This document shows, piece by piece, positions 1 to 42,132 of a DNA stretch of 42,132 nucleotides. Origin of the DNA: Candidatus Accumulibacter phosphatis (GTDB taxonomy: Bacteria > Pseudomonadota > Gammaproteobacteria > Burkholderiales > Rhodocyclaceae); the NCBI RefSeq assembly GCF_012939955.1, contig NZ_SPMY01000042.1:53-42184 (forward strand), read 5' to 3'. The notes under the pieces were generated by a model. That model had not been told where the DNA came from. It ran no database searches and saw only the letters and a program-made list of their open reading frames with translations. Numbering within the stretch: position 1 is the stretch's first letter; every line of letters starts with the position of its first letter. Made by a program: the position numbers and the translations under genes.

Positions 1-73
1 TTTCCCTCTTCCCCCTGCCCCCTTCTCCCCGCAGAGGAGAAGGGAGTTTCGTGAGTCGCTGGCGCGACTTTCA
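1..73 (-). repeat. Dispersed hairpin repeat, copy A (cut by window edge)
   Basis: Reverse-oriented copy of a repeat found three more times in the window. It shows the GACTTTCA terminal motif (66-73), the short stem AGTCGC/GCGACT with a four-base loop, and a CCCTTCTCC/GGAGAAGGG stem. The other end lies outside the window. It directly precedes the ribosome-binding region of the + strand M16 protease gene, so relative to transcription it has the same orientation as the internal copies. Confidence 0.75.
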
Positions 74-94
74 CATTAACCTCGTGGAGTGATG

Positions 95-2836
<2,742 letters not shown>

Positions 2837-2964
2837 CGATGGCGGTAACTGCCGCGCATCCTGGCGAACTGCAGAGTGGGCGATTCGTCACGGCAGCCCT
2901 GTCGGCGATACGCGGCTGGCCAGGGATTGGCCATGACGCGCCGTCCTGGCCCCCGGGCCGCTGA

Positions 2965-3393
2965 CTACTTCTTCAGGCTGTCGCGAATCTCGCGCAAGAG
3001 CAGCACATCCTCGGGCGGCGCGGCAAGTGCTGCCGGCGGCTCGCTCCGCTTCAGACGATTCACCTGCTTGATCATCATGAAGATGATAAAGGCAAGAATG
3101 ATGAAGTTGACCAGGATGGTCAGGAAACTGCCATAGGCGAAAACGGGAACCTGCGCCTTCCTGAGCGCATCCAGCGTCTTCGCCGTCCCTTCGGGCACCG
3201 TGCCCAGCACCAGGAACAGGCCCGAGAAATCAAACTTGCCGCCCATGATGAAGGCGACCACCGGCATGATCAAATCGGCGACGACGGATTCAACAATCTT
3301 GCCAAAGGCACCGCCGATGATCACGCCAACGGCAAGATCCATCACGTTGCCCTTCATGGCGAACTCTTTGAACTCCTGCATCATGCTCATCAT
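2965..3393 (-). CDS. mscL: Large-conductance mechanosensitive channel MscL
   Basis: About 142 residues, normal for MscL, the homopentameric inner-membrane channel that opens under hypo-osmotic tension. The N-terminal amphipathic helix ([16 protein letters not shown]) leads into TM1 with the Gly/Ala-rich gate ([16 protein letters not shown]), then a periplasmic loop, TM2 ([19 protein letters not shown]) and a cytoplasmic C-terminal helix ([12 protein letters not shown]). Several in-frame ATGs occur at the start (3393, 3390, 3384). The AAGGAG Shine-Dalgarno is spaced best for 3390 or 3384. It is convergent with the M16 gene. The aminotransferase gene starts further upstream on the same strand. 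Confidence 0.97.
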
Positions 3394-3459
3394 TTCTCCT
3401 TGGTGTTTGACCCGAAGGACACCGGCTCCCGTGCCACGGTGAAGTCATCGTGGCGCCGG

Positions 3460-4617
3460 TCATATGCCGCGCAGTTTTTCACCGGCGGCGGCCAGGGTTG
3501 CTTCCTGCTTGGCGAAACAGAAGCGTACGACGCGTTCGTCACAGCCATCGTGGTTGAATACCGACACCGGAATCACCGCCACACCGACCTCCCTGGTCAG
3601 CCAGCGAGCAAACTCCTGGTCAGGCAGGTCGGCAATGGCGCTGTAACGCGCCAGTTGGAAGTAGGTGCCGCGGCAGGGGAGCAGTTCGAAGCGTGACGCA
3701 GCCAGCTGGCGGCGAAAGAACTCCCGCTTCCCTTCGTAGAACGCCGCCAGACCGAGATGTCGCGAGGCGTCGCGCATGTACTCGGCAATCCCCAGCTGGC
3801 ACGGCGTATTGACCGTAAACACGTTGAACTGATGAACCTTGCGAAACTCGCGCATCAGTTCGCGAGGCCCCAGCACGTAGCCGACCTTCCAGCCAGTGAT
3901 GTGATAGGTCTTGCCGAAGGACGAAACAACGATGCTGCGTGCGGCCAGTTCGGGATGCGCAGCGACGCTTTGATGCTGCGCACCGTCGAAAACGATGTGT
4001 TCGTAAACTTCGTCGGCGAGTACGACGATAGGAGTGTCGCGCGTCAGTTCGGCCAGTGCCGCCAGATCGTCGGCGTCGAACAGGCTGCCGCTCGGGTTGT
4101 GCGGCGAATTGATGATGATCATCCGCGTGCGCGGACTGAGCAGGGAGCGCAGCTGCTGCCAATCGGGCCGGTAGTCCGGCGAGCGCAGCGCCGCGTAAAC
4201 GGCTTTGCCACCCACCGTTTCGATCGCCGGCACGTAGCTGTCATAGACCGGCTCGAACACGACCACCTCGTCGGCGCTGCGCACGAAGGCGGCAATCGCC
4301 GTGAAGATGGCCTGCGTGGCACCGGCGGTGACCGTGATCTCGTCTTCGACGTCGTAGTCCGCGCCATAGAGCGCGGCCACCTTGTCGGCGATGGCCACGC
4401 GCAGTTCGGCCACGCCGGCCATCGGCGGGTACTGGTTACGACCGGCATGCATGGCCCGTGAAGTGGCTTCAAAGAGTGCCGGCTCGGCCTGAAAATCAGG
4501 AAAGCCCTGCGACAGATTGATTGCACCGCAGTCGGCGGCGAGCTTCGACATCACCGTGAAGATGGTGGTCCCGACCCAGGGAAGCTTGGAGTCGATGGCG
4601 ACTGAGGATTGGCGCAT
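3460..4617 (-). CDS. PLP-dependent class I aminotransferase (YbdL / methionine-aminotransferase-like)
   Basis: Fold-type I aminotransferase of about 385 residues. The N-terminus (SKLPWVGTTIFTVMSKLA, then INLSQGFPDF) is typical of the YbdL/kynurenine aminotransferase branch, which transaminates methionine and aromatic amino acids. Visible are the substrate motif NSPHNPSG, the Asp of VLADEVYEHIVFD, and the PLP-lysine segment SSFGKTYHITGWKVGY. The C-terminal Arg of VVRFCFAKQE would bind the substrate carboxylate. A TTG start at 4632 is also open; ATG at 4617 is preferred because family members begin close to it. The gene is divergent from the depolymerase gene across about 225 bp. Exact substrate is uncertain. 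Confidence 0.9.
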   Translation of the reverse strand: MRQSSVAIDSKLPWVGTTIFTVMSKLAADCGAINLSQGFPDFQAEPALFEATSRAMHAGRNQYPPMAGVAELRVAIADKVAALYGADYDVEDEITVTAGATQAIFTAIAAFVRSADEVVVFEPVYDSYVPAIETVGGKAVYAALRSPDYRPDWQQLRSLLSPRTRMIIINSPHNPSGSLFDADDLAALAELTRDTPIVVLADEVYEHIVFDGAQHQSVAAHPELAARSIVVSSFGKTYHITGWKVGYVLGPRELMREFRKVHQFNVFTVNTPCQLGIAEYMRDASRHLGLAAFYEGKREFFRRQLAASRFELLPCRGTYFQLARYSAIADLPDQEFARWLTREVGVAVIPVSVFNHDGCDERVVRFCFAKQEATLAAAGEKLRGI

Positions 4618-4842
4618 GGCGATCCGCGACAAGCGCGGTGGAGAGTGAGCAAGCGCCTAGTTTAGGGGCGCCCCGGCGTTCAAACAAGGCTGCTGCGAAT
4701 CCCGCGAATCGGCAAGCATGCAGCCACGCAGCCGAGAAGAGCAGGCGTTGCCCGCCCGCCCGTCTGGTCCTCGGCAAGACGAGCTGCTAGCATTCACCCC
4801 ATTGTTCATTATCGCTCCGATCGTCATCGTCGGGCCGCCACC

Positions 4843-5955
4843 ATGACCACAGCAAAATCCGTCTTGTGCAGCCTCGCCGGCGCGGCTCTCGTTTTCTTGC
4901 TGAGCACCGGAAACGCCCGCGCAGCCGAACCCCAGCCAGCAGTGCAGCCACTGCCAGCGCTGGGCGCCGAATTGAGCGAGCTCACCGTCTCCGGCATCTC
5001 CTCGGGTGCCTACATGGCGGTGCAGTTCCAGGTCGCTCACTCGAAGCTGGTGCGCGGCGCCGGCGTGCTTGCTGGCGGCCCCTATAACTGTGCCGAAGGA
5101 TCGATCCGGCGGGCACTCACGGCTTGCATGTCGCCCTCCTGGTGGGCCGCAGCTCCTTCCGTAGCCGAACTGCGCGCCCAGGCGGAAGCGCTCGCCAAGG
5201 CGGGCCGCATCGATCCGCTGGACGGCTTGCGCGACGACCGCGTGTGGCTGTTTTCAGGAGGCAAGGACACGGTCGTCGACAGCGCGGTGATGGAGCGGCT
5301 GGCCGCTTTCTACGGCCAGTGGCTCGCTCCGACGGCGATTCGCTTCGTCCAGCTGCCAGACGCCGGGCACGCCATGATCTCGGTCGCCGACCCCCAGGCC
5401 AATGCCTGCAGCAGCGAGCAAACACCGTTCATCAATCGCTGCGGCGAGCTCGACGCGGCCGGCGAAATTCTCCAGCACCTGCTTGGCCCCTTGCAGTCGC
5501 CAGCGGCGACCGCCAAAGGCGAGCCGCTACGCTTCGACCAGAGCCCGTTTGTAGAAGGCAAGCCGATCGACGCGGGACTGGCCGACGAGGCTTACCTTTA
5601 TGTGCCGCAGGCCTGCCTCGGTAGCGCCTGCCGGGTACATGTCGTCTTTCATGGTTGTCGTCAGACGGCGGCGCAGATCGGCCGACGCTTCGTCGATGGC
5701 GCCGGCTACAACCGCTGGGCAGACAGCAATCGGATCGTCGTCCTCTACCCGCAGGTACAAGCGCGCTATGGCCTGACCATAGGCTCCTGGCGGTGGCTGA
5801 ACAATCCCTTTGGCTGCTGGGACTGGTGGGGCTATGCGGGCAGCGACTACGCCACGCAGGGCGGCGTGCAGATCAAAGCGGTGCGCGCCATGCTCGAGCG
5901 CCTGGCCGCCCCCCGCCAGGCGCAGGCAGACGCTGCGGCAGGACGCCTGCCCTAG
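4843..5955 (+). CDS. Secreted PHB-depolymerase-like esterase
   Basis: 370 residues with a cleavable signal peptide (hydrophobic core about 9-22, cleavage probably after NARA). The lipase box GISSG (51-55, nucleophile probably Ser53) sits in SGISSGAYMAVQFQVAHSK. A histidine candidate lies in DAGHAM. The second half has VVFHGCRQTAAQIG and the Trp-rich GSWRWLNNPFGCWDWWG typical of extracellular poly(3-hydroxybutyrate) depolymerase-like proteins. The paired Cys may form disulfides, fitting export. The likely role is hydrolysis of short-chain polyhydroxyalkanoates or oligomers outside the cytoplasm. It could also be a more general esterase. No strong Shine-Dalgarno was seen before the ATG. Confidence 0.85.
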   Translation: MTTAKSVLCSLAGAALVFLLSTGNARAAEPQPAVQPLPALGAELSELTVSGISSGAYMAVQFQVAHSKLVRGAGVLAGGPYNCAEGSIRRALTACMSPSWWAAAPSVAELRAQAEALAKAGRIDPLDGLRDDRVWLFSGGKDTVVDSAVMERLAAFYGQWLAPTAIRFVQLPDAGHAMISVADPQANACSSEQTPFINRCGELDAAGEILQHLLGPLQSPAATAKGEPLRFDQSPFVEGKPIDAGLADEAYLYVPQACLGSACRVHVVFHGCRQTAAQIGRRFVDGAGYNRWADSNRIVVLYPQVQARYGLTIGSWRWLNNPFGCWDWWGYAGSDYATQGGVQIKAVRAMLERLAAPRQAQADAAAGRLP

Positions 5956-5979
5956 CCGCCAGCGCGCAATTCGCTCAAG

Positions 5980-6492
5980 TCAGAGGGGAGGAATGCGCAG
6001 CATCTGACCGGGATAGATCTTGTCCGGATGACCGAGCATCGGTTTGTTGGCCTCGAAAATGACCATGTATTTGTTCGGATCGTCGTAGTGCAGCTTTGCA
6101 ATTCTCGACAGGTTGTCGCCGGCGACGACGGTATAGAAGAGCGCTTCCGGCGCGCTCTGGTCAACAGACAGCATGTCGTTGACCCGGGTAACGCCATTCA
6201 CATTGCCACAGCAGAGCAGGATCTTCTCCTTGCTGCTCTGATCGCCGGCGACCCCGAAAACGCTTGCCGCACCTGCTGCGCCATCGAAAGTCACGGTCAG
6301 CCCGGTGACCGTCAAGCCCTGGCTGTTGATGTAAGCCTCGATCGCATCACCGGCGGCACGGTTCATAACGTCCAGCTTTTCTTTCGCCGCATTGTCATCC
6401 GGCGCATTGCTCACCGCGTCCAACGCAGCTTGCGCGTCTCCGGAGCGAAAAAGCTTCTCGCCTGCTTCCTTGACGAAATCGAATAGGCCCAT
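5980..6492 (-). CDS. kbp: BON-LysM protein, Kbp (YgaU)-like
   Basis: 170 residues starting MGLFDFVKEAGEKLF, which matches the start of the potassium-binding protein Kbp/YgaU family. A BON-like domain spans roughly residues 25-110 (INSQGLTVTGLTVTF, GVTRVNDMLSV), followed by a C-terminal LysM module (FYTVVAGDNLSRIAKLHY to YPGQMLRIPPL). In Enterobacteria the homologue is a cytoplasmic K+-binding stress protein. The start at 6492 is chosen because GGAGGAA lies just upstream; longer in-frame starts lack this. The gene is convergent with the depolymerase gene and separated from pstB1 by a hairpin. It contains two adjacent Cys in ILLCCGNVNG, at the spot where GN(V/I)xG is conserved. Confidence 0.9.
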   Translation of the reverse strand: MGLFDFVKEAGEKLFRSGDAQAALDAVSNAPDDNAAKEKLDVMNRAAGDAIEAYINSQGLTVTGLTVTFDGAAGAASVFGVAGDQSSKEKILLCCGNVNGVTRVNDMLSVDQSAPEALFYTVVAGDNLSRIAKLHYDDPNKYMVIFEANKPMLGHPDKIYPGQMLRIPPL

Positions 6493-6635
6493 GCGGTTTC
6501 CTCCGGTAGGTTGGCGCCGTCTGGCGCCGGAAAGTGACTTGACGGCTGTTTGACGATGGTCTGTAAACCGCCTCGAGTCTAGCAGTTTCCCCGGACTTGG
6601 CAAGCAGGGGCTTGCCAGCGGTGAGCCCCAACGGC

Positions 6636-6661
6636 ACAACGCCCGGCAGAGCGGGCGTTGT
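6636..6661 (-). terminator. Hairpin downstream of pstB1, possible end of the pst operon
   Basis: Perfect 10-bp inverted repeat ACAACGCCCG / CGGGCGTTGT with a six-base loop, 26 bases past the pstB1 stop. No T-tract follows on the minus strand, so it may be a 3'-end stabiliser or a weak or Rho-assisted terminator rather than a classical intrinsic one. Confidence 0.45.
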
Positions 6662-6686
6662 CATAATGGGTGCCGGGCCTGCGCGC

Positions 6687-7493
6687 TCAGCCGTAACGGC
6701 CTTCGATGTAGTCGGAAGTCTCCTTGTGGATCGGGGTCACGAACATCTCCTCGGTCAGCGTGTGCTCGACGACCTTGCCCATCAGCATGAAGATGCATTC
6801 CTCGCTGGCGCGGCGCGCCTGCGCCATGTTGTGGGTGACGATGAGAATCGTGTATTGGCCACGCAGCTCCCAGAGCAGTTCCTCGACCGCTTCGGTACCC
6901 TTGGGGTCGAGCGCCGAGCACGGCTCGTCCATCAGCAGCAACTTCGGCTTCACCGGCAACAAACGCGCGATGCAGAGCTTTTGCTGCTCTTCGAGCGACA
7001 ACTCGGTAGCCTTGCGCTTGAGCCGATCCTTGACCTTGTCCCACAACAGCACGGTGCGCAGCGACTCCTCGACGATTTCGTCGGGAGTGCCCTGGTGTAC
7101 GTCACCACCACCCTTGGCGTGCAGACGGTGACTGAAGAGGATATTGTCGCGAATCGAAACGGGTAGCGGATTGGGGCGCTGAAAGACCATCCCCACCTGT
7201 TTGCGCACCTGTATCAACTCGACGCCGGGGTCGTAGATGTTCTGGCCCATGACATCGATGCTACCTTCGATGCGCACGTAGCCGAGGCGCTCATTGATGC
7301 GGTTGACGCTGCGCAGATAGGTGCTCTTGCCGCATCCCGAAGGCCCGATCATCGAGGTGATCATGCCCTGGCGGATGCGCAGGTCGACATCGTACAGGGC
7401 CTGGAAAGTCCCGTACCAGAGGTTCAGTTTTTTGGTATCAATGGCGTATTCTGGAGCTGGCTGCTGCAAAGCAGCGGCTTGAACGGCGGTCAT
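6687..7493 (-). CDS. pstB: Phosphate ABC transporter ATPase PstB, variant 1 (degenerate ABC signature)
   Basis: 268 residues, clear PstB similarity over the full length. Walker A is GPSGCGKST (50-58), the Q-loop Gln is Gln105 in VFQRPNPLP, Walker B is LLLMDE (Asp189, Glu190), the D-loop is SALD, and the switch His is His221 in VTHN. The ABC signature, normally LSGGQQQR, reads LSLEEQQKL (165-173): both glycines are lost. It is the last gene of the operon, 64 bp after a second PstB-like gene. Family knowledge: PstB normally works as a homodimer under PstA/PstC. Inference: this copy supplies the nucleotide-binding and hydrolysis half of a heterodimer and needs the intact signature of its neighbour. 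Confidence 0.93.
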   Translation of the reverse strand: MTAVQAAALQQPAPEYAIDTKKLNLWYGTFQALYDVDLRIRQGMITSMIGPSGCGKSTYLRSVNRINERLGYVRIEGSIDVMGQNIYDPGVELIQVRKQVGMVFQRPNPLPVSIRDNILFSHRLHAKGGGDVHQGTPDEIVEESLRTVLLWDKVKDRLKRKATELSLEEQQKLCIARLLPVKPKLLLMDEPCSALDPKGTEAVEELLWELRGQYTILIVTHNMAQARRASEECIFMLMGKVVEHTLTEEMFVTPIHKETSDYIEGRYG

Positions 7494-7557
7494 CTCGTTG
7501 TGTCCTTCGTTGGCATTCAGTCAATACAGTGGCAAGCAGCGTGGCGCGGTATTGGGC

Positions 7558-8391
7558 TCAGCCGAAGCGTCCCTCTACGTAATCACGCGTCCGCTGGTCC
7601 TTCACCTCGCCGGTGAACAAATCCTCGGTGACCCCGATCTCGACGCACTCGCTGTTCAGGAAGAACGCGGTGCGGTCGGCCAAACGCCGCGCCTGCTGCA
7701 CCAGGTTGGTAACCAGGATGATGGTCACTTCCTTGCGCAGCTCCTTGAGCACATCTTCGATGCGCATCGTGGTGACCGGGTCGACGGCGATCGAGAACTC
7801 GTCGAGCATCAACAGGTCTGGCTCCTGCGACAAGGCCCTGGCAATCGTCAGCCGCTGCTGTTGGCCGCCGGAGAGCAGGCTGCCAAGCGCACTCAGACGA
7901 TCCTTGACTTCGTCCCAGAGGGCCGCACGGGTCAGGCAGCGTTGCACGATTACGTCCAGCTCGGCTCTTTCCTTGATCCCGCGCAGGCGCGGCGACAGGG
8001 CAACGTTGTCATAGACGGTCATCGGCAGACCGACCGGCAAGGGAAAGACGACGCCAATCCGGCTACGTAGCGCATAGACGTTCTTCAGGTGGCGGGTATC
8101 CAGACCGTTGAACTGGATCTCGCCGGCCACGCGCATCCCTGTAGTGAACATGTCCATGCGGTTGACCGCCTTGAGGAAGGAGGTCTTGCCGGCGTTGGCG
8201 GGGCCAATGATGCCGAAAATTTCGTGCTCGCGTATCTCCAGGTTGACGTCCTTCAGGGCCACCGCCTTGCCGTAACTGATAGTCAGATCCTTGACCGCCA
8301 ACTTGATCCGCGGCTCACCGGAAGCGGCGTTGGTTTGGCCAGCAGCCACCGGGGCCCGTTCGAGAGCGCTTTGCGCGCCTTGACTTACCAT
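7558..8391 (-). CDS. Second PstB-like ATPase, variant 2 (Q-loop and switch His lost)
   Basis: 277 residues, PstB-like from about residue 30. Walker A is GPANAGKT (63-70) and the signature LSGGQQQRL (173-181) is intact. Walker B LLMLDE keeps Asp197 and Glu198. The Q-loop reads VFPLPVGLP, with Pro117 where the conserved Gln should be. The switch His is Asn229 (VTNLVQQAR). The D-loop is altered (SIAVD) and the Pro after Walker B is Phe. The ATG overlaps the pstA stop by seven bases, implying coupled translation. A longer in-frame extension upstream is a shadow of pstA. The defects complement those of the downstream PstB, suggesting an obligate heterodimer. Confidence 0.9.
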   Translation of the reverse strand: MVSQGAQSALERAPVAAGQTNAASGEPRIKLAVKDLTISYGKAVALKDVNLEIREHEIFGIIGPANAGKTSFLKAVNRMDMFTTGMRVAGEIQFNGLDTRHLKNVYALRSRIGVVFPLPVGLPMTVYDNVALSPRLRGIKERAELDVIVQRCLTRAALWDEVKDRLSALGSLLSGGQQQRLTIARALSQEPDLLMLDEFSIAVDPVTTMRIEDVLKELRKEVTIILVTNLVQQARRLADRTAFFLNSECVEIGVTEDLFTGEVKDQRTRDYVEGRFG

Positions 8392-9275
8392 TTCTTCTTC
8401 CCCCTGAGCCACATGCGAAACGCGATCGACGCGCTGTTCATCAACAACACCAGTCCGATGAGTACCAGAGCGATACCGAACGGAACCTCTTCGGCGATCC
8501 CCGGAACCTGGGTCGCGGCAACAAACAGGTGCAACGACAAGGCCATGGTCTGGTCGAAAACGCTTTGCGGCAGGAATGGCGTGAAGAACACCGCCCCGGT
8601 AAACATGATCGGCGCGGTCTCGCCAGCGGTACGCGAAACCTCGAGGATCACGCCGGTCAGAATGCCGGTGATCGAGTTCGGCAGCACCACCTTGCGAATG
8701 GTCTGCCAGCGCGTCGCACCCATGTTCCAGCAAGCCTCGCGAAACGCCGGCGGTACCGACTGCAGCGATTCTCGGGTAGCAACGATGACCACCGGCATGG
8801 TCATCACCGCCAGGGTCAGACTGGCCGCCAGGATACTCGTCCCGAACTTGAAAAAGATGACGAAGGCGCCGAGCCCGAACAGGGCATGCACGATCGACGG
8901 CACGCCGGCCAGGTTGATGATCGCCAGATTGATCACCCGCGTGAACCAGTTGTCGCCGGCGTACTCGCTGAGGTAGATCGCCGCGAAGATGCCGATCGGG
9001 ACCGACAGCAGAAGCGCCACCGTCACCAGCCAGACGGTGCCCAGCAGCGCCGGCAGGACGCCGCCGGTACGCATGCCGTCGGTTGGCGCGGTGAACAGAA
9101 ACTCCCAGGAGATCGCCCCGCCACCCTTGTGAATCAGGGTTCCGAGAATGATCAGTACCGGCGCAATCAACATCAGGGTCATCAAGCCGAAGAGCATTCT
9201 ATAGAGGCTCTGAACCCTGGCATTGCGGTGGTTCAGGCTGCTCGCCTGGAACATGGCTGCATTGGCAGTTGTCAT
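8385..9275 (-). CDS. pstA: Phosphate ABC transporter permease PstA
   Basis: 296 residues, inner-membrane permease with about six transmembrane segments; the first is around MLFGLMTLMLIAPVLIILG. The cytoplasmic coupling loop FREACWNMGATRWQTIRKVV is the binding-protein-dependent transport (EAA-type) motif that contacts the ATPase. SVPIGIFAAIYLSEYAGDN is typical of PstA. It starts three bases after the pstC stop and overlaps the next ATPase gene by seven bases. It forms the translocation pore with PstC. Confidence 0.96.
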   Translation of the reverse strand: MTTANAAMFQASSLNHRNARVQSLYRMLFGLMTLMLIAPVLIILGTLIHKGGGAISWEFLFTAPTDGMRTGGVLPALLGTVWLVTVALLLSVPIGIFAAIYLSEYAGDNWFTRVINLAIINLAGVPSIVHALFGLGAFVIFFKFGTSILAASLTLAVMTMPVVIVATRESLQSVPPAFREACWNMGATRWQTIRKVVLPNSITGILTGVILEVSRTAGETAPIMFTGAVFFTPFLPQSVFDQTMALSLHLFVAATQVPGIAEEVPFGIALVLIGLVLLMNSASIAFRMWLRGKKKW

Positions 9276-9278
9276 TTT

Positions 9279-10226
9279 CTATCCCTTGCGAATGCCGCGC
9301 ACGATCAGATCGGCGGTCAGGTTGACGGTGAAGGTAACCAGGAAAAGCAGAATGCCGATGGTGAACAGCGCCTGATAATGCTCGCCGCCGACCACCGTTT
9401 CACCCAACTCAGCGGCGATGGTGGCGGTCAGCGCGCGCACCGAGTCGAAGACGCTGTCGGGAATATTGACCGCGTGTCCGGTAGCCATCAGCACGGCCAT
9501 CGTTTCTCCGAAGCCCCGTCCGACCCCGAGCAGCACGCCACCGAGCAGGCCGTTCTTGGCCGCCGGCAGCACCACCTTGTAGGTCACCTGCCAGCGCGTC
9601 GCGCCCATCGCCTCGGCGGCTTCACGGTAGCGATCGGGAACCGCCTTGAGCGCATCTTCGGCGATCGAGGTCATGATCGGCGCAGCCATCAAACCAAGGA
9701 TGATGCCGGCGTTGAGCACGCAGAGACCCACCGGCACGTCGAACCACTTGATGATCAAGGGGTTCATGATCACCAGGCCGATGAAGCCCCAGACCACCGA
9801 CGGAATGGCCGCCAGCAACTCGACCAGCACTTTCAAGGTTTCACGGGTCTTGCCACTGGCAAACTCGGCAATGTAGATGGCCGCGCCGAGCGAAAACGGC
9901 ACGGCGACCAGCATCGCCAGACCGGTGACGCTGGCGGTACCGGCCATCAGCGCCAGGATCCCGTACTCGGGGGCGTCGGCGTCGCTCGGGAACCAGTACG
10001 GCGTGAGAAAGAACTCCCGGACGTTCATGTGGTGGAGGATGAAGCCGATGCCTTCCTTGAAGACGAAGATGAAGATTCCCAGGACGAAGACGATCGCCGA
10101 GATACCGCAGAGGAAGACGATGGCCTGGACGGCCTTGTCTACATACCAGTCGAGATCGCGACGATCGAACGTGCCAGCCCCGCCGGCGGCCATTGCGGCG
10201 CCGGGTACAGTGTTGCTGTTGGCCAT
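9279..10226 (-). CDS. pstC: Phosphate ABC transporter permease PstC
   Basis: 315 residues with six or more predicted membrane helices; the first lies near AIVFLCGISAIVFVLGIFIF. The EAA-type loop is YREAAEAMGATRWQVTYKVV. VPFSLGAAIYIAEFA and IPSVVWGFIGLVIM are characteristic of PstC. It is separated from the upstream phoU stop by one base and from pstA by three, so it belongs to one operon. The cytoplasmic N-terminus of about 35 residues (MANSNTVPGAAMAAGGAG) is low in complexity. Confidence 0.96.
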   Translation of the reverse strand: MANSNTVPGAAMAAGGAGTFDRRDLDWYVDKAVQAIVFLCGISAIVFVLGIFIFVFKEGIGFILHHMNVREFFLTPYWFPSDADAPEYGILALMAGTASVTGLAMLVAVPFSLGAAIYIAEFASGKTRETLKVLVELLAAIPSVVWGFIGLVIMNPLIIKWFDVPVGLCVLNAGIILGLMAAPIMTSIAEDALKAVPDRYREAAEAMGATRWQVTYKVVLPAAKNGLLGGVLLGVGRGFGETMAVLMATGHAVNIPDSVFDSVRALTATIAAELGETVVGGEHYQALFTIGILLFLVTFTVNLTADLIVRGIRKG

Positions 10227-10227
10227 C

Positions 10228-11313
10228 TCAGTCGGCCTCCTCGCCCCGCAGGGTGGTCATCAAATTGCTCACCTGCACGGCGATCTCGCGACTCAGCGCT
10301 GCGTAGCGCTCGCGTCGCTGATCCTCGGGAAGTTCCGCCGCAACCACGCCGCCGACATCCCACTCCAGCGCCGCGGTGTGGAAGGGCACGTTGTCCACGT
10401 ATGACTTGACTGGCCCCTGCAGGCTGACGATGACGTGGAAATCGGCGAGATCCTGAAGGCTCAGATTCATCGCCTTTGGTCGGTGGCGAGCCAGGTCGAC
10501 CCCCGACTCCTGGAGCAAGCCGACCACCTCCGGCAGCATCGCGCCAGCCTGACGGCCCAGGCTGCGGAACTCACCACCTCCGGAAGCAATCTTGCCAGCA
10601 ACGGTCTCGGCGATCGGTCCGAGCAGGGTGTTGTCCTCGTCAAGGAAGAGGATCCGGAAAGCCTTGGCCGCCTTGGTCTGGCCGGTAACCGCAAACACCG
10701 TTTCCTCGCAGATGTTCTTCGCCTGATCCGACACCCGTTCGAGCGAATTGAAAACGCCGAGGTAGGCAAAGAGATCCTCGATGCTGAAGTTCCCCCCCTC
10801 ATTGACCAGGTCGGCAAAAACCACATCAAAAGTGCGCTCGACCTGATCGGCCATGATCATCGTCGCCCTGGCCTTCTCGGCATTGCCGTCGATGAAGCCG
10901 CACATCGCCTGCTTGAACATCTGCCGCGACTCGCCGGCGAGCAATTCGACCTCGCGCTTGATCAACGCGTCGGGGCGCTTGGCGAGATGCACCGATTCGC
11001 GGGCGATGGTCACCGCGTAGTCGCCGACGCGCTCCAGCGCGACGTTGGCGTGAATCATCGCCGTCATCAGGCGCAAATGCCCGGCGCTCGGCAGGTGCAC
11101 GCCGATGAACGCGTGGCACATCTTGTCCAGCTTGCGATTTTCCGCGTTGATCCGCTGATCTCCCAGGACTGTCGCATAGGCGAGCTTGTCATCACCGCTC
11201 AGCAGGGCACGTACCGCAGCAGCGAGGGCAGCGTCGACGCGCTTGGCCAGCAGGGTCGCTTGTTGTTTGATCAGGGACAGGTCTCTCTCGAGACGTTCTT
11301 CGTAATGGCTCAT
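10228..11313 (-). CDS. phoU: PhoU fused to an inactive LMW-phosphatase/ArsC-like domain
   Basis: 361 residues, against about 235 for ordinary PhoU. Residues 1-215 hold the two PhoU three-helix repeats with both metal-binding E-x3-D motifs (ERVGD at 94-98, ERVSD at 192-196). Residues 218-355 resemble low-molecular-weight protein tyrosine phosphatase / arsenate reductase: ILF at 221-223, N228, P233 and AE at 235-236 align with the P-loop region, and HRPK plus LADFHVIVSL match the middle strand. The catalytic Cys position is Asp225 and the P-loop Arg position is Leu231, so phosphatase chemistry is not expected. It lies between pstS and pstC. PhoU normally restrains PhoR/Pst signalling. The extra domain may bind a phosphate-like ligand or a partner (inference). 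Confidence 0.88.
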   Translation of the reverse strand: MSHYEERLERDLSLIKQQATLLAKRVDAALAAAVRALLSGDDKLAYATVLGDQRINAENRKLDKMCHAFIGVHLPSAGHLRLMTAMIHANVALERVGDYAVTIARESVHLAKRPDALIKREVELLAGESRQMFKQAMCGFIDGNAEKARATMIMADQVERTFDVVFADLVNEGGNFSIEDLFAYLGVFNSLERVSDQAKNICEETVFAVTGQTKAAKAFRILFLDEDNTLLGPIAETVAGKIASGGGEFRSLGRQAGAMLPEVVGLLQESGVDLARHRPKAMNLSLQDLADFHVIVSLQGPVKSYVDNVPFHTAALEWDVGGVVAAELPEDQRRERYAALSREIAVQVSNLMTTLRGEEAD

Positions 11314-11356
11314 TGCTTGCGGCTCCCCACAGCGCTAACGGAACACAGATTTCAGA

Positions 11357-11390
11357 GCGGGCGCGAAGGACTCCCCGTCCCCGCGCCCGC
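11357..11390 (-). other. Intercistronic stem-loop between pstS and phoU
   Basis: Inverted repeat GCGGGCGCG / CGCGCCCGC (9 bp, 16-base loop) in the 90-base gap after pstS. No T-tract follows. Such stems between a binding-protein gene and its transporter genes often protect the upstream mRNA and give excess binding protein. That role is inferred here. Confidence 0.5.
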
Positions 11391-11403
11391 GATGGCGTAT
11401 GAC

Positions 11404-12258
11404 TTACTTGCAGCTGACTTTCTTGATTGGCGCGTAGCCTTCCTTGGCAACGATGCATTGGCCAACGTCGCTCTTGATCCAGTCCATGTATTTCTTGGTG
11501 TCGGCTTTCGGCTGACCATCGGTGTACATGAACAGCGGACGGGCGATCGGATAGGTGCCGTCGAAAGCGGTATCCTCGGTCGGCATGACGCAGGGCTTGC
11601 CTTTCTCGGGCGCGATGCACAATGCCTTCAGGTGATCGGTAGCGTAGGCGAGGCCGCTGTAACCAATCGCGCAAGGCGTCTTCTCAACCAGGTCGGCGAC
11701 ATCCTTGGAGCCGTGCATGTCCAGCGTCCCCTGGCGGAACTTGCCCTTCTCACCGAGAACGGCCTCCTGGAAGTAGGCGTAGGTGCCCGAGTTGTTCTGC
11801 CGGCTGACGACGACGATCTCGTCCTTGCAGCCTGGAATGGTGATCCCCAGATCGCTCCACTTGGTCGCCCCACCGTCACGTCCGTAGATCTTGGCCAGTT
11901 CCGGGACGCTCAAGGTATTGAGCGGAAAGTTCTTGTGTACGAAGATAGCCAGGGCATCGTAGCCGACCACGTGCTCGACCGGATCGTGACCTTTGGCCTT
12001 GGCCTCGGCAATTTCCTTGTCTTTCATCTTGCGGCTGGAGTTGGCGATGTCCACGGTGCCGTTGATCATGGCTGCGATGCCGGTACCCGACCCGCCGCCG
12101 GAAACCGCGACGGCCACATCCGGATTGATCTTGCCGTATTGCTCGGCCCACGACTGGGCCACGTTGACCAGGGTGTCCGAGCCCTTGTTCTGGATCTCGG
12201 TTCGTGCAGAAACGGCACCTGACGCCAGGGCAGCGGCGACGGCAAGACTGACGCTCAA
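11404..12258 (-). CDS. pstS: Phosphate-binding protein PstS, signal-peptide frameshift
   Basis: Periplasmic phosphate-binding protein. The mature part starts near RTEIQNKGSDTLVNVAQSW and carries the phosphate-site segments SGGGSGTGIAAM, IANSSRKM and SRQNNSGTYAYF. As written, the frame opens at a TTG at 12258 with no Shine-Dalgarno and a signal peptide lacking its charged N-region. An ATG at 12280 with GGAGAG upstream reads MTSKSMF and then leaves frame at a run of six T (minus strand, 12257-12262). Removing one T joins MTSKSMFL to SVSLAVAAALASGAVSA, a complete signal peptide ending VSA. The likely true gene therefore runs 11404-12280, with either a sequencing error or a real slippage mutation. 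First gene of the pst operon. Confidence 0.9.
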   Translation of the reverse strand: MSVSLAVAAALASGAVSARTEIQNKGSDTLVNVAQSWAEQYGKINPDVAVAVSGGGSGTGIAAMINGTVDIANSSRKMKDKEIAEAKAKGHDPVEHVVGYDALAIFVHKNFPLNTLSVPELAKIYGRDGGATKWSDLGITIPGCKDEIVVVSRQNNSGTYAYFQEAVLGEKGKFRQGTLDMHGSKDVADLVEKTPCAIGYSGLAYATDHLKALCIAPEKGKPCVMPTEDTAFDGTYPIARPLFMYTDGQPKADTKKYMDWIKSDVGQCIVAKEGYAPIKKVSCK

Positions 12259-12310
12259 AAAACATCGATTTCGAAGTCATTTGGGACTCTCCAAGGGTGG
12301 GAAATTTTTT

Positions 12311-12341
12311 TGAAGTCTTTCGATGCAGATCAAAGACTTCA
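12311..12341 (-). promoter_or_regulatory. Stem-loop in the pstS leader
   Basis: Perfect 10-bp inverted repeat TGAAGTCTTT / AAAGACTTCA around an 11-base loop, ending 31 bases before the ATG at 12280. On the minus strand it is followed by A-rich, not T-rich, sequence, so it is not a terminator. It could be a 5' mRNA-stability structure or an operator for a dimeric regulator. Confidence 0.5.
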
Positions 12342-12372
12342 GAGGTGACGCGAAGCATTTGCGCGACGAAAA

Positions 12373-12399
12373 ATTATCAGAAAAAATTCGATCTGACAA
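12373..12399 (-). promoter_or_regulatory. Candidate pstS promoter
   Basis: On the minus strand TTGTCA (12394-12399, 5 of 6 to the -35 consensus) and GATAAT (12373-12378, 5 of 6 to the -10 consensus) are separated by 15 bases, slightly short. Transcription would begin near 12366 and give a leader of about 85 bases that includes the stem-loop. Confidence 0.35.
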
Positions 12400-12637
12400 G
12401 CCCCCTAGAGGCAGCAAATAATAATAAAAAATTGGCCAGCCTGCTGCAAGCAGCAGCGGCGAAAGATTAATGCTCAGCGCATTTTATGCTGCGGACAGAA
12501 TATCTTCATATGCAGTTATAAACATCTACCGCATTGTTTTGACACAATATTTTTTCGTAACTACACAAATGTTATGATCATTTACAAAATACAATAAATG
12601 AGGAGCAGCTCATCCCACATCTGATTAACTACTTTAA

Positions 12638-12655
12638 CTGACAAAATACTGTAAA
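12638..12655 (+). promoter_or_regulatory. Weak Pho-box-like direct repeat
   Basis: CTGACAA-AATA-CTGTAAA: two 7-base half-sites with 11-base periodicity, as in PhoB boxes (CTGTCAT-N4-CTGTCAT). It lies about 240 bases upstream of the candidate pstS promoter and in the opposite orientation to pstS, so its relevance is doubtful. Confidence 0.22.
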
Positions 12656-13132
12656 CGGCAGGCCGCGGCCAGAACGCTTTCCGCACGGGAAGCAGTGCCG
12701 CGGCCACGAAACGGACTCTATTTAATCGTCACTACGGATATCTAAAGCTTCTTGTTCATGGGCTTACAGGCCATTCCCAGAGATCTGCCCGATGCCCGCG
12801 ATTTCTCGCAGATTATTCAAGAATCATGACATTGGAACGTTCTGCGGCAGTCACGGGAAGCCTGCATCGTTGAGCCCACGTTTCGACTTTTCCGGAAACG
12901 CAAATCATGCGAAAAAACATTGAACACAGCGCACTTCAAGGCGACACAAGGTGGCGATTGGTAGGGGTCGGAAGGAAAGGCGCAGCGCCGCCAATAGGCG
13001 CGTAAGAACGGCAGCCGCCGTTGCAGGCAGGCAAGGAAAAGGCGAGCGCAGAGGGAGTCGATCGCCTTGGGCCGACCATCAGGCCTCCTCCCGCAGGCGC
13101 GACAAACGCCGTCGAGGACGCCGTCGCCGCGC

Positions 13133-14302
13133 CTACTTGCTGAGCAGACGCATCCCGCGCTCCAGCCCGTCGAGCGTCAGCGGGAACATGCGCCCGCCCA
13201 TCAGGTTGTGGATCAGCGAGGTCGATTGCCGGTACTGCCAGGCGTGTTCCGATTCCGGGTTGAGCCAGATGGCGTGCGGCCAGGTGTCGGTCAAGCGGCG
13301 CAGCCAGGTGGCGCCGGGTTCGGCGTTGTTGTATTCGACGCTACCCCAGGGCTGCAGGATCTCGTAGGGACTCATCGCTGCATCGCCAACAAAAATCAGC
13401 TTGTAGTCATTGCCGTACCTGTGCAACACGTCGCGGGTGGCGATGCGCTCACTGTGACGGCGGCGATTGTCCTTCCACAGGTATTCGTAGACGCAGTTGT
13501 GGAAGTAGTAGTACTCAAGGTGCTTGAACTCGCTATGGCAGGCCGAGAAGAGTTCCTCGCAGACGCGGATGTGATCGTCCATCGAGCCGCCGATATCGAG
13601 AAACAGCAGCACCTTGACGGCGTTGTGGCGCTCGGGCCGCAGGCGCAGGTCGAGCCAGCCGGCGTTGCGCGCGGTACCGGCGATGGTGCCTTCCAGGTCC
13701 AGTTCCTCGGGCGCACCCTGGCGAGCAAAGCGGCGCAGGCGACGCAGGGCAATCTTGATATTGCGCGTACCAATCTCGACGCTGTCGTCGAGGTTGCGAT
13801 ACTCGCGCTTTTCCCAGACCTTGACTGCCGAGCGGTTCTCGCTCTTGCCGCCAACACGGATGCCCTCGGGATGCGTGCCGCCGTGCCCGAAGGGCGAAGT
13901 GCCACCTGTGCCGATCCACTTGCTGCCGCCTGAATGACGTTCCTTCTGCTCGGCGAGACGCTTCTTGAACGTCTCCATCAGCTTGTCCCAGCCGAGTTTC
14001 TCGAGTTTGGCGCGTTCGGCGTCGCTGAGGTGTTTCTTCACCGCCTGCCGCAACCACTCTTCGGGAATCAGTGCCTCCATCCCGGGCAGCGCTTCGACGC
14101 CCTTGAAGTACTCACCGAAGGCGCGATCGAACTTGTCGAAGTGCGTCTCGTCCTTGACCAGAATCGCGCGCGAGAGGACGTAGAAGTCATCGAGGCTGTG
14201 CTCGATGACGTGCTGCTGCAGCGCTTCGAGCAAGGCCAGGAACTCCTTGATCGACACCGGCAGGCGATTCTCCTTGAGGTGAAGAAAGAAATCGATCAGC
14301 AT
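13133..14302 (-). CDS. VWA domain protein, CoxE-like
   Basis: 389 residues. The N-terminal half is helical and charged (FLHLKENRLPVSIKEFLALLEAL), and the C-terminal half is a von Willebrand A domain of the CoxE type. The MIDAS motif is DIGGSMDD, a D-x-G-x-S variant of DxSxS, and the later FVGDAAMSPYE supplies the Asp of the metal site. It follows a MoxR-type AAA+ ATPase on the same strand after a 35-base gap. MoxR/VWA pairs act as metal-dependent chaperones that insert cofactors or remodel complexes. The client is not evident here. Length and pairing fit the widespread uncharacterised proteobacterial pair. Confidence 0.88.
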   Translation of the reverse strand: MLIDFFLHLKENRLPVSIKEFLALLEALQQHVIEHSLDDFYVLSRAILVKDETHFDKFDRAFGEYFKGVEALPGMEALIPEEWLRQAVKKHLSDAERAKLEKLGWDKLMETFKKRLAEQKERHSGGSKWIGTGGTSPFGHGGTHPEGIRVGGKSENRSAVKVWEKREYRNLDDSVEIGTRNIKIALRRLRRFARQGAPEELDLEGTIAGTARNAGWLDLRLRPERHNAVKVLLFLDIGGSMDDHIRVCEELFSACHSEFKHLEYYYFHNCVYEYLWKDNRRRHSERIATRDVLHRYGNDYKLIFVGDAAMSPYEILQPWGSVEYNNAEPGATWLRRLTDTWPHAIWLNPESEHAWQYRQSTSLIHNLMGGRMFPLTLDGLERGMRLLSK

Positions 14303-14337
14303 CGTCGCTAGCGCCTATTGCATTCGCGCATCGCCAC

Positions 14338-15180
14338 TTAGCGGTTCTGGCGGGCCATGAAAATCAGGCGTTCGAAGAGATGCACGTCCTGCTCGTTCTT
14401 GAGCAGTGCCCCGTGCAGCGGCGGGATGGCGCTCTTGTTGTCCTTGCTGTGCAAGGCTTCCGGCGGGATGTCCTCGGCGAGCAGCAACTTCAGCCAGTCG
14501 AGCAATTCCGAGGTCGAAGGCTTCTTCTTCAGGCCGGGGATTTCACGCAGTTCGAAGAACACTTCCAGCGCTTCACGCAGCAAGGCGGGCTTCAGGCCCG
14601 GGAAATGGACGTCGACAATGCGCTTCATGGTCTCCCTGTCGGGGAACTTGATGTAGTGGAAGAAGCAGCGGCGCAGGAAAGCGTCGGGAAGTTCCTTTTC
14701 ATTGTTCGAGGTGATGAACACCGCCGGCCGGTGGCGGGCACGAACGTTCTGACGCGTCTCGTAGACAAAGAACTCCATGCGGTCGAGTTCGCGCAGCAGA
14801 TCGTTGGGGAACTCGATGTCGGCCTTGTCGATTTCGTCGATCAGCACCACCGACGGCGTTTCACATTCGAAGGCCTGCCACAACACGCCTTTGAGAATGT
14901 AACTGCCGATATCGGCGACCTTGGCCTCGCCGAGCTGCGAGTCGCGCAGGCGCGAAACGGCGTCGTATTCGTAAAGGCCCTGCTGCGCCTTGGTCGTCGA
15001 TTTGATGTGCCACTGGAAGAGTGGCCGCCCGAGCGCGGCGGCGACCTCTTCGGCGAGCATTGTCTTTCCGGTACCCGGCTCCCCCTTGATCAGCAGCGGC
15101 CGCTGCAGGGTAACGGCGGCATTGACCGCCAGCGTCAGGTCACCGGTGGTGACGTATTTGTCGGAGCCGGAAAAGCGCAT
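14338..15180 (-). CDS. MoxR-family AAA+ ATPase
   Basis: 280 residues. Walker A is GEPGTGKTM (about 36-44), Walker B is VVLIDEIDKAD, sensor 1 is FITSNNEKELPDAFLRRC with the arginine finger region, and a helical lid follows. It starts at an ATG preceded by AGGAAC. It is paired with the CoxE-type VWA gene immediately downstream. Such ATPases typically form hexamers that work with the VWA partner on a metalloenzyme or membrane complex. No client enzyme gene is adjacent, so the target is unknown. Confidence 0.92.
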   Translation of the reverse strand: MRFSGSDKYVTTGDLTLAVNAAVTLQRPLLIKGEPGTGKTMLAEEVAAALGRPLFQWHIKSTTKAQQGLYEYDAVSRLRDSQLGEAKVADIGSYILKGVLWQAFECETPSVVLIDEIDKADIEFPNDLLRELDRMEFFVYETRQNVRARHRPAVFITSNNEKELPDAFLRRCFFHYIKFPDRETMKRIVDVHFPGLKPALLREALEVFFELREIPGLKKKPSTSELLDWLKLLLAEDIPPEALHSKDNKSAIPPLHGALLKNEQDVHLFERLIFMARQNR

Positions 15181-15274
15181 GGGGGATGTTCCTCGCGAAG
15201 CAACTGGCCGATTCTACCCGCAAAGCGTTGAGCGGGGTTTGCTGCCGCGCTTTGCGCGCCCGCCGTGGCAGACC

Positions 15275-15703
15275 TCAGGCGCCCGCGGCACGCCGCACAC
15301 AATCCAGGTAGGCGATGCCATCGATGGCGCTGCCGTCACGTTGCGAACGCCACAGCGCCTCACCGAGACACTCGAGGATGGCATGTTCGGCGGCATGGAC
15401 TTCGAGGCGTCCGCGCAGCACCTGGTAGGCGGCACGGATGCCCGGCGGCTGGTCGATGCTGATCTGCTCGGCGACGGCCAGGTGCAGGGAGAGGTGCAGG
15501 AAGGGATTCATCTGCCCGCTTTCCGGCGTGAAATCCTGCGCCACCGCCAGCTCCGGGTTTTCGAGCAGCGCGTGATATTCGGGGTGTTCGACGATCAGAT
15601 CGGCGGCAGTCACTTCTGCACCTTCAAGGACGGCGCGCTCGCGATGCTTGCGCCAGGCGCCACAGAAGAACTGCCGTACCTGCTCACGACTGGGATTGAA
15701 CAT
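15275..15703 (-). CDS. DUF1841 family protein
   Basis: 142 residues, matching the uncharacterised DUF1841 family found in beta- and gammaproteobacteria. Recognisable segments are MFNPSREQVRQFFCGAWRKH, EHPEYHALLENPE and NPFLHLSLHLAVAEQISID. It is cytoplasmic, with no signal peptide or membrane segment. Its start overlaps the end of the FIST gene by 20 bases, so it is translated as part of the same unit, downstream of nth. No function is known to me. Confidence 0.85.
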   Translation of the reverse strand: MFNPSREQVRQFFCGAWRKHRERAVLEGAEVTAADLIVEHPEYHALLENPELAVAQDFTPESGQMNPFLHLSLHLAVAEQISIDQPPGIRAAYQVLRGRLEVHAAEHAILECLGEALWRSQRDGSAIDGIAYLDCVRRAAGA

Positions 15704-16856
15704 TGGGCCTCCGGGGTGGGTGACTGATCAGGGCAGTGACCACGGCGTTGTGCAGCGAACGGTTGCCACCCGCGACGCAGGCTGCGATCTGCCCGGTTCC
15801 GTAAACACCGAGCAGCGGCAGACCGGGAAAGCTTTGCCGCAGGCAGTCGAGCTCGCGGTCGTCGCCCCCATGAAAATAGGGGCCGCGACCGAAACACGAG
15901 AAAACCAGGCCGGCAAGGGGTTTCGCAACCACAGCGGCCAGTTGCCCGACACTGCGGCGCATATCGTCTACGGCCGACTGCGGCCGGCGAATCGCCCACG
16001 CCAGCCGCTGCCCCGGCTTGCTTCCTTCGGCCAGGCTCACCGAGCGATCAGCCGCGTTGGCGGAGAGAATGGCGGTCGAATGCCAGGCACCCGCCGCGAA
16101 AGCGTCCTCACTGGCGAGCGTGCTGCCAAGGCTGGCGACCGCGCCAGCGCTGCCCGCACCGTCCTCGTCAAAGAGCACGGCCGACAGGGCGCCAAGTGGC
16201 AGCGGTGACTGCTCGCGCAGGTCTGCGGGCAAGGCGGCGAGGAGGCTGTCGAGCGCAGTTTCGCCACCCAGTTGCAGCAAGTCATAGGCGCGGCTGCGCT
16301 CGATCGGCCGTGCCTCGGCGAGCAGGCTCCAGCCGCTCGATACAGCGACGTCGACCTGTGCGCCGCACAGGTGCACGCTGCAGCTCGGCGCCAGACGGCT
16401 GTGCTGCCAGGCGGTCGGAGCGCTGCCGCCGCCGCTACCCGCGAAGCTGCCGCCGAAACGCTTGTTCGTCGCGTCGCCCCACGGGTAGGGGAAGCTGCCG
16501 CCGGCATAGCTCAGGACGGCCTGCCGATCCGCGTGGCCAAGGGCAAGGCCGCCTTGGCCATGATGCAGCGAAAGATCGCCCGCAAAGACCATCACCGCCG
16601 CCGCGGGTCGGTCGAGTACCCAGCCGTACTCACTGAAGACCCCCGCCGCGATGCCCCCGGCCACCTCGGTGCACTGGGCTGCCCGGGCCACTGCGCTGAC
16701 CGTCTGCTGCGCGTGCCGGGCAAAGTCCGGCGTCAGAAACAACAGCACACCCGTGGCGTGGCAGGCACCGGTCCTGGCCAGCGCCTGCGCCAAGGCTTCT
16801 TCCGCCAGAGCGGGCCGCGGATCGTTGCCGGCGACCAGCGCGCTGGCAACGCTCAT
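15684..16856 (-). CDS. FIST domain protein
   Basis: 390 residues with an N-terminal FIST domain (TGVLLFLTPDFARHAQQTV, TEVAGGIAAGVFSEYGW) and a C-terminal FIST_C domain (FSCFGRGPYFHGGDDRELD, GVYGTGQIAAC). FIST proteins are predicted small-ligand sensors, often linked to signal transduction. Here there is no attached output domain. The ATG at 16856 overlaps the nth stop as ATGA, so translation is coupled. A longer in-frame extension upstream is only the shadow of nth. The sensing role is family-level inference. Confidence 0.85.
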   Translation of the reverse strand: MSVASALVAGNDPRPALAEEALAQALARTGACHATGVLLFLTPDFARHAQQTVSAVARAAQCTEVAGGIAAGVFSEYGWVLDRPAAAVMVFAGDLSLHHGQGGLALGHADRQAVLSYAGGSFPYPWGDATNKRFGGSFAGSGGGSAPTAWQHSRLAPSCSVHLCGAQVDVAVSSGWSLLAEARPIERSRAYDLLQLGGETALDSLLAALPADLREQSPLPLGALSAVLFDEDGAGSAGAVASLGSTLASEDAFAAGAWHSTAILSANAADRSVSLAEGSKPGQRLAWAIRRPQSAVDDMRRSVGQLAAVVAKPLAGLVFSCFGRGPYFHGGDDRELDCLRQSFPGLPLLGVYGTGQIAACVAGGNRSLHNAVVTALISHPPRRPNVQSQS

Positions 16857-17506
16857 CGCAGCTGCGCTCCGAAGGGGTCGGTCTTCGCGGGCCAGGCGCA
16901 GAGATCGGCGATGTCGCAACGCCAGCATTCGGGTTTGCGCGCCTTGCACACGTAGCGTCCGTGCAGGATCAGCCAGTGATGTGCCGATTGCAGGAATTCC
17001 TCGGGAACTCGCTTGAGCAACTGTCGTTCAACCGCCAGCGGCGTTTTGCCAGGCGCCAGCCCGCTGCGGTTGGCGACCCGGAAAATATGCGTATCGACGG
17101 CAATCGTCGCTTCGCCGAAAGCCGTATTGAGGACCACGTTGGCCGTCTTGCGACCAACTCCCGGCAGAGCTTCGAGCGCCGCCCGCGCGGACGGCACTTC
17201 GCCGCCGTGTAGCTCGATCAGCTGCCGACAGGTGGCAGTGACGTTTCTGGCCTTGCCCGGATAGAGACCAATGCGATTGATGTACGCGGCCAGGCCCGCC
17301 TCGCCGAGCGCCAGCATCGCCTGCGGCGTCGGCGCGTCGGCGAAAAGCTTGCGCGTCGCCAGGTTGACGCTCTTGTCGGTGGCCTGCGCCGACAGGATGA
17401 CGGCAATCAGTAACTGGAAAGTCGTGCCGTACTCAAGCTCGGTAGTCGGCTCGGGATTGGCCGCGCGTAGGCGCGCGAAGAGTTGTTGCCGCTGCTGGAT
17501 ATTCAT
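16853..17506 (-). CDS. nth: Endonuclease III
   Basis: 217 residues. DNA glycosylase/AP lyase for oxidised pyrimidines in base excision repair. The helix-hairpin-helix LPGVGRKTANVVL carries the catalytic Lys, and AVDTHIFRVANR carries the catalytic Asp. The C-terminal [4Fe-4S] ligands follow C-x6-C-x2-C-x5-C (CKARKPECWRCDIADLC). It lies 21 bases after rnfE, the same rnf/rsx-nth linkage as in Escherichia coli, and its stop overlaps the FIST start. Confidence 0.97.
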   Translation of the reverse strand: MNIQQRQQLFARLRAANPEPTTELEYGTTFQLLIAVILSAQATDKSVNLATRKLFADAPTPQAMLALGEAGLAAYINRIGLYPGKARNVTATCRQLIELHGGEVPSARAALEALPGVGRKTANVVLNTAFGEATIAVDTHIFRVANRSGLAPGKTPLAVERQLLKRVPEEFLQSAHHWLILHGRYVCKARKPECWRCDIADLCAWPAKTDPFGAQLR

Positions 17507-17527
17507 CCGCGCACGATTCGCTGGCGC

Positions 17528-18226
17528 TCAGGCGCCGTCGGCAAGAGGCAGCGGCGACGCCTGGTCCGATCCGGAATCGGGCTTGCGCGCCGCGGCGCGC
17601 GCTTCGACCCAGTTCTTCCAGGCGATCAGGAAGCCGAGAAGAATGAAAGCACCTGGCGGCAGAATGGCGAGCAGGAATCCGGGATAGTCGGCCGGCAGTA
17701 GTTGCAGCCCCTGCGCGCCGGGGAAAACCATGTCGATCCCCGAAAACAGCGTGCCGCCGCCGATCAGTTCGCGCAGGCCGCCGAGCAGGGCCAGGGTCCA
17801 TAGCAGGCCGACGCCCATGAAGATGCCGTCGAGCAGCGATTGCAGAGGCGGATTCTTGTTGGCAAAAGCTTCGACCCGCGCCAGGACGATGCAGTTGGTG
17901 ACGATCAGCGGGATGAAGATACCGAGAACCAGATACAGCTCGTGGAAATAGGCGTTGAAGAGCAGGTCGACGACGGTCACCAGCGCGGCCACGACCAGGA
18001 TGAAGACAGGAATGCGAATCTCGTGCGGGATCAGATTGCGCAGTGCAGCAACGGCGACATTGGCCACGGCCATGACCATGATCGTCGCCAGCGAGAGCAT
18101 CACCCCATTGACCAGGGTCGTGGTCACCGCCAGCAGCGGGCATAGTCCGAGCAGCTGTATCAGGCTGGCGTTCTGGTGCCAGACGCCGTTGTCCACGATC
18201 TGGCGGAATTGTTCGCGATCGATCAC
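17528..18226 (-). CDS. rnfE: Rnf complex subunit RnfE
   Basis: 232 residues, integral membrane subunit with about six helices and homology to NqrD. The typical start is IDREQFRQIVDNGVWHQNASLIQLLGLCPLLAV. Its Cys in LLGLCPLL corresponds to the position proposed to bind an intramembrane Fe-S cluster together with RnfA. The ATG overlaps the rnfG stop by four bases. The last 25 residues (ARAAARKPDSGSDQASPLPL) form a soluble tail. Last rnf gene before nth. Confidence 0.95.
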   Translation of the reverse strand: MIDREQFRQIVDNGVWHQNASLIQLLGLCPLLAVTTTLVNGVMLSLATIMVMAVANVAVAALRNLIPHEIRIPVFILVVAALVTVVDLLFNAYFHELYLVLGIFIPLIVTNCIVLARVEAFANKNPPLQSLLDGIFMGVGLLWTLALLGGLRELIGGGTLFSGIDMVFPGAQGLQLLPADYPGFLLAILPPGAFILLGFLIAWKNWVEARAAARKPDSGSDQASPLPLADGA

Positions 18227-18921
18227 TTGCTTCCTCCTGGGCTGGCTGAGGGGGGTACAGGCACTTCAGGGTTGGCAAAGAGCTGCTGGCGGTTTTCGGC
18301 GACGTACTGCATTGCCTTGTGCACTGCCTTGATCACCGCGCGCGGCGTGACGGTCGCGCCGGCGAGCGAGTCGAAACGACCGTGATCTTTCCTGACCGCC
18401 CATTCGCGCTCGGAAACGGTCGCCAAAGAGAGATCGTTGAACTGGGTGATCCACGGCCGCTCCTTGTTCTTGTCCTTGCGCGGGTCGATGTAGTCGCCGA
18501 GGCCGGGCGTCTCCTTGTGCTGCGTGACGCGCACGCCAAGCAGCCTGCCGTCGGCGGCCACCGCCAGCAGCAGGCGAATCTTTCCGGAATAGCCATCCGC
18601 AGCGACGGCTTCGAAGATCAGCGCGCTGGCGCTGCCGCTCTTGCGCCCCAGATACGCCGTCGACGGCTCGTCGAGGCCGAGCCCGGCGTTTGCCGGCAGC
18701 TGCCGCTGGTCGTTGAGCAGGTCGTTGTCGTAGAACTCGCGCGGCAGAACTTCGCCGATCAGTTTCATTTTCTCGGCCGCTGCCGCGGCTCCGATGGCCG
18801 GCTCGGTCGCCTGGTAAGCGGCTGCCAGCAGGCCGGTAAAGACGACGACGAAAATGAACAGGACGATGGCCGTGCGCACGGCCATCGATGCGGCGCTGAG
18901 CGTCTTGAGTGGCGGCGTCAT
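18223..18921 (-). CDS. rnfG: Rnf complex subunit RnfG (FMN-binding)
   Basis: 232 residues, one N-terminal membrane anchor (TAIVLFIFVVVFTGLLAAAY) and a periplasmic FMN_bind domain. The covalent FMN site is the second Thr-containing motif AGATVTPRAV near residues 196-205. The start at 18921 is chosen because it overlaps the rnfD stop (ATGA). Upstream in-frame sequence is the shadow of rnfD. It passes electrons in the Rnf chain between the ferredoxin side and NADH. Confidence 0.94.
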   Translation of the reverse strand: MTPPLKTLSAASMAVRTAIVLFIFVVVFTGLLAAAYQATEPAIGAAAAAEKMKLIGEVLPREFYDNDLLNDQRQLPANAGLGLDEPSTAYLGRKSGSASALIFEAVAADGYSGKIRLLLAVAADGRLLGVRVTQHKETPGLGDYIDPRKDKNKERPWITQFNDLSLATVSEREWAVRKDHGRFDSLAGATVTPRAVIKAVHKAMQYVAENRQQLFANPEVPVPPSASPGGSK

Positions 18922-19943
18922 GGCTCGTTCTTCAGACCGAAGACCGGCGGCTGCGAATACATGTCGATCAGCGGCACACAAAGATTCATCAGCAATACGG
19001 CAAAAGCGACGCCATCCGGAAAACCGCCGAAGACGCGGATGATGTACGCCAGCAGGCCGGCGAGCAGACCGAAGATGAGCTTGCCTTTCGGCGTCGTGCA
19101 ACCGGAAACCGGGTCAGTGACGATGAAGAAAGCGCCGAGCAACGCGCCACCGGAGAAGAGATGGAAGACCGGACTGGCGAACTGCTGCGGGTTCCACGCC
19201 CAGAGCGCAGCCGCCAGCAAGCTCAAGCCGAGGATAAAACCGAAGGGCGCGTGCCAGCTGATCAGCTTGCGCTGCCATAACCACAGGCCGCCGAGCAGAT
19301 AGCCGGTGGCCACCCACTCCCAGCCACGACCGGCGAAATTGCCGAAAACCTCCTGCGTCGCCAGCAGCATCGGCACATCAATGCTGCCATCGGAGAGCTT
19401 CAGCGCCGTCTTGAGCGCATCGAGCGGCGTCGCGCCGCTCATCACGTCGATGCGTGGCGCCAGGCCGGCAATGATCTGCAACTGCTCGAGAAAACCAAGC
19501 TTCAGGCCGAGCGCCGGCCATTGCGACATCAGCGCCGGAAAGGAGACGATGCAGGCGGCAAAGGCGACCATCGCCGGGTTGAACGGATTCTGGCCCAGGC
19601 CGCCATAGAGATGCTTGGCGACGACGATGGCCAACAGCGTAGCGACGACGATCAACCACCACGGCGCCAGCGGCGGGAAGCTCAAGGCAATCAGCCAGGC
19701 GCTGACGATGGCGCTGCCATCGCTCAGGAACAGGGCCAGGGGCTTGCGCCGCAGGCCAAGCATCAAAGCCTCGCCGGCGAGTGCCGTCAGCGTCGCGATC
19801 ACCAGTTGCACGACGATGCCCGGGCCGATCAGCCAGACGTAGGCGGCAACACCGGGTAACAGGGCCAGCAACACCTGCACCATGACGCGGCGCACGCTGA
19901 TGCGCTCCTGCAACAGATAGGGGGGCGTACTGAAATCCATCAT
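18918..19943 (-). CDS. rnfD: Rnf complex subunit RnfD (FMN-binding)
   Basis: 341 residues, polytopic membrane protein homologous to NqrB. The covalent flavin motif SGATPLDALK lies near residue 168-177. Other family segments are GGLGQNPFNPAMVAFA and FFIVTDPVSGCTTPKGKL. It starts after a 123-base gap from rnfC; that gap is occupied by repeat copy B. It ends overlapping rnfG. Confidence 0.95.
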   Translation of the reverse strand: MMDFSTPPYLLQERISVRRVMVQVLLALLPGVAAYVWLIGPGIVVQLVIATLTALAGEALMLGLRRKPLALFLSDGSAIVSAWLIALSFPPLAPWWLIVVATLLAIVVAKHLYGGLGQNPFNPAMVAFAACIVSFPALMSQWPALGLKLGFLEQLQIIAGLAPRIDVMSGATPLDALKTALKLSDGSIDVPMLLATQEVFGNFAGRGWEWVATGYLLGGLWLWQRKLISWHAPFGFILGLSLLAAALWAWNPQQFASPVFHLFSGGALLGAFFIVTDPVSGCTTPKGKLIFGLLAGLLAYIIRVFGGFPDGVAFAVLLMNLCVPLIDMYSQPPVFGLKNEP

Positions 19944-19979
19944 TCGGCCATCGGCCCTTGTTTTTCGACCTGTTTAATG

Positions 19980-20063
19980 TGAAAGTCGCGTATGCGACTC
20001 ACGAAACTCCCTTCTCCCTCGCGGGAGAAGGGCCGGGGGAAGAGGGGGCGGTCATGACTTTCA
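19980..20063 (+). repeat. Dispersed hairpin repeat, copy B (rnfC-rnfD gap)
   Basis: 84 bp, bounded by TGAAAGTC (19980-19987) and GACTTTCA (20056-20063). Internal stems are AGTCGC/GCGACT with loop GTAT, CCCTTCTCCC/GGGAGAAGGG with a four-base loop, and TCATGA/TCATGA. It ends three bases from the rnfC stop and covers most of the gap before rnfD. Confidence 0.85.
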
Positions 20064-20066
20064 TGA

Positions 20067-21899
20067 TCAGGGGTGTCTCAACATGTCATGACCGTTAGGC
20101 GTTTCGACGGATGCCCTCGCCGCGCCCGCCTCTGCCGCCCCTTCTCGCTCTTCTGCCTGCAACGCGGCCCGCCTCGCATCGACGGCAGCCAGCTGGCGCT
20201 TCTGCTCGAAAGTCAGTTGATCGGTGTTTCTCGGTTGCACCGCCGCGCGCTGGGCGCGCGCACGCTCCATCGCCGCGACGATGGTTGCTTTCTTGATCGC
20301 TTCGGCATCAAGCTCGGGAGCTTCGGGAGGCGCAGGGCTGGCGAGCGCGGTCGAGGCCACTGCTGCAGGCGCGTCGGCCGGTTTCAGCTGCGGACTGGCG
20401 ACACTAAAAGCCGAGTCAGCGACCGCAGGCTCGACCGCCGCTACCGCGCGCGCCTGCTTCTCGGCTGCGCGCGCGGCAGCGCCTTTGGCCAGCCGTGCCG
20501 CTTTCTCCGCCTGTTCGCGCTCCTCGCGCGCGTTGCGCAGTTCGAAGCGCGCCTTGGCGGCGTCGGCGCCTTTCTTTTCCCGCTCGCGCGACCAGATCTC
20601 GCTCTTGGCGAAACGAAAATACTGCACCAGGGGGATATGCGAAGGGCAGACATAGCTGCAGCAGCCGCACTCGATACAGTCGAAGAGGTGGTATTCCTGC
20701 GTCTTGCCGAAGTTGCGCGCCCGCGAGAACCAGTACAACTCGAAAGGTTGCAGCTCATGCGGACAGACTTCGGCACAGGCGCCGCAACGAATGCACGGCA
20801 TCTCCGGCGGGCTCGGCGCGAACAGCGTCGGCGACGCGGCGATGATGCAGTTGCTCGCCTTGACCACCGGCGCGTCCAGGCTCGGCAAGGCGAAGCCCAT
20901 CATCGGCCCGCCCATCAGGTAGCGATCAGTGTCGGCTTTCGGCCCGCCGAGCGCGACCAGATCGCGCAGCGGCGTGCCGAGTCGCACTTCCCAATTGCGC
21001 GGTCGCTCGATATTGCCGGCCAGGGTGACGATGCGCGAGATCACCGGCTCACCGAAGGCCAGTGCGCGATACGCCGAGTACACCGTGCCAACGTTGAAGC
21101 ACTGCACGCCGAGTTCGGTCGAGCGCTTGCTGGCCGGGACTTCCTTGCCGGTCAGAACGCGAATCAACTGCTTGGCGCCGCCAGCCGGATAGCGGGTCGG
21201 GACGGCGACGACCTGATAGTCTTCGCCAACGTCCTGCACCGCTTGCTGCATGGCGGCGACGGCTTCCGGCTTGTTGTCCTCGATACCGATCAGCACCCGC
21301 CGCGCCGCCAGCAGATCGCGGAAGATGGCAATGCCGCGGACGATTTCCTCGGCGCGCTCGCGCATCAGGACGTCGTCGCAGCTCATGTAGGGCTCGCACT
21401 CGGCGCCGTTGATGACCAGTTCTTCCACGGCCACGCCTGCGGCCGCCGTGAGCTTGGCGTGACTCGGAAAAACCGCCCCGCCGAGGCCAACGACGCCGGC
21501 GTCACGGAGCGCCTCGCGGACCTGCTCGGGCGGCAGACTGCGGTAATCGAGCGGCGTCCGCTGCACCCATTCGTCGCGGCCGTCGGGCTCGATGACCACG
21601 CTCAGCGTCGGCAAACCCGAGGGATGCGCGGCCACATACTCCTCGATGGCAAGGACCGTGCCGGAAGTGGAGGCGTGTGCCGCCGCCGACAGCCAGGCGT
21701 CGGCACCGCCTATCGCCTGCCCCTTGCGTACCCGCTCACCGACTTCGACCAGCGGGTTGGCCACACCCCCGATGCTCTGATGCAGCGGCACGTAGAGGCG
21801 CGACGGTAGCGGCGCCACGGCGATCGGCTCCTGCACCGAAGGCGTCTTGTGGGTCTGCGGTTTGACGCCTCCCTTGAAGCTGAACAGTCGCTGCAGCAT
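20067..21899 (-). CDS. rnfC: Rnf complex subunit RnfC
   Basis: 610 residues. Peripheral NADH-facing subunit. The N-terminal half has GLGGAVFPSHAKL and INGAECEPYMSCDD, typical of the NADH/FMN-binding region. Two [4Fe-4S] motifs follow (CIRCGACAEVCP and CIECGCCSYVCP). The last 180 residues are an Ala/Lys/Glu-rich, probably coiled tail (ELRNAREEREQAEKAARLAK), as in long proteobacterial RnfC. The start at 21899 (MLQRLFSFKGGVKP) is preferred over 21938, which falls within repeat copy C. Confidence 0.94.
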   Translation of the reverse strand: MLQRLFSFKGGVKPQTHKTPSVQEPIAVAPLPSRLYVPLHQSIGGVANPLVEVGERVRKGQAIGGADAWLSAAAHASTSGTVLAIEEYVAAHPSGLPTLSVVIEPDGRDEWVQRTPLDYRSLPPEQVREALRDAGVVGLGGAVFPSHAKLTAAAGVAVEELVINGAECEPYMSCDDVLMRERAEEIVRGIAIFRDLLAARRVLIGIEDNKPEAVAAMQQAVQDVGEDYQVVAVPTRYPAGGAKQLIRVLTGKEVPASKRSTELGVQCFNVGTVYSAYRALAFGEPVISRIVTLAGNIERPRNWEVRLGTPLRDLVALGGPKADTDRYLMGGPMMGFALPSLDAPVVKASNCIIAASPTLFAPSPPEMPCIRCGACAEVCPHELQPFELYWFSRARNFGKTQEYHLFDCIECGCCSYVCPSHIPLVQYFRFAKSEIWSREREKKGADAAKARFELRNAREEREQAEKAARLAKGAAARAAEKQARAVAAVEPAVADSAFSVASPQLKPADAPAAVASTALASPAPPEAPELDAEAIKKATIVAAMERARAQRAAVQPRNTDQLTFEQKRQLAAVDARRAALQAEEREGAAEAGAARASVETPNGHDMLRHP

Positions 21900-21915
21900 T
21901 GCCGTCGCTTTACCG

Positions 21916-22001
21916 TGAAAGTCGCGTACGCGACTCACGAATCGGCCTTCTCCGCGCTGCGGGAGAAGGGTCGGGAAAGAGGGGGACGGTCATGACTTTC
22001 A
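21916..22001 (+). repeat. Dispersed hairpin repeat, copy C (rnfB-rnfC gap)
   Basis: 86 bp, bounded by TGAAAGTC (21916-21923) and GACTTTCA (21994-22001). Stems are AGTCGC/GCGACT with loop GTAC, CCTTCTCC/GGAGAAGG, and ACGGTCATGA/TCATGACCGT around CTT, the last extending to 22008 at the rnfB stop codon. Same orientation as copies B and D. Confidence 0.85.
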
Positions 22002-22007
22002 TGACCG

Positions 22008-22559
22008 TCAGGCCGCACGCTTGACGGGCTTTATTTCGATCACCGGGTATTTCCATTTCCAGTTCTCGAGGTTTTCGGTGATCGGCCGCATTTCGATGCA
22101 CTCGACCGGGCACGGTTTGACGCACAGCTCGCAACCGGTGCAGAGGGACTCGATGACCGTGTGCATCTGCTTGGCGGCGCCAACGATGGCGTCGACCGGG
22201 CAGGCCTGGATGCACAGGGTGCAGCCGATGCAGGTCTCTTCGATGATGATCGCCAGCTGTTTCGGCTTTTCCTCGGCGTCCAGTGGTTTGACTTCGCGGC
22301 CGAGCAGGTCGGCGAGTTTGCGCACCCCATCCATACCGCCCGGCGGACAGAGGTTGATGTCGGCTTCGCCCGCCGAAATGGCCGTCGCGTAGGGTTTGCA
22401 ACCCGGGTAGCCACACTGCCCGCACTGCGTCTGCGGCAGGATGGCGTCGATCTTGTCAACCACCGGGTCGCCCTCGACCTTGAACTTGATCGACGCATAG
22501 CCGAGCGCCGCGCCGAGGACGATGGCCCCGAGCGCCATGATTACCAGGGCAGTGATCAT
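22008..22559 (-). CDS. rnfB: Rnf complex subunit RnfB
   Basis: 183 residues. A membrane anchor ([20 protein letters not shown]) is followed by the four-Cys cluster [16 protein letters not shown] and two ferredoxin-type [4Fe-4S] motifs ([34 protein letters not shown]). It is the entry point for electrons from ferredoxin. The ATG at 22559 lies 13 bases after the rnfA stop. The C-terminus is Lys-rich ([10 protein letters not shown]). Confidence 0.95.
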
Positions 22560-22572
22560 TGCCTGTCCACTC

Positions 22573-23157
22573 TCACTGGTAGCGGTCCAGCCCGGCAAAA
22601 CCCATGAACGCCAGGCTCATCAGCCCGGCCGTGACCATGGCAATCGCCGTGCCCCGAAAGTAGACCGGAACGTCGGCGCCTTCGACGCGTTCGCGGATGC
22701 CGGCAAAGAGCACCAGCACCAGCGAAAAACCAACGGCGCTGCCGGAACCGAAAAGCAGCGATTCGACGAAGTCATTCTTGTTGGCAATGTTCAGCAAGGG
22801 CACTCCGAGAACCGCACAATTGGTGGTGATCAACGGCAGATAAATGCCGAGCACCTGATGCAGCAGTGGACTGGTTTTCTGGATCACCATTTCGGTGAGC
22901 TGCACAACGGCGGCGATGGTAACGATGAACGACAGGGTGCGCAGGTATTCGAGGCCGAAAGGCATCAACAGGTAATGGTCGATGATGTAGCTGGCACCGG
23001 TGGCCACGGTGAGCACGAAAGTCGTCGCCGCACCCATGCCGAAAGCCGTCTCCAGTTTCTTGGAAACGCCCATGAACGGGCAAAGGCCGAGGATTTTCAC
23101 CAGCACGACGTTATTGACGAGGACCGCGCCGATGATGATGAACAGGTAGTGGGTCAT
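22573..23157 (-). CDS. rnfA: Rnf complex subunit RnfA
   Basis: 194 residues with about six membrane helices, NqrE homologue. It begins [21 protein letters not shown] and has [12 protein letters not shown], the Cys-containing turn that pairs with RnfE, and [17 protein letters not shown], the second such motif. First gene of the rnf operon. The start at 23157 follows family alignment; no clear Shine-Dalgarno is visible. Confidence 0.96.
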
Positions 23158-23198
23158 GATGTGCGTAGGCGGTGGGCGGCGCAATCCGGGGCGCAGCG

Positions 23199-23227
23199 AT
23201 TATCGCGTGTCGAAAGCGTGCGTACAA
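23199..23227 (-). promoter_or_regulatory. Candidate rnf operon promoter
   Basis: Minus-strand TTGTAC (23222-23227, weak -35), 17-base spacer, GATAAT (23199-23204, 5 of 6 to -10). It would start transcription about 35 bases before the rnfA ATG. The rnf genes may instead be transcribed from pyrD. Confidence 0.33.
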
Positions 23228-23254
23228 CCACCTTGTCAGTAGCGCCTTCCCGGC

Positions 23255-24310
23255 TCAGGCCGTGCGCGGCGAGTGCAGCGTGCGCTGCTTGGCGATTGCG
23301 GCGGCGGCCTCGGCGACCAGTTCCGGGCCGCGGTAGATAAAGCCGGTGTAGAACTGAACCAGACTGGCGCCGGCGGCGATCTTGGCTGCGGCATCGTCCC
23401 CGTTCATGATCCCGCCGACGCCGACGATCGGCACTTCGCCGCCCAGGGCTGCCGCCAGCTTGCCAATCACGGCCGTCGACAGGGCCAGCACCGGTGCGCC
23501 GGAAAGGCCGCCCGCCTGCTCGGCATTCGGCATTCCCTCGACGCCGGCTCGCGACAGCGTGGTGTTGGTGGCGATGACGCCGTCCATACGGTGCTGGCGC
23601 AGCAGCGCCGCGATCGCCTGGATCTGCGCGTCTTCGAGGTCCGGGGCGACCTTCAGCGCCAGCGGCACGTAGCGGCCGTGGCGGTCGGCAAGCCTGGCCT
23701 GCGCGGCTTTCAGGCTGCCGAGCAAGGCGTCCAGCGCGTCGTCGCGCTGCAGTTCGCGCAGGTTCTTGGTATTCGGACTGGAAATATTCACCGCCACGTA
23801 ACTCGCGGCGGTATAGACGCGCTCGAGGCAAAGCAGATAGTCGTCGGCTGCTTTCTCGATGGGCGTATCGAAATTCTTGCCGATATTGATGCCAAGAACG
23901 CCGCCCTCGCGCGCAAACCTGGCGCCAGCGATGTTGCTCAGCAGTTTCTCGACGCCGTCATTGTTGAAGCCCATGCGGTTGATGATGGCCTGCTTTTCCG
24001 GGATGCGGAAGAGGCGAGGTTTGGGATTTCCCGGCTGCGCACGCGGCGTCACCGTACCGATCTCGATAAAACCGAAGCCCTGCGCAGCCAGTGCGTCGAC
24101 GTGCTCGCCGTTCTTGTCAAGACCGGCAGCCAGGCCGACCGGGTTCGGGAACTCCAGCCCCATCACCGTCACCGGGTCGGGAGCGACCGGGCGCGCCAGC
24201 AAGCACGCGATCCCAGTGGCCTTGGCGAAGTCGATACCGGCCATTCCGACGCCATGAGCAGTCTCGGCGTCGAGGGCGAAGAAAAATTTGCGTAGCAGCG
24301 GATAGATCAT
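23255..24310 (-). CDS. pyrD: Dihydroorotate dehydrogenase (quinone, class 2)
   Basis: 351 residues. Oxidises dihydroorotate to orotate in pyrimidine synthesis, passing electrons to quinone at the inner membrane. The N-terminal helix [18 protein letters not shown] is the membrane/quinone element of class 2. FMN-site segments are [36 protein letters not shown] with the Ser of the class 2 active site nearby, and [12 protein letters not shown]. It is divergent from tupA. Confidence 0.96.
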
Positions 24311-24621
24311 CGCCGCATTTTACCGCATGGCAGCATCCGGCGCGTGCAGCGGCGAGCGGGAATCAAGCGCTATCCATCATCCCGCAGCCAGCGTCATTGC
24401 CAGGAGGCGCGGCGGGTCGTCCGGGGCAGTCGCCGGAAGCACGAATAGGGCTTGGTCGGGCTCGAGTTTGTCGATAAACTCGCTTTCCAGCAGCCCTCTC
24501 GGGTCGCTTGACTACGGCAGCGGCATGCTCCTGACCAAGGCCGTGGTGCCGGCATCGACAAAGCGCGGCCCAGCGCTTGTCGGCGGCAAGCGGGGGACAA
24601 AAAAACAAATGGAGTCCCATC
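24311..24621. other. Intergenic region between pyrD and tupA
   Basis: 311 bases between divergent genes, so promoters for both should be here, but no convincing -35/-10 pair was seen. On the minus strand a 40-odd codon open stretch near 24378-24510 (DPRGLLESEFIDKL, then PRLLAMTLAAG and a stop) looks protein-like but has a stop upstream and no start. It may be a remnant of a lost gene. A hairpin CGAGTTT/AAACTCG lies at 24463-24482. Confidence 0.4.
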
Positions 24622-25443
24622 ATGACCGTTAGCCTCTACCGCCTGGCAACAGCATTCATCCTGCTCTTCGTCGTGCATTCGAGCGCCATCGAAGCGCGCG
24701 ATCTGCGCCTGGCGACGACCACCAGCACCGACAATTCGGGTCTCCTGCGCGCCATCCTGCCGCAGTTCGAAAGGCAACGGGGGATCAAGGTGCATGTCAT
24801 CTCGGTAGGTACCGGCAAAGCCCTCAAGCTGGCGGAAAACGGCGATGTCGACGTCGTTCTGGTCCATGACCGCGAGGCCGAAGAGGCCTTCGTCGCCGCC
24901 GGCCACGGCAGCGAACGGCGTGACGTGATGTACAACGACTTTGTCCTCGTCGGCCCGAACAGCGATCCGGCCGGGGTGCGCGGTGGCGACGACGTACTGG
25001 CGGCGCTGCGGCAAATCGCCGCCACGCAGGCGCGCTTCGTCTCGCGCGGCGACGATTCCGGAACCGAGCGCATGGAGCACAGCTACTGGCGAGCACTCGA
25101 CATCACCGCCCGGGGAAGGCCATGGCACCTATCGGCGGGTCTCGGCATGGGCGAGGTGCTGACCATGGCTGGCGAAATGCAGGCTTACACCCTTTCCGAT
25201 CGCGCCACCTTTGCCAGCTATCAGGCAAAGACCGGACTGGAGATCCTGGTGCAAGGTGATCCGCGCATGTTCAATCCCTACGGAATCATGCCCGTCAGCC
25301 GCAGCAAGTACCCGGACATCAACTTCAGCGACGCGCTGGCGCTGATCGACTGGTTGACCAGCGCCGCCGGGCGGGCGGCAATCGGCGCCTTCAAGCCAAA
25401 AGGAGAACAGTTGTTCTTCGTGGCGCCGGCCAGCAAGCAGTAG
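24622..25443 (+). CDS. tupA: Tungstate-type ABC transporter substrate-binding protein
   Basis: 273 residues with signal peptide (LYRLATAFILLFVVHSSAIEA). The mature start has the TupA hallmark ATTTSTDNSGLL, which binds the oxyanion, followed by GTGKALKLAENGDVDVVLVH and RGDDSGTERMEH. It captures tungstate (possibly molybdate) in the periplasm. ATG at 24622 with GGAG eight bases upstream. First of the tupABC operon. Tungstate specificity is inferred from family; no W-enzyme gene lies in the window. Confidence 0.9.
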   Translation: MTVSLYRLATAFILLFVVHSSAIEARDLRLATTTSTDNSGLLRAILPQFERQRGIKVHVISVGTGKALKLAENGDVDVVLVHDREAEEAFVAAGHGSERRDVMYNDFVLVGPNSDPAGVRGGDDVLAALRQIAATQARFVSRGDDSGTERMEHSYWRALDITARGRPWHLSAGLGMGEVLTMAGEMQAYTLSDRATFASYQAKTGLEILVQGDPRMFNPYGIMPVSRSKYPDINFSDALALIDWLTSAAGRAAIGAFKPKGEQLFFVAPASKQ

Positions 25444-25454
25444 CGGCCCACTCT

Positions 25455-26147
25455 TTGGGCCTCCTCGACGCCACTCGCGCGGCACTGCGGCTACTGCTCT
25501 CCGGAGATGCTGAGCTGTGGACCATCGTCGGCGTCTCGCTATCGGTGACCCTGCGCGCCATGCTGATCGCCATGCCGGTCGGGGTTGGTTGCGGCTATCT
25601 CCTGGCCACCCTGCGCTTCCCGGGGCGGCGTGCGCTGATCGTGGTCATCCAGGGACTACTGGCCTCACCGACGGTGGTCGTCGGTCTGCTGCTCTACCTG
25701 CTGCTTTCACGCCAGGGCGTCTTCGGGCAACTGAATTTGTTGTTTACGCAGACGGCAATGGTCATCGGCCAGGTGCTCATCGCCCTGCCCGTACTCATCG
25801 CCTTCTCACTGGCGGCGATCCAGGGCGCTGACCCGCGCGCACGCGAAACTGCCGTGGCGCTCGGGGCGTCGGCGACACGCGTTGGCTGGACGATGCTCGT
25901 CGAGGTACGTTTCGCGCTGCTGGCAGCGGTGTGCAATGCCTTCGGTCGCATCGTCTCGGAAATCGGCTGCTCCTTGATGGTCGGCGGCAACATCGCGGGG
26001 GTGACCCGCAACATTCCGACGGCGATTGCCCTGGAAACCAGCAAGGGAGATTTTGCGCAGGGAATTGCCCTCGGCATTGTGCTGCTGGTGGTCGCCCTCG
26101 GCGTCAATTCGGCTTTCGCCTTCTTTCAAGGGGAATCGCGCCGATGA
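25455..26147 (+). CDS. tupB: Tungstate-type ABC transporter permease
   Basis: 230 residues, about five membrane helices (SLSVTLRAMLIAMPVGVGCGYLL onward). The coupling loop is ARETAVALGASATRVGWTML. The only in-frame start between the tupA stop and the first helix is TTG at 25455, which lacks a clear Shine-Dalgarno; it sits 11 bases after tupA, so reinitiation is plausible. It overlaps tupC by four bases (ATGA). Confidence 0.9.
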   Translation: MGLLDATRAALRLLLSGDAELWTIVGVSLSVTLRAMLIAMPVGVGCGYLLATLRFPGRRALIVVIQGLLASPTVVVGLLLYLLLSRQGVFGQLNLLFTQTAMVIGQVLIALPVLIAFSLAAIQGADPRARETAVALGASATRVGWTMLVEVRFALLAAVCNAFGRIVSEIGCSLMVGGNIAGVTRNIPTAIALETSKGDFAQGIALGIVLLVVALGVNSAFAFFQGESRR

Positions 26148-26809
26148 ACCTGCTGGCAGTGACTGCGCTGAGCAAATCCTTCCGCGAACGACGCTTGCTG
26201 GCGATCGACGCACTGAGCCTGAGCGCCGGCGAGCGTTACGTTCTGACCGGCGAAAACGGCAGCGGCAAGTCGACCTTGCTGCGCATTCTGGCCGGCATCG
26301 ATGCACCGGACAGCGGTGTCGGCCACTTCGGCAAACGCCATTTCGACTGGTCGCCCTATCCGAACTGGCTGCGCCAGGAAGTGATCTACGTCCATCAGCA
26401 GCCCTATCTTTTCCATACCAGCGTGGTCGAGAATATCGCCTACGGGCTGCGCGCCAGGGGTGTCGAAGCGGGCGAGCGCGAACGCCGGGTCGCCGCGGCA
26501 ATTGCCTGGGCGCGCCTCGGCCACCTCCTGCGGACACCGCCGCAGAAGCTGTCGGGCGGCGAAAGGCAGCGCGTGGCGCTGGCACGGGCCTGGGTGTTGG
26601 CACCGAAAGTGCTATTGCTCGACGAACCCACCGCCAACCTCGACGCCGAATCACGCCAGCAGACGATCGATCTGGTGCAGGCCTTCTGCGGGCCAGAGAC
26701 CACGGCGGTCATTGCCTGCCATGATCGCGACATGATTGCCCTGGCCGACCGGCGTCGGCTGCACCTGGTCGACGGGCTAATTCAACAGAACAGCACGCCT
26801 GCGCTGTGA
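26144..26809 (+). CDS. tupC: Tungstate-type ABC transporter ATPase
   Basis: 221 residues. Walker A is GENGSGKST, the Q-loop is VIYVHQQPYLF, the signature is LSGGERQR, Walker B is VLLLDEPTANLD, and the switch His is in IACHDRDMIAL. All catalytic motifs are intact. The start at 26144 overlaps the tupB stop. It energises TupAB. Convergent with truB 55 bases away. Confidence 0.93.
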   Translation: MNLLAVTALSKSFRERRLLAIDALSLSAGERYVLTGENGSGKSTLLRILAGIDAPDSGVGHFGKRHFDWSPYPNWLRQEVIYVHQQPYLFHTSVVENIAYGLRARGVEAGERERRVAAAIAWARLGHLLRTPPQKLSGGERQRVALARAWVLAPKVLLLDEPTANLDAESRQQTIDLVQAFCGPETTAVIACHDRDMIALADRRRLHLVDGLIQQNSTPAL

Positions 26810-26864
26810 GCGGCCCGCGTGCACGGCGGACCGGCGGCGCCGAATCCTGCCCCGCGGACCCGCG

Positions 26865-27758
26865 CTACGCCGAACCAATCACCCGGCGCGGCTGCACATT
26901 GCCCTGGCCATCGACTTCGCCGAGACCGAGGAGCCGACCCTGCCCATAGACGCGGCACTTTCCGGGCGCCGCAGCGCTGCCCACCGGATTGCCGTGCGTG
27001 AAACGCAGCGCGGCCTCGTCGTCGAGACTGACCGCTGGCAGACTCTGCAGTAAAGCGTCGGGAGGCAACAGCCAGCGTTCACGCCCCTCTTCAGTGAGTG
27101 CCGCCAACTCATCAAGGGTCACGGCGTCGGCAACGGCGAGTGCGCCGACGGCGACGCGACGCAGAGCGGTGAGATGCGCGCCGCAGTCGAGCACCCGACC
27201 GAGATCCTCGGCCAGGCTGCGGATATAGGTGCCTTTGCTGCAGGCGACAAACAACCGGCAACGCTCGCCACTGTAATCCAGCAAGCGTAGCTCGTGAATC
27301 GTCACCGCGCGTGCCTCGCGTTCGACTTCAATGCCCTGGCGCGCCAGCTCGTAAAGCGGTTTTCCGTCGCGCTTCAAGGCCGAGTACATCGGTGGGATCT
27401 GGCGAATCGGCCCGCGCAAGCCGGCCAGAGCAGGCTCGAGTTCGTTGCGCTGAAAAGCGACCGGGCGACGCTCGACGACACTGCCATCGGCGTCACCGGT
27501 ATCAGTCGTGACGCCGAACAGGAGATCCGCCTGGTAGGTCTTGTCGGCGGCGAGCAGATCGACCGCGAACTTGGTAGCGTCGCCGAAACAAAGCGGCAGC
27601 AGGCCGCTGGCCATTGGGTCGAGAGTGCCAGTGTGACCACCCTTGGCCGCTGAGAACAGGCGCCGGGCAGCTTGCAGCGCCGTGTTGGAAGTCATCCCCG
27701 TCGGCTTGTCGAGGAGCAAAACGCCGTCAACGCGTCGCCAGCTCTTGCGGATACTCAA
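26865..27758 (-). CDS. truB: tRNA pseudouridine(55) synthase
   Basis: 297 residues. Makes pseudouridine 55 in the T-loop of tRNAs. The catalytic Asp lies in GHTGTLDPMASGLLP. Other motifs are VLLLDKPTGMTSN near the N-terminus and CSKGTYIRSLAEDLG. A C-terminal PUA-like region (LRFTHGNPVG) follows. The start overlaps the rbfA stop by four bases. Last gene of the rimP operon. Confidence 0.96.
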   Translation of the reverse strand: MSIRKSWRRVDGVLLLDKPTGMTSNTALQAARRLFSAAKGGHTGTLDPMASGLLPLCFGDATKFAVDLLAADKTYQADLLFGVTTDTGDADGSVVERRPVAFQRNELEPALAGLRGPIRQIPPMYSALKRDGKPLYELARQGIEVEREARAVTIHELRLLDYSGERCRLFVACSKGTYIRSLAEDLGRVLDCGAHLTALRRVAVGALAVADAVTLDELAALTEEGRERWLLPPDALLQSLPAVSLDDEAALRFTHGNPVGSAAAPGKCRVYGQGRLLGLGEVDGQGNVQPRRVIGSA

Positions 27759-28141
27759 ACCTGTTCTGGAGGATCGGTTTGATCCGAGATCGCCGCTGCC
27801 TCGCTGATCAGCTTGGACATTTTCTCGCCACGCTCCAGGGACTCGTCGAAAATGAAGTGCAGCTGCGGAGTGCTGTGAATGCTGATCCGTTTGCCGAGTT
27901 CGCTACGCAGAAAACCCGATGCCTTCTGCAGACCGAGCATCACCGAATCGAGATGTTCGCTACCGGCCAGGCTGCTGAAGTAGACCTTGGCATGCGCGTA
28001 ATCGGCGCTGATATGCACCTCGGTCAAACTGATCATGCCCACGCGCGGGTCCCGCAGCTCGGTTCGGATGACTTCGGCGAGCTCGCGGCGGATCTGCTCG
28101 CAGATCCGGTCCCGGCGCAAAAAACCTTTGTTGGCAGGCAT
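27755..28141 (-). CDS. rbfA: Ribosome-binding factor A
   Basis: 128 residues, KH-like 30S maturation and cold-adaptation factor. The family signature is visible in RDRICEQIRRELAEVIRTEL, DPRVGMISLTEVHISADYAHAKVYFS and PQLHFIFDESLERG. It is separated from infB by 86 bases holding repeat copy D and overlaps truB by four. Confidence 0.96.
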   Translation of the reverse strand: MPANKGFLRRDRICEQIRRELAEVIRTELRDPRVGMISLTEVHISADYAHAKVYFSSLAGSEHLDSVMLGLQKASGFLRSELGKRISIHSTPQLHFIFDESLERGEKMSKLISEAAAISDQTDPPEQV

Positions 28142-28151
28142 TTAATTGGCC

Positions 28152-28226
28152 AGTCGCGCAAGCGACTCACGAAACTCCCTTCTCCCCTTGCGGGAGAAGG
28201 GCCAGGAGAAGAGGGCGGCGGTCATG
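28152..28226 (+). repeat. Dispersed hairpin repeat, copy D (infB-rbfA gap)
   Basis: About 75 bp between the infB stop and rbfA. Stems are AGTCGC/GCGACT with loop GCAA, and CCCTTCTCC/GGAGAAGGG. It has lost the TGAAAG left tip, and its right end diverges after GGTCATG. Same orientation as B and C, abutting the infB stop codon. Confidence 0.8.
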
Positions 28227-28227
28227 G

Positions 28228-31161
28228 CTAGAGTGTCCGTGCAACTTCGGTAACGTCGTAGGCTTCGAGCTGGTCGCCCTCTTCATAGGCATTGTAGTTC
28301 TTCAGCGACAGACCGCATTCGAAACCGCCACGCACTTCTTTGGCGTCATCCTTGAAGCGCTTCAGGCCATCCAGTTCGCCGTCCCAAACGACAATATGGT
28401 TGCGCAACAGGCGGACGCGCGAGTTGCGTTTGACGACCCCCTCGAGGACGTAGCAGCCGGCAATGGTGCCAATTCGGGTGGCATGGAAAACCTGTCTGAT
28501 CTCGACCAGGCCGGTGATGTGTTCGCGCTTCTCGGGCGCCAGCATGCCGGAAAGCGCGTTCTTCACCTCGTCTACCGCATCGTAGATGATGTTGTAGTAG
28601 CGAATATCGACACCCGAATGCTCGGCTCCCTTGCGCGCACCGGCGTCGGCACGAGTATTGAAACCAATAATCACCGCATTCGATGCTTGCGCCAGATGGA
28701 CATCGGACTCGCTGATGGCACCGACAGCTGCGTGGATGACGTTGACCTTGACTTCCGCGGTCGACAACTTTTGCAGCGACTGCACCAGCGCTTCCTGAGA
28801 TCCCTGCACGTCGGCCTTGATGATCAACGGCAACACCTTGGCTTCGGCGGTGGTCATCGTATCGAGGATACTCTCGAGGTTGGCCGCCTGCTTGGTCGCC
28901 AATTTGACGTCGCGGTACTTGCCCTGACGGAAGAGCGCGATTTCGCGCACCTTGCGTTCGTCGGCCAGCACCACGGCCTCTTGCCCGGCCGTCGGGACAT
29001 CGGAGAGACCCAGGATTTCGACCGGGATCGACGGTCCGGCCTCCTTGATCACCTTGCCGTTTTCGTCAAGCATGGCGCGCACCCGACCGAAGACCTGGCC
29101 GGCCAGCACGACGTCGCCCTGACGCAGCGTTCCGGACAAGACCAGCATCGTTGCCACCGGTCCGCGACCCTTGTCGATCCGCGCTTCGATGATCAAACCT
29201 TTGGCCGGCGAATCCTTCGGCGCCATGAGTTCGAGCATGTCGGCCTGCAGCAGGACGTTTTCGAGCAACTCGTCGATACCCTGCCCGGTCTTCGCCGAAA
29301 CCGGGATAAACGGCACGTCGCCGCCATACTCTTCGGGTACGACCTGTTCGGCAACCAGTTCCTGCTTCACGCGTTCAGGTTCTGCGCCGGGCTTGTCGAT
29401 CTTGTTCACGGCGACCACCAGCGGTACGCCGGCGGCCTTGGCATGGTGAATCGCCTCGCGCGTCTGCGGCATGACGCCATCGTCAGCAGCAACGACCAGG
29501 ATAACCAGGTCGGTGGCCTTGGCGCCGCGGGCACGCATCGCCGTAAACGCTTCGTGACCCGGCGTATCGAGAAAAGTCACCATCCCGCGCGCTGTTTCAA
29601 CGTGATAGGCACCAATGTGCTGGGTGATGCCACCCGCTTCACCGCTGGCAACACGAGTACGGCGAATGTAGTCGAGTAGCGAAGTCTTGCCGTGGTCGAC
29701 GTGGCCCATGACGGTCACCACCGGCGCACGCGGTTCGAGCGGTGCATCCTTGTGGTCGACGCCTTCGTCATCAAGGAGGAAGGCATCCGGATCGTCGAGC
29801 TTGGCGGCAAACGCCTTGTGGCCCATTTCCTCGACGATGATCATCGCCGTTTCCTGATCGAGCACCTGATTGATGGTCACCATCGAGCCCATCTTCATCA
29901 GCGCCTTGATCACCTCGGTGGCCTTGACGGCCATTTTGTGGGCAAGGTCGGCGACCGAGATGGTCTCCGGGACAGAAACGTCGTGCATCACCGGCTCGAG
30001 GGGTGCCTGGAAGGAATGTTCTTCATCGGCAGTGCTACCGCGACCGCCGCGCTTGCCATGCTTGTTGTCCCGCCAGCCGGCAGCACCGGTTGCGCCGCGC
30101 GTGCGCAGCCCCGCCCGCTTGTTGGCACCTTCGTTCTTCCACTGCCCCTTCTTGTCGGGAGCGGCCTTCTTCTCCGGTATTTTCTTGTCGGTGCTGGCAG
30201 GCTTGCCAACCGGCTTGTGCAAGGTCTTGTCTTCCGCCGGCCGTTCGCTGGCGGTTTGTGCGGCGACCTGCTTGGCAACCCCGGCGGCCTTGGCCGCGAC
30301 GGCCTTGGCTTCGGCATCCTGCTTGGCCCGCGCCAGGTCGACAACGCGTTGCTGCTTGTTCTTGAACTCGGCTTCCTGCAGCGCACGCAACTCGGCGTTA
30401 CGCCGCTCTTCCTCGGCGCGCAGTTTCTGCTGCTCCTCGCCGATGATCGATGCCCGCGTCACCACTTTTCTGCCGCCGGCTTCGACCTTGGCTTTCTTGG
30501 CAGGTGGCTTGGCATTTTCCGCGACCACTGGCTCGGCCTTCGCTTCTTGCGCCGCTTCGACCACCGCTTCGGGCTTCGCTTCGACCGCCGCATCGACCAC
30601 TGCTTCGGCCTTCACTTCAAGCGCCGCTTCGACCGGCGTCTCGATGAGCAGTTCGGCGGGCACTTCGCGCACTGGCTCGGCCTTTTCCTCGACAGCCGGC
30701 TCGGCGACCGGCTCGACAGCGGCAACAAGCTCCGGCGTGGCATTGTCCGCGACCACCGGCTCAAACACCGACGCCAGGACTGCCTCGGCCATTTCCTCAC
30801 CCGCTCCAGCAGCTACGGCAGCCACTGGCGGCGGCACTGCGGCAGCGGCTCCTCGCGCCTCGGTCGGCTCGCGCTTGACGAGCACGCGCTTCTTGCGCAC
30901 TTCGACCTGGACCGTGTGCGATTTTCCGTGCGAATCCTGCGAGCGGATCTCGCTGGTTTCTCTGCGCGTCAAGGTAATCTTGGTCTTGGCCTCACCACCA
31001 TGCGACCGCCGCAGGTACTCCAGAAGCCTGGACTTGTCCTGCTCCGAAAGCAGATCATCCGCCTCGCTCTTGGTAACGCCGGCGCGATTCAGCTGCTCGA
31101 GCAGGGCACCCGCCTGCATCTTCAGTTGGGTAGCAAATTGGGCAACACTCGTTTGCGCCAT
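28228..31161 (-). CDS. infB: Translation initiation factor IF-2
   Basis: 977 residues. An N-terminal IF2_N module ([20 protein letters not shown]) is followed by a long Ala/Glu/Val/Lys-rich linker of over 300 residues, a second IF2_N module ([20 protein letters not shown]), the GTPase domain with G1 GHVDHGKTS near 485, then DTPGHEAF and NKID, and the fMet-tRNA-binding C-terminus. Its length exceeds the Escherichia coli protein, mostly through the linker. The ATG at 31161 has AAGGA upstream. It delivers initiator tRNA to the 30S subunit. Confidence 0.97.
30480..30720 (-). repeat. Imperfect tandem repeats in the IF-2 linker
   Basis: Within infB, residues about 147-227 consist of reiterated short units of the kind [20 protein letters not shown], with matching DNA repetition built on GAAGC and GTCGAA words. 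It is a disordered linker and likely to vary in length between strains. Confidence 0.6.
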
Positions 31162-31180
31162 ATGAATTCCTTTTTCCCGC

Positions 31181-32653
31181 TTACTCGAACCAGTGCGCAC
31201 GCGCCGTGGTGATCAGTTGTTTAGCCCGCTGGGTATCCATGCCGGTCAATTCGGTCAGTTCATCGACCGCCAGATCGGCGAGATCGTCGCGCGTCTTGAT
31301 ACCGCTTCCCGCCAGCTTTCCGGCCAGGGACTTGTCCATCCCTTCAAGGCTCAGCATATCCTCGGCGACATCCTCGATCTTCTCTTCGGTAGCAATCGCT
31401 TCGGTAAGTAGAACATTTCGCGCACGCTCGCGCAGCTCCTGAACCGTCGCCTCGTCGAAGGACTCGATTTCCAGCATTTCGTGGACCGGCACATAGGCAA
31501 CTTCCTCGAGCGTCGAGAATCCTTCCTCGATCAGGATATTGGCCACTTCCTCGTCGACATCGAGCTTTTCCATGAACAAGACGCGAATCGCTGCCGCCTC
31601 GGCCTCGACCATCGTTTGCGCCTCGTCTTCGGTCATCAGATTGATCGTCCAGCCGGTCATTTCCGAAGCGAGACGAACGTTCTGGCCGCCACGACCAATG
31701 GCAATCGCCAGGTTCTGCTCGTCGACCACCACGTCCATGCAATGCTTTTCCTCATCGACGACGATCGAACTGACTTCCGCCGGCGCCAGCGCACCGACGA
31801 CAAACTGTGCCGGATCTGGCGACCAAAGGACAATATCGACGCGCTCGCCGGCCAGTTCATTGGTCACCGCGGTGACCCGCATGCCACGCATACCGACGCA
31901 GGTGCCGATTGGATCGATACGCTGATCATTGGATTTCACCGCGATCTTGGCGCGCATGCCGGGGTCACGGGCAGCCGCCTTGATCTCCAGCAAGCCGTCA
32001 TCGACTTCGGGAACTTCCAGCGCGAACAGCTTGATGATGAACTCCGGCGCCGTTCGCGAGAGAATCAACTGCGGCCCGCGGGCAGCACGATCAATACGCA
32101 GCAGATAGGCCTTGACGCGATCGCCGACACGCAGGTTCTCGCGTGGAATCATCTGGTCACGCGGCAGCAAGGCTTCGATCTTGCCGGTTTCGATGATCGC
32201 GTTGCCACGCTCCATGCGCTTGATGGCACCGATCACCAGATGTTCCTTGCGCGCCAGGAAATCATTGAGAATCTGTTCGCGCTCGGCGTCGCGGATCTTC
32301 TGCAGGATCACCTGCTTGGCAGCTTGCGCGCCGATACGACCGAAATCGATCGGCTCCAGCGCCTCTTCCAGGAAGTCACCGACCTCGACCTCGGGATCCT
32401 GCACCTGCGCTTCGGACAAGGGGAGCTGTTCCTCCTCGTCAAGAAAGTCAGGATCGGCAACGACCTCCCAGCGGCGGAAGGTCTCGAAATCGCCGGTTTC
32501 GCGGTCGACCACCACGCGAACATTCGCGTCGTCGTGGATGCGCTTCTTGGTAGCCGACGCCAGCGCCATTTCCAGCGCGCCGAAGACGATGTCTCTGGTG
32601 ACGTTCTTTTCACGTGCCAGGACATCTACCAGCAGCAAGATTTCGCGGCTCAT
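31181..32653 (-). CDS. nusA: Transcription termination/antitermination factor NusA
   Basis: 490 residues. The N-terminal RNA-polymerase-binding domain ([17 protein letters not shown]) is followed by S1 ([16 protein letters not shown]), two KH domains ([35 protein letters not shown]) and two C-terminal acidic helix-hairpin-helix repeats ([20 protein letters not shown]). It modulates pausing, termination and antitermination. It lies between rimP (14-base gap) and infB (19-base gap). In other bacteria NusA feeds back on this operon. Confidence 0.97.
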
Positions 32654-32667
32654 TTGCTCATTACCTC

Positions 32668-33135
32668 CTAAACCAGCCTATCAGTCGATTTTGCCAAGTC
32701 GAAGTTGGGCACCAAACGCGCCTTGTCAACATTGACCAGGTCGAACAGCACCTCGCCCGAATCGATCTGCAAGCGCACCTTGCCTTCGTGCACACCCTGC
32801 AGGACACCTTTGAAGTTGCGTTGGCCGTTCGCCGGCAAGCGCAGCTTGAGAGTGATCTCGGACCCCGCGAAACGCTCGAAATCAGCCTCTTTCTTCAACG
32901 GCCTGTCGATCCCCGGCGAGGAGACCTCGAGACAATCGTAATCAAAGTTCTCGACCATCAATACCCGCGACAACTGATTGCTGACCAGCGCACAGTCTTC
33001 GACATCGACGCCGCGCGGCTTGTCCGGCTTGTCGATGAAGACGCGCAGCACGCGGCCACGCGGACTGCGCTCGACATCGACCAACTCGTAGCCGAGGCCG
33101 GACACCGTTTTTTCAAGAACTTCGTGCACATCCAT
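32668..33135 (-). CDS. rimP: Ribosome maturation factor RimP
   Basis: 155 residues, 30S maturation factor. The start [22 protein letters not shown] and the [19 protein letters not shown] motif are typical. ATG at 33135 is preferred by alignment, yet no Shine-Dalgarno precedes it, because the upstream bases are the T-tract of a terminator-like hairpin. An alternative ATG at 33168 lies at the hairpin's first stem and would add 11 residues (MGVSPIFLFAA). Confidence 0.94.
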
Positions 33136-33141
33136 GGCTGC

Positions 33142-33168
33142 AAATAAAAAAATGGGCGAAACGCCCAT
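33142..33168 (-). terminator. Intrinsic terminator-like hairpin just before rimP
   Basis: Minus-strand stem ATGGGCG / CGCCCAT with a three-base loop followed at once by seven T, ending about seven bases before the rimP ATG. It lies downstream of a good promoter, so it sits in the leader of the rimP-nusA-infB mRNA rather than after a gene. It may act as an attenuator. Confidence 0.7.
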
Positions 33169-33212
33169 CCCCGAAAAGTTGTGCCCACAAGGGGCGACCG
33201 GAAAACCGCTGG

Positions 33213-33241
33213 ATTATAGCGAAAATAGTCGCCGACGTAAA
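33213..33241 (-). promoter_or_regulatory. Promoter of the rimP-nusA-infB-rbfA-truB operon
   Basis: Minus strand: TTTACG (33236-33241), exactly 17 bases, then a perfect TATAAT (33213-33218). Predicted start near 33206, giving a leader of about 70 bases that contains the hairpin before rimP. Confidence 0.65.
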
Positions 33242-33278
33242 TCGGCCTGCGCGCTGACAGAGCTCTCGCGCTGCGCGC

Positions 33279-34253
33279 TCATCGCTCGCGGCTGCGCCGC
33301 GGGGGGCGATCGCCTTCCGGGTTCTCCATGTCGAATCCCGCCAGCAAGCGCTTCACCTCGTCTTCGGCAAGCTCCAGGACCTGCCCGCGCTTCAAGTTCG
33401 GCGGCAGCGCAACAGGACCGTAGCGAACGCGCATCAGGCGACTGACGAAGGCGCCGACGGCTTCGAACATGCGCCGCACCTCACGGTTGCGGCCTTCGAA
33501 GAGCGAGACGCGATACCAGCGGTTGGCGCCTTCGCCGCCGGCCTCCTGAAAACTGGCAAACTGTGCCGGCCCGTCGTCGAGTTCGACACCCTCGAGCAAA
33601 CGCTGGCGTGACTCGTCGGTGATTTCGCCGAGAATGCGCACCGCGTACTCGCGCACCAACTGATAGCGCGGATGCATCAGGCGGTTGGCGAGTTCTCCCG
33701 AGGTGGTCAGCAACAGCAGACCACTGGTGTTGAAGTCCAGCCGGCCAACCGCCACCCAGCGTCCGGCCGAGAGGCGTGGCATCGAGGTGAACACCGTCGG
33801 GCGATGATTGGGATCGTTGCGCGAAACGATTTCGCCTTCGGGCTTGTGATAGAGGATCACCCGCGGCAGACGATTGGAAAAGCGCAGACTTACGAGTCTG
33901 CCGTTGACCTTGACCCGGTCGCCGGGGCTGACCGTCTGCCCGACGTGCGCTGGCTGGCCATTGACGTTGACCCGCCCGGCGACGATCAGCTCTTCCATCT
34001 CCCGCCGCGAACCGATGCCGCTTTGCGCCAACGCCTTGTGCAGGCGCTCAGGCTTGCTGGGAACGTCCTGGTGCCGGCCACGTTTTGACGGATCAACGGT
34101 CGGGCTCGGCGCAGCCCGGCGACGAGCGCCCTCCTCCGTGGCCGCAGGCTCGGGGGAAGGAGCATCGATCGGACGTCGCCGGGGGGCGCCGGCTGCCGCC
34201 GGGCGCGGGGAACGAGAAGGGGCGGCAGGCAATCTGCGCTTGCTATTGGCCAT
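33279..34253 (-). CDS. rluB: 23S rRNA pseudouridine synthase RluB-type
   Basis: 324 residues. The N-terminal 80 residues are basic and Pro/Ala-rich ([19 protein letters not shown]). An S4 RNA-binding domain follows ([20 protein letters not shown]), then the RsuA/RluB catalytic domain with [14 protein letters not shown] holding the catalytic Asp, and [13 protein letters not shown]. It modifies 23S rRNA near position 2605. The start at 34253 overlaps scpB by 11 bases. Confidence 0.92.
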
Positions 34254-34833
34254 CAGCGAGGTCCAGGGTTGAATTGATTTGTTGCAGAGGCGGCAACTCG
34301 GCCAGACTGCGCAAGCCGAGGTCGTCGAGAAATTTACGGGTCGTCGCCAGTAATCCTGGCCGCCCCGGGGTGTCGCGATGACCGACGACGTCGACCCAGC
34401 CACGCTCCTCGAGCAGCCGGATGACCTGCGTGGCGACGGTGACACCGCGGATATCCTCGATGTCGCCGCGCGTCACCGGCTGACGATAGGCAATGATGGC
34501 CAGCGTTTCGAGGACTGCACGCGAGTAACGCGGTGGCTTTTCCGGGTTCAGCCGCTCGAGATAGGGCATGAACTCGGCGCGCGTACGAAAGCGCCAGCCA
34601 CTTGCCACCTGCAGCAACTCCAGGGGGCGCATGCTCCATTCCTGGCGCAACTCGTCGAGCAAGGCGCGCAGAAGGTCGGCGCCAATCCGCTCGTCGAATA
34701 CCTTGCCTAGTTCAAAAATCGACAAGGGCGTACGGGTGCTCAAAAGCACCGCCTCGAGCACCCGCTTGAGATCGGCGTGAGTGCCCGGCAGCGCTTCAGC
34801 GCGCAGCGGCTTATCGAGATTCGTGGCGCTCAT
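34243..34833 (-). CDS. scpB: Segregation and condensation protein ScpB
   Basis: 196 residues, two winged-helix domains. Visible are [54 protein letters not shown] and [19 protein letters not shown], all typical of ScpB. It forms the kleisin-associated dimer in the SMC-ScpAB condensin. Overlaps scpA by 23 bases. Confidence 0.95.
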
Positions 34834-35656
34834 CGCTCAACCTCAGGTAAATCGGCGCGAAGGCTTCGACCTGCGTCATTTCGAGCAGGTGCTCGCGCGC
34901 CAGTTCGAGCAGCGCCAGAAAGTGCACCACCAGCACCGGGGCCCCCTGTTGCGGGTCGAAGAGATCAACGAACTCGACGAAGCCGCCGGCATCGCGCAGA
35001 TGACGCAGGATCATCGTCATGTGCTCGCGCACCGACAATTCCTCGCGCTGCACCCGGTGATGCGAGTGCAGCCTGGCCTGGCGGAGAATGCCCCGCCAGG
35101 CATTCTGCAAATCCAGCACGCTGACCTCGGGCAGGCGCCGCAACAAGGTCTTCTCGACCCACACCTCGACCCACTCGAAATCGCGCTCGGCCTGTGGCAG
35201 TTCATTGAGCCCATGCCCTGCCAATTTCATCTGCTCGTACTCAATCAGGCGGCGCACCAGTTCTGCGCGCGGATCGTCGGCCTCATCATCGGCATCGATC
35301 TTTGGGCGTGGCAACAACATGCGCGACTTGATCTCGATCAGCATGGCCGCCATCACCAGATAATCGGCAGCCAGTTCGAGATTGTGCGTGCGCATCGCTT
35401 CGACGTAGAGCAGATACTGTGCAGTCAGCGGCGCCATCGGAATGTCGAGGACATTCACGTTGGCCTTGCGAATCAGGTACAGCAGCAGGTCGAGCGGCCC
35501 CTCGAAGGCGTCGAGCATCACCGCCATGGCATCTGGCGGGATATACAGGTCGAGCGGCAACTGCGTCAGCGGCTGGCCGTAGATGCGGGCCAGCGGACTC
35601 ACCACTTCAGGAGGCGGCGGCTGTTCTGCTGCGCCCATGGTCGCGCTATCGCTCAT
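34811..35656 (-). CDS. scpA: Segregation and condensation protein ScpA
   Basis: 281 residues, kleisin of bacterial condensin. The core [23 protein letters not shown] and [18 protein letters not shown] is the ScpA signature, and the C-terminal winged helix is [29 protein letters not shown]. An N-terminal Pro-rich extension of about 45 residues precedes it. Lies 23 bases after trpS and overlaps scpB. Confidence 0.95.
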
Positions 35657-35679
35657 TTCCGTGCGCCTCGAAACCGTGC

Positions 35680-36882
35680 TCAGCTGTAGTTCAAGCCCAT
35701 CGCGTCGCGCACGTCGCGCATCGTCTCGCGAGCGAGCTGGCGCGCCTTGTGGTTACCTTCGGCGATGATCTCCTGCACCAGGCGCGGGTCGTCCAGGTAC
35801 GGTTGCGCGCGCTCGCGCATCGGTGCCTGCTCGGCGAGAATGCCATCGATCACCGGCTGCTTGCAGTCCAGACAGCCAATACCGGCGCTGCGACAACCCT
35901 GCTGCACCCAGGCCTGGCAGGCCTCGTCCGAATACACCTGATGCAATTGCCAGACCGGACACTTGTCCGGATCGCCCGGGTCATCGCGACGCACGCGCGC
36001 CGGGTCGGTCGGCATGCGCCGGACCTTGTGTGTCACCGACGCCGCATCCTCGCGCAGAGTGATCGTGTTGCCATAAGATTTCGACATTTTCTGGCCGTCG
36101 AGGCCGGGCATCCGTGACGCGGCGGTAAGCAACGCGCCGGGCTCGACGAGAATCATTTTGCCGGTGCCTTCGAGATAGCCACAGAGCCGCTCACGGTCGG
36201 CGTGCTCGAGGCCGGGAACTTCGTCGAGCAGCGCGTGAGCACGCTCGATGGCCGTCTTGTCACCGTTCTGCTGAAAATAGGTGCGTAGCTGCGTATAGGA
36301 GCGGGCGCGCTTCGACCCCAGCTTCTTGACCGCCTCCCTGGCCTTGTCCTCGAAGCCCGCTTCGCGTCCGTAGAGGTGATTGAAGCGCCGCGCCAACTCC
36401 CGCGAGAACTCGATGTGCGGCACCTGATCCTCGCCCACCGGCACCTTGTCGGCACGATAGATCAGGATGTCCGCCGACTGCAGCAGCGGATAGCCGAGAA
36501 AACCGTAGGTCGACAGGTCCTTGCTCTCCAGCTTTTCCTGCTGGTCCTTGTAGGTCGGCACCCGTTCCAGCCAGCCGAGCGGCGTCATCATCGACAGCAA
36601 GAGATGCAATTCGGCGTGTTCGGGAACCTGCGACTGGATGAACAGCGTCGCTCGATGCGGATCGACACCGGCCGCCAGCCAGTCGATGACCATGTCCCAG
36701 GACGCGGCGACGATGCCTTGTGGATCGTCGTACTGGGTGGTCAGCGCGTGCCAGTCGGCGACGAAGAACAGGCAGGGATGCTGGTGCTGCAGCGCGACCC
36801 AGTTCTTGAGCACGCCGTGGTAGTGGCCAAGATGCAGGCTGCCGGTCGGGCGCATACCGGAGAGGACTCGTTCTGCGTACAT
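35680..36882 (-). CDS. trpS: Tryptophanyl-tRNA synthetase, Fe-S type
   Basis: 400 residues, class I aminoacyl-tRNA synthetase. The HIGH-type motif is HLGH (17-20) after SGMRPTG, and KMSKSYGN is intact. The tail of the catalytic region has C-x21-C-x6-C-x2-C (KCPVWQ, QQGCRSAGIGCLDC), resembling the [4Fe-4S] motif of Thermotoga-type TrpRS that contacts the tRNA anticodon. The start at 36882 is chosen by alignment; the long upstream extension is a shadow of the M50 gene. Confidence 0.95.
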   Translation of the reverse strand: MYAERVLSGMRPTGSLHLGHYHGVLKNWVALQHQHPCLFFVADWHALTTQYDDPQGIVAASWDMVIDWLAAGVDPHRATLFIQSQVPEHAELHLLLSMMTPLGWLERVPTYKDQQEKLESKDLSTYGFLGYPLLQSADILIYRADKVPVGEDQVPHIEFSRELARRFNHLYGREAGFEDKAREAVKKLGSKRARSYTQLRTYFQQNGDKTAIERAHALLDEVPGLEHADRERLCGYLEGTGKMILVEPGALLTAASRMPGLDGQKMSKSYGNTITLREDAASVTHKVRRMPTDPARVRRDDPGDPDKCPVWQLHQVYSDEACQAWVQQGCRSAGIGCLDCKQPVIDGILAEQAPMRERAQPYLDDPRLVQEIIAEGNHKARQLARETMRDVRDAMGLNYS

Positions 36883-36899
36883 GTTCGCTCTCTGGACGT

Positions 36900-37565
36900 T
36901 CAGCCGGAAAATTGAAAAATGAAATAAATCATGCCCATCACCGCACTCATCACCGGCATCAGGAGCTTGCTCAGGATGCCGGTAAACAACAATAGCAGCA
37001 GGATCGGAAAGCCGAAGGGCTCGAGCTTCGCGAAGCGCCAGGCGGCTTTTGGCGGCAGCAGGCTGACCGCGATACGGCCACCGTCGAGCGGTGGCAATGG
37101 AAAGAGGTTGAGCACCATCAAGGCCAGATTGACCAGGATGCCGATTTCGGCCATTCGCGCCATCGCTACGCTGAAGAAATGGATCGGCAGCGTCACGGTC
37201 AGCTTCATCAGCATCGCCCAGAACAATAGCATAGCCAGATTGGCGGCCGGCCCGGCGGCGGCGACCCACAGCATGTCCTGCTTGGGGTGGCGCAAGCGGC
37301 CGAAATTAACCGGCACCGGCTTGGCCCAGCCAAACAGGATGCCGCCCGCGCCCGAAGACCACGACAGCGCCAAAATGATGATTGGCACCAGGATCGTTCC
37401 GACGGGGTCGATGTGCTTCAGCGGATTGGCGGTGATGCGGCCCTCTTGCCAGGCCGTCGGATCGCCGAAGTAGCGCGCCGCGTAGCCGTGCGCCGCCTCG
37501 TGCAGGGTGATCGCCAGGATCACCGGCAAGGCGGCGATGGCGACAGTCTGGATGATTTCTTGCAT
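36900..37565 (-). CDS. Site-2-protease-like M50 family membrane peptidase
   Basis: 221 residues, about six membrane helices. The zinc motif HEAAH lies in TLHEAAHGYAARYFGD (about residues 22-26), and the second metal-ligand motif is NLFPLPPLDGGR. This is the short, PDZ-less M50 branch common beside trpS and scpA in betaproteobacteria. Substrate unknown; it would cut membrane-embedded proteins. Confidence 0.9.
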   Translation of the reverse strand: MQEIIQTVAIAALPVILAITLHEAAHGYAARYFGDPTAWQEGRITANPLKHIDPVGTILVPIIILALSWSSGAGGILFGWAKPVPVNFGRLRHPKQDMLWVAAAGPAANLAMLLFWAMLMKLTVTLPIHFFSVAMARMAEIGILVNLALMVLNLFPLPPLDGGRIAVSLLPPKAAWRFAKLEPFGFPILLLLLFTGILSKLLMPVMSAVMGMIYFIFQFSG

Positions 37566-37578
37566 GTAGTCGCCTTCC

Positions 37579-38205
37579 TCAATCGAGGCCGAGAGGCGCC
37601 AAGGGCCCCAGTCCGGCGCGGACCAGCGTCGGCAGCGCAGCGGTCAGATCGACAACGGTCGTCGGCTCGATGCCGCAATTGCCGCTGTCAAGGATGAATT
37701 CGAGCTGGCTTTCGAGCCGTTCCTGGATTTCCCAGCCTTCGGTCAGCGGTCCCTCGTCGCCGGCAATAATCAGCGTCGAAGTCAGCAGCGGCTCGCCAAG
37801 CGCTTCAAGCAATGCCAGGGTGACGGCATGCGCCGGCACGCGCAGGCCGATGGTCTTCCGTTTCGGGTGCAGGACACGCCGTGGCAACTCGCGCGTTCCT
37901 TCGAGAATGAAGGTGTAGCTGCCCGGCGTCGTCGCCTTGAGCAAGCGATAGGTGGCATTGTCGACGCGTGCGAACTGACCAATCTGCGACAGGTCGCGGC
38001 ACATCAGCGTCAGCAGATGGCGCTCATCGACACCACGGATACTGCGAATTCGCTCGACCGCCGCCTTGTCGCCGAGTTGGCAACCGAGGGCGTAGCTGGA
38101 GTCGGTCGGCAAGGCGATGACGCCGCCCTGGCGAACGATCTCCGCCGCCCGCTTCAGGTGTCGCTGTTGCGGGTTATCGGGATGTATCGAAACGTACTGC
38201 GCCAT
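37579..38205 (-). CDS. YciO/Sua5/YrdC family protein
   Basis: 208 residues with the YrdC-like dsRNA-binding fold (GGVIALPTDSSYALGCQLGDK, GVDERHLLTLMCRDLSQI, PKRKTIGLRVPAH). YrdC/Sua5 members make threonylcarbamoyl-AMP for tRNA t6A. The sequence is closer to the YciO branch (PTDSSYALGC), whose role is less certain. Cytoplasmic. It lies 15 bases after the PHP gene and 13 before the M50 gene. Confidence 0.88.
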   Translation of the reverse strand: MAQYVSIHPDNPQQRHLKRAAEIVRQGGVIALPTDSSYALGCQLGDKAAVERIRSIRGVDERHLLTLMCRDLSQIGQFARVDNATYRLLKATTPGSYTFILEGTRELPRRVLHPKRKTIGLRVPAHAVTLALLEALGEPLLTSTLIIAGDEGPLTEGWEIQERLESQLEFILDSGNCGIEPTTVVDLTAALPTLVRAGLGPLAPLGLD

Positions 38206-38220
38206 CGCTCTCTCCCCGGC

Positions 38221-39051
38221 TCAGAACGCTTTCCAGATGGGTTTCAACCCATCCGGCAAGGCGGCCAGTTGCCCCAGATCAAAATAGCTCTCGCCCGGCC
38301 CATGGAAATCGGAGCCCCGCGAGGCCAGAAAGCCATACTCCCTGGCGTAACGCCCGAAAGTATCGACGTGCTCCTGGGTGTGGCTGCCGGATACCACCTC
38401 GATCGCCTCGCCGCCAAGATCCTTGTATTCGGCCAGAAAGCGACGCATTTCGGCGCGCGAAAGCTTGTAGCGCCCGGGATGCGCCACCGCCACCAGCCCC
38501 CCGGCGGCATGGACCCAGGCCAGAGAATCGGCGAGAGTCGCCCAGCGGTGATCGACATAACCCGGTCGACCGGGAACCAGGTAGGACTCGAAGACGCTGC
38601 GCAGATCCTTGGCCACTCCGGTCTCGACCAGGAAGCGGCCGAAATGCGCACGACTGATCAGGCTGGGATTGGCCGCGTAGCGCATCGCACCGTCGAAAGC
38701 GCCCGCAATGCCGACTTTCTCGAGTTCGGACGACATCTGCTGTGCGCGATCCACGCGCCCTGCGCGAATACTTTCCAGGCCGGCGTTGAGCGCCTGATGG
38801 CTACTATCGAAGGCGTAGCCAAGAATATGAATCTGCAGCGCCTGCCACTCGATCGAAATCTCGACGCCGTTAACGAAACCCATTCCCGCCGCTGCTGCTG
38901 CCGACCGCGCCGCCAGCAAACCGTCGAGCGAATCATGGTCGCTCAGCGCCAGCAGGTCGACGCCGTTGGCGGCCGCCCGCGCGGCGACATCAGCTGGCGC
39001 CAGAAGGCCGTCGGAGCAAGTGGAATGGCAATGAAGATCGCAGTTGAACAC
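38221..39051 (-). CDS. PHP domain phosphoesterase (RNase AM / YciV-like)
   Basis: 276 residues from the GTG at 39051. Metal-ligand motifs are DLHCHSTCSDG (near the N-terminus), LALSDHDSLDG, GGLVAVAHPGRY and SRGSDFHGPG, the full PHP set. Homologues such as YciV/TrpH act as 5'-3' exonucleases or 3',5'-nucleoside bisphosphate phosphatases in RNA maturation. The open frame extends 49 codons further upstream, but the family starts just before DLHCHS. First gene of the downstream cluster ending with rluB. Confidence 0.88.
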   Translation of the reverse strand: MFNCDLHCHSTCSDGLLAPADVAARAAANGVDLLALSDHDSLDGLLAARSAAAAAGMGFVNGVEISIEWQALQIHILGYAFDSSHQALNAGLESIRAGRVDRAQQMSSELEKVGIAGAFDGAMRYAANPSLISRAHFGRFLVETGVAKDLRSVFESYLVPGRPGYVDHRWATLADSLAWVHAAGGLVAVAHPGRYKLSRAEMRRFLAEYKDLGGEAIEVVSGSHTQEHVDTFGRYAREYGFLASRGSDFHGPGESYFDLGQLAALPDGLKPIWKAF

Positions 39052-39276
39052 GGCAGAAGATAGGCCCAGGCAGCGCAAAATCGTAAACCACGCATGATAG
39101 CACAGCCGCCGGATGGCTCCCCGCGCCGGGCTCGCCTTGTCCATCCAGGAATACTCTGCTGAGCGGCCTCGCGCCGCTTTCACGCCGCAAGCCCACACAA
39201 AAAAGTGGCCACTTGCCCTTGCCTTGCCTTGCCAAAACCAGGCTGGCGTTGGCCAGTCAACAGGAGCCTTCTCGGC

Positions 39277-40513
39277 TCAGCCTTTTCCGTCCAGCCGTCG
39301 ACGACGCATAGCGGCCAGGAGAGATGCCAGGTCGAACCCGCCCGGGATGGGTTCGCCGAAGAGAAAGTCGCGGACGTCGTCGACCACGTGCATGTCAACT
39401 TCCTGTTGTTTGTCGGAGGCCAGCCCTTTGCGAAAGAATTCGAGTTCGCCCGCGCCACTCAGGTTTTCCATCTGGAAGAAGGCATCTCGCAAGAGCACGT
39501 GGCCACCGGGTGCTGCCGTTCCGTCGTTCCGTCGGTCTGCACACGCATCAATTGCGGCGAGAGCATGGTATGACCGACCCGGAACAATGCCGTCGAAAAC
39601 TCACTGAGGATCGCCGCACTGCTGTTCGCATCGTAGGTGCCGGTGATGCTCGGTGCGGCATCGCCCAGGAGCGCCGGCAGGAACTCGTTGAACGTGATGA
39701 CCTGGATTTCGGCGGCAACCAGTTTACGGGCTCGTTGATAAATCGCCTCATCATCCCAACTGGGGTTGACGATGGCGATTTGTTCCGCCAGGCGGTTATG
39801 CTCGCGCATCATCAAGGTGTGCACGGCAGTGAGTCCGATCTCGTCGTTGGCGCGCAGGTCGCCGGCGACATAGAACTTTGTCGGATCAACGGACCCACCG
39901 GTGCCATTGTCCAGGCCGAAGGTATTGAGCGGTAGAAGATTTCCCGAACTGGTCTTGAGTTTTCCGGCGCCGCCGAGCGTTCGCAGCGCCAGCGCGCGCG
40001 CTTCGTCCGAACCATAAATCATCGACGCGTCGAGATACGACGTAATTTCGTTGATCTGCTCGCGAGGGCTGCTGATGCCGGTCGATGAATCGTAATTCGA
40101 GCGCAGAAAAGGCTTGATCTGCGTTCCCGTGGAAGCGGATCGAACATCGGCTCGCCGGCCGGGATGATGATGTTGAACGGCTCCGGCGGAGAAGCCGCGT
40201 TGCTCAAATCGAGATCGTGGTCGACGAACTGCCCCCATTGAAAAACCCAGTCGCTCATCTGGTGGGTATTGGGCAGCATCGTCAATTGGGCGACGACCAA
40301 GTTGCTGATCAGCCTCGGATTGGGAAGGCCGGAGCCACTGCTGCCGCGCGGAGCCGAGAGACCATCGTCATAGGCCGCGGCAACCGCCCGCACCAGCGTG
40401 GTCCCGGCAGCTCCCCAACTCGGGTTGGCCAGGTTGTTGCCTGAGCCGTCGTAGCTACGACCTTCCGCCTGAGCCGCCAGGGGGCCAAGGCGATTTCTGT
40501 CAAAAAACCTACC
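39277..40513 (-). pseudogene. Broken animal-type haem peroxidase gene
   Basis: Three successive minus-strand frames together give a peroxinectin-like haem peroxidase: SYDGSGNNLANPSWGAAG, then the distal-haem motif WGQFVDHDLDL, LDASMIYGSD, the catalytic REHNR, and the proximal RVGHTMLSP, then LRDAFFQMENLSGAGE. Frame changes occur at about 40131-40136 (net one base missing) and at 39518-39533 (8-bp tandem duplication). The C-terminal part after GGFDLASL is missing and no start codon joins the first segment. The protein would have been a secreted or surface haem enzyme. Not functional as read. Confidence 0.85.
39518..39533. repeat. 8-bp tandem duplication inside the peroxidase pseudogene
   Basis: GTTCCGTC occurs twice in a row. 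Removing one copy restores the peroxidase frame as TDGTAAPGGHVLLRDAFF, so the duplication, of the kind made by replication slippage, is the frameshifting lesion. Confidence 0.8.
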
Positions 40514-40546
40514 ATCTTGCTTGTCTTTTCGCCCGCCTTCTGTGTT

Positions 40547-40587
40547 GCGACAACAGTTACATAGTTCGACTATGCGCCTGTTGTCGC
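40547..40587. other. Long near-perfect inverted repeat
   Basis: GCGACAACAG-tta-CATAGT-tcg-ACTATG-cgc-CTGTTGTCGC: 10-bp outer and 6-bp inner perfect arms with a symmetric 3-base mismatch and 3-base loop. It lies between uspA and the peroxidase remnant. No T-tract on either side. It could be a protein- or recombinase-binding site, or an RNA hairpin. Confidence 0.7.
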
Positions 40588-40785
40588 GCCTTGAAGCCGA
40601 CCGAAAATCCGGCGCAATCTGGTAGGTTCCTTTCCGGCAATCGCCTAAGCGCAGCTTCGGAGGTTACTGTTAGCTTTGATGTGTTTGCCCCCCGCGAGAC
40701 GAAGACAGCAAACCGGGCTCCGGATTTCAGTAGGTCGGGAGCCGGCTCTCGAGATCCGGGGGCGACGCAAGGACAGGAAACGGGT

Positions 40786-41196
40786 CTAGCGAACCACCAG
40801 TACCGAACAGTTCGCGTGACGCACTACCTTGGCCGCGGTCGAGCCGAGAAAGTAATCCTGGAAGCCGGGTCGATGTGACGCGATGATGATCAAATCGACA
40901 TTTCTCTCCTTGGCCACCTTGAGAATGGTATCGTAGGAATGGCCGACTCTTACATCAACATCCATGTGCATGCCGCTGGCTTTGGCTATCGCTTTCAGTT
41001 CCGTTGTCGTCAATTCGACTGATTTCTCGAACTGACCTGCCGGCAGGTCGATTGCTGCCCAGTTCGGAATGTCTTCCACCACATTCAGCAAAATGACCTT
41101 CGAGCCCTGCGCGCAGTGGCTCGCGGCAAGATCGACGTTGGCCTTACCTTCGACGACGTGCGCCATGTCGATGGGTACCAGAATAGTCTTGTACAT
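40786..41196 (-). CDS. Universal stress protein (UspA family)
   Basis: 136 residues, single Usp domain. It starts MYKTILVPIDMAH, and the Asp of VPIDMA and the C-terminal GSTAAKVVRHANCSVLVVR supply part of the ATP-binding site. The usual G-x2-G-x9-G-S is altered, with HRPGFQDYFLGSTA. AGAGGAA lies 8 bases before the ATG. Stands alone between the peroxidase remnant and the insertion-sequence region. Stress role is family-level. Confidence 0.93.
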   Translation of the reverse strand: MYKTILVPIDMAHVVEGKANVDLAASHCAQGSKVILLNVVEDIPNWAAIDLPAGQFEKSVELTTTELKAIAKASGMHMDVDVRVGHSYDTILKVAKERNVDLIIIASHRPGFQDYFLGSTAAKVVRHANCSVLVVR

Positions 41197-41701
41197 GTTG
41201 ATATTCCTCTTTTTTTTCGGTCTGAATGAACCTGCGAATGGACGCGCATGCCAGCTTCACCGGCAAGTATTACCGACGCAAGGCGCCGCGGTCAATCACT
41301 TCACGGATTGAGGACATGAAAGCGTCAGAAACCGCCAGAAAAACTTCCCTACCATCCCCAACACACGCCATCCAGCAAGGGGAGCGCCGTGAGCGTCGAG
41401 GGCGCTGTCAAGGGCGGAGCCCGGCGAAGCAAAGCTTTTACGGCATCCGAAACGCTCATACCCGCAAGGTCCTTGGGCTGATTGCGGCCGTTCACTGTTA
41501 CGGCTAGCTCCCCCGCCCGTCCGGCGGAGAGGACTTCCCCACCCGCCCTCGGGGGCCAAACCTCGCAACTGGGCATTTCGTCATACGGGCTTGTAGACCT
41601 GCTACCAAGGCGGTTGTTGCTGCAGGATTCGAGGCATGGAGCGGTCTGCGACACACTTCCGGAGGGTTTGCAGCGATCTCCTGGATCGCGTGGGTTCAAC
41701 C
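41197..41701. other. Gene-poor stretch between uspA and the insertion sequence
   Basis: About 500 bases with no gene I can support. A minus-strand open frame at 41349-41699 contains a somewhat protein-like part (AVTVNGRNQPKDLAGMSVSD) that I do not recognise. It may be a remnant of an older insertion. A candidate uspA promoter lies at the left. Confidence 0.4.
41267..41295 (-). promoter_or_regulatory. Candidate uspA promoter
   Basis: Minus strand TTGACC (41290-41295, 5 of 6), 17-base spacer, TAATAC (41267-41272, 3 of 6). Start near 41260, about 65 bases before the uspA ATG. Confidence 0.3.
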
Positions 41702-42132
41702 CATAGCCTTATACACAACTTACCCAGGATCTGCCTGACGCATGAACTGGAGGCCGATAGCGCAATCCATGACACGCTGCAAACCGAGCCAGATGGTTTT
41801 GACGCCCGGTTCTCCGTCGCCTTTGCGTGCAAGGAAGCCGCCGAGCATGGCGACCAATCTCAGGACCTGGTTGAGAGTTGGGAGGTCAGCGGGTGGTTTC
41901 TTCTTGTGAAGGAGGTAGGCGGCATGCCATTCATCTTCGTGGAAGAACAAGTCGGCGGGCAATTCGGGGCAGGTTCGGCCGAATCGCATCAGCACAGCAA
42001 TCCGCCAGGAGACCATGAGGTAGAGTGCGATGGCACGTTGCAGACCAGCGATGGTTCCCAGTTGCAGAGCCTCAATGCGGCAGCCGTTCTTGAGGATGTG
42101 GAAGAGGATCTCGATTTCCCAGCGTGCGCGAT
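41702..42132 (-). mobile_element. IS4-family, IS50-like insertion sequence (3' part, cut by window edge)
   Basis: Contains the C-terminal part of a Tn5-type transposase. Its terminal sequence at 41708-41720, CTTATACACAACT, differs by one base from the core of the Tn5 outer end (CTTATACACAAGT) and directly adjoins the transposase stop codon, as expected for a compact element end. The other end lies outside the window. Confidence 0.75.
41720..42132 (-). CDS. IS4-family transposase, C-terminal part
   Basis: At least 136 residues, open to the window edge; the N-terminal catalytic Asp residues are outside. Visible is RARWEIEILFHILKNGCRIE, which contains the catalytic Glu region (the YREK-like W-E-I-E segment of IS4 transposases), followed by LYLMVSWRIAVLMRFGR and the C-terminal dimerisation-type region LPTLNQVLRLVAMLGGFLAR. 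Cut-and-paste transposase most similar in type to Tn5/IS50. Whether it is intact cannot be judged here. Confidence 0.85.
   Translation of the reverse strand, partial: RARWEIEILFHILKNGCRIEALQLGTIAGLQRAIALYLMVSWRIAVLMRFGRTCPELPADLFFHEDEWHAAYLLHKKKPPADLPTLNQVLRLVAMLGGFLARKGDGEPGVKTIWLGLQRVMDCAIGLQFMRQADPG

Follow-up and report, generated by a model that had tools for sequence, protein, structure and literature searches.

The window analysed here, a stretch of 42,132 nucleotides from a Candidatus Accumulibacter phosphatis contig (NZ_SPMY01000042.1), harbors a pst operon on the minus strand. According to the list of open reading frames, its closely spaced genes run from position 12258 down to 6687 in the order pstS, long phoU, pstC, pstA, pstB2 and pstB1 (Table 1). 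Two different PstB-type ATPases are thus encoded side by side. Their TIGR00972 scores (NCBIfam) were 313.7 bits for PstB1 and 275.7 bits for PstB2, both below the equivalog cut-off of 343.2, and this cut-off was reached by none of the pair proteins listed from the carriers that were tested. Directly downstream of pstB1 lies a gene for a LysM protein (5980-6639, minus strand), which also gave a weak BON match below the cut-off. A Pho-box search with up to three mismatches gave matches at chance level in the window and none upstream of pstS. Promoter and terminator scans of the window were likewise at chance level, and Rfam gave no match within it.

Table 1. Genes and motif codons of the pst operon, in window coordinates.
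Feature	Position	Strand	Description and evidence
pstB1	6687..7493	-	PstB-type ATPase, 268 aa; canonical Walker A, Q-loop, Walker B and H-loop, variant signature; TIGR00972 is top NCBIfam match
pstB1 signature codons, LSLEEQQ, residues 165-171	6981..7001	-	Motif reading
pstB2	7558..8391	-	PstB-type ATPase, 277 aa; intact LSGGQ signature, substitutions at the Q-loop and H-loop residues; TIGR00972 is top NCBIfam match
Asn229 codon, replaces switch His in PstB2	7705..7707	-	Motif reading
Intact LSGGQ of PstB2, residues 173-177	7861..7875	-	Motif reading
Pro117 codon, replaces Q-loop Gln in PstB2, within FPLPVGLP	8041..8043	-	Motif reading
pstA permease	8385..9275	-	TIGR00974, 257.6 bits, above cut-off; 7-base overlap with pstB2 start
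pstC permease	9279..10226	-	TIGR02138, 274.7 bits, above cut-off
phoU with C-terminal LMW-phosphatase/ArsC-like domain, Asp225 at nucleophile position	10228..11313	-	PhoU Pfam match; TIGR02135, 122.3 bits against a cut-off of 130.25
pstS phosphate-binding protein	11404..12258	-	TIGR02136, 241.5 bits, above cut-off

Both translations were read again for the motifs of ABC ATPases. The positions of the open reading frames and every residue number given in a preliminary description of this DNA were correct, and the pattern of intact and altered motifs reported there was confirmed. In PstB1, Walker A (residues 50-58), the Q-loop Gln105, Glu190, the D-loop SALD and the switch His221 are all standard, and the signature reads LSLEEQQ. 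PstB2 retains the A-loop Tyr40, the Walker A stretch GPANAGKT with Lys69, the LSGGQ signature and Asp197-Glu198 (Walker B and catalytic Glu). It departs from the standard with Pro117 at the place of the Q-loop Gln, Asn229 at that of the switch His, and the D-loop IAVD instead of SALD, although the D-loop Asp204 is still present in the altered loop. The full set of Walker A, Q-loop, LSGGQ, Walker B and H-loop is found in neither chain, each being without at least one element.

ABC ATPases dimerize head to tail, and each ATP site is built from Walker A, Q-loop, Walker B and H-loop of one subunit and the signature of its partner. When the two sequences are read in this established geometry, the deviations of both partners map to one composite site. 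The preliminary description had called the other site complete and this one doubly degenerate, and both terms hold in part. The first is right for Walker A, Q-loop, Walker B and H-loop of PstB1 and for LSGGQ of PstB2, but the facing D-loop is the altered IAVD of PstB2, and "complete" therefore covers only the motifs just named. The second is right in that the Q-loop Gln, the switch His and the opposite signature are replaced, but PstB2 has kept Lys69 and Glu198. The AlphaFold model of PstB2 was weak (pLDDT 69.3), with values below 50 in stretches at the Q-loop, the signature and the D-loop.

The conservation of the odd residues was followed in 105 entries each of PstB1 and PstB2, drawn from the genus, the class and the named loci, which correspond to 80 and 82 distinct sequences after removal of duplicates, as many genus loci duplicate named loci. 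To obtain canonical controls from the loci, proteins with at least 65% identity to the window proteins were assigned to the pair and those with 40-65% to canonical PstBs, and those below 40% were dropped. All 101 PstB1 entries readable at the signature are of the LSLE type (LSLEEQQ in 98, LSLEQQQ in two and LSLEKQQ in one); four were unreadable there, two at an assembly gap with their other halves readable (L034, L074) and two at contig ends (L037, L076). In PstB2, the Pro, LSGGQ, the Asp-Glu pair and the Asn are present in 103/103 readable entries and in two more read by hand (L116, L122), which makes 105/105, and Glu198, Lys69 and Tyr40 are retained in 103/103 readable entries. The named loci had been chosen by the PstB2 stretches EHEIFG and IIGPANAG, the latter in Walker A. 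These stretches are therefore no evidence of fixation, whereas Pro117, Asn229 and LSGGQ lie outside them. Additional loci from outside the class have the same motifs, with one LSLEA and minor changes in Walker A. The stretch FPLPVGLP around Pro117 was invariant in 20/20 diverse PstB2 sequences and, to judge from this invariance, is a newly conserved motif and not a broken one. In canonical control PstBs from several phyla, LSGGQ and VTH were found in 24/24 and GMVFQ in 23/24, with one off-pattern. Within the genus, the median dN/dS was 0.060 for PstB1 (136 pairs) and 0.066 for PstB2 (171 pairs), which indicates that both proteins are under purifying selection. Decay into pseudogenes was rejected, because the odd residues are invariant in each clade and dN/dS is near 0.06. 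The idea of a single-genome curiosity was likewise rejected, since 209 relatives were found in one pattern scan of named genomes, of which the best 80 were examined.

The two variants occur together. Among 28 genomes of the genus (the window's own and 27 others), a full PstB2 was found in 19, a pair cut by a contig end in one (G003) and none in eight. pstB1 adjoins pstB2 in all 19, with a gap in G023 and a cut by the contig end in G026. Named records with identical PstB2 stretches assign this genus to Candidatus Accumulibacter. At family level, PstB2 matches (E ≤ 1e-75) occurred in 7/249 genomes, all belonging to this one genus of the 68 sampled. A named record titled Dechloromonas sp. SSD3 (L070) has the pair. 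At class level, PstB1 matches (E ≤ 1e-85) and PstB2 matches (E ≤ 1e-75) came from one and the same set of 8/369 genomes, which includes the window's own, and the two genes are adjacent in 8/8. In the phylum sample of 398 genomes, 23 contain PstB1, and all of these also contain PstB2. PstB2 occurs in one further genome (G810, 71% complete), where 354 bases separate it from the contig end toward which pstB1 would be expected. The expectation that the variants always co-occur as neighbors was thus borne out with respect to co-occurrence in both samples, and none of the class (369) or phylum (398) genomes showed an LSLEE-type PstB without PstB2. The genes are neighbors in 22 of the 23 phylum genomes. 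In the remaining one (G787), pstC-pstA-pstB2 share a contig, and pstB1 is found by itself on a different contig, surrounded by unrelated genes (loci L200 and L201). The assembly is 96% complete and 6% contaminated, and consists of 730 contigs. Unless this arrangement stems from faulty assembly or binning, it amounts to a natural experiment in which the genes are separable and neither has been lost. Two copies of the pair per genome were seen in G712, G728, G783 and G759, the second copy of G759 being cut by a contig end.

The best 80 of the 209 relatives comprise, by title, 15 from Accumulibacter, and most others are from Gammaproteobacteria (Thiodiazotropha and other symbionts, Chromatiales, Lysobacterales). 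The order pstS-phoU-pstC-pstA-pstB2-pstB1 is entire in 67 of these loci and truncated at a contig end in the remaining 13. pstB2 and pstB1 are neighbors in 78, and the two others (L112, L136) run out at the contig edge just past pstB2. A lone PstB1 could not appear in this set, as the named loci were picked via PstB2 patterns. Operons with the pair also occur in records labelled Planctomycetota (L105), Polarisedimenticolaceae (L129), Bacteriovoracaceae (L130) and Gemmatimonadetes (L135), labels that may reflect lateral transfer or mis-binning. In 72,556 plasmid records searched at E ≤ 1e-30, 137 PstB2 and 373 PstB1 matches were obtained, all below 60% identity, and neither variant was present.

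A quick tree search with midpoint rooting was run on 23 PstB1, 23 PstB2 and 25 canonical PstB sequences (L041 was left out). PstB1 and PstB2 each fall on one side of one branch (SH-aLRT 100). Their stems are long, with 2.25 (PstB1) and 2.75 (PstB2) changes per site, and the spread within each clade is small. This tree fits a single origin of each variant, followed by rapid change and then fixation. The midpoint-rooted tree, whose long stems call for a long-branch warning, is compatible with PstB1 and PstB2 as sisters and with a separate descent of the two. Among the best 80 of 209 relatives, kin with up to 83% identity are found in Gammaproteobacteria. As the pair is also absent from the 67 further genera sampled in the family, it may have been acquired by the Accumulibacter group through transfer.

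In a homodimer of PstB1 both signatures would be faulty, and in one of PstB2 both sites would lack the Gln and the His, so that only a heterodimer gives one good set of motifs. A heterodimer also best explains the joint fixation and joint inheritance of the two variants. On this comparative evidence, we consider it probable that PstB1 and PstB2 form the obligate heterodimeric motor of a binding-protein-dependent phosphate importer, in which one ATP site is of the consensus, hydrolytic kind and the other is degenerate. Such an importer may, as the preliminary description proposed, be slower or more tightly gated. The operon would then encode such an importer with a PstB1/PstB2 motor. At its active site, Walker A, Q-loop, Walker B and H-loop of PstB1 would face the LSGGQ of PstB2, and ATP hydrolysis there would power transport. 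The second site, formed by Walker A and B of PstB2 without Q-loop Gln or switch His and facing the LSLEE of PstB1, would bind ATP with little or no hydrolysis and might act as a hinge or have a regulatory role, by analogy with asymmetric ABC exporters. We infer the heterodimer, the single-site hydrolysis and the hinge role alike. Since Lys69, Glu198 and Tyr40 are kept, ATP binding at the second site is likely, and hydrolysis is expected to be poor.

In the asymmetric ABC exporters (TM287/288, BmrCD, TAP, the ABCC family and Pdr5), changes on the Walker side and in the partner signature meet at one site, as they do here. According to a review (PMC7756269), the degenerate signature of Pdr5 is LNVEQ and faces a degenerate Walker side, and the degenerate site of exporters is considered to retain ATP through many cycles and to serve as a hinge. 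The LSLEE of PstB1 is close in kind to this LNVEQ (PMC7756269, excerpts). The asymmetric exporters are mostly without the catalytic Glu at the degenerate site, a loss called a hallmark of asymmetric ABC transporters in an excerpt of PMC7544095, whereas the pair described here belongs to an importer and keeps the Glu. The retained Glu198 makes the second site unlike the classic Glu-less degenerate kind.

This retention bears on a different reading of the heterodimer, in which ATP is hydrolyzed at both sites: Asn229 and Glu198 would suffice, LSLEE would be tolerated, and the asymmetry would be quantitative. The invariance of Glu198, Lys69 and Tyr40 in the readable PstB2 entries speaks for it, and ABCC1 with Asn at the H-loop is reported, in the excerpts of PMC7756269, to transport like the wild type. 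As Asn is tolerated in ABCC1, Asn229 alone is a weak argument for the preferred heterodimer with a single hydrolytic site, which is supported instead by the three changes in combination. Against hydrolysis at both sites, the Q-loop residue, the H-loop residue and the opposite signature of one site have changed together and almost invariantly, and the signature or the His is altered in 0/24 canonical PstBs. We therefore regard two-site hydrolysis as unlikely.

The carriers were also searched for other phosphate transport genes. The genome of the window (97% complete) has no protein at the TIGR00972 cut-off, the best match outside the pair reaching 219 bits. In a PstC-family search of this genome, the operon PstC scored above the cut-off and was accompanied by the operon PstA and one match of 42.5 bits. 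A third, canonical PstB serving the operon, which the preliminary description had named as a finding that would speak against the heterodimer, was thus not found in this genome, and a hidden third PstB in the genome as assembled was rejected by both family searches. Across 26 carriers from the genus and class, a canonical PstB at the TIGR00972 cut-off is encoded elsewhere in 18 and absent from eight, and in 22 carriers from the rest of the phylum sample it is present in one and absent from 21. In total, 29/48 carriers are without a canonical PstB above this cut-off; G003, with its truncated pair, and G810 are outside these 48. With the carriers confined to those with a completeness of 90% or more and a contamination of 5% or less, the count is 19/36 (7/24 in genus and class, 12/12 in the rest of the phylum). 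All eight genus and class carriers without canonical PstB encode the low-affinity Pit family, and the pair may therefore be neither the sole phosphate route nor essential. In the 18 of 26 carriers with a canonical PstB, a source of PstB besides the pair exists.

The PhoU of the operon is unusual as well. At E ≤ 0.5, LMWPc was matched by 17/22 PhoU family members (best 1.4e-8), the window's own protein not being among them. Profile comparison matched the C-terminal domain of this PhoU to ArsC chains (from E 1e-8), and fold comparison matched it to ArsC structures with a TM of about 0.8 over the target (PhoU model pLDDT 86.9). The position of the nucleophile Cys is occupied by Asp in 70/71 aligned sequences and by Glu in one. 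With Asp or Glu instead of this Cys, the ArsC/LMW-phosphatase-like domain is likely a pseudoenzyme. A fusion of PhoU with an arsenate reductase was not found among the literature matches listed, which comprise titles and abstract openings.

It is conceivable that the pair is a phosphate sensor or transceptor, in which slow ATP turnover signals to the Pho system via the unusual PhoU, and uptake itself is left to Pit or a canonical Pst. The PhoU with an ArsC-like domain lacking the catalytic Cys, the Pit in 8/8 tested carriers without canonical PstB and the separate canonical PstB in 18/26 carriers would agree with such a role. However, the operon encodes PstS, PstC and PstA, each scoring above its family cut-off, and the majority of the 48 carriers have no other PstB above the cut-off. 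We consider a sensor quite improbable.

The permeases provide a further hint regarding the organization of the heterodimeric importer. Residues 179-191 of PstA form an unusual EAA loop, REACWNMGATRWQ, which is nearly fixed in operons with the pair; one variant, RVACWNMGATRWQ, was seen in L200. The first comparison of EAA loops covered only those fitting the search pattern. The corresponding loop of PstC in these operons is REAAEAMGATRWQ, and this contrast hints that PstA may be the permease that contacts PstB2.

Among the closest known systems is PstSCAB of E. coli (PDB 9k3s, 9k3x, 9k3y), which has the same binding protein, two permeases and PstB family. The best solved sequence match of both PstB1 and PstB2 is the PstB of 9k3x, and the nearest solved fold of PstB2, from its weak model (pLDDT 69.3), is 9k3s, with 9k3x second. 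No paper on the cryo-EM of PstSCAB was found in the open-licence literature. E. coli has one PstB with intact Q-loop, LSGGQ and H-loop, whereas here two diverged PstBs below the family cut-off carry complementary changes. Unlike in E. coli PstSCAB, phoU sits between pstS and pstC.

Tandem pstB genes as such are known from Firmicutes, and their first functional comparison was, by its own account, published in 2025 (PMC12096839, excerpts). In Enterococcus faecalis and other Firmicutes, pstB1 and pstB2 likewise are adjacent in one pst operon and are not fully interchangeable; however, according to the same excerpts, both Enterococcus PstBs retain Walker A, Walker B, LSGGQ and H-loop, which the pair described here does not (PMC12096839). 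In the tandems of Latilactobacillus (L159) and Caballeronia (L158), whose full sequences were read, the motifs are likewise intact in both copies. An ordinary Firmicutes-like tandem was therefore rejected: the Enterococcus PstBs and these two tandems have intact motifs, and the pair in Accumulibacter is a different kind of pair. That PstB1 and PstB2 are alternative homodimeric ATPases for different conditions, as the functionally non-overlapping Enterococcus tandem might suggest, is very improbable, because both sites of either homodimer would be defective, whereas the Enterococcus pair keeps all four motifs considered (PMC12096839, excerpts), and neither variant occurs alone in the genome samples except for one PstB2 beside a contig end.

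IrtAB is an importer with an exporter fold. DppABCDF is, like the operon product proposed here, a binding-protein-dependent type I importer with two different nucleotide-binding domains. In its trapped structure, DppD and DppF both carried mutations of the Glu (E179Q and E187Q), and in a supplementary figure both are aligned with consensus- and degenerate-site ATPases (PMC12136057, excerpts). A PstB pair with complementary defects was not mentioned in the excerpts of PMC7756269, PMC11131965 and PMC12136057, and no account of one was found in the open-licence literature, mostly titles and abstracts, on heterodimeric or degenerate importers, paired pstB and Accumulibacter pst.

It is tempting to speculate that the PstB1/PstB2 operons represent an unrecognised, widespread Pst subtype with one-site hydrolysis that replaces canonical PstB in many Pseudomonadota, and that the parked ATP and the PhoU with its dead ArsC domain jointly gate phosphate entry. 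We offer this wider proposal tentatively, as possible rather than probable. If this proposal is correct, the system would be the first importer of the binding-protein-dependent class known to work on the logic of CFTR, TAP or Pdr5. The question of whether two hydrolytic sites are required in ABC importers, and of what purpose a non-hydrolyzing site serves, is treated mainly for exporters in the literature covered here. With the pair, nature would provide an asymmetric importer that is strongly conserved, transports a known small substrate and has a solved homolog in E. coli PstSCAB: a clean system for measuring the ATP used per phosphate and for swapping sites. It spans many lineages, including polyphosphate-accumulating bacteria of wastewater plants, and phosphate uptake of the Accumulibacter type is then not simply deducible from the E. 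coli model.
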